Shown here in pieces: positions 1 through 49,170 of a stretch of 49,170 bases of DNA. The notes beneath the pieces were generated by a model. It made no database searches. It saw only the letters and a list, made by a program, of their open reading frames with translations, and was not told the origin of the DNA. The stretch is from Myxococcales bacterium (GTDB lineage Bacteria; Myxococcota_A; Polyangia; Fen-1088), in the NCBI GenBank assembly GCA_025350815.1, contig JANXXE010000060.1, forward strand, positions 1 to 49,170, in the 5' to 3' direction. The first letter of the stretch is position 1. Each line of letters starts with the position of its first letter. The translations under genes were made by a program, and so were the position numbers.

Positions 1-2
1 AG

Positions 3-299
3 GCGCCCACGCGCGGGATCCTGGTCGGCTGGGTGGTCGGCCTGCTGTTGCCTGGGGGGCCGTATCTGCTGTTCCCCATCGTGGCCAATCTGTTCGGTAA
101 GGGTGTGGCGGCCGGTCCCCTGATTGCCCTGGTCAGCGCGAAGACGCTGGTCAGCCCGGTGCGCATGCTGACCTACGAGGCGCCGCTTTTGGGCTGGCCC
201 CTGACCCTGGCCCGCTTCATTCCCGGTGTCCTGTTGCCGCCTGTCCTCGGCCTGCTGGGACAGTGGTTGTTCGGGCTATTCAGCCGCAAGTCGGCGTGA
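3..299 (+). CDS. C-terminal part of a UPF0718/ArsP_1-type membrane permease (partial at left edge)
   Basis: The reading frame is open from the first bases of the window and stops at 297-299, so only the last ~98 residues are present. The fragment is strongly hydrophobic, with a GGPYLLFPIVANL segment, a second helix around LIALVSAKTLV, and a last helix VLLPPVLGLLGQWLFGLF before a short basic tail. The Gly-Gly-Pro-Tyr/Phe-Pro pattern followed by a loop and a final Pro-rich helix resembles the end of the DUF318 (ArsP_1/UPF0718) permease family, some of whose members export organoarsenicals. Substrate cannot be inferred. It converges on the methylglyoxal synthase gene with an 18-base gap. Confidence 0.5.
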   Translation, partial: APTRGILVGWVVGLLLPGGPYLLFPIVANLFGKGVAAGPLIALVSAKTLVSPVRMLTYEAPLLGWPLTLARFIPGVLLPPVLGLLGQWLFGLFSRKSA

Positions 300-317
300 T
301 CGCGGCGGTCGTGGCCG

Positions 318-812
318 TCACAGCGGCGGCAGGGTGGGCCGTCGCTTGCTGTAGTTGGTCAGACGCTGCCGGTAGTCGCCGGCAAAAAATGGGGACGTGA
401 CGATGAAATCGGCCGTTGCCCGGTTGCTGGCGGTGGGAACGTTGTAAAGCACGGCCAGACGCAACAGGGCTTTGATGTCCGGATCGTGGGGTTGCGCTTC
501 CAGCGGATCCCAGAAGAAGATCAGCAAGTCGACCTCGCCTTGGCTTATCGCCGCGCCGAGTTGCTGATCACCGCCAAGAGGGCCGCTCTGGAAACGGACG
601 ACCGAAAGGCCACAGCGGTTGGCCACCAGCGCCCCCGTGGTTCCGGTGGCGACAAAGCGGTGCCCTTGCAGGCGGGCCTTGTTCTCGTCGATCCAGGCCA
701 GCAGATCCCTCTTGCGGTGATCGTGGGCCACCAGCGCGATGACCTTGCTGGGCGGCAGGGTCCGCTCGATCTCGTCGTCCTGATCGGCCGTCAGCAGATC
801 GCGGGCCTTCAC
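318..812 (-). CDS. mgsA: methylglyoxal synthase
   Basis: This enzyme converts dihydroxyacetone phosphate to methylglyoxal and phosphate in the cytoplasm, a bypass of lower glycolysis. The 164 residues align throughout with the ~152-residue enterobacterial enzyme: IALVAHDHRKRDLLAWI (catalytic-region His30), ATGTTG (55-60), SGPLGGDQQLGA (catalytic Asp82), IFFWDPLEAQPHDPD (His109, Asp110) and a C-terminal NRATADFIVTSP block. I chose the GTG at 812, because the frame upstream of it lies inside the preceding exbD gene and shows no homology. It is the last gene of the minus-strand TPR-tonB-exbB-exbD-exbD run, 19 bases after the exbD stop, so it is probably co-transcribed with a motor cluster to which it has no obvious link. 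Confidence 0.93.
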   Translation of the reverse strand: MKARDLLTADQDDEIERTLPPSKVIALVAHDHRKRDLLAWIDENKARLQGHRFVATGTTGALVANRCGLSVVRFQSGPLGGDQQLGAAISQGEVDLLIFFWDPLEAQPHDPDIKALLRLAVLYNVPTASNRATADFIVTSPFFAGDYRQRLTNYSKRRPTLPPL

Positions 813-831
813 GCTGGTCCCCGCAGGACCA

Positions 832-1245
832 TCAATCCTTCGTAATGATCCCGAGCGTCTTCGCGCCGGCGCCGCGTACGATGTCCATGAAGCGGACGAC
901 CTCGCCGTACAGGGCATCGTCCTCGATCTTGAAGAACACCACCTTGCCGTGGTCGTGCTTCAGGCGATCGGAGACCTTGTCAGCCAGAGCCTCGGGCGCG
1001 ACCGGCTCGCTGTTCAGGGTCAGCTCGCGCTTGGCGGTGTATTCGAGGACGATCGGCTCGCTGCCAGGTGGTGGGGGCGGGGTGTTGACTTCGGCCTTGC
1101 GGGGCACGTTGGCCGTCAGCTCTTTGAGCATCGACGGCGTCAGGACCATGAAGATGATCAGCAGCACCAACACGACGTCGATGAGCGGGGTGATGTTGAT
1201 GTCCCCCTTTGGTCCGCCCTTGGAGCTGCCAACGTCCATGGCCAT
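832..1245 (-). CDS. ExbD/TolR family biopolymer transport protein (first copy from the 3' end)
   Basis: A 137-residue ExbD/TolR protein: short cytoplasmic N-terminus, one transmembrane helix in NITPLIDVVLVLLIIFMV with the conserved proton-path Asp23, then a Pro-rich linker (TPPPPPGSEP) and a periplasmic domain of the usual size. In this family, ExbD/TolR dimers sit inside an ExbB/TolQ pentamer and use the proton motive force to drive a periplasmic partner. It lies 12 bases downstream of a second exbD and shares its operon with exbB and tonB. Having two ExbD proteins per ExbB resembles the Agl/Glt gliding-motor arrangement of Myxococcus, but a general TonB system is equally compatible. Confidence 0.9.
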   Translation of the reverse strand: MAMDVGSSKGGPKGDINITPLIDVVLVLLIIFMVLTPSMLKELTANVPRKAEVNTPPPPPGSEPIVLEYTAKRELTLNSEPVAPEALADKVSDRLKHDHGKVVFFKIEDDALYGEVVRFMDIVRGAGAKTLGIITKD

Positions 1246-1257
1246 CGTGCGTGCTCC

Positions 1258-1728
1258 TTATTGTCCCGGTTGCGGCTTGAGCTCGTCGGTGCCGAGCATG
1301 ATGTCTTCGATGCCGGTGAGGTGGATTTTCTCCATGACCTCGCGGACGGCCCCGTAGGTGGTGCGCGAGTCCGCCTTCACGTACATGGTCTTGTCAGGAA
1401 ACCGGCGCTTTTCTTCTTGAATGAGACTGGTCAACTTGGCCAGTTCGATCCTCTTGCCGGCCATGTAGACGCCCTTGTCCTTGGTGACCGACAGGATGAT
1501 GTCCTTGCCGTCGTCGGGCTTCTTCGAGTGGTTCTGCGTCTTCGGAAGGTCGACCTGCACGCCACCGGCGATCATCGGCGTCACGACCATGAAGATGATC
1601 AGAAGCACCAGCACGACGTCAACCAAGGGGGTGACGTTGATGTCGCCCTTGACGGCGCTTTTGGCGCGCGGGTGCTTCTCCCGCAAGTGCTTGCGGGCCC
1701 GACGCACGCTGTTGGCTGTGGCGCTCAC
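1258..1728 (-). CDS. ExbD/TolR family biopolymer transport protein (second copy)
   Basis: A 156-residue ExbD/TolR protein with a longer basic cytoplasmic N-terminus (RRARKHLREKHPRAKSAVKG), a transmembrane helix in NVTPLVDVVLVLLIIFMVV carrying the proton-path Asp37, and a periplasmic C-terminal domain. I place the start at the GTG at 1728 (MSATANSV), 13 bases after the exbB stop. A longer frame to 1797 would run into exbB and has a composition typical of antisense or overlap translation. It is clearly diverged from the neighbouring ExbD, especially after the helix, so the two probably form a heteromeric stator partner rather than being a recent duplication. Confidence 0.9.
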   Translation of the reverse strand: MSATANSVRRARKHLREKHPRAKSAVKGDINVTPLVDVVLVLLIIFMVVTPMIAGGVQVDLPKTQNHSKKPDDGKDIILSVTKDKGVYMAGKRIELAKLTSLIQEEKRRFPDKTMYVKADSRTTYGAVREVMEKIHLTGIEDIMLGTDELKPQPGQ

Positions 1729-1741
1729 GGCGTGTGTTCGA

Positions 1742-2503
1742 CTACCAGCGTGGCTGTGGGGCCTGCGGCATCGGGCGGCCGGGGGGCGGCGGGGCAACGG
1801 CGGCGGCGCGGCCTTCGCGCATCATGCTGTCCAGAACCTCGCCGGCCGTCTCGTCGACGTCAATGGTGAAGTCATCCAGCTTGGTGGTGAAGAAGTTGTA
1901 GAACCAGACCGACACGATGGCGACGGCCAGACCGACGGCCGTCGTCAAAAGCGCTTCGGAGATACCGGCGGACACCGTCGCCAGACCGCCGCCGCCACCC
2001 TTGTTGGGGTCGGCCATGTTCTGGAATGACGTGATGATACCGAAGACAGTGCCGAACAGACCGACGAAGGGCGCCGACGACGAAATCGTCGCCAGGACGG
2101 CCAGGCCCCGGCGCAGGTTCGAAAGCTCACGGTCCTTCATGCGCTCCATCGAGCGGTTCACACCGTCGACCACCAGTTCCAGTTCGGCGGGATCGTTGGC
2201 ACGCGGCCCCAACATTTCGACGCCGCGGGCGAATTCGTTGACGCCGATGCCGATGACGCGCGCCACGGGGCTGCCGCGGAATCGCTGATCCAGACCCACC
2301 GCTTCGCGCAGGCGGCCCTGGGTACCCACCAGCGGTTGCAGGGCGCCGATATAGCCTATCGACTGGATGCGCCCCTTCCGGAAGGTCATGAACCGTTCCA
2401 CCGTGATTCCGATCGAGTACATCGACATGATCAGGAGAATGATGACAACACCCTTGGCGGTGCTCCCCATCGAGCTCCACATTGCGACCAGCGTAAAATC
2501 CAT
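1742..2503 (-). CDS. MotA/TolQ/ExbB proton channel family protein
   Basis: A 253-residue inner-membrane protein with the three-helix ExbB/TolQ layout: helix 1 at about 17-36, a long cytoplasmic loop, helix 2 at about 133-160 (SSAPFVGLFGTVFGIITSF, the family signature) and helix 3 at about 183-205 (EALLTTAVGLAVAIVSVWF). It forms the proton-channel scaffold around ExbD/TolR helices. The C-terminus has a Pro-rich tail (APPPPGRPMPQAPQ) that is not usual for ExbB. A good ribosome binding site (AGGAGATAAAGGAA) sits before the ATG. It follows tonB by 45 bases and precedes the two exbD genes, which is a classical energy-transduction operon order. Confidence 0.93.
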   Translation of the reverse strand: MDFTLVAMWSSMGSTAKGVVIILLIMSMYSIGITVERFMTFRKGRIQSIGYIGALQPLVGTQGRLREAVGLDQRFRGSPVARVIGIGVNEFARGVEMLGPRANDPAELELVVDGVNRSMERMKDRELSNLRRGLAVLATISSSAPFVGLFGTVFGIITSFQNMADPNKGGGGGLATVSAGISEALLTTAVGLAVAIVSVWFYNFFTTKLDDFTIDVDETAGEVLDSMMREGRAAAVAPPPPGRPMPQAPQPRW

Positions 2504-2548
2504 TTCCTTTATCTCCTGTTAGAGCCGCTTACCGTCAGTGTGTCCGAA

Positions 2549-3277
2549 TCATTGTGCCCGAGACGATATCTCGTACCTGAGTGCATAGCAGAAAGGAACC
2601 GGCCGTCCGTCGAGGGCGAAGGGCTTGTAACGCCACCGCTTGACTGCCTGGAGGATCAAAGGATCCAGGAGCGGATCCGCCGGCCTGGTAATCTTGAGGT
2701 CGGAGACGGTGCCTTCCTTGGCAACACAGACCTTCACCATCGCCCAGCCCGACCAGCCCGCATGGTTCAAAGCGGCAGGCAGAACGACCTTGTAGGCGGC
2801 ATCCTGTGGATCGATCAAGAGCTGCTTGCTGGCGACATTGGGTGGAAGGAACTTCGGGCCTTCGCCCGTCGAGCCCACCACGCCGCCGACGACGCCACCG
2901 ACGACGCCACCCTTGACGCCACCGGCCACGCCGCCTTCTTCGCCATCGTCCTCGCCGTCGTCTTCCTCTTCAGGTTCTTCCTTGGGCTTCGGCTGGATGA
3001 CCTGATCGGGCTTCGGTTGGACGATTTCGGTGGGGACCTTCGTCTTGGTCTTGGTCGTCTTCTTTTTCGGTGGCGGTGGCGGCGGTGGCGGTGGCGGCGC
3101 CGCGGACATGAAGGTCACCGTGACCGAAGGCGGCGACAGATCGTCGACGTGCCAAAAGGAATAGATGATGCCGACCACCAGCAGCGCGCCGTGCAGGCCC
3201 AGGGAAATGCCGTAGGTGATGCGGCGGCCCTTCTTGGGCTTTGTCTTCTCCTGGGTGAGGAATGCCTCAAATGCCAT
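2549..3277 (-). CDS. TonB family energy transducer
   Basis: A 242-residue TonB-like protein. It has a cytoplasmic basic N-terminus, one transmembrane helix at about 21-41, a poly-Pro run (ten consecutive Pro near 61-70), Lys/Pro and Glu/Asp-rich spacer segments, then a Gly-Val repeat (GGVVGGVVGGVVG), and a C-terminal TonB_C domain with VKRWRYKPFALDGRPV, the conserved YP/YKP region. It would span the periplasm and couple ExbBD motion to outer-membrane partners. It starts 4 bases after the stop of the TPR lipoprotein gene, whose last codons supply the AGG of its ribosome binding site, so the two are translationally coupled. The Gly-Val stretch is encoded by repeated GCCGCCGAC-type units and may vary in length between strains. 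Confidence 0.93.
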   Translation of the reverse strand: MAFEAFLTQEKTKPKKGRRITYGISLGLHGALLVVGIIYSFWHVDDLSPPSVTVTFMSAAPPPPPPPPPPKKKTTKTKTKVPTEIVQPKPDQVIQPKPKEEPEEEDDGEDDGEEGGVAGGVKGGVVGGVVGGVVGSTGEGPKFLPPNVASKQLLIDPQDAAYKVVLPAALNHAGWSGWAMVKVCVAKEGTVSDLKITRPADPLLDPLILQAVKRWRYKPFALDGRPVPFCYALRYEISSRAQ

Positions 3278-3280
3278 GGC

Positions 3281-4321
3281 TTACCTCCGGCCCCGCTTGC
3301 CCTTGCGGGCGCCCTTCTTCTTGCTGGCCTTGCTGTTGCCCTTGCTCTTCGCGCTTTTCTTGCTGGCCACCGGGGCTGCTGCGGCATCAGCGTCGTCGGG
3401 ATTGGGCGCCACGACGGGGATCGACGCGGGAACGACCTTGCCCTGCGTGATGAGAGACTTTTTCTGCCACTCAAGCGCCTTGTCGACGGCCTTTTGCCAT
3501 TCGGCCGGCTGATCGAAAAGCGCGAAAGACTTCTGCCGATACAGAAGATTCAAATAGGTCATCGCCTCGTGATACTTGGGGCGCAGCTCGACCGCCTTTT
3601 CCAAGTACTTGACGCCGGTGTCGGCCAGATCCACGCGCTGCTGGGAGACAATGTCGCCGTAGGCGCCGGGCGGCGGCGCCTTCTGTTCGCGCGGGTGATT
3701 CGGGTCCGGGCGCGGATCAAACTGGGCCTTCTCCGGGCCGCCACCCTTCAGTGACAGGTTCTGCCAGATGTAGACGCCGACGGCGTACTGCGCCTCGGGG
3801 TCGTTGGCCTGAATCTCGGCCTTCTTCGAATACCACTCCAAAGATTCCTCAAGCTTGTTCCACTTGGAATAGCTCTGGATGAGGCCAGTCACGGCGTCGA
3901 TGTCGCGCGGGTTCTGCTTGAACTTCTCGTCGTACATCTTGACCAGCGTCTCGAATTCGTCGCTATCGAATAGGGTCTGAACGTACAGCAGTTCGCCCCG
4001 CGCGTCGTTGGGGGCCAGTTCCTGCAGGCGCTTGAACGCGGACAGGGCGCACTTGGCGGCGCTGATGCTGTCGGGCGTCTTGGCGCCGGGGATGACCATC
4101 TGGCGGCAGGTATAGCCCTTGTTCAGCCACAGTACGGGCAGGTTGGGCACGAACTTCTCGGCCTCCTCGAACAAGGCGATGGCTTCCTTGTACTGGCCTT
4201 CCTTGAACAGCTTGTTGCCGGCCTGAATTCTGTGACGGCCGCGCACCTCGCTGCAGCCCGTACAGGCCAGCGTCACGGCCAGCGCCGACAAAGTCACCGT
4301 CTTGAGCTTGAAGCGACTCAT
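3281..4321 (-). CDS. TPR-repeat lipoprotein upstream of the TonB/ExbBD genes
   Basis: A 346-residue secreted protein. I start it at the ATG at 4321 (MSRFKLKTVTLSALAVTLACTGCSE), which gives a clean lipoprotein signal peptide; the longer frame to 4366 lacks one. The mature part contains TPR-like helices (AGNKLFKEGQYKEAIALFEEAEKF; another around GVKYLEKAVELRPKYHEAMTYL) with the typical Gly/Ala/Pro spacing. The C-terminus is a Lys/Ser/Arg-rich tail. Position as first gene of the tonB-exbB-exbD-exbD run recalls AglT-type TPR proteins of Myxococcus gliding motors, so it may be the periplasmic or outer-membrane partner of this motor. That role is inferred from context only. Confidence 0.82.
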   Translation of the reverse strand: MSRFKLKTVTLSALAVTLACTGCSEVRGRHRIQAGNKLFKEGQYKEAIALFEEAEKFVPNLPVLWLNKGYTCRQMVIPGAKTPDSISAAKCALSAFKRLQELAPNDARGELLYVQTLFDSDEFETLVKMYDEKFKQNPRDIDAVTGLIQSYSKWNKLEESLEWYSKKAEIQANDPEAQYAVGVYIWQNLSLKGGGPEKAQFDPRPDPNHPREQKAPPPGAYGDIVSQQRVDLADTGVKYLEKAVELRPKYHEAMTYLNLLYRQKSFALFDQPAEWQKAVDKALEWQKKSLITQGKVVPASIPVVAPNPDDADAAAAPVASKKSAKSKGNSKASKKKGARKGKRGRR

Positions 4322-4446
4322 GAGTTTTGGTGCCTTGAACAGGCATCGCGCCCGGGATCCCCCCATTGCGGAGTGGAGTTAATACAACGGGCCCAACCGC
4401 GCACGCAAGCGAAAGAACGGACCCGGTGTCGTCGTGGTCGGCGACG

Positions 4447-5688
4447 CTACTTCAGGGCGTAGATTTCGAGTTCGTTGCCGCCCCGCGAGAAGTTCTTGTA
4501 CTTGCGGAGCAGCACAACGAATCGTGAGCTAGCCACCCAGGAAACGGGTCGATCATCGAGCGTGGCCCGCACCAGGCGCGTGATGGTCGGTAGGGCGCCC
4601 TCGCGACTTGTCCCGGCGGGCACCCAGGCCGCGTACACATCCAGAAGCGGCCTGTCCGCCTTTCGGCGCGCCAGGGCCTCCGGGTTCAGCGGGTCAAGGG
4701 CCAGACTGAAGTAGACGGTGCCGGCGGCCGTGTCTTCTTGGTCTTGCAGCGAGCGCGCGTCGTACATCTGCAGCGGCACCGGCAGCTTGATCGGGAAGCG
4801 GCGGCCCTGGCCATCGGCGAAGTCGAAATTGCTGCCGTCTTCGGCCAGCACGGCGAAGAGGCTGCGGTTCTCGTGTTTGCGGCGTAGCTCACCCAGCGCC
4901 GCCCAGCCGAACAGGTCGCCGTTGCCCGCGGACCACGAAAACTCGCCGCGCAGTGCGTCCAGAATGGCGGCCTCATCGGGCTGGCGGACATCTTTCTTGG
5001 CGTCGTAGCCGCCCGGACGTTGCCCGGCGATCTGCGAGTAGCCGTCTTGCCAGCCGGTGATGACGAAGGGCGGCTTACGTAGCTCGCCTGCCTTGGTGGC
5101 GACGTAGACACGGGGGCGTCCGACGCGGCCAAGGCCGTCTGCCTGATACTGCGTCAGGGTGAAGGTGGTGTCGCCGCTTGGGCCCTTCTTCTTGTCCCAG
5201 CCGACCAGCAAGGGCTTGCCCCCTCGCATCGTCATGCCGAAGTCGGTGGCCGGGCCGGCCAGACCAGCAGGCTTGCCGGCAGGGTCGTAGTACTGGGCTG
5301 TGCGGCGCCCGTCGCGCGCGTCCCGCACGACAACGATGACCCCGCGATCACGCCCCGCGAACCAGACCCTCTCGAAGACGGGCTGTGGATCCCCCAGTTC
5401 AATCATCTGCGTGGTCCTGCGCGCCGCAAGGTCGACGATTTCCAGACGTGCGAAAGAGGCGCTGTCCGTGCGCAGGACGGCCAGCTTCCCGCCGTCGGGC
5501 TCGATGGCGAAAGGATCGTCGACGAAGCCGGTGTCGGGCCGAAGCACGAAAGTCGGGGCGGCGGCGTCGACCGATGGCGGGGGATCAGCCGCGAAGGCGG
5601 CGCCCGGAATCGCAATCACCCCCATGACGCACACGCCAGCGAACACCTGTCTAATCACTAGATCCCGGATACCATCATCAACGGCCAT
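4447..5688 (-). CDS. secreted protein of unknown function, possible beta-propeller
   Basis: I do not recognise this 413-residue protein. The N-terminus has a signal peptide (VIRQVFAGVCVMGVIAIPG, cleavage near AAFA-ADPPP). The body is rich in short beta-strand-like motifs with a recurring pattern, such as GGKLAVLRTDSASFARLEIVDL and SRFVVLLRKYKNFSRGGNELEIYAL, reminiscent of WD40-like or TolB-like propeller blades, but no blade signature is exact. I use the ATG at 5688; a TTG at 5694 and a GTG at 5658, just before the signal peptide core, are alternatives. It lies 23 bases downstream of the Cys-rich lipoprotein gene on the same strand and is separated from the TPR/TonB run by 125 bases. Confidence 0.7.
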   Translation of the reverse strand: MAVDDGIRDLVIRQVFAGVCVMGVIAIPGAAFAADPPPSVDAAAPTFVLRPDTGFVDDPFAIEPDGGKLAVLRTDSASFARLEIVDLAARRTTQMIELGDPQPVFERVWFAGRDRGVIVVVRDARDGRRTAQYYDPAGKPAGLAGPATDFGMTMRGGKPLLVGWDKKKGPSGDTTFTLTQYQADGLGRVGRPRVYVATKAGELRKPPFVITGWQDGYSQIAGQRPGGYDAKKDVRQPDEAAILDALRGEFSWSAGNGDLFGWAALGELRRKHENRSLFAVLAEDGSNFDFADGQGRRFPIKLPVPLQMYDARSLQDQEDTAAGTVYFSLALDPLNPEALARRKADRPLLDVYAAWVPAGTSREGALPTITRLVRATLDDRPVSWVASSRFVVLLRKYKNFSRGGNELEIYALK

Positions 5689-5711
5689 TCTCAATTAATC
5701 GCCCCGGATCC

Positions 5712-6500
5712 TCAGGGTATGGTGCGACAGCACAGTACCCCGCCGAGGTCCGGGCCGTGTTTGGTGACGACGCTGGCCTCGCGAAGGTGTTCGGCCGACC
5801 CGCCGCAATTCCAGACGCCACCCGTTGCCTGGCAGTCGGAGAACCCCATCCGACGTTCGAGCGGCTGACAAGTTTGGGCCTCGGGCTGGCCGAGGTTGCC
5901 GCAGCCGTGCAGATCGTTCGAGGCCGTCCGATCGGGTCCGCAAATACCAAGCGGCGAGGCGGCCGACTGGACCAAAAAAAACAGCGGCGGTCCCGGGGGC
6001 TGGGCGCTTTCACAGTCGGTGGGTGAACGACGGGCGACCTCGTCGGCGTTCTTGCAGACGCGCCAGCCGGGGGCGCACAGATCGGCCACGCCGCAGCCGA
6101 GACCTGCGCTGTTGAGGCCTGAATTTCCGGCCATGCGATCGCACTGCGGCGTCACCGCGCTGTTCATGAGCAGGCCGGGGACGTCCCAGGCGCCGGCGCA
6201 GCCAGCAATGTTTCGCCAGGCATCGACGTCCAGGAAGCCCTCGCGGGTTCCGTCGGCGCAACCGACATCCTCGGGCACACCCGCAACACTGGAGGCTTCG
6301 GGCACCGCCGGGTTCGGTCTGTCGGGCCGCGGGGGCCGATCGTCGGATGGCGGCTGCGCCTGGGCGTCATTTGCTGCCTGGGCGTCGAGGGCCGCGTCGG
6401 GGGCCGGCGGGGTGTCGTCGTGCAAACCACTGGTATAGGCGCGGCAGCCGGCGAGGAGGGCCAGGACGGCCGTCGAGGGCGGGACGAGAAACCGGCGCAT
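5712..6500 (-). CDS. cysteine-rich lipoprotein, myxobacterial type
   Basis: A 262-residue lipoprotein: signal peptide MRRFLVPPSTAVLALLAGC with a textbook lipobox (LLAGC), an Asp/Ala/Pro-rich linker (residues ~28-75), then a Cys-rich domain with many spaced Cys including CAPGWRVCKNADEV, DLHGCGNLG and a final GGVLCCR. This set of motifs occurs in surface lipoproteins of myxobacteria whose function is unknown to me; disulfide-stabilised extracellular binding is the plain reading. The gene diverges from hisB with only 62 bases between start codons, so its promoter must lie very close to or overlap the hisB promoter. Confidence 0.75.
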   Translation of the reverse strand: MRRFLVPPSTAVLALLAGCRAYTSGLHDDTPPAPDAALDAQAANDAQAQPPSDDRPPRPDRPNPAVPEASSVAGVPEDVGCADGTREGFLDVDAWRNIAGCAGAWDVPGLLMNSAVTPQCDRMAGNSGLNSAGLGCGVADLCAPGWRVCKNADEVARRSPTDCESAQPPGPPLFFLVQSAASPLGICGPDRTASNDLHGCGNLGQPEAQTCQPLERRMGFSDCQATGGVWNCGGSAEHLREASVVTKHGPDLGGVLCCRTIP

Positions 6501-6525
6501 GAAGCCAGATCAGTATTCCACAGGT

Positions 6526-6554
6526 TTGACGGGCGGACGCGGCGCCGCCATAGT
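6526..6554 (+). promoter_or_regulatory. candidate sigma-70-type promoter for the his genes
   Basis: TTGACG (6526-6531) and CATAGT (6549-6554) are separated by 17 bases, matching the -35/-10 consensus at 5 and 4 of 6 positions. The predicted start of transcription, 6-8 bases after the -10 box, falls at about 6561-6563, directly at the hisB ATG. If right, hisB is translated from a leaderless message. Confidence 0.4.
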
Positions 6555-6562
6555 TGGGGCGC

Positions 6563-7156
6563 ATGCGGCGCGCGACGGTCGAGAGAAACACCAAGGAAAC
6601 GCAGATCCGTCTGACCGTCGGTCTGGACGGCGGCGGGGAGCGTCAGATTGTCACGCCGGTGCCGTTCCTGACCCATATGCTGGACGCGGTCGGGCGCCAT
6701 GGCCTGTTCGACCTGGACATCCGCGCGCAGGGTGACGTCGAGGTGGATGGACACCACACCGTCGAGGACGTGGGAATCTGCCTGGGCCAGGCGTTTCGCC
6801 AGGCGCTGGGGGATCGGCAAGGGATTGCCCGTTATGGCGAAGCCACGATTCCGATGGACGAAACGCTGGTCAGCGCGGTGGTGGACTTCAGCGGGCGGGC
6901 GGCGTTCGTGTATCGGGCCGATGCGCTGAAGGGCCGCTGGATTGGCGATTTCGACGCCGAGCTGGCGCGCGAATTCTTCGGCGGTTTCGTGTCGGCGGCG
7001 CTGTGCAACCTGCACCTTGAGGTGCGTTATGGCGAGAACGCCCACCACATGGTGGAGGCCCTCTTCAAGGCATTCGCCCGCGCCACGCGCGCCGGCGTCC
7101 AGATCGATCCCCGGGTCAGCGGCGTGCCGTCGACCAAGGGCACGCTGACGGCTTAG
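6563..7156 (+). CDS. hisB: imidazoleglycerol-phosphate dehydratase
   Basis: Sixth step of histidine biosynthesis: dehydration of imidazole glycerol phosphate to imidazole acetol phosphate. The 197 residues match the monofunctional HisB family from the start (ATVERNTKETQI) through the metal-binding motifs HHTVED and HHMVEALFKAFARA to the typical C-terminus GVPSTKGTL. There is no fused histidinol-phosphatase domain. I use the ATG at 6563; the upstream TTG at 6554 would overlap the -10 box. No Shine-Dalgarno sequence fits before this ATG. It opens a tight hisB-hisH-hisA-hisF run with 8-9 base gaps or overlaps. Confidence 0.96.
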   Translation: MRRATVERNTKETQIRLTVGLDGGGERQIVTPVPFLTHMLDAVGRHGLFDLDIRAQGDVEVDGHHTVEDVGICLGQAFRQALGDRQGIARYGEATIPMDETLVSAVVDFSGRAAFVYRADALKGRWIGDFDAELAREFFGGFVSAALCNLHLEVRYGENAHHMVEALFKAFARATRAGVQIDPRVSGVPSTKGTLTA

Positions 7157-7164
7157 GGGCCCGC

Positions 7165-7830
7165 ATGAGTCGCCCGCGCATCGCCGTCGTGGATACCGGC
7201 AGCGGCAACCTGCGCAGCGTGGAAAAAGCGCTGGTGGCCGCGGGGGCCGAGGTCAGCGTCACCGGCGACGCCGACGAGGTGGCGCGCGCCGACAAGGTCG
7301 TCGTTCCGGGACAGGGGGCCTTTGGCGGCTGCGTGGCGGGGCTGGACAAGAATGGCGGGGCTTTGCGCGCGGCCGTGCTGGCGGCGATCGGCAAGGGGAC
7401 GCCGTACCTGGGTCTGTGCCTGGGTCTGCAAGTGTTGTTCGCCGGCAGCGAGGAAGATGCGACCTGCCGGGGCCTGGGCGTCATCCCGGGGCGCGTGGTC
7501 CGCTTCCCGACTGGAATGACCGCCGCGGAGGCGACCGGGCCTACCGCCACGCGGCTGAAGATTCCGCATATGGGTTGGAACGACTGCTGGCGGGGCGAGG
7601 CCGCATCGCGCACGTCGGTCCTGGCCGATACGCCCGACGGGACGTCGTTCTATTTCGTGCACAGCTACTACGCGGTGCCTGCGGACGCACGGGACATCGC
7701 GCTTCAGACCGAACACGGGCTGCGGTTTTGCGCGGCCGTTGCCCGGGACAACATCTTCGCGTGTCAGTTCCACCCGGAAAAAAGCCAGGTGGCCGGTCTT
7801 TCCCTGTTGCGCCGATTCGTCTCCGGGTAG
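7165..7830 (+). CDS. hisH: imidazole glycerol phosphate synthase, glutaminase subunit
   Basis: HisH hydrolyses glutamine and passes ammonia to HisF. The 221-residue class I glutamine amidotransferase shows the nucleophile Cys85 in PYLGLCLGLQ and the His203/Glu205 pair in QFHPEKS, plus the N-terminal VDTGSGNLRSVEKAL typical of HisH. It carries a slightly longer loop (PTGMTAAEATGPTAT, ~115-129) than the enterobacterial enzyme. It begins 8 bases after hisB and ends 9 bases before hisA, and its partner HisF is two genes downstream. Confidence 0.96.
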   Translation: MSRPRIAVVDTGSGNLRSVEKALVAAGAEVSVTGDADEVARADKVVVPGQGAFGGCVAGLDKNGGALRAAVLAAIGKGTPYLGLCLGLQVLFAGSEEDATCRGLGVIPGRVVRFPTGMTAAEATGPTATRLKIPHMGWNDCWRGEAASRTSVLADTPDGTSFYFVHSYYAVPADARDIALQTEHGLRFCAAVARDNIFACQFHPEKSQVAGLSLLRRFVSG

Positions 7831-7839
7831 AAAGCCGCC

Positions 7840-8571
7840 ATGCTGGTTTTCCCCGCCATCGATTTGCTGGACGGCAAGGCCGTTCGTCTTGAACAGGGCC
7901 GCCGTGACAGCGCCAAGATTTATTCGACCAAGCCGTGGGAACTGGTGAAGGCCTTTGCCGATGCGGGCGCGGCCCGGCTGCACGTCGTGGACCTGGACGC
8001 GGCGTTCAGCGGCGGGGCGCAGAACAACCACGCAACCATCAAGGCCATCGCGAATGCCACGACGATGGACGTCGAGGTCGGCGGTGGTGTCCGGACCATC
8101 GAGGACTGCGAGCGACTGTTCGCGCTGGGTGCGCGTCTGGCCGTACTGGGCACAGCGGCGATCAAGACGCCCGAGATGGTCGAACAGGCCTGCGCGCATT
8201 TCCCTCGGCGCATCGTTGTGGCGGTGGACGCCCGCGCGGGCAAGGTCGCGGTCGAGGGCTGGCAGCAGGACACGGCCGTCGATGCCCTGGACATTGGCGA
8301 GGCGGTGGCGCGCGCCGGGGCGGCGGCGGTGCTGTACACGGACATCGGGCGTGACGGAATGCGCACGGGGCCCAACCTCGAAGCGACCGCCCGGCTGGCC
8401 AAACGCATCAGCCCCTGTCCCGTGATCGCGTCCGGTGGCGTCGCGCGCATCGAGGATCTGGACGACGTGCGCGGCACGGGCGCGTTTGCCGTCATCATCG
8501 GCAAGGCGATTTACGAGCGCGCCTTCACCGTCGAGGAGGCGGTCAAGCGCGCCTTCGTCAGGCCCCTTTGA
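7840..8571 (+). CDS. hisA: ProFAR isomerase (phosphoribosylformimino-5-aminoimidazole carboxamide ribotide isomerase)
   Basis: HisA opens the ribose ring of ProFAR by an Amadori rearrangement, producing the substrate of HisH/HisF. The 243-residue (beta/alpha)8 barrel has the catalytic Asp8 in [14 protein letters not shown], a second acid Asp130 in VVAVDAR, and the phosphate-binding motifs [10 protein letters not shown] (81-90) and TDIGRDGM (167-174). Its TGA overlaps the ATG of hisF (TGATG at 8569-8573), showing translational coupling. Confidence 0.96.
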
Positions 8572-9356
8572 TGCTGGCGCGTCGGATCATCCCGTGTCTC
8601 GACGTGGACAGCGGGCGCGTGAAGAAGGGTGTGCGTTTCAAGGAACTGCGCGACGCGGGCGATCCGGTCGCCGTCGCCGCGGCCTATGACCGCCAGGGTG
8701 CCGACGAGGTCTGTTTTCTGGATATCTCGGCTTCGTCCGACGGCCGCGCCACCACACTGGACATCGTGCGCGCCACCGCCGAGCAGGTCTTCCTGCCGCT
8801 GACGGTAGGTGGTGGCGTGCGCAGCGTGGACGACGTGCGCCGCTTGCTGCTGGCCGGCGCCGATAAGGTCGGCATCAACACGGCGGCGGTGCAGGATCCT
8901 GATCTGGTGCGTCGGGCGGCGGATGCCTTCGGCAGCCAGGCCATCGTCGTGGCGGTGGACGCGCGCCGGCGCAGCGGCGGTGACGGGGGCTGGGAGGTCT
9001 ATACGCACGGCGGGCGCACACCGACCGGCATCGACGCCGTGGCCTGGGCGGAACAAATGGCCACGGCCGGGGCCGGCGAGATCTTGCTGACCAGCATGGA
9101 CCGCGACGGCACCCGAGATGGTTTTGACCTGGCGCTGACACGGGCCGTGTCGGATCGGGTTCCCGTGCCGGTCATCGCTTCGGGCGGGGTCGGGACACTG
9201 GAGCACCTGTACGAGGGCTTGGTGGCCGGTGGGGCCGATGCGGCCCTGGCGGCGTCCATCTTTCATTTTGGCGAATTCACCGTCGCTGAGGCACGCGCGT
9301 ACCTGCACAGCCGTGGGGTTCCGGTGCGGCAGGTGCCGCCCGCGTCCGCCGGCTAG
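8571..9356 (+). CDS. hisF: imidazole glycerol phosphate synthase, cyclase subunit
   Basis: HisF joins ammonia from HisH to PRFAR, giving imidazole glycerol phosphate and AICAR. The 261-residue barrel has both catalytic aspartates at the canonical positions (Asp11 in [16 protein letters not shown] and Asp130 in VVAVDARR) and the phosphate loops [11 protein letters not shown] and [10 protein letters not shown]. Compared with typical HisF it ends with a short Pro-rich tail ([10 protein letters not shown]). The start is the ATG at 8571 that overlaps the hisA stop. hisG, hisD and hisC are not in the window. Confidence 0.96.
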
Positions 9357-9419
9357 ACGCGGCCCGGTGTTTTTTGCGCGCGCGGCGACAAGCTGTAGCA
9401 GAATCGCAATAGCGGCGAC

Positions 9420-11186
9420 GTGACTTTAGACCTGAACCCAGAAGCTGTGTCGGTTCCGCACAACCTGGAACGCCAGGTGCAGGCGCTGCGCGCGTCGTGG
9501 CAGCGGGCCGACCGAAACGACCCGTCGGTGCGTGCTGATATCGATGCTGAACTTGGCCGTCTGCGCGAGCTGTGGCGCATGCGTCCCGATCTTTTTGGGG
9601 CGCCGGCGATCGCCACGCTGCGCGAGATCTCGTCGGCGGTGCGCGACGCGACGGTGCGCCCGCGCAACCCGACCGCCGCGGCGGCGCTGGGCGTGTTGCG
9701 GGACGTGTTTGGCTACGACCAATTTCGGCCCGGGCAGAAGGAAATCATCGAACGCGTTCTGGCGGGGCGCGACTGCGTCGGCATCATGCCCACCGGCGCC
9801 GGCAAGTCGCTGACGTTCCAGATCCCGGCGCGGTTGCTGGGCGGCACGACGCTGGTGATTTCGCCGCTGATAGCCCTGATGAAAGACCAGGTCGACGCCG
9901 TCCGCGAGGTCGGCCTGCGCGCCACGTTCATCAATTCCAGCTTGCCGCCCGAAGAACGCCGTGATCGCATCGCGGGGATCATCGCCGGCGCCTATGAGCT
10001 GGTGTACGCGGCCCCCGAAGGCATTGAACTTTGGGGGGGCAGCGTCCTCGGACGTGCGCGCCTGGGCCTGATTGCCGTCGACGAAGCCCATTGCATCAGC
10101 CAATGGGGGCATGATTTTCGCCCGGCTTATCGCAATTTGCACGGCCTCAAGCGGCGCTTCGGTGGCGTGCCGGTGCTGGCGCTGACGGCGACCGCCACGC
10201 CGGAAGTCGCGCGCGACATCGTCGACCAGCTGGGCATGGTCGAGGCGTCGGTCTTCCGCGGCAGCTTCTTTCGGCCGAACCTGCGCATCTCGGCCTACCG
10301 CAAGGGCGAAGAGGGCGGCGGCATCCGGAACCAGTTGCTGCGCCTGGTGCGCGCGCGCGCCGGCGACAGCGGTATCATCTACTGTCTGTCGCGCAAGGCC
10401 GCCGAAAGCACGGCCGAATTCCTGCGCGAACACGACGTGCGTGCGCTGGCGTATCACGCCGGGATGGAGCCGGGCGCCCGCACACGCGCGCAGGATGCGT
10501 TCCGACGCGACGACACCGACGTGGTCGTGGCCACGGTGGCGTTTGGGATGGGCATCGACAAATCCAACGTTCGCTACGTCATCCACCGCGACATGCCGCG
10601 ATCGATCGAGGGCTACTATCAAGAAATCGGTCGCGCGGGACGCGACGGCCTGGCCAGTGACTGCGTGCTGTTCTATTCGTGGGCCGATGTGCTGGCCTAC
10701 GATCGATTTAGCGACGACAACGTTCCGGCCGAGATAGCGAACCGCAACCGGACGCAGGTGCGCGAAATGTTCCGCATGGCCGACGAACGATCCTGCCGGC
10801 ACCAGTTGATCACGCGTTACCTCGGTGAACGCATCGACACCTGCGGCTGTTCCTGCGATGTCTGCGGCAATTGGGACATCCTGGCCGAATGCCGGCAAAC
10901 CATCACGAAGCGTGGCAGGCGCAGCCAATCCCCGTCGGTGGTGGAGATCGAGGCTGCGCCCATCGCCGACAGAAACGACGAACTGTTCTTGCGCCTGAAG
11001 AAACTGCGGCGCGAACTGGCGGACGCCCGTGGCGTTCCCGCCTATGTCATTTTCAGCGACGCGACCTTGCTGAAGATGGTCGAACGCCGACCACGTAAGG
11101 GCGCCGAGTTGCTGAAGGTGTCGGGCGTGGGGCCGAAAAAGTTGGCGGCCTACGGCGAGGCCTTTCTGGCCCTGCTGGCGGATTAG
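9420..11186 (+). CDS. recQ: RecQ family ATP-dependent DNA helicase
   Basis: A 588-residue superfamily 2 helicase (3'-5' in this family) used in recombination and repair. Visible features in order: an N-terminal extension of about 90 residues not found in short RecQ proteins; [14 protein letters not shown] (motif 0); Walker A MPTGAGKS (123-130); DEAH box at 221-224 within [17 protein letters not shown]; the second RecA domain with [27 protein letters not shown] and EIGRAGRDG; a zinc-binding cluster (CRHQ followed by CGCSCDVC); and a C-terminal HRDC domain. The start is the GTG at 9420, 63 bases after hisF, so it may be read from the his promoter. Confidence 0.93.
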
Positions 11187-11202
11187 CCCAGACCGGGCCA
11201 GG

Positions 11203-11371
11203 AACTAGTGCACCGCCGTCGAAATAGCATCATCTTCGGCCGACGATCCGGCCCAGCCGCTTCGTTGCTCCTCCTCGCAATACCTACGGGTATTCCTCGT
11301 CGTCGCGCCTAGCCGCTGGCCCGGCTTGTCGGCCTCGGCATTGACGCTATTTCGACGGCGGTGCACTAGTT
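11203..11371. repeat. 169-bp imperfect palindrome with perfect 26-bp terminal inverted repeats
   Basis: The left end (11203-11228) and right end (11346-11371) are exact reverse complements over 26 bases; the outer part reads CTAGTGCACCGCCGTCGAAA. The symmetry continues inward with interruptions to a central AATACC-TACG-GGTATT hairpin at 11279-11294, so the whole element can fold into one long interrupted stem. It lies 16 bases after the recQ stop. The right arm contains the stop codon of the convergent GH43 gene. There is no U-tract and no open reading frame of its own. It may be a MITE-like or REP-like element, a two-way terminator, or both. Confidence 0.85.
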
Positions 11372-13042
11372 GGCGCGGTATTCGAACCAGTCGTAGTCGA
11401 CGGTGGCGGTGCTGGCCACGCCCTGGCTGGTGGCGTACATCCCCACGTAGGCGCCGGTGAACTGGCCGCCGGGGGCGCTCTGGTGGCCCAGGATCGTGCC
11501 GTCCGCCTTGGCCTTCATCACCGTCCACTGCTCGGGCTCGGTGGCGTAGGAAAAGATGAAGGTGGTTTCGCGGTGCCCCTCGATCTTCAGGAAGATTCCG
11601 CCCGGGGGGACCGTCGCTTCGGCCAGGATCTTCTCGGGTCCCGGACCGTGGCTAATCACGGACAACACCTGCACACCGCCCTTGCTGCCCTTGACCATCC
11701 GAATGTGGTGGTTGCCGTTGCGCAGCGCCAGGCCGGCAACATCGGTGTCACCGTTGGGCCGGAATTCCATCCGCGTGCGCACGGTGAAGTCGGCATCCTG
11801 GATGCGTCGTCCGATGAATGCCGGGTTTGCCAGGTCGTTGAGAGTTTCTTTCTTGAGGTCCATGCGCAAGTAACCACGGTGCTTGGTCATCGACCAGAAG
11901 ATTTCGTGCGGCGTGCGGATGAAGTTCCATTGTAGGTCAAGGCGTTTGCCGTCGAAGTGATCGCAGGCCGTGGGCACGGGGACATCGAAGACGGGCAAGG
12001 CGGGTCGTCGTTCGATGGTCAGGATGCGGCCCACCCCGGGATTCACCACCGGCCAGCCGTCGCTGTCCCATTTTACCGGCGTGAGAAAGGTTTCGCGGCC
12101 GAGGTTGCAGCAGTAGTCATCCACCCCGCGCATTCCGAGGGCGACCATCCACCAGTCGCCCGCAGGCGTGTCCACGAGATCGGCGTGTCCGACGCCGTGA
12201 ATGTCGAGACCTTGTCCGAATTGCCGGTGGGTCAGGATCGGATTCGAGGGATCAAGTTCGTAGGGTCCGGTGATGGACTTGCTGCGGCTCATCGTCACCG
12301 CGTGCGTATCGAAGGTGCCGCCCTCGGCGGCCATCAGGTAGTAGTAGTCGCCTTTTTTGTACAGGTGCGGGGACTCGGGGGCTGGCGCGAAACGGGCGGC
12401 GCCCTCGCCGATGTCGTGCACGGGCCCCACCAGCGTCATCGTGGCGAGATCCAGCTCTTGCAGCGTGAGGTAGCGGTGCCCCGAATAAGGCGCCGGGTCG
12501 GCGGTCCGGTTCGCGGTCATGTACGTCTTGCCGTCGTTGTCGAAGAACAGCGACGGGTGAATGCGCCAGAACCGTTCGGACAGGACGATCGGTTCGGACC
12601 AGGGACCCGCGGGATTCTTGGCCGTGACGATGAAGTTAATGTAGCGGGGGCGGCTTTGCCGGCTGACCAACGTGGTGATGACGTAAAACGTCCCGTCGTG
12701 GTAGCGGATGGTTCCGGCGTACACGCCGTCCGATGGGTTGACCTTATCGAGCGCGATTTGCGAAGGCCGGTCGAGCACGTGGCCGATCTGTTGCCAGCTG
12801 ACCAGATCGCGGCTGTGGAAGACGGGAAGAGCCGGGAAGTATTCGAAGCTTGAAGTGACGAGATAAAAATCACCGCCCACGCGGCACACCGACGGATCCG
12901 GGTGGGATCCGGTCAGGATCGGGTTTCGGAAGGTCTTGCTGTTGTCGGCCTCGGTCCCTGCGGCGCCCCCCAAGCCCAGACCGAGCAGCGCCAACGCCAC
13001 CACGATCCGCCCCGCGCGGGGCCGACGGCTGTAGTTCTTCAT
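11366..13042 (-). CDS. secreted glycoside hydrolase family 43 protein (beta-xylosidase/arabinofuranosidase type)
   Basis: A 558-residue extracellular or periplasmic glycosidase. The N-terminal signal peptide (RIVVALALLGLGLGGAAG) is followed by the GH43 five-bladed propeller: NPILTGSHPDPSVCRVGGDF with the general base Asp49, HPSLFFDNDGKTYM with the pKa-modulating region, and ESPHLYKKGDYYYLMAAEGG with the general acid Glu. A C-terminal beta-sandwich follows (from ~365, DHFDGKRLDLQWNFIRTP to VDYDWFEYRAN), as in GH43 xylosidases with a second jelly-roll domain. Its TAG stop lies in the right arm of the palindrome. It diverges from hisIE with only 32 bases between start codons. Linkage specificity is not determined by the sequence. 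Confidence 0.9.
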   Translation of the reverse strand: MKNYSRRPRAGRIVVALALLGLGLGGAAGTEADNSKTFRNPILTGSHPDPSVCRVGGDFYLVTSSFEYFPALPVFHSRDLVSWQQIGHVLDRPSQIALDKVNPSDGVYAGTIRYHDGTFYVITTLVSRQSRPRYINFIVTAKNPAGPWSEPIVLSERFWRIHPSLFFDNDGKTYMTANRTADPAPYSGHRYLTLQELDLATMTLVGPVHDIGEGAARFAPAPESPHLYKKGDYYYLMAAEGGTFDTHAVTMSRSKSITGPYELDPSNPILTHRQFGQGLDIHGVGHADLVDTPAGDWWMVALGMRGVDDYCCNLGRETFLTPVKWDSDGWPVVNPGVGRILTIERRPALPVFDVPVPTACDHFDGKRLDLQWNFIRTPHEIFWSMTKHRGYLRMDLKKETLNDLANPAFIGRRIQDADFTVRTRMEFRPNGDTDVAGLALRNGNHHIRMVKGSKGGVQVLSVISHGPGPEKILAEATVPPGGIFLKIEGHRETTFIFSYATEPEQWTVMKAKADGTILGHQSAPGGQFTGAYVGMYATSQGVASTATVDYDWFEYRAN

Positions 13043-13074
13043 CGGGACGTAGTGTAAACGTAGACGCAGCTGCC

Positions 13075-13785
13075 ATGTTCGGAATGATCGGAAACATAGA
13101 CGCCCTTCTGGCGGCCGCGACCTTCGATGCCAACGGCCTGCTGGCGGTCGTCGCCCAGGACGCCGCTACCGGGATCGTGCGCATGCAGGCCTGGGCCAAT
13201 GCCGAGGCACTGTCTGCCACAGCGTCGAGCGGACTGGCCACCTTCTACAGTCGGTCGCGCGCCGGGTTGTGGCAAAAGGGCGCGACGTCCGGGAACGTGA
13301 TGCGCGTCCGGCAGATGCGCCTCGACTGTGACGGCGATTCCGTTCTGTACATCGTCGACGCGGACGGGCCGTCCTGCCACACCGGCGCCACGTCCTGCTA
13401 CTTCCGCACGCCCACGGCGTCGGGCACGTTGGTCAGTGACGACGGCCCCGCCGGGGCGCCCGCTGCGATTCTTTCCAAGGTGGCGCAGGTCGTCCATGAG
13501 CGCGCGCAGGCGCAGTCGGGCAAGTCCTATGTGGCGTCCCTGTTGGCGCAGGGGTGGCCCAAGATCCTGGGCAAGATCACGGAGGAATCCCGCGAGGTCG
13601 TCGAGGCGTTGCCTCTGGGTGATGCTGCACACACGGCCCATGAGGCCGCGGACGTGATCTTCCACTTGTTGGTGGGCCTGGAGGCGGCCGGTGTCTCGGT
13701 GGACGCGGTGTTCGCGGAGCTGCGTGGGCGCTTCGGAACGTCGGGCCTCACCGAGAAGGCCAGCCGCGAGAACAAGCCGACGTGA
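13075..13785 (+). CDS. hisIE: bifunctional phosphoribosyl-AMP cyclohydrolase / phosphoribosyl-ATP pyrophosphatase
   Basis: Second and third steps of histidine biosynthesis in one 236-residue polypeptide. The HisI half has VRMQAWANAEAL, FYSRSRAGLWQKGATSG, the metal-binding DCDGDS (84-89) and CHTGATSC (Cys101, His102, Cys108). The HisE half (from ~130) has KITEESREVVEA and EAADVIFHLLVGL, the acidic metal-binding helices. It is separated from hisBHAF by recQ and the GH43 gene. Its stop codon overlaps the GTG start of the dinG-like gene by 4 bases (GTGA), so the two are translationally coupled. Confidence 0.95.
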   Translation: MFGMIGNIDALLAAATFDANGLLAVVAQDAATGIVRMQAWANAEALSATASSGLATFYSRSRAGLWQKGATSGNVMRVRQMRLDCDGDSVLYIVDADGPSCHTGATSCYFRTPTASGTLVSDDGPAGAPAAILSKVAQVVHERAQAQSGKSYVASLLAQGWPKILGKITEESREVVEALPLGDAAHTAHEAADVIFHLLVGLEAAGVSVDAVFAELRGRFGTSGLTEKASRENKPT

Positions 13786-15866
13786 GCGGCAGCGTCGCGT
13801 CGCCCGTCGGCGCGCCCGGATCCTCTCCGGTCGGCGATATCCTGAGGCCCGGCGGACCCCTGGCGGGGGCGCTCAGTGGGTACGAGGCGCGTCCGGGGCA
13901 GCAGGCCATGGCGGAGCGCGTGGCGCGCGCGCTGGAAAACGACGAGCGTTTGTTGGTCGAGGCGGGCACGGGCACCGGCAAGACCATCGCCTACCTGGTT
14001 CCGGCGATTTTGTCGGGGCGCAAGGTCGTCGTCACGACGGGCAGCAAGACGTTGCAAGATCAGATCGCGCGCATCGACATCCCGCGCCTGCGCGCCGTCT
14101 TGCCCGTGCCGTTCACATTTTCCGTCATGAAGGGCCTGTCCAACTACGTGTGCCTGCGGCGCTTTGACGAACACGCGCGCCAGCTGGCCCTGCCGGGCAA
14201 CGAGCCCGAGGATCTGCGGCGGGTGCGCGCGTGGATCGACCAGACCGCCTCGGGTGATCGTGCAGATCTCGACGATGTCGCGGACGATGCGCCCCTTTGG
14301 CGGGAGATCACGGCGACGCCCGAGACGCGCCTGGGATCGCGCTGCCCCTACTTCGAACGGTGTTTCGTCACGTCGATGCGTCGACAGGCGGCGACGGCGC
14401 AGATCATCCTGACGAATCACCACCTGTTCTTCGCCGACCTGGCGCTGCGTTCGCGCTGGCCCGAGGCGCAGGTGCTGCCGCCCTACGAGGCGGTGATTTT
14501 CGACGAAGCTCACCAGATCGAGGAGGTCGCGACGGAATTCTTTGGCCTGCATGTGTCCTCGCAGCGCCTGTTTGCTTTGGGGCGCGATGTAATGCGGACG
14601 ACGGCGATTCCGACGGCGGCCCCGCGCCTGGCCTCGGTCGCCCGTCGCATCCTGGGCGCGACCGAGGCCCTGGCCGAAGCCCTGCGCGACCGCATGCCAG
14701 CGCCGCGCGGGGGGGCCGACGAGGTGCGGGTCCCGGCGCCGGAGGATCTATGGGCGCCCGGTCCCGATCGCGAGCACACGCCGCTTGGCCGTTATCACCA
14801 ACTGGACACGGTGCTTGAGGAAGCCGCCGCGCTGTTCGATCGCCTGTCCGAAGAAGAGCCTGCGGGCGAAACGGGGGCCGGCGCGGCGACCAGCACGGGG
14901 CGCGCACCGTCGGCGGGTGCGGCCGCGGCTCTGGGGGGACTCGGCCGTCGCGCATCCGCCCTGCGCACGGAGCTCGGCCAGATGGTGGACACCGCGCGCC
15001 GGGATCAGATTCGCTGGATGACAGCGTCGCCGCGCAACGTAAGCCTGCGCGCGTCCCCGGTGGACGTGGCCCCGGTGCTGGCGCGCAGCTTCGATGCGCA
15101 CGCGGGCGCCATCATCTTCACGTCCGCGACACTGACGACGGCCGACGGCTTTGCGTACATGCGCCAGCGCCTGGGGCTGGGTGACACCGCCGCCGAGGCC
15201 ACCTTCCCGTCGCCATTTCGCTATCACGAGCAGGCGCTGATCTACGTGGCCGCTGATCTTCCTGAACCGTCCGAGGCGACCTTCCCCGCCGCCGCCGCCG
15301 AACGCGCTCTCGAGCTGTGCCGGGCGTCGTCGGGGCGCGCGCTGTTGCTGTTCACGAGCTTCCGCAATCTGCGCATCGCCGAGGAGCACTTGCGCGCGGC
15401 GGCGGCCTTCCCCTTGCTGGTGCAAGGCGAGCGCCCGCGACATGTGTTGCTGGAAAGTCTGCGCCGCGAGGTCGGATCGGTGTTGCTGGCCACGCAAAGC
15501 TTCTGGGAGGGCGTCGACGTCCCGGGCGAGGCGCTGTCGCTGGTGGTGATCGATCGCCTGCCGTTCTCTGTTCCCGACGATCCGCTGGTGGCCGCGCGCA
15601 TCCAGCGGCTGCGCGACGACGGCGCGGATCCCTTCAGTGAATACCAGTTGCCGCGTGCGGCTCTGGCGCTGAAGCAAGGCTTCGGGCGCCTGGTGCGCTC
15701 GCGCCGCGACACCGGGGTCGTGGCCATCCTCGACGGTCGCATCGCCCGCCGCCCCTACGGCGCAACCCTGCTGCGCAGCCTGCCGCCCGACTGCCCGCGG
15801 ACGGAATCGCTGGAAGACGTCAGCCGCTTCTTTGCGAGGGCGGCCGTGCGGGGCGCCCCGGGCTGA
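13782..15866 (+). CDS. DinG/YoaA-family ATP-dependent helicase with an altered Fe-S cluster motif
   Basis: A 694-residue superfamily 2, XPD-like helicase (5'-3' in this family). Features: EARPGQQAMAERV (Q-motif region), Walker A AGTGTGKT (61-68), DEAH box (241-244), TNHHLFFADLAL, and C-terminal helicase motifs including TQSFWEGVDVPGE and QGFGRLVRSRRDTG. The Fe-S domain keeps Cys124, Cys188 and Cys194, but the position equivalent to Escherichia coli DinG Cys194 is Arg183 (codon CGC at 14328-14330); spacing to the next two Cys (5 and 6) is conserved. A low-complexity Ala/Gly insertion lies near 365-385. The GTG start overlaps the hisIE stop. Which member of DinG/YoaA it is cannot be settled by eye. 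Confidence 0.9.
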   Translation: MSGSVASPVGAPGSSPVGDILRPGGPLAGALSGYEARPGQQAMAERVARALENDERLLVEAGTGTGKTIAYLVPAILSGRKVVVTTGSKTLQDQIARIDIPRLRAVLPVPFTFSVMKGLSNYVCLRRFDEHARQLALPGNEPEDLRRVRAWIDQTASGDRADLDDVADDAPLWREITATPETRLGSRCPYFERCFVTSMRRQAATAQIILTNHHLFFADLALRSRWPEAQVLPPYEAVIFDEAHQIEEVATEFFGLHVSSQRLFALGRDVMRTTAIPTAAPRLASVARRILGATEALAEALRDRMPAPRGGADEVRVPAPEDLWAPGPDREHTPLGRYHQLDTVLEEAAALFDRLSEEEPAGETGAGAATSTGRAPSAGAAAALGGLGRRASALRTELGQMVDTARRDQIRWMTASPRNVSLRASPVDVAPVLARSFDAHAGAIIFTSATLTTADGFAYMRQRLGLGDTAAEATFPSPFRYHEQALIYVAADLPEPSEATFPAAAAERALELCRASSGRALLLFTSFRNLRIAEEHLRAAAAFPLLVQGERPRHVLLESLRREVGSVLLATQSFWEGVDVPGEALSLVVIDRLPFSVPDDPLVAARIQRLRDDGADPFSEYQLPRAALALKQGFGRLVRSRRDTGVVAILDGRIARRPYGATLLRSLPPDCPRTESLEDVSRFFARAAVRGAPG

Positions 15867-15998
15867 TGGACCGCTTGTGGGCCATCGAGGTCAAAAGCGG
15901 ACGGCCGCGATTGGGGCCCGGCCTTGATCGGTTCGCGCGGTTTGTCCCTTGCCGAATTCTTCGAGTCGAATCCGGAGGACGTTCTGCAAGCCCTGTAA
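15866..15998 (+). pseudogene. 3' remnant of an AAA ATPase of the DUF4143 type
   Basis: Just after dinG, one frame reads MDRLWAIEVKSGRPRLGPGL, which is the PD-(D/E)XK-like EVKS block of DUF4143 C-terminal domains. A second frame, shifted, reads LIGSRGLSLAEFFESNPEDV and stops at 15996-15998, which matches the last residues of the same family. The two pieces overlap on the same DNA around TTGATCGGTTCGCGCGGTTT, which encodes LDRFARF in one frame and LIGSRGL in the other. The rest of the gene (AAA domain) is absent. This is best read as a decayed fragment, with the internal part lost by a deletion that also shifted the frame. Confidence 0.6.
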
Positions 15999-16014
15999 GG
16001 TGCACGGTCGTACA

Positions 16015-16614
16015 ATGGCCGCTGTCGTGTTCACCTCGATCCTCCTGGCCCTTGGCGCGTACGTCCTTGGCTCGATTCCCACCGGCGTTCTGGTGGCGCG
16101 GCGGCGTGGTATCGACCTGCGGCACGTGGGCAGCGGCAACGTCGGCGCCACCAATGTCGGGCGGGCGCTGGGCAAGGGTTGGGCGATCTTCGTGCTGGTG
16201 GGTGACGCCGCCAAGGGCGCGGTCCCGGTGTTGGCAGCCCAGTGCGCGTTTCCGAGCCACAGGCCCTGGACCGTGGCCGCCGTGGCGCTGGCGGCGATCC
16301 TGGGACATATGTTCAGCGCCTTCCTGCGTGGCCGGGGCGGCAAGGGGGTCGCCACGTCGCTCGGTGCCGCTGCGGCCATTGCGCCGCTGCCGGCCCTGGC
16401 CTGTCTCGGGCTCTATCTTCTTGTCTTTGTGACCCTGCGCTTGTCGTCGGTCGGCTCGCTGGCCGGCGTCGTGGCGTTTCCTGTGCTGCTGTTTCTTTTT
16501 GGCGACCGCCAGTCCGCATCGTTGACCTTCGCGGTGGTGATGGCGCTGCTGGTGATCTTTCGGCACAGGGACAACATCCGCCGCCTGATCAAGGGGACCG
16601 AGCTGCGGGCCTAG
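16015..16614 (+). CDS. plsY: acyl-phosphate:glycerol-3-phosphate acyltransferase
   Basis: PlsY transfers the acyl chain from acyl phosphate to glycerol-3-phosphate, the first committed step of phospholipid synthesis in most bacteria. The 199-residue integral membrane protein has the three conserved cytoplasmic motifs: GSIPTG (19-24), GSGNVGATNVGR (39-50) and GHMFSAFLRGRGGKGVAT, with hydrophobic helices between. I start at the ATG at 16015, since the first helix begins directly after it; the longer frame from 15949 runs through the DUF4143 remnant. The gene ends in a 4-base convergent overlap (CTAG) with the DUF1570-like gene. Confidence 0.94.
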   Translation: MAAVVFTSILLALGAYVLGSIPTGVLVARRRGIDLRHVGSGNVGATNVGRALGKGWAIFVLVGDAAKGAVPVLAAQCAFPSHRPWTVAAVALAAILGHMFSAFLRGRGGKGVATSLGAAAAIAPLPALACLGLYLLVFVTLRLSSVGSLAGVVAFPVLLFLFGDRQSASLTFAVVMALLVIFRHRDNIRRLIKGTELRA

Positions 16615-17570
16615 AACTTGTCCGGGCGCCTTCGTCTTCGCAGCGTCGCGCGCATCGCCTCGACGACCGGTGGCGGGGCCGGTTCGACGCGCAGGGGCCC
16701 CTGGGCGACACGGGTAAACGCAAAGCCCATGCGCGAATCGATTTTCTTGGCGAAGACGGCATTGACGTGGTCGCGGACGTGCGCGTCCAGTTCGGCAAGT
16801 GGTATCTCGGGGTAGACGCGTGGCCAGGCGACGGCGCCGCCGCCGGGGCTGGCGCCCACCTGCGACAGGGCGGCGCCGAATTGGTCAAAACGCGGTCGCA
16901 GCCGCTTTTTCTCGCCGTGCAGAAGAAAGTGTACCAGCGCCCATCCCGTCGCGTAGTGGCTGCGTTCCCAGTCGCCGTGAAACTGTCCCCAGCGCGCGTT
17001 GAACAGCTCGGCCATCGGCACCAGCAAGCCTTGATTGGCGACCAGGGATGACTGTTCACCGATCGAGCCAAACCAGACCCGATCGTCCGCTATCACGATG
17101 GACGACATATAGGTGGCGAAGCCTTCGTTGAACCAGATCGGAACCGCGGGAAACGTGGCATTGATGAAACCGTGCGCCAGCTCGTGTGCGGCGACCTCGT
17201 CGAGGGAACGCTGTTCCCAGCCGTCGTAGATAACCAACGCGCCCTTCTTGCCGTGCTCGCCTATGAACATCCCGCCGACGGTATTTTCCACCAGCTGGCG
17301 AAATTCCAGCTCGCCAAATAAAAAGACCTGCAAGGGTGGCGTTGCGGTGTTGCCGAAGAACGAAGCCGCAAGGCCGGCGTGAACGTCCTCCAGGCGCTCG
17401 ACCACGCGCTCGTAGTCGCGGGCGGGCTGATCCGTGTACACGTGAAAATGGTCGCTCGACACCAGCTTCCAGTCGCCCGGCTGGTGCGCGCAGCCCACGC
17501 TGGCTGCCAGCGCGGCGGCCGCCACGAGCGGGCGTGCGAAGCGGCCAGCGGACGTTCTTGCCAGGGTCAC
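16611..17570 (-). CDS. gluzincin-like lipoprotein (DUF1570/peptidase MA-like)
   Basis: A 319-residue lipoprotein. From the GTG at 17570 it has a signal peptide with an Ala-rich core and a Cys at AASVGC. The mature protein contains AAHELAHGFINATF followed by PIWFNEGFATYM, the HEXXH...E arrangement of gluzincin zinc peptidases with the third ligand in the Asn-Glu-Gly-Phe-Ala motif, so it may be an active metallopeptidase. DUF1570 or peptidase-MA-like families share this order. The longer frame to 17648 has a TTG start and no signal peptide at its N-terminus. It sits downstream of the SGNH esterase gene on the same strand, 90 bases apart. Confidence 0.78.
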   Translation of the reverse strand: MTLARTSAGRFARPLVAAAALAASVGCAHQPGDWKLVSSDHFHVYTDQPARDYERVVERLEDVHAGLAASFFGNTATPPLQVFLFGELEFRQLVENTVGGMFIGEHGKKGALVIYDGWEQRSLDEVAAHELAHGFINATFPAVPIWFNEGFATYMSSIVIADDRVWFGSIGEQSSLVANQGLLVPMAELFNARWGQFHGDWERSHYATGWALVHFLLHGEKKRLRPRFDQFGAALSQVGASPGGGAVAWPRVYPEIPLAELDAHVRDHVNAVFAKKIDSRMGFAFTRVAQGPLRVEPAPPPVVEAMRATLRRRRRPDKF

Positions 17571-17660
17571 AGCGGTGTCATATAGCCGCGCGTGGCCACC
17601 GTCGCAACAGGCAAGCGACGTTGCTGACCGCTGACACGGCGGCGACAAATGCGCGCCGGA

Positions 17661-18695
17661 CTACTTCAGCAGGCCGCCGATGGCGGCGTACCAGATCGCG
17701 GACATCGTCGCGTAGCCGGCGTCGGTCGGGTGCAGGTTGTCCGAAAGGTAAGCTGACTTGTAGTCGGCGTTGGCCGTGAAGGCGCTGTACATGTCGACCA
17801 GCAAGATGTGCTTGCCTGCCGCGGCCCGCGCTTGCACCAGGGCCGGGATGGCCGCGTTGTACGTGCGGACGCGCTGGTTGTTGACGTCGTCCCGCGAGGG
17901 CACGATCTGGGCGACCACCAGAACCGCATCCGGCAGGGCCGCCAGAATCTTATCGATCAAACCGGCAAGCCTCTTGGGGGCGTTCGGCTGGTCCAGCGTA
18001 ACGTCTGTCATGTCGTTGGTGCCGATCATCAACGTGACGATATGCGGCTTGAACAGAAGCAACCTGTCGGGGACGTACATCGAAATGCCCGAGTGCCCCG
18101 CGATGGGATCGATCGTGTAGCCGCCGACGGCCAGGTGGTTGCGTGGAAACGGCACGCCGTCCAGGGTGGTGGGCCCGCTGATGAACGAGCCCACGAAGGT
18201 GATGTTCTTCTTGTTGGCACGCGCCGTGCGGAACAGCGGCTCGCGGTAACCACCACCCAGGGTGGACCCGACGCCCCCGGTGATGGAATCACCCATCGGC
18301 ATGATCTTGCAGGGCGTTCCGTCGGTGGGGCATGGGCTCGTCCCCGGGGCAGCGTCCGGTCCCCGGGCCACGTCAGCCCGCACATCTGCCGCAGGGGCGT
18401 CAGGCGCTTTGCCGTCGGCGCTGGCGTCGACCGAGGTCGCGTTTACGTCGGCTGCCGACCCGCCGCTATCCGGCGTCGCGGGGACGGGCGCATCGGGCTG
18501 CGATTTGGCCTCCTGTGGGGCATCGGCCCTTGCCGGGGCGCCGGCATCGGCCGTTCCCTCAGCAGGTGGATCAACTCCCGGCCCAACGGCTCGCTTTTCG
18601 GGCGCGCAGGCACTGGCCAGAAGCGACAAAGCGAGCAACGACGAAGCCAGCAACAAGGAAGACCCGCCACGGCGTGGAACCCGGAACACCGACAT
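17661..18695 (-). CDS. SGNH-hydrolase lipoprotein, CE3-like carbohydrate esterase
   Basis: A 344-residue lipoprotein starting at the ATG at 18695 (MSVFRVPRRGG, lipobox LLASAC). After a ~90-residue Asp/Ala/Pro-rich linker comes an SGNH domain: block I MPMGDSITGG with the nucleophile Ser, the Gly of VGGYTIDPIAGHSG, block III MIGTNDMT and block V SDNLHPTDAGY with the catalytic Asp/His. The order GGYREPLF, FVGSF, GTNDM, VAQIVPS, YNAAIP, HILLVDMYS and DNLHPTDAGYATM is very like carbohydrate esterase family 3 acetylxylan esterases. Together with the GH43 enzyme nearby this suggests hemicellulose use. It diverges from the amidohydrolase gene (162-base gap). Confidence 0.87.
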   Translation of the reverse strand: MSVFRVPRRGGSSLLLASSLLALSLLASACAPEKRAVGPGVDPPAEGTADAGAPARADAPQEAKSQPDAPVPATPDSGGSAADVNATSVDASADGKAPDAPAADVRADVARGPDAAPGTSPCPTDGTPCKIMPMGDSITGGVGSTLGGGYREPLFRTARANKKNITFVGSFISGPTTLDGVPFPRNHLAVGGYTIDPIAGHSGISMYVPDRLLLFKPHIVTLMIGTNDMTDVTLDQPNAPKRLAGLIDKILAALPDAVLVVAQIVPSRDDVNNQRVRTYNAAIPALVQARAAAGKHILLVDMYSAFTANADYKSAYLSDNLHPTDAGYATMSAIWYAAIGGLLK

Positions 18696-18857
18696 CCGCC
18701 CGACGGTAACACAGGGACGACACGCCGTGATCGCGCGCACCCGCCGGATCGCACAGTGCCGGCGTGATCCGGGGTCATATCGGCATATCTAAGCATTACC
18801 GATGCGAATCAACGAAGACCCTTGCGCGGCGACATTCCGTAATCTTCGGCGGGCCCT

Positions 18858-20141
18858 GTGAAGAACGGACCACCGTCACCAGTTGTCGTCGCTGCGCCCG
18901 ACAGCGCGGCCGTACGCATCGGCCGGCGCAGCTTCCTGGGCGCATCGCTTGCCGCCGCCGCCTGTACCCCGGGCCTCCGCACGGGTTCGGCGCGGGTTTC
19001 CGGCCCGCGCTTCGACATCCTGGTGCGCAACGGCGACATTTTCGACCCCGAGCGGCGCACCCGCCGCAAAGCAGACGTTGGCGTAAAGGACGGCAAGATT
19101 TCGGCGATTGAAGCGAGCTTGCCCGCCGACCAGGCGCGCGAGGTGATCGACGCCGCTGGTCTCATCGTCTCGCCCGGCCTTGTGGACATGCACACCCACT
19201 GCTACGGCGGCGACACCTTTGGCGTCAGGCCCGACGATATTGCCGGTAATTCAGGTGTGACGACCTGGGTGGACGCGGGGAGCTTCGACAGCGAACAGGT
19301 AAAGGGGTTTCGCCGCAACATTGTGGCACCGTCTCATGCGCGGGTCTTTGGCTACGTCTACCTGTACCCGTCCTCGCGCAACCCGGACCTGGATGCGGTG
19401 GACTACGTCCGTAAGGCCAGTCGCGTAACGGGCGCGGCCGTGAAGGCGAATCCCGACATTCTGCTTGGGGTCAAAGTGCAGATCGGAAAGAACATGAACG
19501 GCAAATACAGCCCCGAGTTCATGAAAATTTCCCGCGAGATGGGCGATGAATTTCAGATCCCGATCATGGTTCACATCAGCTTTGCGCCACCCAGCACCGA
19601 CGAGGTGATGGGCCAGGTTCGCGCCCGCGACGTCATAACCCACTGCTACAACGCGCACACACTCGGAATCCTCAACGATGGCGGCGACGTGCTTGCCAGC
19701 GTGCGGGAAGCCCGCTCGCGGGGCGTCCTGTTCGACGTCGGCCACGGCGCGGGAAGTTTCAATTTCGAGATAGCGCGCAAGGCCATCGCGGCCGGCTTCC
19801 TTCCCGACACGATTTCGACGGATCTCTTCCAGTCGAACTCGATCAGTCGGGTCTTCGACCTTCCAACCACCCTCTCCAAGCTGATGCATGCCGGAATGAC
19901 GCTTGATCAGGTCCTCCTGTGCGGCACTTTGAATGCGGCGCGCATCGTCGGGCACGTGCCCGGCCTTGGCACCATGGCCGTGGGCGCGCCGGCGGACATT
20001 GCCGTGTTGACGGTTGAGAACGGATCCTTCCCGCTGACCGACGCGCAGGGGGACACCCAGACGGCGAAGCAGAGGATTTTCTGCAGGGCCACCATCTGTC
20101 GCGGCCTGACGATGGCGCGGTCCGTGGCCAAGCCGGTCTAG
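18858..20141 (+). CDS. amidohydrolase-superfamily lipoprotein with a Tat-type signal
   Basis: A 427-residue protein of the amidohydrolase superfamily (dihydroorotase/imidazolonepropionase-like branch). The N-terminus has IGRRSFLGASLAAAAC, a twin-Arg motif followed by a possible lipobox Cys36. Metal ligands: His112 and His114 in VDMHTHCYGG, the candidate carboxylated Lys in LLGVKVQIGK, His in IMVHISF and in DVITHCYNAHT, and Asp in ISTDLF. It ends with the usual NAARIVGHVPGLGTMAVGAPADIAVL block. The pattern is closest to 'amidohydrolase/deacetylase' proteins of the EF0837/Atu3266 type; the substrate is unknown. The GTG at 18858 has only a weak ribosome binding site. Confidence 0.85.
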   Translation: MKNGPPSPVVVAAPDSAAVRIGRRSFLGASLAAAACTPGLRTGSARVSGPRFDILVRNGDIFDPERRTRRKADVGVKDGKISAIEASLPADQAREVIDAAGLIVSPGLVDMHTHCYGGDTFGVRPDDIAGNSGVTTWVDAGSFDSEQVKGFRRNIVAPSHARVFGYVYLYPSSRNPDLDAVDYVRKASRVTGAAVKANPDILLGVKVQIGKNMNGKYSPEFMKISREMGDEFQIPIMVHISFAPPSTDEVMGQVRARDVITHCYNAHTLGILNDGGDVLASVREARSRGVLFDVGHGAGSFNFEIARKAIAAGFLPDTISTDLFQSNSISRVFDLPTTLSKLMHAGMTLDQVLLCGTLNAARIVGHVPGLGTMAVGAPADIAVLTVENGSFPLTDAQGDTQTAKQRIFCRATICRGLTMARSVAKPV

Positions 20142-20173
20142 GTTCACCGCGTCCGACACAAGGAGGGGGGGCC

Positions 20174-21184
20174 TCACAGGCAGATGGCGATGACGGCCCC
20201 GCAGGCTGCACAGACCGGGGCGCCAGCCTGCGGCGCGGGGCATGGATTGACGACGCGTTTGAGGCACTGGCGCCCGGCGCCGCAATCCTTGTCCGCGTTG
20301 CAGTTGACCGCCGCGCTTTCGTAGCAGCCGGCGGTGGACAGCTTGGGCTCGACGCAACCAGGTTCGAGCCACCGGCAGCGATCGTCCTTGCCGCAGGTGG
20401 TGGCATCGCGGTAGTCGCCACAGCTGGCGGCAGGAAGCGGCGTGCAGGTCCTTGTCCAGCCGCAGGCGTCCGTGGTTTGTCGGTCGCAGGTGACGTTCGT
20501 GGTGTATCCGGGCCCGCAGGCCGCCACCGGGGGGGGCGGTCCGCAATCGTTCTTGGTGCAGGCCGGTGGGGTGGGGCACTTCGTGATGGTCCATCCGCAG
20601 GTGCCGGCGGCATTCCGCTGGCACACCGGGCCCGCGACCGTTCCGTCCCAGCATTTTTGCGATGGGACACCGGGGGCCACGCCACATTCGTCCTTGGCGC
20701 AGGCAGGTCCCGGGTTGCAGGCACAGGTCGGGCATCCCTGCGCGTCGTTCACGTTTCCGTACTGACAGAAGATCTTGCACACGGGCCCGCACGATACGGC
20801 GTCCTTGGCGGGGCCCGGAGCATCGGCCGGCCCATCTGGAGACGTTGCCGCGTCAGAGGGCGCCGGTTTGCACTGGCAGCTGGGGCAGCCTTTGTCGTCC
20901 GTGACGTTGCCGTACTGACAGAAGATCGCACAAACGGGGCCACACGACAGGCCGTCCTTTCCAACCCCGGCGTCCGTTCCAACCCCGGCGTCCCTGCCGC
21001 CCCCGACGTCACTGCGGGCGCCAACATCGCTGCCAGGGCCGACGTCGCTGACGGAGGTGTGGCCGTCAGTCATCACGGCGCCGCCATCGCCCGATACGTC
21101 GAGGGCACTGCTGTCCATGCACGAGGCCATCAGCAGAGCGGAGAACGCCACCAGGGCCAGGTCAACCAAGGGTGTGCGAAGCAT
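20174..21184 (-). CDS. Cys-rich lipoprotein with two antistasin-like repeats
   Basis: A 336-residue lipoprotein starting at the ATG at 21184 (MLRTPLVDLALVAFSALLMASC, lipobox), preceded by a good GGGAGGA site. An Asp/Gly/Val-rich linker with short repeats (DAGVGTDAGVGKD) is followed by two near-identical modules, CGPVCAIFCQYGNV and CGPVCKIFCQYGNV, each continuing into DxxGCPxCxC. This resembles the antistasin-type Cys pattern of protease inhibitors. Further Cys-rich segments follow, ending in CPAPQAGAPVCAACGAV. Disulfide-rich and surface-exposed is a safe reading; inhibitor activity is only suggested by the repeat pattern. The longer frame to 21346 lacks a signal peptide. Confidence 0.75.
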   Translation of the reverse strand: MLRTPLVDLALVAFSALLMASCMDSSALDVSGDGGAVMTDGHTSVSDVGPGSDVGARSDVGGGRDAGVGTDAGVGKDGLSCGPVCAIFCQYGNVTDDKGCPSCQCKPAPSDAATSPDGPADAPGPAKDAVSCGPVCKIFCQYGNVNDAQGCPTCACNPGPACAKDECGVAPGVPSQKCWDGTVAGPVCQRNAAGTCGWTITKCPTPPACTKNDCGPPPPVAACGPGYTTNVTCDRQTTDACGWTRTCTPLPAASCGDYRDATTCGKDDRCRWLEPGCVEPKLSTAGCYESAAVNCNADKDCGAGRQCLKRVVNPCPAPQAGAPVCAACGAVIAICL

Positions 21185-21435
21185 CTGGAGTCCTCCCGCG
21201 TCAGGGCCACTACCGAACGTCGACAACCGACAAGGGTCAGCAAGGTGCGTGCCGTCACCATTGGACCACAAAAGGCCGTCGGCGCGGCAGCGGGCCGCGG
21301 GGAGGCCGCGGTAGGCTCTCAGAGATCTGAGGCTGCCCGGCCTCAATAACGACGGTCTTGGCGTCCGGGGCGCCGGCGCCGGCCCAGGCGCGGGCCTCTT
21401 CGACCTTCCATGCGGACTGCTTCGTTATGTCGGTG

Positions 21436-22392
21436 CTAACCCAGTTCAGCCGGGGCGGCGCGCATGCCGGCGTCGCGCAACAACGCGCGGTCGGCCTCGA
21501 CGTCGGGATTGCCGGTGGTCAGAAGCTTCTCGCCGTAGAAGATCGATTTGGCGCCAGCCAGGAAACACAGCAACTGCGCCTCACGCGACAGACTGAGCCG
21601 GCCCGCGGATAGACGAACCTTGGACTGCGGCATCAGGACGCGCGCGGTGGCAATCATGCGAACCAGTTCCAGGGGATCGACAGGCGCGCGATCGGCAAGC
21701 GGCGTTCCCGGCGTGGGCACCAGCGCGTTGATGGGCACGCTTTCGGGATGCGGATCCAGATTGGCCAACGTCACCAGCATCGCGCAGCGGTCAGTAATGG
21801 ATTCACCCATGCCGATGATGCCGCCCGAGCAGACCGTGATGCCGGCCTTGCGCACGCGTGACAGCGTCTGCAGGCGGTCATCGAAGGTTCGCGTCGTGAT
21901 GATCGACCCGTAAAACTCGCGCGAGGTATCGAGGTTGTGGTTGTAGGCGGTAAGTCCTGCGTCGGCCAGGCGGCCCGCCTGATCGTCGCTGAGCATGCCC
22001 AGTGTCACGCAGGCTTCCATGCCCAGTTGTCGCACGCCCCGGACCATGTCGAGGACGTTGTTGAAGGCGGGGCCGTCCTTCACCTCGCGCCACGCCGCGC
22101 CCATACAGAACCGGGTCGCCCCGGCGTCCTTGGCGCGACCGGCCGCTTCCACGACCTCGGCCGGCGTCATCATACGTTCGGCGCCGACGTCGGTGTCATA
22201 GCGCGAGGACTGCGGGCAGTAGGCGCAATCCTCGGCGCAGCCCCCGGTCTTCACCGACAGCAGCGAGCAGAGCTGGACTTCTTCCGGTCGGTGGTTCGCC
22301 TGGTGAACCGTCTGGGCCCGCAGGATGAGCTGCGGCAGCGGCAAGTCGTGTAGGGCGCGAACTTCGGGCAGGGCGTAGTCGTGGCGAATCAC
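21436..22392 (-). CDS. bioB: biotin synthase
   Basis: Radical SAM enzyme that inserts sulfur into dethiobiotin. The 318 residues include the [4Fe-4S] motif CAEDCAYC (Cys52, Cys56, Cys59), the [2Fe-2S] ligands in [19 protein letters not shown] and [12 protein letters not shown], and the Arg ligand in [20 protein letters not shown] and [10 protein letters not shown] are typical BioB blocks. The GTG at 22392 lies 13 bases after the stop of the toroid-fold gene, suggesting co-transcription. No other biotin genes are present. A further open stretch without a start codon overlaps and follows its 3' end. Confidence 0.96.
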
Positions 22393-22405
22393 GACCGCGT
22401 TTTTA

Positions 22406-23473
22406 TCAGTTGATTCTGCGAAGCACCACCAGGACCCTGAGGGTCAGGCAGATCGCCGCCTCGGCATCCTTGGGGGATCGTTCGACGCGGGCGCCCGAGA
22501 TGTCGCCCTTGGGCGGCGGGCCGGGGTACCACAGGCCATCGGGCGACTGGCGCGACCGCAGATAGGCCTCGGCCGTGCGCACGCCCGAGTTTTCCTTGCC
22601 AAGGCCGATGGCCGTCGCCGTGTCGAGTGCGTCCAGCACGTCGGTATAAAAACGCGGCTCGGTCAGAACCTCCCAGAACGCCGGGGCCTTGCGATCCGGG
22701 TAGCGATCGGGCTGCAGGAAGCGCGTCGCCAGCAACTCGGCCGCCCGACGGGCCTCACGCGACGTTCGCCGCACGGATGAGCTAGCCAGGGCCCGCAGCA
22801 CCATCCCGGTAATGAGGTGACTGGACGGGCGCGCAGCCGAATCGGTGCGCACCCCGCGCCAGGCCCAGCCGCCGTCGTCCTGCCGGCGTTCCAGCAGGTA
22901 CTGCATGCCCTTTTCCACGCGGGGATCAGTCTCGAAACCGGTGCGGCACAGGGCGGAGACGGCCCAGCCCTGAAAGTGCAGCGCAACCGCCTTGGCCCGG
23001 CCCTTGGGTGTCTCGGCCAGGGCAAGATCGGCAATGCCCCCGTCGGCCACCTGGGATGCCAAAAGGACGTCGGCCGCCTTGCGCAGCGGCGCCGAAGCCT
23101 CAGAGCCGTCATCGCGGGCGCCCAGATCGCCAAACCGATCTATGCCCCGCAGCGTTGACAGGCAGGTCGCAAAACGCGCCGAGCCCAGGGCCTTTTCCGC
23201 CGTCCGCGCCGGGAAGCTGCCGTCCTTGTCGAACTTCTTGGCGTGGGCCTTGACCTCGGGGTAGCTCCAGATTTCGTTCGCAGTCGGCGCCTCGGCGTCG
23301 TCGATCAAATCGCGCCGAATCCGCGCCAGAATGCTGGGGGAGCCTTCGCGTAGAAGGCGCGGAATCGGGTCGCTGCCAAGGCGCGCGCGCCACCCCGACA
23401 GGGCGCGGTAAGGCGAGGGCGGCGGCGTCAGCGGAGAAAAACGCGGGCGGTTCATGAGCGAAAGGGGGTTCAT
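22406..23473 (-). CDS. prenyltransferase/squalene-oxidase-like alpha/alpha-toroid protein of unknown function
   Basis: A 355-residue protein whose second half has repeated helical units with QW-type motifs: [20 protein letters not shown] and [18 protein letters not shown], as in the alpha/alpha barrels of squalene-hopene cyclases, prenyltransferases and complement-like proteins. No DXDD cyclase motif or prenyltransferase zinc site is visible, so it is probably not a cyclase. There is no signal peptide. ATG at 23473 or at 23455 are both possible. It is followed closely by bioB and diverges from the SspB-like gene by 76 bases. Confidence 0.7.
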
Positions 23474-23549
23474 AGTAACCCATGGGCGCCATTTGGCACG
23501 GGGATTCCGAAGTGGTTATCATCCCGGCTTCCCAAGGGCGGCACGACAC

Positions 23550-24098
23550 ATGAATCCCGATGAACGACCGTCCAAGCGCGATGCCTTCCTGGCCTTCTTC
23601 AAGGAAGGCTGGGTGTCGGTCCATTTGGACGCCCGTCGCCCCGGCGTCGCCGTCCCCCCGGAACTAAGCGAGAACCCGCACCTGGTCCTGCAATACGGGC
23701 GGGACATGCCGCTGCCCATCCAGGATCTGGAGGTCACGGATGCGGGCATTTCGGCCACGCTGTCGTTTTCGCGCACCCCGCACGCCACGGCGATCCCTTG
23801 GTCGGCGGTCTACATCGTCGCCTGCACCGACGGCCGGGGCGTCCTTTATTACGAGGATGTTCCCGAGGAGGTTTCGCTGATGACCTCCCCGGTGGACGGC
23901 GAGACCGGGCGGCCGCTGGATCCCGAGGCGTTCTTGCGCGAAAAGCCCATCCCCGTCCCGGGCGCACCCGTGGAACGTCTGTTGCGGTCGGTTCCAGCCG
24001 CCCCGCAAGACGACGAAACGCCGACGGACGCTCAGCCAGTCAGGGGGCCGTCGCCTGTGCCCCAACGACGCCGGCCGCAGCTGAAACTTATCAAGTAG
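23550..24098 (+). CDS. SspB-like ClpXP specificity-enhancing factor
   Basis: A 182-residue SspB-family adaptor, which binds ssrA-tagged or other substrates and delivers them to ClpXP. The folded domain runs from about 10 to 110 (KEGWVSVHLDARRPGVAVPP, LVLQYGRDMPLPIQDLEV, TAIPWSAVYIVACTDG). A flexible Pro-rich linker follows, and the protein ends RRRPQLKLIK, a close match to the C-terminal ClpX-binding (XB) tail of SspB proteins (RPxLxxxK). I use the ATG at 23550 because the homology begins right after it; the longer frame to 23454 overlaps the divergent promoter region. It converges on the patatin-like gene with a 3-base gap. Confidence 0.86.
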   Translation: MNPDERPSKRDAFLAFFKEGWVSVHLDARRPGVAVPPELSENPHLVLQYGRDMPLPIQDLEVTDAGISATLSFSRTPHATAIPWSAVYIVACTDGRGVLYYEDVPEEVSLMTSPVDGETGRPLDPEAFLREKPIPVPGAPVERLLRSVPAAPQDDETPTDAQPVRGPSPVPQRRRPQLKLIK

Positions 24099-24101
24099 TC
24101 G

Positions 24102-25358
24102 TCAGGTTTCAGGGTCGACGCAGTCCTTGAGAAAGTGCGCCAGTTCGTCGTGTTTGGCCCGTGCGTCCTCGTAGCCCACGCGCACCAACTCGGCTGCGTA
24201 AACGCCGTCGAAGAGAATGTAGGACAAAAGGTCGGCCTCGCTGCCGACCTGCGCCCCGGCGAGGCTGCGCAGCAGGCGAATGCCTGGCCCGCCCCCCATG
24301 CCCTTGAACTGACCCTTGCGCGCGATCTCGCCGGCGATTTCGCCGAGATCCACCGACGGTCGCAGCATGAATTCGCCGACCGTTCGGTAGGGGGCGCCGC
24401 GCGCCTTGGTGATCACGTCATCGAGGCGTTGCTTGTGGGCCTCATCCCCGGCGGCCTTGGCGGCCTCGATGAAGGAATTGAAACGGCGCAGCCGATCGAG
24501 ATCGTAGTCGATGTGGTCGAGTAGAAAGGCGTTGAGGATCTTGCCGGCAAGAAACGCCGCGCCGGGAAAGGGCATGCTTTCTTCGGGCCCTGTCACCTCG
24601 GCCGGCTTGTGGCGCAGACCGACCACCAGGACCTTTTCGGCGCCCAGTCGCAGCGCCGGCGAAAGGGGGGTGTTCTGGCGCAGTCCCCCGTCGCAGAAAA
24701 ATCGTTCGCCGACGGCAATGGCCGGAAACAGAATCGGCAGCGCGGCCGACGCAATCGCGTGCTCGGGCAGCATCTTCACCGCCTGCGCCCGGACGAAGGG
24801 ATCCTGGCTCCACGGCGGCAGCGGGGAGCGGCTTTCCACGAACACCACCGACTTGCCCGATCCGATGTCGGTGGCCGTCACGGACAACGAATCGAACGCG
24901 CCCGATTGGCAGTTCTTGGTCACGCGCGACCACGGAATCAGGCGACGCACCAGGCGTTCCAGTTGCTGGGTCTGCACAACGCCGCCCAGGCGCCGCTGGC
25001 CTTTTTCGACCTCTTCGATCGTACCGCGGCCGAGCAGCGTCGCTGGGGCGCGCATGAATTCTTTGACTCCGAAGGAGACGACCTCTTCGAGCACCATGCT
25101 TTCCCAGCGCTCGGCCAGAAGCTGCCCCTGGCGGGCGGCCATGTCCGCCGTGCCGGCCATGAAACAGGCGTGAATGCCGCCGACGGATGTCCCGCTGATG
25201 ATGTCGAAGTGCACCTGGCCGCCCAGATCGCCGGCCAGATCTTCGCGCAGGTAGCGCAGGATCCCCGCCTCGTAAGCGCCGCGCGCGCCGCCCCCGGAAA
25301 GAACCAGGGCCAGTTTCGGACGGTTTCCCCGTCGTGGGGGCGCGGTCGGGCGGCTCAT
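24102..25358 (-). CDS. patatin-like phospholipase
   Basis: A 418-residue patatin-domain protein, a Ser-Asp dyad lipid acyl hydrolase. The N-terminus has the oxyanion motif SGGGARGAYE (22-27), the nucleophile elbow GTSVG (56-60, Ser58) and the catalytic Asp in FCDGGLRQNTPL (Asp223). The C-terminal ~150 residues contain a patatin-associated helical region. There is no signal peptide, so it is likely cytoplasmic or membrane-peripheral. The ATG directly follows the stop of the BNR/MYXO-CTERM gene, so the pair is probably one transcript. Confidence 0.92.
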   Translation of the reverse strand: MSRPTAPPRRGNRPKLALVLSGGGARGAYEAGILRYLREDLAGDLGGQVHFDIISGTSVGGIHACFMAGTADMAARQGQLLAERWESMVLEEVVSFGVKEFMRAPATLLGRGTIEEVEKGQRRLGGVVQTQQLERLVRRLIPWSRVTKNCQSGAFDSLSVTATDIGSGKSVVFVESRSPLPPWSQDPFVRAQAVKMLPEHAIASAALPILFPAIAVGERFFCDGGLRQNTPLSPALRLGAEKVLVVGLRHKPAEVTGPEESMPFPGAAFLAGKILNAFLLDHIDYDLDRLRRFNSFIEAAKAAGDEAHKQRLDDVITKARGAPYRTVGEFMLRPSVDLGEIAGEIARKGQFKGMGGGPGIRLLRSLAGAQVGSEADLLSYILFDGVYAAELVRVGYEDARAKHDELAHFLKDCVDPET

Positions 25359-26795
25359 CTATGATTCCCCTGGCGGCTTCCCCTGGCGCCTTCGTTTGCG
25401 AACCCACATGGCGATAAACAGCATAAACGGTAGGACCAAATCTTTTGACGCGAACCGGGCTGCGATCTGGCAGGAACAGCCGCTCGCTTTGCCACAGGCC
25501 TGGTTGCCGCCGCAGGTGCCGGCGTCGAAAGCCACGTCCCGCGCGGCGTCTGTCACGGCGGCAGGGGGGGTGTCCCCGTCGCAGATGTCGTAGCTTTCGC
25601 ACAGCCACACGGACGTCGCGCGACACATATCGGCGACGCACGCCTTGGGCCCCCTGACGTCAGCCAGGCGAATGACCGGGGTCCAGGTCTTGCCCTCGTC
25701 GTCCGAGGCACCCAGCAAGAAGGCGTCGCCCGCCAGTTGGTCGCCGCCGCACGCCAACAAGCGCCCGTCGCGGAAGTCGAGACAGCGGTAGCGCGGCCCC
25801 TGCTGGCCCGATGCCACCGGTGGATCCCAGGTCTCGCCGCCGTCGTGCGAGCTGTACAGGTGCCCGGTGGGCGTGCCTTGCCGTTCCAGGATCGGGCGAC
25901 CGGCAGCGAATACGGTCTGTCCCGAGGCGCCGAAGGCAAATCCCCACTGTGCCTCGGCGGTGTCCAGGGTCAGAACCTTTCGCCAGGATCGGCCTGCATT
26001 TGTCGATTTCCAGATCTGATCGCCCGTGTCGGCGTTCTCGACGCGCACGAACACAGTTTGCGGCTGCTCGGGGTGGACGCCAAGAAATTCCACGGTGCGA
26101 ACCTCCGGCGGGAACGCGCTGGTCGTGTCGTCCACAGTCCACGTGGCGCCCCGGTTGTCCGAGCGGGCGGCCACATAGGGGATCTTCGCGGCGTATCCGA
26201 CGACGTACATGACGGCGGCATCCGACGGGGCGATGACCAGGCGATAGAAACGCAGGTCGGCCCCGAAGACTTTGTTGACGACGAAGCCCTCGCCCCCGTC
26301 CGTCGACGACAGCACCGTGCGGGGGTCGGACGCCAGCGCCCAGACCTGCGCGGTCGCGCCGCCGGTGGCATCCACGGCAACGTCCCAGACGGTGGAACCA
26401 TCAACGGCCCCGGTGGCGCGGTGCCAGCCACAGGTGTCGGTCGAAAGGTAAAGGCCCGTGCTGGCGGGTGCGAAGATGCGCCCCCGACCGTCGGTGCGGA
26501 TGCGGTCAGACAGCCGGCCGCCAAAGCTTTCCTCACACGCGAATTGCCAGCCCTTGCCGTCGGTCCCCGGCAGCAGCAGGCCGAAGTTCGCGGCCATCAA
26601 CCAAGGGCCGCCACCGGGCACCAGGTAGTAAGAATCGGCCTGGCGGCAAGGGCCCCGCGGGCTTGTGCTTGCGCAGCGGGGCCCCGCCGCGGCTTGTGCA
26701 GATGGGGTCGCCGTGGTGCACAGACACACGGCAGCCGCGATGGCCGCCAGGCGACAAACGTTGGGTGGCCTGGGTTGCGACAAGGCTCGCCCCAT
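25359..26795 (-). CDS. BNR/sortilin-like propeller surface protein with a MYXO-CTERM-like tail
   Basis: A 478-residue exported protein starting at the ATG at 26795, with a signal peptide ending near PSAQA-AAG. The body has Asp-box (BNR) repeats typical of sialidase/sortilin/photosystem-stability propellers: SSTDGGEGF, SDNRGATWT, KSTNAGRSW, SSHDGGETW and SDDEGKTW. The C-terminus shows ACGKASGCSC, a hydrophobic helix (DLVLPFMLFIAMWV) and RKRRRQ, the Cys/helix/Arg layout of the MYXO-CTERM sorting signal of myxobacteria. It is therefore probably anchored at the cell surface after processing. Function of the propeller is unknown; carbohydrate or protein binding is plausible. The patatin-like gene follows without a gap. 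Confidence 0.82.
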   Translation of the reverse strand: MGRALSQPRPPNVCRLAAIAAAVCLCTTATPSAQAAAGPRCASTSPRGPCRQADSYYLVPGGGPWLMAANFGLLLPGTDGKGWQFACEESFGGRLSDRIRTDGRGRIFAPASTGLYLSTDTCGWHRATGAVDGSTVWDVAVDATGGATAQVWALASDPRTVLSSTDGGEGFVVNKVFGADLRFYRLVIAPSDAAVMYVVGYAAKIPYVAARSDNRGATWTVDDTTSAFPPEVRTVEFLGVHPEQPQTVFVRVENADTGDQIWKSTNAGRSWRKVLTLDTAEAQWGFAFGASGQTVFAAGRPILERQGTPTGHLYSSHDGGETWDPPVASGQQGPRYRCLDFRDGRLLACGGDQLAGDAFLLGASDDEGKTWTPVIRLADVRGPKACVADMCRATSVWLCESYDICDGDTPPAAVTDAARDVAFDAGTCGGNQACGKASGCSCQIAARFASKDLVLPFMLFIAMWVRKRRRQGKPPGES

Positions 26796-26859
26796 CACCT
26801 TAGAAGTGGCCAGGGATTCGACGCAAGGGACTTTTCTCCCTATTCTGATGGGCAATCAC

Positions 26860-28698
26860 ATGTCCGACGACAAGACACCTGGCAAGAACACGCCTTCGGG
26901 GAACGCGCCTTCCGCAAACACGCCGTCGCTGCGCCCCGGTGGCGGTTTCCTGCTGGAAAACACGGGGACTGCGGTCATCTTGACGCCCGAGATGCTGTCG
27001 GACGAGCAGCGGCTGATGAGGGAGACAGCCGACGATTTCATGCGACGGGAGGTCGAACCCCGGACCGCCGAAATCGAGGACAAGCGCCCCGGCGTCATGC
27101 GCGAGATTCTGGGCAAGGCGGGGCAAGTCGGTTTGCTCGGTCACGACATCCCCGAACAATATGGTGGTCTCGGCGGCGACAAGACCAGCTCCAGTTTGAT
27201 CTTCGAAAGTGCCAGTCGACTCGGCTCGTTCGCGGTCAGTTACGGCGCGCACGTTGGCATCGGCACCATGCCCATCGTGTTGTTCGGGACGCCCGAGCAG
27301 CGCCAACGCTACCTGCCGGATCTGGCATCGGGGGCAAAGATCGCGGCCTACGCCTTGACGGAGCCCGGGTCGGGCTCGGACGCACTGGCCGCCAAGACGC
27401 GCGCGGTCCTGTCCGCCGACGGCCAAAGCTGGAAGCTGTCCGGCACCAAGCAGTTCATCACCAACGCAGGCTTCGCGGATCTGTTCACCGTGTTCGCGAA
27501 GGTGGATGGCGAAAAGTTCACGGCCTTCCTGGTCGAACGCGGCGCGCCCGGACTGACCATCGGCCCCGAGGAACACAAGCTGGGTATCCGGGGCAGTTCG
27601 ACCTGCGCGCTGTATCTGGAGGATTGCACGATCCCCCTCGACAATGTCCTGGGCGTTATCGGCCAGGGACACAAGATTGCGTTCAACATCCTGAATATCG
27701 GGCGCTGGAAGCTGGGCGTCGGGTCGACGGGGGGCGCCAAGTATTGCTTGGAGATCGGCGTCAAGTACGCCCGTGAACGCAAGCAGTTTGGCAAGGCCAT
27801 CTGCGAATTCGATCTGATTCGGAAGAAGATCGGCGATATCGCCATGCAGACCTTTGTGTCTGAATCGATGGCGTTTCGCACGGCGGGCCTGCTGGACGCC
27901 CGCACGGGGCTTATCGATCCCAACGATCCGGCCGCCCAGAAGAAAGAGATCGACGCCCTCGAAGAGCATTCGATCGAGGCATCCATCATCAAGGTGTTCG
28001 GATCGGAAATGCTGTTCTGGGCCGCCGATGAGACGCTGCAGATCTTCGGCGGCGCTGGCTACATCACGGACTACCCGATCGAGCGGGTCAGCCGGGACGC
28101 GCGCATCAATCGCATCTTCGAGGGCACCAACGAGATCAACAGGCTGTTGGTGCCGGGCACGATCCTCAAGCGCGCCATGCAGGGGCGCCTGGGTCTGATG
28201 GCGTTCGTGGGCCAGGTCCTGGCCGAACTTGCCGATCCGACGAAGATCGATCGCGTGGTGGCGGGCGGGCCGCTGGGCCTGGAACGGCAGAAATGCGACT
28301 TTGCCAAGCGCGCGGTGGCGTACGCCGCGTCGCTGGCGGCGCAGAAGTACATGCAGCAGATCTCCGACAAGCAAGAGCTGCTGGGTGTTTTGGCGGACGC
28401 CATGATTGCCACCTACGCCATGGATTCTGCCATCACGCGCTCGTTGCAATTGGTGACCGCCCAGGGCGAGGAGAAGAGCCGCATTCCGCTGGCGATGACC
28501 CAGCTTTACGTCGCGCAGGCGTACGAGAAAGTGTTCGACAGCCTGCGCGAGATGTTGATGTGGATCTCCCAGGATGACGAATGGGGTCGGGAGATCCGTG
28601 ACATCAACAATTACTACTCGCTGTGGCGGGTAAATACGTTTTCGTTGCGCAGAAAGATCGCCCTTCACACGATCGACGCTGGCGGCTACGCGCTTTAG
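26860..28698 (+). CDS. acyl-CoA dehydrogenase, VLCAD/ACAD9-like with C-terminal extension
   Basis: A 612-residue flavoprotein that would oxidise acyl-CoA to enoyl-CoA in fatty acid breakdown. It has the N-terminal helical domain (SDEQRLMRETADDFMRREVEP), the FAD/substrate region AYALTEPGSGSDA and FITNAGFADLFTVFAKV, RKQFGKAICEF, and the catalytic Glu421 in FEGTNEINRLLVPG. The position of this Glu and the ~190-residue C-terminal extension match the very-long-chain type rather than short-chain dehydrogenases. The first ~20 residues are a low-complexity Asn/Thr/Pro/Ser-rich stretch. ATG at 26848 is an alternative start. It diverges from the BNR gene. Confidence 0.92.
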   Translation: MSDDKTPGKNTPSGNAPSANTPSLRPGGGFLLENTGTAVILTPEMLSDEQRLMRETADDFMRREVEPRTAEIEDKRPGVMREILGKAGQVGLLGHDIPEQYGGLGGDKTSSSLIFESASRLGSFAVSYGAHVGIGTMPIVLFGTPEQRQRYLPDLASGAKIAAYALTEPGSGSDALAAKTRAVLSADGQSWKLSGTKQFITNAGFADLFTVFAKVDGEKFTAFLVERGAPGLTIGPEEHKLGIRGSSTCALYLEDCTIPLDNVLGVIGQGHKIAFNILNIGRWKLGVGSTGGAKYCLEIGVKYARERKQFGKAICEFDLIRKKIGDIAMQTFVSESMAFRTAGLLDARTGLIDPNDPAAQKKEIDALEEHSIEASIIKVFGSEMLFWAADETLQIFGGAGYITDYPIERVSRDARINRIFEGTNEINRLLVPGTILKRAMQGRLGLMAFVGQVLAELADPTKIDRVVAGGPLGLERQKCDFAKRAVAYAASLAAQKYMQQISDKQELLGVLADAMIATYAMDSAITRSLQLVTAQGEEKSRIPLAMTQLYVAQAYEKVFDSLREMLMWISQDDEWGREIRDINNYYSLWRVNTFSLRRKIALHTIDAGGYAL

Positions 28699-28702
28699 GC
28701 CG

Positions 28703-29155
28703 TTGTCCCTCCCTCGAACACCGTCCGGGAAGATCCTCGGGCCCCTGGATCGATTTGACCTCGTGTTGCTGGGGTTGATGGTCACGACCTTTGTGGCCGT
28801 GGCCAATCTGCCCTTCGCGCCGAAGAAATTCGGCGATTACGACTTTCACATCGAGGCGAAGAATCTGGCCTCCTTCCTGCGCGGCGCAGGTGGGTTCGAG
28901 ACGCTGGCGTTCACGCGTGCGCCCGGTCCGTCGCTTTTCTATGCGGTTCCGTATCTGTTCGTCGCGCCCGGCTCGCAGATCTGGCCCTTGTGGGGGACGT
29001 TCGTGGGTCTGCTGGCGTTCCACGCCGTCGTGTACATGGAGCCCCGCTATCTTTTCCCCTGTCGTGTGATCATCGCGATCATCGGGTCGACCGTGCTGGA
29101 AGCGCCCGTGCGGCGGGTGCTGGCAAGACGCAAGATGCCTGCCGCAGAGGTCTAA
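28703..29155 (+). pseudogene. internally deleted membrane glycosyltransferase (PMT/ArnT type)
   Basis: A 150-codon frame whose two ends look like the two ends of a ~500-residue GT39/GT83-type glycosyltransferase. The start resembles the first helix and the acidic first loop (FDLVLLGLMVTTFVAVANLP, then GDYDFHIEAKNLASFLRG, RAPGPSLFY). After LFVAPGSQIW it jumps to what looks like the last helices and the terminal EPRYLFP motif. The middle ~10 helices are missing, without breaking the frame. The TTG start 4 bases after the acyl-CoA dehydrogenase stop has no clear ribosome binding site. Either a decayed gene or a mini-protein made from the remnant. Confidence 0.55.
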
Positions 29156-29183
29156 GAAAAGGTCCAAGAAGCCCTGCCGTTCG

Positions 29184-31175
29184 TCACTGCCAGCGAACAC
29201 GGACGGGCACGTCTGGTGGCAAGTCGCCCCATACCGCGATCCAGTCGGTCCAGTGACGTGTTCCCACTGGGCGACCGACGCCCCAGCGTATGCTTGCTTC
29301 CGCCCGATCGGGCGGCAATAGCACCGTATAGTCACGCAACACCGTGCCGCTCCGGTTGACCAGTTCGACTGCGCGGTCGCCGATGGGCGCAACCTCGACC
29401 TTCTGGATGTTGCGGAACCAATCCGCGACGTCCGAAACTATCGGGTTCCAGAGGCGCCCGGCGGCGACGGATTCTGCTAGTGCGTCGACGAAGGTCAGCC
29501 ATGCGCTGGATGGGGTGCCCCGGGTCTCCGATTCGAAAAGACCCGCGACGTAGGGCTTGTGGCTGAGCAGATAGATGTGCCCGACGTGGATGCCCCGTTC
29601 ATTCGTCAAAGCCTCCAGATTTGCGGGCGTGTACGCGTCCCGGATGTGCACGATCTGGTTTGTCGTGAACATCAGCATGTCGTCGCGGCGCACCTGGCCG
29701 AGGGGCGCGGGACGCTCGGGATAGAAGGTCGGCGCCATCTCCAGAGCCTCTGGGCGTTCGTATTGTTCCGGCGGTGTTCCGCTGATGGCCAGCCCCCGCT
29801 TGAGAGGTTCCTGCAGAACCTGGATCACCGCGCGTAGATCGTCCGCACCGATACGACCCGTTTGGTGAAGCTGCATGCCCAGTCGCCGAACAGCGGACAT
29901 CACGTTGCGGACCAGGTTCCCGCGCTGACCCCGCATTCGCGTGTCCAGTAGGCAACGAACATAGTGCAGGGCAACGGGCCACGCACCGTGCTGAAGGTGG
30001 CGTGCGGTGGCCGACAGGACCAAGGACCCGTCTTCGGCGGGCGCTTCGATGAGATTCAGCGACGCCACCGGGTCAGAGGCCACATCACAATACGACCACA
30101 AGTTCGTGATGCCGTGATCGCGGAGTTGGTCGAGTAGCCTGTATTGAGGGTTGGTGGCCCCACCCATCGTGTAGCAGTACGAAATGGTCATGCCGTGGTC
30201 GATCCAGGTTCGCGGATGCCAGCGCGTCACGAAGTCGGTCAGACCTTGGCGAAAATCTTGGGGCGACACCGTGCCCCATTGGCTCAGGGCGTGCGGGACG
30301 ATCTCGCTGCCGTCCGCCGCCAGCGCGGAGATCAATCGCAAGTAGTCGGGTTCCGCCAGCGACGGCGCGGGGGCCCAATCCGGCGGCTGCGACGGGAAAT
30401 GAAAGGTTCCCTTGCTCAGTTTCAGTCCACGGCCTGTCCACCCCGGTCGGCCATGCCGTCCCTCAAGCAACACCTCCAGGCCCTCGGTGTAGTCGAAGTC
30501 CGGATGATCGGTGATCACAAATGTCGCCTCGGCCCCCGCCGGAAAGCGGGCCGGCACCATCGGGGCGACGCTCGGCGGCTGACTCTCGCGCCGGAGCGTG
30601 AAGTGGAGGGTGGCGCTGTGGCCAACGTCCCAGCGTGCGGCAGCGACCGAATGAGCCCCCCCGGGGAACTGGACCCGGGGATGAAGGGCCGCCGCGTCCA
30701 TGATGACGCCAACCTTGAGCCGACCAGCATCCCAGGACAGGCGGCAGGCCGCACCGCTGCCGACAGTGCGCAGTTCCATGGTGGAACCGCTGGCGGCAAC
30801 GTAGCGCACGACGAGCGGTGTAAGTTCACTGATGGACGACGTCTTGGTCAAACGGCGCCAGCGCAGTTGTCGATCGAGGAAGAAAGGCGCCTGCGGCGCT
30901 TCACATTCCAGATTCGCCACGAATGACTGGACCACCGTCGGCAGGCCCGCTGCCAGGGTGAGTGAAAGTTGCAGCCCGCCGTCCCGAGGCTGTGCGCGCG
31001 CTTCGAGAGTCAGGCGGTCGTCACTCCAGCGCCAGACCCCATCGGCGTCAACGGACCAGCTGCCGGGGGAACCTTGATCAGCGGACGAATCGTCCTCGGA
31101 CAGGTAGCGACAAATGGGAGGCGAGGCCGTCAGTCGCGCCCCGTCGAGTTCGAAGAACGAGTGCGAGTGGTTCAT
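29184..31175 (-). CDS. large protein with a polysaccharide-deacetylase-like central region
   Basis: I do not recognise this 663-residue protein as a named family. The first ~220 residues look like beta-sandwich (alternating strands, e.g. LQLSLTLAAGLPTVVQSFVA). A central part has FVITDHPDFDYTEGLEVLLE, LKLSKGTFHFPS, SEIVPHALSQWG and RTWIDHGMT, an order of Asp and His motifs reminiscent of NodB-like deacetylase barrels (metal-binding Asp, two His, a Ser/Thr-Lys-Gly strand). The C-terminal part resembles a beta-rich glycosidase accessory domain. No signal peptide. It diverges from fkbH with an 86-base gap that contains a 17-bp motif found also near 38.1 kb. A role in sugar deacetylation is inference only. 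Confidence 0.65.
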   Translation of the reverse strand: MNHSHSFFELDGARLTASPPICRYLSEDDSSADQGSPGSWSVDADGVWRWSDDRLTLEARAQPRDGGLQLSLTLAAGLPTVVQSFVANLECEAPQAPFFLDRQLRWRRLTKTSSISELTPLVVRYVAASGSTMELRTVGSGAACRLSWDAGRLKVGVIMDAAALHPRVQFPGGAHSVAAARWDVGHSATLHFTLRRESQPPSVAPMVPARFPAGAEATFVITDHPDFDYTEGLEVLLEGRHGRPGWTGRGLKLSKGTFHFPSQPPDWAPAPSLAEPDYLRLISALAADGSEIVPHALSQWGTVSPQDFRQGLTDFVTRWHPRTWIDHGMTISYCYTMGGATNPQYRLLDQLRDHGITNLWSYCDVASDPVASLNLIEAPAEDGSLVLSATARHLQHGAWPVALHYVRCLLDTRMRGQRGNLVRNVMSAVRRLGMQLHQTGRIGADDLRAVIQVLQEPLKRGLAISGTPPEQYERPEALEMAPTFYPERPAPLGQVRRDDMLMFTTNQIVHIRDAYTPANLEALTNERGIHVGHIYLLSHKPYVAGLFESETRGTPSSAWLTFVDALAESVAAGRLWNPIVSDVADWFRNIQKVEVAPIGDRAVELVNRSGTVLRDYTVLLPPDRAEASIRWGVGRPVGTRHWTDWIAVWGDLPPDVPVRVRWQ

Positions 31176-31188
31176 GAATCAGCCAACC

Positions 31189-31216
31189 TTGACACCCCGA
31201 AGGGGGCCGATAATAG
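31189..31216 (+). promoter_or_regulatory. 17-bp motif copy 1 and possible fkbH promoter
   Basis: TTGACACCCCGAAGGGG lies at 31189-31205. TTGACA could serve as a -35 box for fkbH with TAATAG (31211-31216) at 16-base spacing, or GATAAT (31209-31214) at a short 14-base spacing. On the minus strand the same bases read CCCCTTCGGGG, a stem with a TTCG loop, 13 bases before the ATG of the deacetylase-like gene. An identical 17-mer is at 38127-38143. Confidence 0.4.
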
Positions 31217-31261
31217 TCTGAACACGTCGGTGCAATCCAGAAGACCGACGACGTTTTCTTC

Positions 31262-33064
31262 ATGACGGCTTCGCAGACCGCCCCGGACGCCACCGCGCTG
31301 GCCGACCTGTTGCGATTGCCGCTGAAGCCGGCCGACTACCTCAGGCTGGCGCGACAGATCGATGCGCGACCCGGGGCCAGGCGCCACGTTCACATCCTGG
31401 CGTCGTTTTCCGTCGAGTTCATGGTGCCTTATCTGAAGGTCGAGGCGTTTCGCCTGGGACTATTGTTGTCGGTGTCCGTGGGCCCTTACGGCCAGTTCGA
31501 ACAACAGGTGGGCGACACCGGCTCGGCGCTGTGGAAGCAAGACAACGATGCGGTCGTGCTGTTGCCGCGCCCGGAGGACGTCGACCAGTCGCTGTTCCGT
31601 GAACCGGGTGCCCACGACGCATCCGAGCGGATGCGCGCGTTTCGCAGCCGTTTCGTTTCGGTTGCCAGGGACGTGCGCCGGCGCGCGCGCGCGACGATCC
31701 TGGTTGCGGACGCAGCGCCACCGTCCGCGCCGCTCGGCAGTCCCGCAGTCGCGGCCCTGTGTCACGCTATCAAGGAAAGCAACCTGGCCCTCGCGAGCGA
31801 AGTCGCCGGCATCGGCGATGCGCACGTCTTCGACTGGCAGGGGACGGTGGCTTCCTTTGGCGCCGCGCGCTTCGCAGATGCACGCCTGTGGTACCTGGCA
31901 AAGATCCCCTGCGGCCCGGAAGGCACGGTCTTCGTCGCCCGGCGATTGGCCCGGCGGCTGGCGGCGGCGTTCGTGCCGCGCGCCAAGTGCGTGGTGGTGG
32001 ATCTCGATGACACCCTGTGGGGGGGCGTGCTGGGCGATGACGGCATCGAAGGTCTTCAGTTGGGCGACGACTATCCCGGGATCGCGTTCAAGGAGGTTCA
32101 ATACCGACTAAAGGAACTGGGTCGCGCCGGCGTTCTACTGGCGATCGCGAGCAAGAACTACGAGGAGACGGCGCGGGAGGCGTTCGCGCGCCACCCCGAG
32201 ATGGTGCTCAAATGGGACGATTTCGCGGCTCACGCGGTGAACTGGAATCCCAAGGCCGACAACATCCGGGAGATCGCACGGAAGTTGAACATTGGATGCG
32301 ACAGCCTGGTGTTCATCGACAACGACGAGCTTGAATGCTCGCTGGTGCGACAGCAGATCCCCGAGGTGCACGTGGTCTGCCTGGGCCGGGATCCGCTGCG
32401 CTTCGAAGCCTTGATCGGCGACATCGCCCCGCTAGATCGGCTGACCGGGACGGCCGAGGATGCCGCGCGCGCCCGCATGTACCAGCAGGATGCGGCCCGA
32501 TCGACCCTGCAGGCCGCCGCCGGGACCCGCTCGGAATTTCTGACTGGCCTGCGCATGCAGGCGACGGTGGGTGCGTGCGATGACAGCACGCTGACTCGCA
32601 TCGCGCAGCTCATCGGCAAGACGAACCAGTTCAATCTCACAACGCGGCGGCGCCTGCCCGACGAGGTGCGGGCGCTCGCCGAAAATCCCAGCGCGCGCGT
32701 TCTATACCTGCGTCTCGCCGACATCTACGGGGACCTGGGCCTGGTATGCGTTGGCATCGTGATGGCCGGACCCACCTTGCCAGCCGTGTGGACCATCGAT
32801 TCATTTCTCATGAGTTGCCGCGTGATGAACCGCGGCGTCGAGGACGCGTTTCTCGCATTTGTCGCACAAAGCGCTGCGGCCGGTGGGGCCAAACGCCTGG
32901 TCGGAGAATTCATCCCGTCGGCGAAGAACCAGATCGTCCGCGACTTTTATACCCAGCGTGGCTTTGCGGGCCTGCCCGACCGGGGCGACACCAAACGCTT
33001 CGATTTGGCCCTGGAGCCGGGCGTTTTGACCTGGCCTGCGCAGATTCTTCGACAGACTGACTAA
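31262..33064 (+). CDS. FkbH-like HAD-IIIC family protein
   Basis: A 600-residue FkbH-type protein. Family members take a glyceryl unit from 1,3-bisphosphoglycerate, dephosphorylate it and load it onto an acyl carrier protein; they also occur in glycan clusters with nucleotide-sugar genes. The N-terminal ~230 residues resemble a degenerate SGNH-like domain (HVHILASFSVEFMVPYLK). The HAD domain begins at about 244 with VVVDLDDTLWGGVLGDDG (nucleophile Asp and acid/base Asp), then IASKNYEETA and VFIDNDELE. A GNAT-like C-terminal domain follows (KTNQFNLTTRRR, RVMNRGVEDAFLAF). The nearest carrier-protein gene, at 37.9-38.1 kb, is broken. It ends in a 4-base convergent overlap with the AAC(3)-like gene. 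Confidence 0.9.
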   Translation: MTASQTAPDATALADLLRLPLKPADYLRLARQIDARPGARRHVHILASFSVEFMVPYLKVEAFRLGLLLSVSVGPYGQFEQQVGDTGSALWKQDNDAVVLLPRPEDVDQSLFREPGAHDASERMRAFRSRFVSVARDVRRRARATILVADAAPPSAPLGSPAVAALCHAIKESNLALASEVAGIGDAHVFDWQGTVASFGAARFADARLWYLAKIPCGPEGTVFVARRLARRLAAAFVPRAKCVVVDLDDTLWGGVLGDDGIEGLQLGDDYPGIAFKEVQYRLKELGRAGVLLAIASKNYEETAREAFARHPEMVLKWDDFAAHAVNWNPKADNIREIARKLNIGCDSLVFIDNDELECSLVRQQIPEVHVVCLGRDPLRFEALIGDIAPLDRLTGTAEDAARARMYQQDAARSTLQAAAGTRSEFLTGLRMQATVGACDDSTLTRIAQLIGKTNQFNLTTRRRLPDEVRALAENPSARVLYLRLADIYGDLGLVCVGIVMAGPTLPAVWTIDSFLMSCRVMNRGVEDAFLAFVAQSAAAGGAKRLVGEFIPSAKNQIVRDFYTQRGFAGLPDRGDTKRFDLALEPGVLTWPAQILRQTD

Positions 33065-34041
33065 CGACCAGCGACGCGTCGGGCGCGTGGGAACAGCCAG
33101 TACGGCAGGCCGAAACGTCGGGCCACATCAAGGTGCCAGTCGAGGAATCGTTTGGCGTCGACCAGCGCGACCTTCAGGCCCTTGGGCGAGCGAACCTGGG
33201 CGAACCCGTTTTCGACTATCAGCCGGGCGAAGGTCACGGTGGCCCCGTAGTTCTCCGCATCGGCCCGCTGCCACCGCATCATGCGGGTTTCCTCGACCCC
33301 GTTTCGCAAGAAGGTCAGGGGCGCTTCATAGTGAAAATCCGCAAACGGGCCGTCGGCGCCCAGTACATCGAACACACAGTGGGTCATGGTCAGGGGTCGG
33401 ATGAATTCGATTCCGAGGACCAGGACCTTGGCGTTTTGAACACCCAGCTCCCACCACGGGCTGCCCACGCCGTAGTGCGTGTGGGCGGACAGTTCGTAGA
33501 AGTCACGCGTGAAGTGCGCCGCCAGTCGGCCCTTGGCGCTGACGGTGGCGGCCGGAATGGGACTGCGCAAAGTGCCCGGCGTGCGACGGAAGGCCTCCGT
33601 CAAGATTCCATACATGGATGGCGAGCGATCCAGGTCGAGCACCATGCGATCCCCCGATTTGATCTTGATGGGGGACGTGGGCATCAACAAGGTCCCGTCG
33701 CCGCCAACGAGTTCCAGCAGCATCGACACCACGGCAGATGGCTTGGCTTCGAGGTGGCGCATCCCGTCCCAGGCGGAATGGACCATCAGGACATCGCCAC
33801 GTCCAACCCCCAGCGCCACCAGCGAATCACGAAGTTCGTGCAGACTGATGACGGGCTTGGAAGCCGACGTCGCCTGGGTCGAAGGCCGTCGCACCCACTT
33901 GTTGATGCGCTGTCTGACGGACGAAAAGCGGCCGTCGCGAAAAACCGCCCGACCCATGACCTCACCTGTGGCCAGAAGCGCCTGCTGGAAGGAGAGGTCG
34001 GTATTCGCAAAACCGTCTACAAGGTTCCTGGCAAGATTCAT
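33061..34041 (-). CDS. AAC(3)-like N-acetyltransferase (polysaccharide-cluster type)
   Basis: A 326-residue member of the aminoglycoside 3-N-acetyltransferase fold family. Landmarks: DVLMVHSAWDGM, LLELVGGDGTLLMPTSP, THYGVGSPWWELG and KVLVLGIEF followed by MTHCVFDVLG. The usual RSxHPxxS stretch is changed to LRSPIPAATVSAKG, so the active site differs from resistance enzymes. In sugar clusters such proteins N-acetylate amino sugars. It lies between fkbH and the cupin gene but on the opposite strand; its start diverges from the cupin gene by 113 bases. Antibiotic resistance should not be inferred from the family name. Confidence 0.8.
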   Translation of the reverse strand: MNLARNLVDGFANTDLSFQQALLATGEVMGRAVFRDGRFSSVRQRINKWVRRPSTQATSASKPVISLHELRDSLVALGVGRGDVLMVHSAWDGMRHLEAKPSAVVSMLLELVGGDGTLLMPTSPIKIKSGDRMVLDLDRSPSMYGILTEAFRRTPGTLRSPIPAATVSAKGRLAAHFTRDFYELSAHTHYGVGSPWWELGVQNAKVLVLGIEFIRPLTMTHCVFDVLGADGPFADFHYEAPLTFLRNGVEETRMMRWQRADAENYGATVTFARLIVENGFAQVRSPKGLKVALVDAKRFLDWHLDVARRFGLPYWLFPRARRVAGR

Positions 34042-34154
34042 GACAGCGATGCGATCCCTTTACCACGGCAGCAGCCACACACGGCAGAAGCCACAAACGA
34101 TAAGACTGGCGCCTAGTTGCAATGAATCCGCCGGGTGGAGTACGGTAACCCCCC

Positions 34155-34652
34155 ATGCTTTCCAACCGGGAGTTCTCCAAGCAAGTCGACGAGCTGCGAT
34201 ATCCAGAGCAGGTCATCGTCCCCCTGGATCCTCCCTTCGTGAACGGCAACGGCGAGATTCAAAATATTCTTCTTGAGCGCTTCACCAGCGCCGCCATTAT
34301 CCGGTCCGTCCCGGGCGCCATCCGCGCGAACCACTACCACAAAACGGACTGGCACTACTCGTACCTGGTCTCCGGGGAGATCTGGTACTTCTGGCGGCCG
34401 CTCGGCGCGAAAAGCCCCCCCGAAGCGGTGCGCGTGAAGGCCGGGCAAATGTTTTTCACGCCGCCCCTGGTTGAACACGCGATGGTCTTCCCGACCGAGT
34501 CAGTCTTCTTGACGTTGGCGAAGAATATCCGGGACACCGCGCATCACGAGGAAGACGTCATCCGTGTGCCCCTGGTCGAGGTGAAGGCCAACCCGAATCA
34601 CCCGGCGCGGTACCAGGTCTTTTCCGGTGGGGTGGAGCTGTCCGGGTGGTAG
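34155..34652 (+). CDS. cupin-domain protein of a sugar-modification locus
   Basis: A 165-residue single-domain cupin. Motif 1 is RANHYHKTDWHYSYLVSGEIWY and motif 2 is AGQMFFTPPLVEHAMVF, which provide His ligands for a metal or form the sugar site in isomerase-type cupins. Similar small cupins sit next to C-methyltransferases and epimerases in nucleotide-sugar and capsule clusters. No close match to RmlC or FdtA is evident from the sequence. There is no Shine-Dalgarno sequence in front of the ATG. Its last 7 bases overlap the start of the methyltransferase gene. Confidence 0.78.
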   Translation: MLSNREFSKQVDELRYPEQVIVPLDPPFVNGNGEIQNILLERFTSAAIIRSVPGAIRANHYHKTDWHYSYLVSGEIWYFWRPLGAKSPPEAVRVKAGQMFFTPPLVEHAMVFPTESVFLTLAKNIRDTAHHEEDVIRVPLVEVKANPNHPARYQVFSGGVELSGW

Positions 34653-35893
34653 CAGCGTCCCGAAGCCGCCAAACGTGCGCGCTGTGTGAGTCGAAAGCCC
34701 TTGCCGCCGTGATGTCGCTGGCGGCCACCCCGCCGGCCAACGAATTCGTGCCGGCCAGCGATGCCGGAAAACCGCAGGATTGTTTCCCTTTGACCCTGTT
34801 GCTGTGCGGACAGTGCGGCCACCTGCAGCTGGAATGCATCGTGGATCCCGAGCGGTTGTTTCGAAACTACGTTTACGTGTCGGGCACGTCGCCCGTGTTC
34901 ATCGAACATTTTCGTCGATACGCGGCCGACACCAGCCGGCGCTTTGGTCTGGGCGTGGCATCCTCCGTCGTCGAGATAGGCTCGAACGACGGCACGCTGT
35001 TGAAGCAATTCCAGGCGCTGGGCATCGGCAAGGTGTTGGGCATCGATCCAGCCCGCAAGATCGCGCAGCAGGCCCGCGACGAAGGTGTTCCCACGCTGGA
35101 GGCATTTTTCGCGGAAGCCACCGCCCGGGACATCGTCCGCGACCATGGCCCGGCTGATCTCGTGGTGGCCAACAACGTCTTCGCCCATGCCGAGGACCTG
35201 TGCGGCATCGCCACCGGCGTCCGCACGTTGCTCAAGCCCCAGGGCGCGTTTGTCTTCGAGGTGTCGTACTTGGCTGACGTCGTCGACAAGCTGCTGTTCG
35301 ACACCATCTATCACGAGCATCTGTCGTTCCACGCCGTCCGCCCGTTGGCGGGATTCTTTCGCCGGCTGGGCATGCGGCTGTTCGACGTCGAGCGTCTGGA
35401 CACCCATGGCGGCTCGATTCGCTGTTTTGTCGCGCGCGAGGAATCTGCGCACGCCGTATCGCCGGCCGTCGGCGCGGCGATCGCGGCCGAAGAGCAAGCG
35501 GGGCTGTTCAGTGCCGCGACCTACCAGGCGTTCAAACGCCGCATCGGCGAACGCGCGACGCAGCTTCGCAAGAAACTGGACGGGGTGGCCGACCGCCGCC
35601 ACAAAGTCGCCGGCTTCGGCGCGCCCGCCAAGCTGACGACGCTGATGTACGAATTCGGCATCGGCGCCGATGACGTCGGGTTCATCATCGATGATTCCCC
35701 GTGGAAGCAGGGGCTGTTCACACCCGGGAAACACATTCCGGTCGTGCCGTCGAACAAGCTGTACGAGGCGGCGCCGACTCACTGTATTGTCTTCGCCTGG
35801 AATTTTTCCGATTCGATCGTTCGTAAACACACAGAATTTTCGGCCCGTGGTGGGCAGTTCATCGTTCCTCTTCCGAACTTTCAGGAGCTCTGA
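34646..35893 (+). CDS. SAM-dependent sugar C-methyltransferase (NovU/TylC3-like)
   Basis: A 415-residue three-domain C-methyltransferase acting on nucleotide-linked keto sugars. The N-terminal zinc-binding domain has Cys11, Cys14, Cys54 and Cys57 (TCALCES and LLLCGQCGHLQ). The SAM domain has VVEIGSNDGTLLK (108-120), the catalytic-region EVSYLADVVDKLLFDTIYHEHLS (given in part: IYHEHLSF) and THGGSIRCFV. The C-terminal domain begins KVAGFGAPAKLTTLMY and ends QFIVPLPNFQEL, as in this family. GTG start inside the end of the cupin gene; its TGA overlaps the ATG of the following SDR gene. The gene set cupin-methyltransferase-SDR points to a branched or deoxy sugar. Confidence 0.92.
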   Translation: MVAASRSRQTCALCESKALAAVMSLAATPPANEFVPASDAGKPQDCFPLTLLLCGQCGHLQLECIVDPERLFRNYVYVSGTSPVFIEHFRRYAADTSRRFGLGVASSVVEIGSNDGTLLKQFQALGIGKVLGIDPARKIAQQARDEGVPTLEAFFAEATARDIVRDHGPADLVVANNVFAHAEDLCGIATGVRTLLKPQGAFVFEVSYLADVVDKLLFDTIYHEHLSFHAVRPLAGFFRRLGMRLFDVERLDTHGGSIRCFVAREESAHAVSPAVGAAIAAEEQAGLFSAATYQAFKRRIGERATQLRKKLDGVADRRHKVAGFGAPAKLTTLMYEFGIGADDVGFIIDDSPWKQGLFTPGKHIPVVPSNKLYEAAPTHCIVFAWNFSDSIVRKHTEFSARGGQFIVPLPNFQEL

Positions 35894-36942
35894 TGGGATT
35901 TCTTCTCGACAGCGATATCGACGAGCTCTGTTCGTCATTGGGTGAATCGGCGCGCGACTTTGCCGGCCGGCGCATCTTGATCACCGGCGCCCGCGGCTTT
36001 CTGGGCCGCTACTTCACCGACGTCTTTTTGCGGCTGAACGCCAAGGTGTTGAAGGACCCGTGCGAGGTCATTGCCCTCGACAACATGATCACGGCGGGAC
36101 AACTGGGCGCGGATCTACCGAAGGATCGCAGCTTCGCCTTCGTCAACCACGACATCATCAAGCCGTTCTATCCAGAACGCCCGGTCGACTTTGTCCTGCA
36201 CGCAGCCGGCATCGCGTCGCCGTACTACTACCGGAAGTGGCCACTTGAAACGCTGGAGGTCGCGACCACGGGCCTCAAGAATATGCTGGAGCTGGCCAAG
36301 GCTTCGGGCGCGCGTTTGCTGTTCTTTTCGTCGAGCGAAATATACGGCGATCCCGATGCGGCGCACGTGCCGACCAAGGAAAGCTACAACGGCAACGTTT
36401 CGTCGCTCGGCGCGCGCGCCTGCTACGACGAATCCAAGCGCCTAGGCGAGACGCTGATTCGCATCTACCACGAAAAATTCGGCGTCAAAGGCATGATTGT
36501 CCGCCCGTTCAATGTTTACGGCCCGGGCATGCAGAAGCTGGACTACCGCGTTTTGCCGAACTTTGCGGCGAAGATTCTCGCCAACGAGGCCGTGACCTTG
36601 TACGGGACCGGGAAGCAGACCCGCACGTTCTGCTACGTGACCGACGCGATTCGCGGCTTCCTGCAGGTCTTGCTGAAGGGCGAGCCGGGCGAACCGTACA
36701 ACATCGGTAACCCGAGCCCCGAGATCTCGATGGTGGATCTGGTCAAGACCATCCAGACCAGTACCAATCTGACGGTGAAGGCGAACATCGCCGAGCACCC
36801 GGATTCGTACCCCGCCGACGAGCCGCAGCGCCGCTGTCCGGACATCACCAAGGCGCGCATTCAGCTGGGCTACGAGCCGAAGGTCGCGCTCGACGAGGGC
36901 CTGCGCCGGTTCTTCGACTGGGCCCAGGGCGCTTACAAGTAG
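35893..36942 (+). CDS. NAD-dependent epimerase/dehydratase (UDP-glucuronate decarboxylase-like SDR)
   Basis: A 349-residue extended short-chain dehydrogenase. The nucleotide-binding motif is ILITGARGFLGRYF (28-41), the active-site Ser/Thr region FFSSSEIYGDP, and the catalytic YDESKRLGE (YxxxK). NVYGPGMQKLDYRVLPNF and TRTFCYVTDAIRGF are close to UDP-glucuronate decarboxylase and dTDP-glucose dehydratase families, with the former a better fit. It would work on a nucleotide sugar in the cytoplasm. ATG overlaps the methyltransferase stop (TGATG), so translation is coupled. The last ~20 residues are typical (ALDEGLRRFFDWAQ). Confidence 0.9.
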   Translation: MGFLLDSDIDELCSSLGESARDFAGRRILITGARGFLGRYFTDVFLRLNAKVLKDPCEVIALDNMITAGQLGADLPKDRSFAFVNHDIIKPFYPERPVDFVLHAAGIASPYYYRKWPLETLEVATTGLKNMLELAKASGARLLFFSSSEIYGDPDAAHVPTKESYNGNVSSLGARACYDESKRLGETLIRIYHEKFGVKGMIVRPFNVYGPGMQKLDYRVLPNFAAKILANEAVTLYGTGKQTRTFCYVTDAIRGFLQVLLKGEPGEPYNIGNPSPEISMVDLVKTIQTSTNLTVKANIAEHPDSYPADEPQRRCPDITKARIQLGYEPKVALDEGLRRFFDWAQGAYK

Positions 36943-36972
36943 CCGAAGCGGCTTGCACGAAGGATCCCCCGC

Positions 36973-37908
36973 ATGATCCGCCTGGGCTTGGTGGGGGTCG
37001 GTCGCTGGGGCCAGCGCTTCATCGAGACGGTGGCCCGCCGGCCGACGCGGGACGCGGCGATAACCTGTTTCGCCCGCGCGAAAGATGCCCGGGATGTCCA
37101 GATTCCGGGCGCGACGCAGGCCGGTGACTGGCGAGAAATTCTCGACGGGCACCTGTGTGACGGCCTGCTGGTTGTCACGCCGCCCGACAGCCACGTCGAG
37201 ATTGTTGCGCACGCCGCTGCTGCCGGGATGCCGGCGCTGGTGGAGAAGCCCTTGGCGCTCACCGCCGACGAGGTCCGACGGCTGGCCAGGGTCCTTGATC
37301 AAACGCCACGCGTGCCGGTGTTGGTGGACCACATCCACCTGTATTCGCCGCAGTTTCGCAAACTCAAGCAGCTCGTCGCGGAACTGGCCATGACTGTCGA
37401 GGAGATCGAAAGCGTCGGCTGCGGCGTGGGCCCGGTGCGGGACTATTCGTCGCTACTGGACTACGGCCCGCACGATCTGTCGATGTGCCTGGATCTTCTC
37501 GGACTGGCCGAACCCCGGCGCCTGGGACCAGCGCGCATGCGAAAGACAGCGGCCGGCGAGCTGTACGAGTTCGACCTGCAGATTGGCGGCGCCGTGGCGC
37601 ATATCAAGGTGGGGAACGGCGCCACCGCCAAGCATCGGCTATTTCGCGTGTCGGGCGGGGGACACACCCTCGCCTACGACGATCTGCGCGCGTTCGACGA
37701 AAAGCTGTTGCTGGACGGACAGCCCGTTGCCGTATCGAACCGCAAGCCTCTCGACACCGTCGTTGATGAATTCGTTGACACCGTGGCGCTTTATCGTCGG
37801 GCAGGCGCCGTCGCAGGTCCCGTCGGCCGCGGCGGCGTCGAGCTGGCCCTCGCGGTCGCCGAAATCATCGACGATGTGACGGGGCGGCTGGCAACGCCCA
37901 CGGCCTGA
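36973..37908 (+). CDS. Gfo/Idh/MocA family oxidoreductase
   Basis: A 311-residue NAD(P)-dependent sugar oxidoreductase. The N-terminal Rossmann fold starts RLGLVGVGRWGQRF; VVTPPDSHVEIVAHAAAAG and the catalytic-Lys motif LVEKPLALT follow, then the C-terminal substrate domain with LLDYGPHDLSMCLDLLG (active-site Asp/His). Such enzymes oxidise or reduce keto-sugar intermediates, which fits the adjoining epimerase and methyltransferase. It starts 30 bases after the SDR gene on the same strand and ends the plus-strand part of the sugar locus. Confidence 0.9.
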   Translation: MIRLGLVGVGRWGQRFIETVARRPTRDAAITCFARAKDARDVQIPGATQAGDWREILDGHLCDGLLVVTPPDSHVEIVAHAAAAGMPALVEKPLALTADEVRRLARVLDQTPRVPVLVDHIHLYSPQFRKLKQLVAELAMTVEEIESVGCGVGPVRDYSSLLDYGPHDLSMCLDLLGLAEPRRLGPARMRKTAAGELYEFDLQIGGAVAHIKVGNGATAKHRLFRVSGGGHTLAYDDLRAFDEKLLLDGQPVAVSNRKPLDTVVDEFVDTVALYRRAGAVAGPVGRGGVELALAVAEIIDDVTGRLATPTA

Positions 37909-37946
37909 GCGTGGGTCGCGTTCATGTCGTCCGGGCTGATCCGTGT

Positions 37947-38107
37947 TCAGACGATGCCCTTGCCCTTCAAGATCTCGAGAATGACTTTTACCGAAAGCAT
38001 GTCGGCCATGTCATCGGGTGTCCCGCGCTGCTATCAATCGACAGTTGCTCGCGTGGGACGTTGAAGACATTCGACATGACTGTGAGGAGGCGGTCGAGGG
38101 TGTTCAT
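37947..38107 (-). pseudogene. broken acyl carrier protein gene
   Basis: On the minus strand, an ATG at 38107 opens MNTLDRLLTVMSNVFNVPRE and continues QLSIDSS, which is helix I and the loop of an acyl carrier protein, but the frame ends at 37988 after 39 codons. In a shifted frame the DNA just downstream encodes DMADMLSVKVILEILKGKG and stops at 37947-37949, matching helix IV and the tail of an acyl carrier protein. The part between, with the DSL serine that carries phosphopantetheine and helices II-III, is gone. It is the only carrier protein-like sequence in the sugar locus and lies opposite to its neighbours. Confidence 0.62.
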
Positions 38108-38126
38108 GCTTGGCCGATCACGTGTA

Positions 38127-38143
38127 TTGACACCCCGAAGGGG
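38127..38143. promoter_or_regulatory. 17-bp motif copy 2
   Basis: TTGACACCCCGAAGGGG, identical to 31189-31205. It lies 19 bases upstream of the ATG of the broken carrier-protein gene (minus strand), where it reads CCCCTTCGGGGTGTCAA, as in front of the deacetylase-like gene. On the plus strand no -10 box fits at normal spacing before the Rsm22-like ATG at 38172, so an operator or a leader hairpin on the minus strand is more likely than a promoter. Confidence 0.4.
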
Positions 38144-38171
38144 CGCGATGGAAGGTGGGCAATACTAGATC

Positions 38172-39122
38172 ATGGGCCGCAGTCCCCCAATACGTTCCAT
38201 CCACAAGGGTCTCGTGGGCGCGCGGGCGCTGGTGGGCTCGCCCTACCTGGGTGATCCCAAACTCAGGCGCGCCTACGACGACGAGATCGCCCCGCGCACG
38301 CAGGCTGCTTTGGCGAAGATCTTTGCCGAGGTGCCCATTCGCGTGACCCGGGCGCTCGATCTTGGGGCCGGGACGGGTGCGGTGGGGGCCGCCATCCGGA
38401 CACGTTTCGGCAAGACCGTGGAACTTGTTTCCGTGGATCAGGTCGCGGGGCCGGGGATCGTCGTGGCGGATCTGCGTCGCGGGGCACGGCCCGCCGGCGT
38501 CAGTGGTCGCTTTGACCTGGTGGTGGCCGCGCATCTGCTGAACGAGCTGGCCGTCTCCGTCGACATCGAGGCACGCACGCAGCTGGTGGTCGGCTGGTGC
38601 GAGGAACTGCTTACCATCGGGGGCACCTGTGTGCTGGTCGAACCAGCCTTGCGCGAGACCTCGCGTGGCCTGCTGGCGGTCCGCGATGGGGTGGTCGCGC
38701 GCGGCTTGCACGTCGTGGCGCCGTGTTTCTGGCGTGGTCCGTGCCCGGCGCTGGCGCGCGAACGGGACTGGTGCCACGACACCGCCCTTCCCAGCACGGA
38801 GGCGGCCCGCCGCGGTGGACAGCGCGTCGACTTCAGCTACCTGGTTCTGCGGCACGCGCCGGTGACGGAGGCCGTCGCGGCGAATGTTTGGCGGGTCGTC
38901 AGCGATCCCTTGAAGGACAAAGGCCGCTTGCGGTTCTTCGGTTGTGGCACAGCCGGTCGCGTGCCGTTGATGCGCCTGACGCGGGATCGCAGTGACCGCA
39001 ACCGCGCGTTCGAGGACGTGCGGCGCGGCGACGTCATCGAGATCGCCGCCAGCGCCGGAGCGGGCGACGACCTGCGGGTGACAGCCGACACCGCGGTCTC
39101 CGTGCGCCGACACCCGTCCTGA
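38172..39122 (+). CDS. Rsm22-like small-ribosomal-subunit methyltransferase
   Basis: A 316-residue protein of the Rsm22 family, named for a mitochondrial ribosome assembly factor and related to bacterial predicted rRNA methyltransferases. The SAM-binding motif is RALDLGAGTGAVGAA (63-70), followed by FDLVVAAHLLNEL and CVLVEPALRETSRGLLAVRD. A Cys-rich patch, APCFWRGPCPALARERDWCH, matches the family's Cys/His motif that may hold a metal centre. RVDFSYLVLRH and a C-terminal small beta domain (KGRLRFFGCGTAGRV) complete it. It is 23 bases upstream of the kinase gene. Confidence 0.82.
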   Translation: MGRSPPIRSIHKGLVGARALVGSPYLGDPKLRRAYDDEIAPRTQAALAKIFAEVPIRVTRALDLGAGTGAVGAAIRTRFGKTVELVSVDQVAGPGIVVADLRRGARPAGVSGRFDLVVAAHLLNELAVSVDIEARTQLVVGWCEELLTIGGTCVLVEPALRETSRGLLAVRDGVVARGLHVVAPCFWRGPCPALARERDWCHDTALPSTEAARRGGQRVDFSYLVLRHAPVTEAVAANVWRVVSDPLKDKGRLRFFGCGTAGRVPLMRLTRDRSDRNRAFEDVRRGDVIEIAASAGAGDDLRVTADTAVSVRRHPS

Positions 39123-39145
39123 AGCCGGGTTAGAATCGCCCACCG

Positions 39146-40516
39146 ATGGCCCCCCCCGACGACAAGTTGCCGGCACCCGCCCCGCCGGTGTCGTTCGATC
39201 CGCTGCTGGGAAGTACCCTCGGTGGTCGCTACACGATAGTTCGGAAAGTCGGCGAGGGTGGCATGGGGGCGGTTTACGAGGCCCAGCACGTCGTCATTGG
39301 CAAGCGGGTGGCGGTCAAGGTCTTGCTGGAAAAGTTCTGGGAGAAGACCGAACTTGTCGCGCGTTTGCTTCAGGAGGCCCGACTGGCCAGCTCCATCGGC
39401 CACGAGAACATCGTCGATGTCACTGACTTCGGCACGACCAGCGACGGTCGCTCGTTCGTCGTGATGGAGTTTCTGGAAGGCGAGTCTCTGGCCAATCTGG
39501 TGACGCGAGACGCTCCACTGCCCATCGAGCGTTGTCTGCGCATCGGCCGCCAGGTCGCGGGCGCCCTCGGCGCCGCACACGCGAAGGGCATCGTCCATCG
39601 CGACGTCAAACCGGAAAACGTTTTTCTGGTCAGGCGAGGCGAGATGGACTTCGTCAAGGTGGTGGATTTTGGTGTCTCGAAGGCGGTGCGCACGCGCGAC
39701 GACAGCGCCGAGGGCCAGCGTCTCACGCACACCGGGATGGTCCTTGGCACGCCGCTGTACATGTCACCTGAGCAGGCGCGCGGCGACGACGACGTCGACA
39801 GCCGGGCGGATATCTGGGCGGTCGGCGTAATGCTGTATGAATGTCTGACTGGCGAAGTGCCGTTTCGTGCCACGAACTACCTGGGCGTGATTTCCCAGGT
39901 GCTCACGCAGGATGTGCAGCCGCCGTCGCAGTTGCGCCCCGAACTGGGTATCCCCGGCGCCGTCGAGGCTGTCGTGATGCGCGCCATGGAAAAGGATCGC
40001 GACAAACGCTACCGCGTGATGTCCGATGTCGAACGGGATCTCGATCGTTTGCTGGCCGGCGACCAGAACGTGGGCGTTCCCGGGCCAGCCCCCGTAGTCA
40101 CGGGTCCCGCCGCCCGGGTGGGGCCCCGCTGGCACCTCGCCGTCGCCGCGCTGCTACTCATCGCAGTGGGGATTGCTGTCGCTCTTGTGCGCGTGGAGGA
40201 CCGGCCACAAACGACCGTGCCGCCCTCGTCGCCGCCCTCGTCGCCGCCCTCGTCGCCGCCCCCGGCGCGTGTCGCGCTAACCCCCGCGGCGGCGCCGGTC
40301 CCCGTGTCCTCCGCGCCGCCTTCGCCCCAGCCCGCCGCGATTTCTAGCAAAGGCGAACCCGCGGTGCGCCCGCAGCGTTCGCGGGCGCGCAGTTCGGCGG
40401 CGACCCCTACCGCGCCCGCGGAGCCATCAGCATCGGAGACGCGGCTGATTTTCAAGGGCGACGATGTGCTGCCCAATCCGAGGGATCTTCAGGGCACGCC
40501 CCCACAGAGTCCCTGA
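39146..40516 (+). CDS. membrane-anchored Ser/Thr protein kinase
   Basis: A 456-residue Hanks-type kinase. The catalytic domain (about 25-300) has the Gly-loop GEGGMGAVYEA (36-46), the Lys of VAVKVLLEKF, HRDVKPENVFL (151-161), DFGVSKAV (174-181), GTPLYMSPEQARG and DIWAVGVMLYECLTG, all catalytic residues intact. A transmembrane helix (WHLAVAALLLIAVGIAVALV, ~329-348) is followed by a Pro/Ser/Ala-rich extracytoplasmic tail of ~100 residues with no sensor domain I can recognise. A 12-base tandem repeat (CCCTCGTCGCCG, about three copies at 40222-40261) encodes SSPP units. The TPR/PEGA gene follows by 21 bases. Confidence 0.93.
   Translation: MAPPDDKLPAPAPPVSFDPLLGSTLGGRYTIVRKVGEGGMGAVYEAQHVVIGKRVAVKVLLEKFWEKTELVARLLQEARLASSIGHENIVDVTDFGTTSDGRSFVVMEFLEGESLANLVTRDAPLPIERCLRIGRQVAGALGAAHAKGIVHRDVKPENVFLVRRGEMDFVKVVDFGVSKAVRTRDDSAEGQRLTHTGMVLGTPLYMSPEQARGDDDVDSRADIWAVGVMLYECLTGEVPFRATNYLGVISQVLTQDVQPPSQLRPELGIPGAVEAVVMRAMEKDRDKRYRVMSDVERDLDRLLAGDQNVGVPGPAPVVTGPAARVGPRWHLAVAALLLIAVGIAVALVRVEDRPQTTVPPSSPPSSPPSSPPPARVALTPAAAPVPVSSAPPSPQPAAISSKGEPAVRPQRSRARSSAATPTAPAEPSASETRLIFKGDDVLPNPRDLQGTPPQSP
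40222..40261 (+). repeat. short tandem repeat, 12-base unit CCCTCGTCGCCG
   Basis: About three copies in direct order inside the kinase gene encode PSSPPSSPPSSPPP in the Pro-rich linker after the membrane helix. The unit is a multiple of three, so copy-number change would keep the frame and alter linker length only. Confidence 0.8.
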
Positions 40517-40537
40517 TCAGGTAATCTCGGCTTTCCC

Positions 40538-42190
40538 GTGCGCTCCGCCGTCGTACCCGCCGCCGTGGCCTTCTGGCTAGCAATTGCCGTCGCCGCTTTA
40601 CCCGCCAACGCCCAGTCGCCCGCCGGCAAGGCGCGGGATTTTTACAAGAGCGGGTCAAGCTTGTTCGAGTCAGGCAACAAGGACCAGGCGCTGATCGAGT
40701 TTCAGCTCGCCCAGGAACTGGATCCCCAGCTGGACTACATCTTCGCGATGGCCCAGTGCGAGTATGGTCTGGGCAAACTCGAATCGGCGCTCGTGCACTA
40801 CCAGCAGGTTCTCGCCCTTGAAAAAACGGGTACGCTGGCCGACACAGCGCGGCTGCGCATCGAGGCTATCGAGCGGCGCCCGAGCACCCTGGTCATCAAT
40901 TCGGCGCCCGCGGATGTGCAGGTGCAGATTATCGGTGGCGGGCGGACCCTCAGCGGGCAGGCACCGAACAATTTCGAGGTTCCAAGCGGCCGCTACAAGA
41001 TCACCGTCAGCAAGGACCGCTACGTCACGCGAACGCAGGACGTATCAATCGGCATCGCGCAGACGAAGCCCCTGTTCTTTCAGCTGGCACCCATTCCCGC
41101 GACCCTGGAAATCGTGACCCATCCAGCAAATGCGACGCTGTATGTGCGGGGCAATCGCGCACAAAGTCCCTACAAGCAGGACGTCGAGGCTGGCACCTAC
41201 GAGATCTACGCCGAGGCGAACGACTACGGTGTTCGCCGCGAAACTGTCGTGCTCAATCCGGGCGACAAGCGCACCGTCGATTTTGCGCTGCCCTACGTGC
41301 AGCGTTCGGGACGCCCTGAGCTAATTGGCTTCTGGGTCGGCATGGGGGCGGTGGGTACCGGTGGCGCGGTCCTCGCGCGCTTGCAGAATCCGATGACCAA
41401 GGCCTCGACGCCCGCGTCCTTGACCCTGGTCGGCGCGGCGGCGGCGGTGGGCGGCATCGGTGGTGCGCTGGTTTCGCGCGCCTTCGTTCCGGATTACCTG
41501 CGCGACAATCTGGCCTTGTTTCGCATCGGCGCCATGTGGATCGGCGCCACTGAGGGAGCGGCGATGGGCCTGGCCCTTTCCCACGATCTGTCGTGGGGCT
41601 GGCTGGGCGGCGCGGCTGGCCTGGGCCTCGGGACGGTGGCAGGAACCGTCTTCGACGATAGGGCGCCCAACTATGGGCGCGTCGCGATCATTCAAAGCGG
41701 GGCCGTGATGGGGGCCCTGGTCGGGGCACTGGCAATTCCTGCGCTCAAATTCGACCCTGAAAACAGCACCCCGCGTGGGGTTCTGGTGGGTCTGAACATC
41801 GGTCTGGCGGCGGGGCTGGCCCTTGCCTATCTGCCCGACCAACGTGTCTACGGACCCACCTGGAAACGCGTCATTCTTGTCGATCTTGCCGCTGCGGCCG
41901 GCGCCTTTGCCGGCGCGCTGACCGGGACGGTCGACAACTGTATCGGCCAAGCCGCAAACGAGCAGTGCAGCTTTCAGTCCAATTCCCGTACGGCGAAGAT
42001 GGCGCTCGTGGGCGGAGCGGTGGGCCTGGTGGCCGGCTGGCTGCTGACCAGCGGCTTCGACAAGAACAACACGGAGCCCGGCGAAGCTCCGCGGCACGCG
42101 CTTTTGCCCACGCCGTCCGCCATCGCCGTTAGCAAGGTCGATGGCAGCGCCGAGATCATCCCCGGTCTGGCCGCCCAGGGGCGGTTCTAG
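40538..42190 (+). CDS. TPR and PEGA-domain membrane protein
   Basis: A 550-residue protein with a signal peptide (AVAFWLAIAVAALPANAQ). TPR-like helices follow (KARDFYKSGSSLFESGNKDQ, YGLGKLESALVHYQQVLALE), then two PEGA-type beta domains (TLVINSAPADVQVQIIGGG and TLEIVTHPANATLYVRGN) that act as cell-envelope binding or spacer modules. The second half has several Gly/Ala-rich hydrophobic segments (GFWVGMGAVGTGGAVL, GALVGALAIPAL, MALVGGAVGLVAGWLL), probably membrane helices. GTG start. Its place right after the kinase gene suggests a functional pair, as often seen in myxobacteria; the link is inferred from order only. Confidence 0.8.
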   Translation: MRSAVVPAAVAFWLAIAVAALPANAQSPAGKARDFYKSGSSLFESGNKDQALIEFQLAQELDPQLDYIFAMAQCEYGLGKLESALVHYQQVLALEKTGTLADTARLRIEAIERRPSTLVINSAPADVQVQIIGGGRTLSGQAPNNFEVPSGRYKITVSKDRYVTRTQDVSIGIAQTKPLFFQLAPIPATLEIVTHPANATLYVRGNRAQSPYKQDVEAGTYEIYAEANDYGVRRETVVLNPGDKRTVDFALPYVQRSGRPELIGFWVGMGAVGTGGAVLARLQNPMTKASTPASLTLVGAAAAVGGIGGALVSRAFVPDYLRDNLALFRIGAMWIGATEGAAMGLALSHDLSWGWLGGAAGLGLGTVAGTVFDDRAPNYGRVAIIQSGAVMGALVGALAIPALKFDPENSTPRGVLVGLNIGLAAGLALAYLPDQRVYGPTWKRVILVDLAAAAGAFAGALTGTVDNCIGQAANEQCSFQSNSRTAKMALVGGAVGLVAGWLLTSGFDKNNTEPGEAPRHALLPTPSAIAVSKVDGSAEIIPGLAAQGRF

Positions 42191-42196
42191 ATCTTC

Positions 42197-43621
42197 TTAG
42201 ATCTCGAATCCCAGGGTCGACAGCTCGGCTTCCAGCCGTTCGACTTCCTTGATCACCTGCGCTGGCGCGGGCCCGCCTACCAGCGTGCGGGCGTTGACCG
42301 CGCGGACCGCATCGAGGGCACCCAGTGCCTCGGACGACAGCTCGGGCGCGATCGCCGGAAGGTCAGCCACGGGGACGTCGCGGACGGACACGCCTTTGCC
42401 CTCGGCGTGCTTGACCAGTTGACCCACTATCTCGTGGGCGCGCCGGAAAGGCATGCCGCGCGACACCAGGTGCTCGGCCAGATCCGTCGCGCCCAGCGCC
42501 GGATCATCCGCCGCCGCTTTCATGCGTTCGACCTTGAATTCGAGGCCCGCGATCAGACGCGGCAAGACCGCCAGAGAAACCTGCGCGGTCTCGATGGCGT
42601 CATAGAAGGGCTCCTGCGTCTCTTGCAGATCCTTGTTGTAGGCCAGGGTCAGGCCCTTCGATATCGTCAACAGCGCGACCACGTCGCCGATCAGGCGCCC
42701 GGGTTTTGCGCGCAGAAGTTCCGCGATGTCGGGGTTGCGCTTCTGCGGCATGAGGGAGCTGCCGGAACAGTGGCCCTCGCCCAGGCGTGCGAAACCGAAT
42801 TCCGTCGTGGACCACAGGACCAGCTCTTCGCCAAAGCGCGACAGGTGGACACCCATCAGTGCCGCCGCGAACGCCAGCTCGGCGGCAAAGTCCCGATCCG
42901 ACACGGCATCCAGACTGTTGCGGGTCGGGCCACGGAATCCCAGCGCGTCGGACGTGCGCTGCCGGTCTATGGGCAAGCCGGTGGCAGCCAGCGCGCCCGA
43001 GCCCAGTGGGCACTCGGCCGCCCGTCGAGCCGCGTCCACGAAACGGCCGCGATCCCGTCCCAGCATCTCGGCGTAGGCCAGCAGGTGGTGCCCGAGGGTG
43101 ACGGCCTGCGCCCGCTGAAGGTGCGTGTAACCGGGCAGGAGATCTCCGGCGTGCTGCCGCGCGCGTCGGCACAGGGCCACGCGCGCGCCGTCAATGCCCG
43201 CGATGATCGCCGTGGCGGCGCGCAGGGCATGAAGACGCAGATCCGTGGCCACCTGATCATTGCGGCTGCGCGCGGTGTGCAGGCGTCGGCCGGCATCTCC
43301 AATCAGCGCTGTCAGGCGGCTTTCGACATTCATGTGAATGTCTTCCAGCGCCGGATCCAAGGCGCGCTCGCCGCGATCGAATTCGCCCGCCACCTGGTCG
43401 AGACCCGAGACGATCTTGTCGGCGTCGTCTGCCGCGATGAGTCCCACCGCCGCCAGCATGCGCGCGTGCGCCTGGCTGCCGCGCACGTCATCCCACAGCA
43501 AGCGACGGTCAAAACTGACGCTTGCGTTCAGCGCCGAGGCCGCATCGTCCATCGCGGTCGAAAACCGCGCGCCGCGCCCGCCTGACGGCGAGGGCACAGA
43601 ATCCGAATCCTTCTTGGTCAT
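42197..43621 (-). CDS. argH: argininosuccinate lyase
   Basis: Final step of arginine biosynthesis: argininosuccinate to arginine and fumarate. The 474-residue protein of the fumarase/aspartase superfamily has SVSFDRRLLWDDVRGSQAHA, MNVESRLTALIGDAGRRLHTARSRNDQVATDL (in part: HTARSRNDQV), HLQRAQAVTLGHHLLAY with the catalytic His, and the signature GSSLMPQKRNPD with the catalytic Ser. The N-terminus has an extra ~12 residues (KKDSDSVPSPSGG). ATG at 43621. It converges on the PEGA gene with a 6-base gap. No other arg genes are nearby. Confidence 0.95.
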   Translation of the reverse strand: MTKKDSDSVPSPSGGRGARFSTAMDDAASALNASVSFDRRLLWDDVRGSQAHARMLAAVGLIAADDADKIVSGLDQVAGEFDRGERALDPALEDIHMNVESRLTALIGDAGRRLHTARSRNDQVATDLRLHALRAATAIIAGIDGARVALCRRARQHAGDLLPGYTHLQRAQAVTLGHHLLAYAEMLGRDRGRFVDAARRAAECPLGSGALAATGLPIDRQRTSDALGFRGPTRNSLDAVSDRDFAAELAFAAALMGVHLSRFGEELVLWSTTEFGFARLGEGHCSGSSLMPQKRNPDIAELLRAKPGRLIGDVVALLTISKGLTLAYNKDLQETQEPFYDAIETAQVSLAVLPRLIAGLEFKVERMKAAADDPALGATDLAEHLVSRGMPFRRAHEIVGQLVKHAEGKGVSVRDVPVADLPAIAPELSSEALGALDAVRAVNARTLVGGPAPAQVIKEVERLEAELSTLGFEI

Positions 43622-43722
43622 GCTGGGCAGGAGATTACGCCAAAACCTGGTCGGAATAGCCGGTATGCGGTACGATGAAAAGGCATCCGCGACCGATTGG
43701 CTACAGAAGGAGGAAAGAACGC

Positions 43723-43806
43723 ATGGGAAAACGCACTCTCACGACCGCGCTGTACATCCTTCGCCTCCCAACCCGACCAGGATACAAGGAGCCCTGTCGG
43801 CGGTAG
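43723..43806 (+). CDS. possible 27-residue small protein inside the candidate transcript
   Basis: An ATG at 43723 opens a 27-codon frame (MGKRTLTTALYILRLPTRPG and a basic tail) ending with TAG at 43804-43806. It is preceded by an unusually good ribosome binding site, AAGGAGG, at a 9-base spacing, better than that of most genes here. The peptide is basic and has a short hydrophobic patch; I recognise no family. It could be a leader peptide or a small protein, or chance. Confidence 0.28.
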   Translation: MGKRTLTTALYILRLPTRPGYKEPCRR

Positions 43807-43956
43807 CCACAAGTTCGGATTTGGCAAGCTCTTCAGCCGCGAGCCGATAGCTGAGCTCAAGATGACGGGTGGACCGGCCAGGCTCGCGCCGCAAGCCACC
43901 CTTTGATTGGCGGTGTCCCTTTGGGTCGCTAGCCACGACCAGTCCAGTAGCGGATG

Positions 43957-43998
43957 GCGCGCCGGTGAGTGAAGACTCCTCCCGGCGCGCTTTTTTTT
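43957..43998 (+). terminator. intrinsic terminator on the plus strand
   Basis: Perfect 9-bp stem GCGCGCCGG (43957-43965) with CCGGCGCGC (43982-43990), a loop that itself contains GAGT-GAAG-ACTC, and then eight consecutive T (43991-43998). The T-tract side shows it acts on plus-strand transcription; the minus-strand Fic gene would read A residues first. Confidence 0.85.
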
Positions 43999-44016
43999 GC
44001 GCCGATGCCCCGGCGA

Positions 44017-44787
44017 CTAGCTGGCGCGACGCAGCTTGTTCAGACCGGCCACTTCGTCGAAGAAGCGCGCGGTCGTTTCGATGCTGTTTTCGAGCGACTC
44101 AATGATGAGGTTGATGAGCCCGTCGTTCTCGTGCCGCAGCACCTCGTAGTAGCGCTGCCGCTCGATGGAATGGATCACGGCCGGCAGGTAGCCATGCTGA
44201 ATCAAGATGTAGTTTGTCAGCAGGCGCGCGACCTTGCCCGAGTTCTTCGTCCACGGGTAGGCCGACAGAAGTTTGAACTGCGCACGCGCCGCTGCGGCGA
44301 TGGGGTGCAGGCTGCGGAATTCCGCAGATTCCAACCATTCCCCAAGCTTGCGCATCTTGTAGCCGATCTTTTCGGGCGCCGCGATCTCGTGATAGTAGAG
44401 CCGGTGCAGCGGGTTCTCCCGTCGGTAGGGGCAGCCCTTGGCGACGGCGTCCGGGGTCAACATGGCGTAGATCTTCCGGATCAGCTCGAGGTCGATCTCG
44501 GGGGGCTTCTTCGAAATGCTGGCGGAACGAATGAAGTCGACCGCCAGTTTGTGGTTCTTGACCTCTTCGTACATCGGGATCAACGTGACATCGCTGATGA
44601 TGCGCGTGTCGACGGCGGCTTTGAGCTCGGAATATGACAGCACGACGCCCTCAAGAGCGTGGTCGTGGAAGATCCAGGACACGTCCAGACGGTCCTGATA
44701 ATCCTTCGTTATCTTTTCTGGGAAGGTGGCGGTCTTCACCCGGACCGCCTCCATCTTGGCATCGAGCTCGAATAACTTACTGTCCAT
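44017..44787 (-). CDS. Fic-fold protein with a degenerate catalytic motif
   Basis: A 256-residue Fic/DOC-family protein. Typical Fic enzymes transfer AMP or similar groups using HPFx(D/E)GNGRxxR. Here the aligned segment is SAYPWTKNSGKVARLLTNYI (175-194): the catalytic His is Tyr177 and the GNGR anion-binding part is NSGK. The fold is otherwise well kept, with the preceding helix AAAARAQFKLL and the following LLTNYILIQHGYLPAVIH. The N-terminal stretch SWIFHDHALEG (37-47) resembles the inhibitory helix motif with Glu46. AAGGAG precedes the ATG at 44787, and a good promoter lies 50 bases upstream. Probably not a canonical AMP transferase. Confidence 0.82.
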   Translation of the reverse strand: MDSKLFELDAKMEAVRVKTATFPEKITKDYQDRLDVSWIFHDHALEGVVLSYSELKAAVDTRIISDVTLIPMYEEVKNHKLAVDFIRSASISKKPPEIDLELIRKIYAMLTPDAVAKGCPYRRENPLHRLYYHEIAAPEKIGYKMRKLGEWLESAEFRSLHPIAAAARAQFKLLSAYPWTKNSGKVARLLTNYILIQHGYLPAVIHSIERQRYYEVLRHENDGLINLIIESLENSIETTARFFDEVAGLNKLRRAS

Positions 44788-44836
44788 CACGGCTCCTTAC
44801 GCGGACGCGATCAGGTCGGATACCCGTCGGCACCTT

Positions 44837-44865
44837 CTTATCCATCAAAAGATCCCTTTCGTCAA
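44837..44865 (-). promoter_or_regulatory. candidate promoter of the Fic-fold gene
   Basis: On the minus strand TTGACG (44865-44860) and GATAAG (44842-44837) are separated by 17 bases, 5/6 and 4/6 to consensus. Transcription would start near 44830, giving a leader of about 43 bases with AAGGAG before the ATG at 44787. Confidence 0.5.
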
Positions 44866-44888
44866 GCTTAGTTGGCCGATCACGCGCA

Positions 44889-44925
44889 TTAATTAACGTA
44901 ATATTAATTACGTATTGACCAAAAC
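44889..44925. promoter_or_regulatory. AT-rich segment with an 18-bp inverted repeat between the divergent promoters
   Basis: ACGTAAT-ATTA-ATTACGT (44896-44913) is a perfect 7-bp inverted repeat with a 4-base spacer, inside the most AT-rich 37 bases of the window (ATTAATTAA, AATATTAATTA, CAAAA). It lies between the Fic promoter and the rsmH promoter, directly upstream of the latter's -35 box. It could be a regulator site or an UP-like element for rsmH; the sequence alone cannot choose. Confidence 0.45.
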
Positions 44926-44953
44926 TTGACAGGCCGGATCGCTGCGGGATGAT
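44926..44953 (+). promoter_or_regulatory. candidate promoter of the rsmH-ftsL-ftsI-murE cluster
   Basis: TTGACA (44926-44931) is a perfect -35 box; GATGAT (44948-44953) lies 16 bases further (4/6 to consensus). The start of transcription would be near 44960, leaving a leader of ~140 bases before the rsmH GTG at 45099. The leader holds no gene I can support; a 50-codon in-frame extension of rsmH through it lacks homology. Confidence 0.45.
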
Positions 44954-45098
44954 GGATGGGAAACCGGGGCACAAAGCCCGTTATTCCAGGGACTTGAAAG
45001 AAGATGTGCACCGCCTCTCCCAGATGCCTCCCGGCCGGTGCCAAGGGTCGCCTGGCAGCCTGTCGCAACGCGATGCGCCTACAACAGGGAGGGGGGGC

Positions 45099-46019
45099 GT
45101 GACACACAGCGCTAGCATATCGCCGCACACTCCCGTCCTCATTAATGAGGTCATCGACTTCCTGGCCCCACGACCCGCAGGGATCTACTGCGATGCGACA
45201 GTCGGATTCGGCGGCCATGCGCGCGCGATTCTTGAGGCGTCAGCCCCCGACGGGCGCGTCATCGGCATCGATCGGGACCCCGACGCGCTGGCGGCCACCC
45301 GGGAAGCGCTGAGGGACTACGGGGATCGCGTGACCCTGGTTCACGCGCCGTTCTCCCGGATCGGCGCCGTACTAGCCGAATCGGTTGGGCCGGTGGACGG
45401 CTGCCTGGTCGACTTGGGGGTGTCCTCCGCGCAGCTCGATCGGCCGGACAGGGGTTTTTCGTTCAGCCATTCAGGCCCGCTCGACATGCGGATGGATCAG
45501 ACGCAGGGGGAAACCGCGGCCGAGTTCATTGCCCGCGTCGATGAAGACGAGCTGGGGGCTGTCCTGCGGGATTTTGGCGAAGAGCGCTTCGCCGGTCGCA
45601 TCGCGCGGACGATTGTGGAGGCGCGCCAGCACGAGGATCTGAGCTCGACGGGGGCGCTGGCGGCCCTGGTGGCGCGGGCCGTGCCGCGGCGAGAGCCCCA
45701 CAAGAATCCGGCGACCCGCACCTTCCAGGCCCTCCGCATTGCGGTCAACGGCGAACTGGCCGAGCTGGAACATTTCCTGACTGATGCGCCGGGCTGCCTG
45801 CGGCCGGGCGGGCGGATGGTGGTCATCGCCTTCCATTCGCTGGAGGACCGCATGGTCAAGCACCGCCTGCGGGCGCTGGCGGCGGGTGGTCTGTCTTCCG
45901 GCGCGGCGGCCATCAGGGTGCTGACCAAGAGGGTCGTCATTGCCACGGACGAAGAGCGCGCGGCCAATCCGCGCTCGCGATCGGCCAAGCTGCGGGCGGC
46001 CGAGAGGTTGGCGTCGTGA
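45099..46019 (+). CDS. rsmH: 16S rRNA (cytosine(1402)-N(4))-methyltransferase
   Basis: RsmH (MraW) methylates C1402 of 16S rRNA in the ribosomal P site. The 306 residues begin close to the conserved HTPVLINEVIDFLAP, with SAM motifs CDATVGFGGHARAILE and VIGIDRDPDAL, then VDLGVSSAQLDRPDRGFSF, DMRMDQTQGETAAEFI and KNPATRTFQALRIAVNGEL. I use the GTG at 45099, which has GGGAGG before it; an open frame to 44949 adds 50 residues without similarity and overlaps the promoter. It heads the division cluster; mraZ, the usual upstream neighbour, is absent and the Fic gene takes its place. Its TGA overlaps the ftsL GTG. Confidence 0.96.
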   Translation: MTHSASISPHTPVLINEVIDFLAPRPAGIYCDATVGFGGHARAILEASAPDGRVIGIDRDPDALAATREALRDYGDRVTLVHAPFSRIGAVLAESVGPVDGCLVDLGVSSAQLDRPDRGFSFSHSGPLDMRMDQTQGETAAEFIARVDEDELGAVLRDFGEERFAGRIARTIVEARQHEDLSSTGALAALVARAVPRREPHKNPATRTFQALRIAVNGELAELEHFLTDAPGCLRPGGRMVVIAFHSLEDRMVKHRLRALAAGGLSSGAAAIRVLTKRVVIATDEERAANPRSRSAKLRAAERLAS

Positions 46020-46330
46020 CTTCGGTGACCACGGGTCAGGTGACGACGAGCCGTCGTCCGGGCACGGGGATGATGTGCCTGACGCTGCTCGGTCTGACGC
46101 TGGGGGCGCTGGCACACGTTGCGGTGCACACCAAACGGCTGGAGGTGGCACTGGACCTTGGCCGCGAGCAGAAGCTGCAACTTGACCTGCAAGAAAAGCG
46201 TCGCCGCCTGGAGATAGAGATCGGAATGCTGAAGGCTCCTGGCCGGCTGATAAGCCAGGCACGCGACAAGCTGAAGATGGGGCCTGCGGCACCAGGCGAC
46301 ATCCACGTGCTGCACGCGGGGTCCCGGTGA
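46016..46330 (+). CDS. ftsL: cell division protein FtsL
   Basis: A 104-residue bitopic membrane protein: short basic cytoplasmic N-terminus, one transmembrane helix (MMCLTLLGLTLGALAHVAVH, ~19-38) and a periplasmic coiled-coil (LGREQKLQLDLQEKRRRLEI) ending in a short tail with LKMGPAAPGDIHVL. FtsL forms a complex with FtsB and FtsQ that activates septal peptidoglycan synthesis by FtsW and FtsI. Sequence similarity in this family is low; the call rests on size, topology and its place between rsmH and ftsI. It overlaps both neighbours by 4 bases. Confidence 0.88.
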   Translation: MTSVTTGQVTTSRRPGTGMMCLTLLGLTLGALAHVAVHTKRLEVALDLGREQKLQLDLQEKRRRLEIEIGMLKAPGRLISQARDKLKMGPAAPGDIHVLHAGSR

Positions 46331-48420
46331 TCGGGTTCTGGACGCGCTTTCGCATCGTCCTGTGCGGCCTTGCGTTTGCGGCGCTGGCGGTGCTGATCGG
46401 CCGGCGCGCGTACGATCTGCAAGTGCGGCAGGGCGATAAGTTGCGCTCGTGGGCCGAGGACAATTATCTAAAAGAGATCGAACTTGCGCCGCAGCGCGGG
46501 CGGATTTTCGATCGCAACGGCAAGGAACTGGCATCGACGGCGCAGTTCGATTCGGTGTTTTGCAACCCGCGGCAGCTGGCGGGCATTCCGGATGCGCCCC
46601 GGCGGCTGGCCAAGGCCCTGTCCATGGACGCGCGGGAACTAAAGAAGACGCTGACCTCGCGGCGCGCGTTTGCGTGGATCAGGCGCAAGGTGACCCCGCA
46701 GGAGGCCGCCGCTGTGAAGGCGCTGGGCTTGCCAGGCGTGGTCATCAAGAAAGAGCCGGGGCGTTTCTACCCGTTCAACGAGCTTGCCTCGACGGTCGTG
46801 GGGCATGCGGGCATCGATGGCAAGGGCCTAGAAGGGGTCGAGCTCGCGTTTGAGAAGTATCTGCACGGCGCGGGCTCGCAAGTGCTGGGGATTCGCGATG
46901 CGCTTGGCCGGGATTTGCTGATGGATGGCCTGGCGGATCAGAGCGCGGCGGCCGGCAAGGACGTGGTCCTGTCGGTCGACAAGTTCCTGACCTACACCAC
47001 GGAACAGGCGCTGCTGGCGGCGGTTCACAAGCACAACGCCAAGGGCGCGGTGTCGGTGATGATGGATCCGCGAACAGGCGAGGTGCTGGCCATGGCGTCC
47101 GTGCCTTCGTACAACCCGAACGAGCCGGGTGATGCCGTCGGCCGCGGGGCCACCAAGAACCGGGCGATCACCGATCAGTTCGAGCCGGGGTCGATCATGA
47201 AGGCGTTCACGTTTGCGGCGGCTTTCGATGCCGGGACGTTGCACCTGACGGACTGGTTCGATTGCATGTGGGGCCGGATGCCCATCGGCAAGGTGACGAT
47301 CCGGGATTCGCATCCGCTGGGCACGCTCATCGCTGCGGATGTCTTCAAGCATTCGAGCAACATCGGCACAACGAAGATTGCGCGGCGCCTGGGCCGGGAG
47401 AAACTGTACGACGCCCTGACGCGCTTTGGATTCGGGCACAAGACGGGGATTGGTCTCGGCGGCGAACTGAACGGCATCCTGCATCCGGTGGCCAAATGGG
47501 GCGAAGTCGCGTTTGCGAACATCTCGTTCGGTCAGGGTTTGACGGTGACGCCGCTACAGATTGCGGCGGGGTATGCGGCCATTGCAGCCGGGGGCGTGTA
47601 CCACCCGCCGCGCCTGGGGCTGCGGGTCATCCACCAGGATGGACACAGCGAGGCGTTGCCGTTGCCGCCGGCGGCGCGGCCCGAACAGAGGGTGATTTCG
47701 GAATCCGTGGCGCACACGATGCTGGACATCATGAAGGGGGTCACGGAGAAGGGTGGCACAGCGACTCGGGCCGCCATCGACGGTTACCCGGTTGCGGGTA
47801 AGACGGGCACCGGGCAAAAGGCGGTCAACGGTCATTACAACGACGCCTACTGGCTGTCGTCGTTCGTGGGTGTCGTGCCCGCCGACAACCCGCGCCTGGT
47901 CATCGTCGTGATGGTGGACGAGCCCAAACCCGACCACCTGGGCGGGCTGGTCGCGGCGCCGGTGTTCAAGGAAATCGCCGAGGCGGCGCTGGGCTACCTG
48001 GGCGTCCCTCCGTCGGAGGCGATGGCCAGCAAGAAGAAAGACAAGGGCCTGGCGGCTGATGCCAAGGTCGCAGCGCTACCGGCCGACAGGGAAAGCGCCG
48101 AGGGTCTGGGCAGCGACGTGGCCCTGGCGCAGGCGCAGGCGGCGGCCGACGCCGATGGCCAGGACGTGCCGATCATCGATGGCGAAGATGTCGACGGGGC
48201 CGAGGGCGTGGCGGCGACCGATCGGTCTGACGCCCCGTCGGATCTCGTGAACGTGCCCAGTTTCAAGGGCCTGAGCATCGGGCAGGTCATCGGGGTTGCG
48301 CGGCGCCTGGGGCTGGAAGTGGCGCCGGAGGGCAGTGGTCTGGCGGTGGCGCAGGCGCCCGGCCCGGGATCCCTGCCGCGTGGATCGATTTGCCGGGTGA
48401 CCTTTCGGCCGGGAGGGTAA
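46327..48420 (+). CDS. ftsI: septal peptidoglycan transpeptidase FtsI/PBP3 with C-terminal PASTA domain
   Basis: A 697-residue class B penicillin-binding protein. It has a transmembrane anchor (FRIVLCGLAFAALAVLIG), the N-terminal pedestal (LAPQRGRIFDRNGKELAST), and the transpeptidase domain with SxxK (Ser289 in PGSIMKAFTFAA), SxN in FKHSSNIGTTKIA and KTG at 492-494 (AGKTGTGQK). After the domain an Asp/Ala-rich acidic linker (~80 residues) leads to one PASTA repeat (VNVPSFKGLSIGQVIGVARR). It cross-links septal peptidoglycan. GTG start within the ftsL stop. Confidence 0.95.
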   Translation: MIGFWTRFRIVLCGLAFAALAVLIGRRAYDLQVRQGDKLRSWAEDNYLKEIELAPQRGRIFDRNGKELASTAQFDSVFCNPRQLAGIPDAPRRLAKALSMDARELKKTLTSRRAFAWIRRKVTPQEAAAVKALGLPGVVIKKEPGRFYPFNELASTVVGHAGIDGKGLEGVELAFEKYLHGAGSQVLGIRDALGRDLLMDGLADQSAAAGKDVVLSVDKFLTYTTEQALLAAVHKHNAKGAVSVMMDPRTGEVLAMASVPSYNPNEPGDAVGRGATKNRAITDQFEPGSIMKAFTFAAAFDAGTLHLTDWFDCMWGRMPIGKVTIRDSHPLGTLIAADVFKHSSNIGTTKIARRLGREKLYDALTRFGFGHKTGIGLGGELNGILHPVAKWGEVAFANISFGQGLTVTPLQIAAGYAAIAAGGVYHPPRLGLRVIHQDGHSEALPLPPAARPEQRVISESVAHTMLDIMKGVTEKGGTATRAAIDGYPVAGKTGTGQKAVNGHYNDAYWLSSFVGVVPADNPRLVIVVMVDEPKPDHLGGLVAAPVFKEIAEAALGYLGVPPSEAMASKKKDKGLAADAKVAALPADRESAEGLGSDVALAQAQAAADADGQDVPIIDGEDVDGAEGVAATDRSDAPSDLVNVPSFKGLSIGQVIGVARRLGLEVAPEGSGLAVAQAPGPGSLPRGSICRVTFRPGG

Positions 48421-48440
48421 AGCGTGGGCGGGGACCAGTC

Positions 48441-49170
48441 TTGGCTTTGAAGTTTCGTCTGGCTGACCTGATAGCCAACCTTCCGGGCGCCCAGATGCAC
48501 GGGAAGCTGGGCGTCGAGGTGGGCGAAGTTCGGGATGATTCGCGGCAGGTGATGGCGGGCGATCTCTTTGTCGCGGTGCCGGGCACGCAGGAAGACGGCC
48601 GACGTTTCATTGCGGACGCCCTCGCCCGCGGCGCGACGGCTATCGTCACCCAGGGGGACGATCACGGCGACGCCAAGAGGAAGGCGACATGGGTGTCCGT
48701 GCCCGACGCGCGGCGGGCGCTGGGCATCATTGCGGCGAACCGCTTCGGGGCGGTGTCGGCGTTGTCGCTGACGGGGGTCACGGGTACGAACGGCAAGACG
48801 ACCACGACTTATCTGGTGGAATCCATTCTGGCGGCTGCGGGCCGGCGCCCGGGCGTCGTCGGGACGGTGACGAATCGTTTTGCCGGCAAGGAACAGGTGT
48901 CAGCGCTGACCACGCCCGGCGCGTTGTCGCTGCACGCGCTGTTCGCCGAGATGAAGCGCGCGCGGTGCACTGATGTTGTGCTGGAAACGTCGTCCCATGC
49001 GCTGGACCAGGGGCGGCTGGCTGGATGTCGCTTCCGGGTGGCGGCGCTGACCAACGTCACGCAGGACCATCTGGACTACCACGGCACGATGGAGCGGTAT
49101 TTTCAGGCCAAGGCGATCTTGTTCCGCGAGCTGATGGAACGTCCCGCGGGCGTGGCGGTGTTCTTCGCCG
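48441..49170 (+). CDS. murE: UDP-N-acetylmuramoyl-tripeptide synthetase MurE (partial, runs off the right edge)
   Basis: About the first 243 codons of a Mur ligase, which adds the third residue of the peptidoglycan stem peptide. The N-terminal domain has EVGEVRDDSRQVMAGDLFVA and PGTQEDGRRFIADALARGA; the ATP-binding loop is GVTGTNGKTTTTYLVE; TTPGALSLH, LETSSHALDQGRL and LTNVTQDHLDYHGTMERYF are specific for MurE. The third amino acid (diaminopimelate or Lys) cannot be told because the specificity region is missing. The frame has no ATG or GTG near its start; TTG at 48441, 21 bases after ftsI, or TTG at 48447 are the candidates. Confidence 0.94.
   Translation, partial: MALKFRLADLIANLPGAQMHGKLGVEVGEVRDDSRQVMAGDLFVAVPGTQEDGRRFIADALARGATAIVTQGDDHGDAKRKATWVSVPDARRALGIIAANRFGAVSALSLTGVTGTNGKTTTTYLVESILAAAGRRPGVVGTVTNRFAGKEQVSALTTPGALSLHALFAEMKRARCTDVVLETSSHALDQGRLAGCRFRVAALTNVTQDHLDYHGTMERYFQAKAILFRELMERPAGVAVFFA

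Follow-up and report, generated by a model that had tools for sequence, protein, structure and literature searches.

Introduction

Coding small RNAs are common and make up at least ~10% of sRNAs (PMC5521070). VcdRP of Vibrio cholerae is a dual-function sRNA in which a base-pairing segment acts and the 29-aa peptide VcdP binds citrate synthase (PMC8672173). In the aapA mRNAs of the Helicobacter pylori aapA/IsoA systems, a stable 5′-3′ interaction blocks the translation of a 30-aa toxin, and the Shine-Dalgarno (SD) sequence is masked by CU-rich elements (PMC6733600). Another RNA with a short internal frame is tmRNA (RF00023), which has paired 5′ and 3′ ends and pseudoknot-like contacts.

The locus described here lies in a window of 49,170 nucleotides of a Myxococcales bacterium (the whole of the DNA analysed; contig JANXXE010000060.1, assembly GCA_025350815.1). 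An original prediction, made from this DNA alone, read the interval between argH and a Fic-family gene as an independent small RNA. In the best explanation, to which I give a probability of roughly 0.55, it is an independent gene whose ~315-nt structured transcript would double as a small mRNA, making it a dual-function RNA restricted to a single myxobacterial family. It would share with VcdRP the small RNA gene, a frame of almost equal length, and possibly a double output. In contrast to VcdRP, to which no sequence relation is known, its dominant feature is a fold that is predicted to close on itself and to include a kissing loop.

A putative autonomous transcription unit between two minus-strand genes

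As had been stated originally, both flanking protein genes are on the minus strand, and their Pfam domains confirm them as argH (42197-43621; PF00206, Lyase_1, and PF14698, ASL_C2) and a Fic-family gene (44017-44790; PF02661). In the latter, YPWTKNSGKVAR takes the place of HPFx(D/E)GN(G/K)R, the motif usual in Fic proteins, and the relatives carry the same altered motif. Thus, this Fic-family gene may be inactive or a variant. Between the two genes, ~43682-43998 of the plus strand is predicted from the sequence and its relatives to be an autonomous transcription unit. A putative promoter is located at 43647-43676, with a -35-like CTGGTC (43647-43652), an 18-nt spacer, and a -10-like TACGAT (43671-43676). 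The pattern [CG]TGG[CT][CG]-N18-TANNNT is present in all eight homologues, its first base lying 39-42 nt ahead of the first base of the closing helix P1. It matches once per 98,340 positions (the whole window, both strands), a count that indicates specificity and is no independent test, since the pattern was derived from the same sequences.

At the other end, an intrinsic terminator (43957-43998, plus strand) consists of a 9-bp GC stem, GCGCGCCGG-(16-nt loop)-CCGGCGCGC at 43957-43990, and eight T residues at 43991-43998. The perfect GC-rich hairpin and T8 tract ending a plus-strand unit at 43998, as first noticed, agree with the sequence and recur in 7/7 complete homologues, with one C-G to A-U change in the stem. 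An automated scan found neither feature: the promoter does not match the consensus, and the simple terminator search missed 43957-43998 because its loop limit was 8 nt. Since the promoter sits directly before P1, transcription is predicted to start at the base of P1, and the end is placed at the terminator. A plus-strand RNA of ~200-350 nt ending at ~43998 had been expected; its 3′ end stands, while the start can now be placed near 43682 from the -10 element, giving a predicted transcript of ~315 nt (43682-43998). As in other dual-function sRNAs, the locus is intergenic with its own predicted promoter (8/8) and terminator (7/7).

Is this one of the known RNAs? No match to 6S, SRP, tmRNA, RNase P, or a riboswitch had been recognised originally, and an Rfam 15 scan of the window agreed, with zero matches and a best sub-threshold score of 16 bits against a gathering threshold of 43. 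6S RNA was rejected, as no covariance-model match was found at the locus and the genome has its 6S RNA on another contig (57.5 bits). In the case of tmRNA, neither a covariance-model nor an ARAGORN match was found here, and the tmRNA of this genome is on another contig (161 bits). Thus, the locus does not represent a diverged 6S RNA or tmRNA. With tmRNA it shares the predicted pairing of the two ends, a short frame inside, and pseudoknot-like contacts, but its frame has its own SD sequence and ATG. Nor does a same-strand gene lie downstream, as it would for a riboswitch or leader: a terminator ends the unit at 43998, the flanking genes are on the opposite strand, and the neighbours vary in two genomes (G002 and G005).

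Distribution of the element and its neighbours

Whole-genome searches found the element in 8/18 genomes and 5/7 genera of the window's own family (G000, G001, G002, G003, G005, G007, G008, and G011). The remaining ten genomes of the family, belonging to the genera g5 and g7, gave no convincing match, and in several of them other genes occupy the DNA upstream of argH. The pattern AAGGAGG..ATGRSNAARCG was searched in 290 genomes of the class, where true matches were confined to the family. The multi-copy matches in the family f8 were rejected, as their start belongs to an unrelated MAKRPRWLKPDAVYCETQRT protein that is likely to be a transposase. In the f8 genus g21 (L092-L094; G106, G040, and G032), genes or gene fragments that start with MAKRPRWLKPDAVYCETQRT occur in several copies after AAGGAGGCCCC; some are truncated to 7 or 27 codons, and they resemble a transposase family. 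In a scan of 84,980 species, true matches were found only in five MAGs (L142, L161, L162, L182, and L199), whose peptides are identical to those of G007, G001, G008, G003, and G011, respectively. No homologue was found in the viral contigs, phages, and plasmids searched.

The covariance model R1, built on the 5′ half, detected no convincing further homologue in 318 genomes of the class and 379 of the phylum. Its best extra match (G171, 25.8 bits) was rejected, being the start of a 107-aa protein with the 3′ half absent, and the phylum scan gave two further candidate matches (L272 and L273, E 0.003-0.004). As a control of sensitivity, a model built without G002, the most divergent member, recovered G002 at 66.6 bits. 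Thus, a lack of sensitivity is an unlikely reason for the narrow range, while still more divergent forms are possible. Apart from these, the leader of a prepilin-like gene in L101 (G092, ~1460-1530), GGAGCCGCAATTGGCTCCACAACAAGGAGG, is similar to the 5′ block of the element as found in G002, probably by chance.

The element adjoins the start of argH in 7/8 genomes, and the order argH, RNA element, Fic gene is retained in five relatives. In G002 (genus g3), ~0.8 kb and a gene for a small secreted protein separate the element from argH. In G005, the right-hand neighbour differs and the Fic gene is not adjacent. The RNA has the same form in both cases. Could the element be a minus-strand cis-regulatory leader of argH or of a Fic-argH unit, such as an arginine-responsive element? 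Its place beside argH would agree with this, as would inverted repeats that fold on either strand, the alignment z-scores being alike (-6.96 for the minus and -7.22 for the plus strand). On the other hand, the T-run, the promoter, and the SD sequence with its frame are all on the plus strand, G-U pairs exceed A-C pairs 9 to 2 in the chosen helices, a gene intervenes in G002, and the argininosuccinate lyase genes of g5, g7, and other families lack the element. A leader function is thus highly improbable, and the link between the element and argH is, on comparison of these loci, positional only.

In the genus g5 (L039, L040, and L043), which lacks the RNA, a carbamoyltransferase-like gene (MKILGINHSNDAAAALVVDG...) adjoins argH. 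A similar-looking gene is found in G005 (L070) further out, past the RNA. The locus has perhaps been exchanged.

A predicted closed 5′-3′ fold with a kissing loop

The single-sequence fold of the interval is no more stable than shuffled sequences (z -0.73; 22/100 shuffles equally good), and single-sequence folding of the interval is uninformative. An alignment (A1) was made of the seven complete copies among the eight homologues. RNAalifold gave -64.0 kcal/mol for it, against -32.6 ± 4.3 kcal/mol in column shuffles (z -7.2; 0/100), and the fold remained significant when the terminator was left out (z -5.6; 0/100). In P1, P2, and the terminator taken together, 97% of cells are paired and seven pairs have changes on both sides; none of 500 shuffles attains any of five measures.

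P1 would close the RNA, its 5′ strand lying at 43685-43700 and its 3′ strand at 43939-43955 of the plus strand. P1a pairs 43685-43690 with 43950-43955 and has compensatory changes, from U-A to G-C in G002 and from A-U to G-C in two relatives. P1b pairs 43695-43700 with 43939-43944; it is nearly invariant and paired in all seven complete copies. P2 (43773-43800), a hairpin with a bulge, lies within the final third of the frame. In P2, 95% of cells are paired, and three pairs (seven cells) are changed on both sides. Its covariation score was reached by 0/500 shuffles and drops sharply when the helix is slid by one column. The 11-nt loop, ATACAAGGAGC in the window, displays AAGGAG in all copies except G002.

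Three more hairpins form the 3′ domain. The loop of P3 (43827-43857) contains GCGAGCC (43839-43845), and that of P4 (43867-43901) contains GGCTCGC (43881-43887), complementary to it over 7 bp, so that the two loops may kiss. The P3 stem is rebuilt with different letters in relatives, while GAGCC is kept in its loop in 6/7 complete homologues. The loop complement is UGAGCC/GGCUCA in G011, a compensatory C-G to U-A change, and GCGAG/CUCGC in G002. All 42 counted loop-loop pairs are Watson-Crick, a descriptive total only, as is the count of G-U and A-C pairs, since the helices were chosen by hand. P3 occurs in most of the separate minimum-energy folds, with weak stability support (mean z -1.4). 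P4 (mean z -2.0) and P5 (43908-43935, with a bulged A ahead of the 3′ strand; mean z -2.9) are clearly stable, and both are found in the single-sequence folds of 7/7. The 3′ domain alone gave no significant RNAalifold signal in a MAFFT alignment (z -0.25), probably owing to misalignment of P3 and P4 wherever their stems are wholly rewritten. In the genus g4 (L073 and L076; G003 and G008), additional sequence containing a separate GC hairpin (GGGGAGACCCTCAAGGGTCTTTTGCCCC) is inserted between the frame and P3; in G003, the remaining fold is retained.

At least three stem-loops had been proposed upstream of the terminator. Those at 43827-43857 and 43867-43901 correspond to P3 and P4, which are found again in relatives. 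No conservation was seen for the one at 43924-43940, whose bases fall in P5 and the 3′ strand of P1b. It had also been proposed to look for covariation in relatives that keep argH beside the interval, and there the hairpins and the terminator are kept with compensatory changes. As modelled from these sequences, the fold is a closed 5′-3′ structure with a kissing loop and not a row of independent hairpins.

The 27-codon frame and its predicted peptide

An SD sequence, AAGGAGG (43707-43713, plus strand), is identical in 8/8 genomes and lies 9 nt before the ATG at 43723 of a 27-codon frame, MGKRTLTTALYILRLPTRPGYKEPCRR (43723-43806, stop codon TAG). The very good ribosome binding site and frame recognised originally are thus confirmed and conserved in all eight. 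The peptide is 27 aa in seven genomes and 28 aa in G002. Is the frame translated, or is the locus a purely non-coding structured RNA, with the SD sequence and the frame as by-products of RNA constraint? P2 covaries within the frame and alone accounts for much of the conserved C-terminal half, and AAGGAG is present at both the SD sequence and the P2 loop, as the non-coding reading would have it. The codon statistics are also weak. Scoring of the peptide substitutions by BLOSUM was not significant (190/1000 shuffles), and the changes by codon position (170/194/208) have a weak third-position bias. Synonymous single-change codons do exceed expectation, in favour of coding (62 against 42), albeit over pairs that are not independent.

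In contrast, the SD sequence, the ATG, the open frame, and the place of the stop are all retained. The stop codon, 3 nt past P2, switches among TAG, TAA, and TGA at the equivalent place, although this conservation is shared among related sequences and thus represents few independent events (about five lineages). The sole length change in the frame is of three bases, in frame, and the frames stay open in all seven sequences after only 4% of column shuffles. The frame is probably translated, the peptide may be under selection, and the purely non-coding reading is distinctly unlikely. The conserved frame and binding site make the dual role as RNA and small protein, suggested at the outset as a possibility, a reasonable one.

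What kind of peptide would it be? With a charge of +4 to +7 and a GRAVY of -0.56 to -1.73, the predicted peptides would be basic and hydrophilic; they have no membrane segment, and no match was found in Pfam or NCBIfam. A small ribosomal protein was considered, as the N-terminus (MSKRT) is like that of L34 and the length like that of bTHX, and was rejected for want of a match in either database. The locus may alternatively be a small mRNA only, whose product is the peptide and whose fold only controls translation and stability, like the type I toxin mRNAs. The long-distance 5′-3′ pairing of aapA/hok-like mRNAs is present here in P1a and P1b, and the closure round a frame of ~27 codons resembles the aapA mRNAs (PMC6733600). 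A CCTCCT shortly after the stop codon in G001, G005, G007, and G011 is a CU-rich element that could mask the SD sequence. In contrast to the type I toxins, the peptide is not hydrophobic, and P1 itself leaves the SD sequence uncovered. No sigma-70-like antisense promoter was found on the minus strand of seven copies by a consensus scan, although a like scan also missed the plus-strand promoter. Furthermore, the extra covarying hairpins and the kissing loop distinguish this RNA from aapA, and such a large pseudoknotted 3′ domain seems beyond the needs of translation control. The small-mRNA reading is rather unlikely.

Proposed working and significance

Comparison among the relatives shows the locus to be a real and new gene for a structured RNA, specific to this lineage and carrying a probable small coding frame. 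The original reading as an independent small RNA is supported, since what could be tested in sequences all held: the hairpins and the terminator kept with compensatory changes, the lack of an Rfam match, and the conserved frame and ribosome binding site. The predicted promoter, terminator, closing helix, P2, P4, P5, the complement of the P3 and P4 loops, and the SD sequence with its frame are each supported by the comparison.

In the dual-function reading, transcription would begin at P1, and ribosomes would first translate the basic 27-aa peptide co-transcriptionally, each translating ribosome melting P2. Once the 3′ end is made, P1 and the kissing loop would close the RNA, protecting its ends and limiting the access of ribosomes. 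Translation and the RNA fold may thus exclude each other or alternate. Outside the frame, the covarying 3′ domain (P3-P5) is conserved and may act separately by binding a protein, a ligand, or an RNA. In a tentative and rather unlikely extension, coding and folding would form one switch: reading of the 27-codon frame would require P2 to be melted, the closed form with P1 and the kissing loop would shut ribosomes out, and the RNA would serve in turn as an mRNA and as a structured effector, with no downstream gene.

Structured and dual-function small RNAs are already known as a kind. What appears to be new is the family and the combination of a closed 5′-3′ fold, a kissing loop, and a covarying in-frame hairpin; a literature search of limited extent found no paper describing this RNA in Myxococcota. 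The finding would add a family of RNA genes that is supported by comparison, has a structure model at hand, and occurs in a narrow, defined range of hosts. Its coding sequence is also a covarying hairpin enclosed by a 5′-3′ helix, and how translation and folding share it may be tested in a 315-nt construct. If the alternation of states is true, this RNA would represent a self-gated class of dual-function RNA not previously described.
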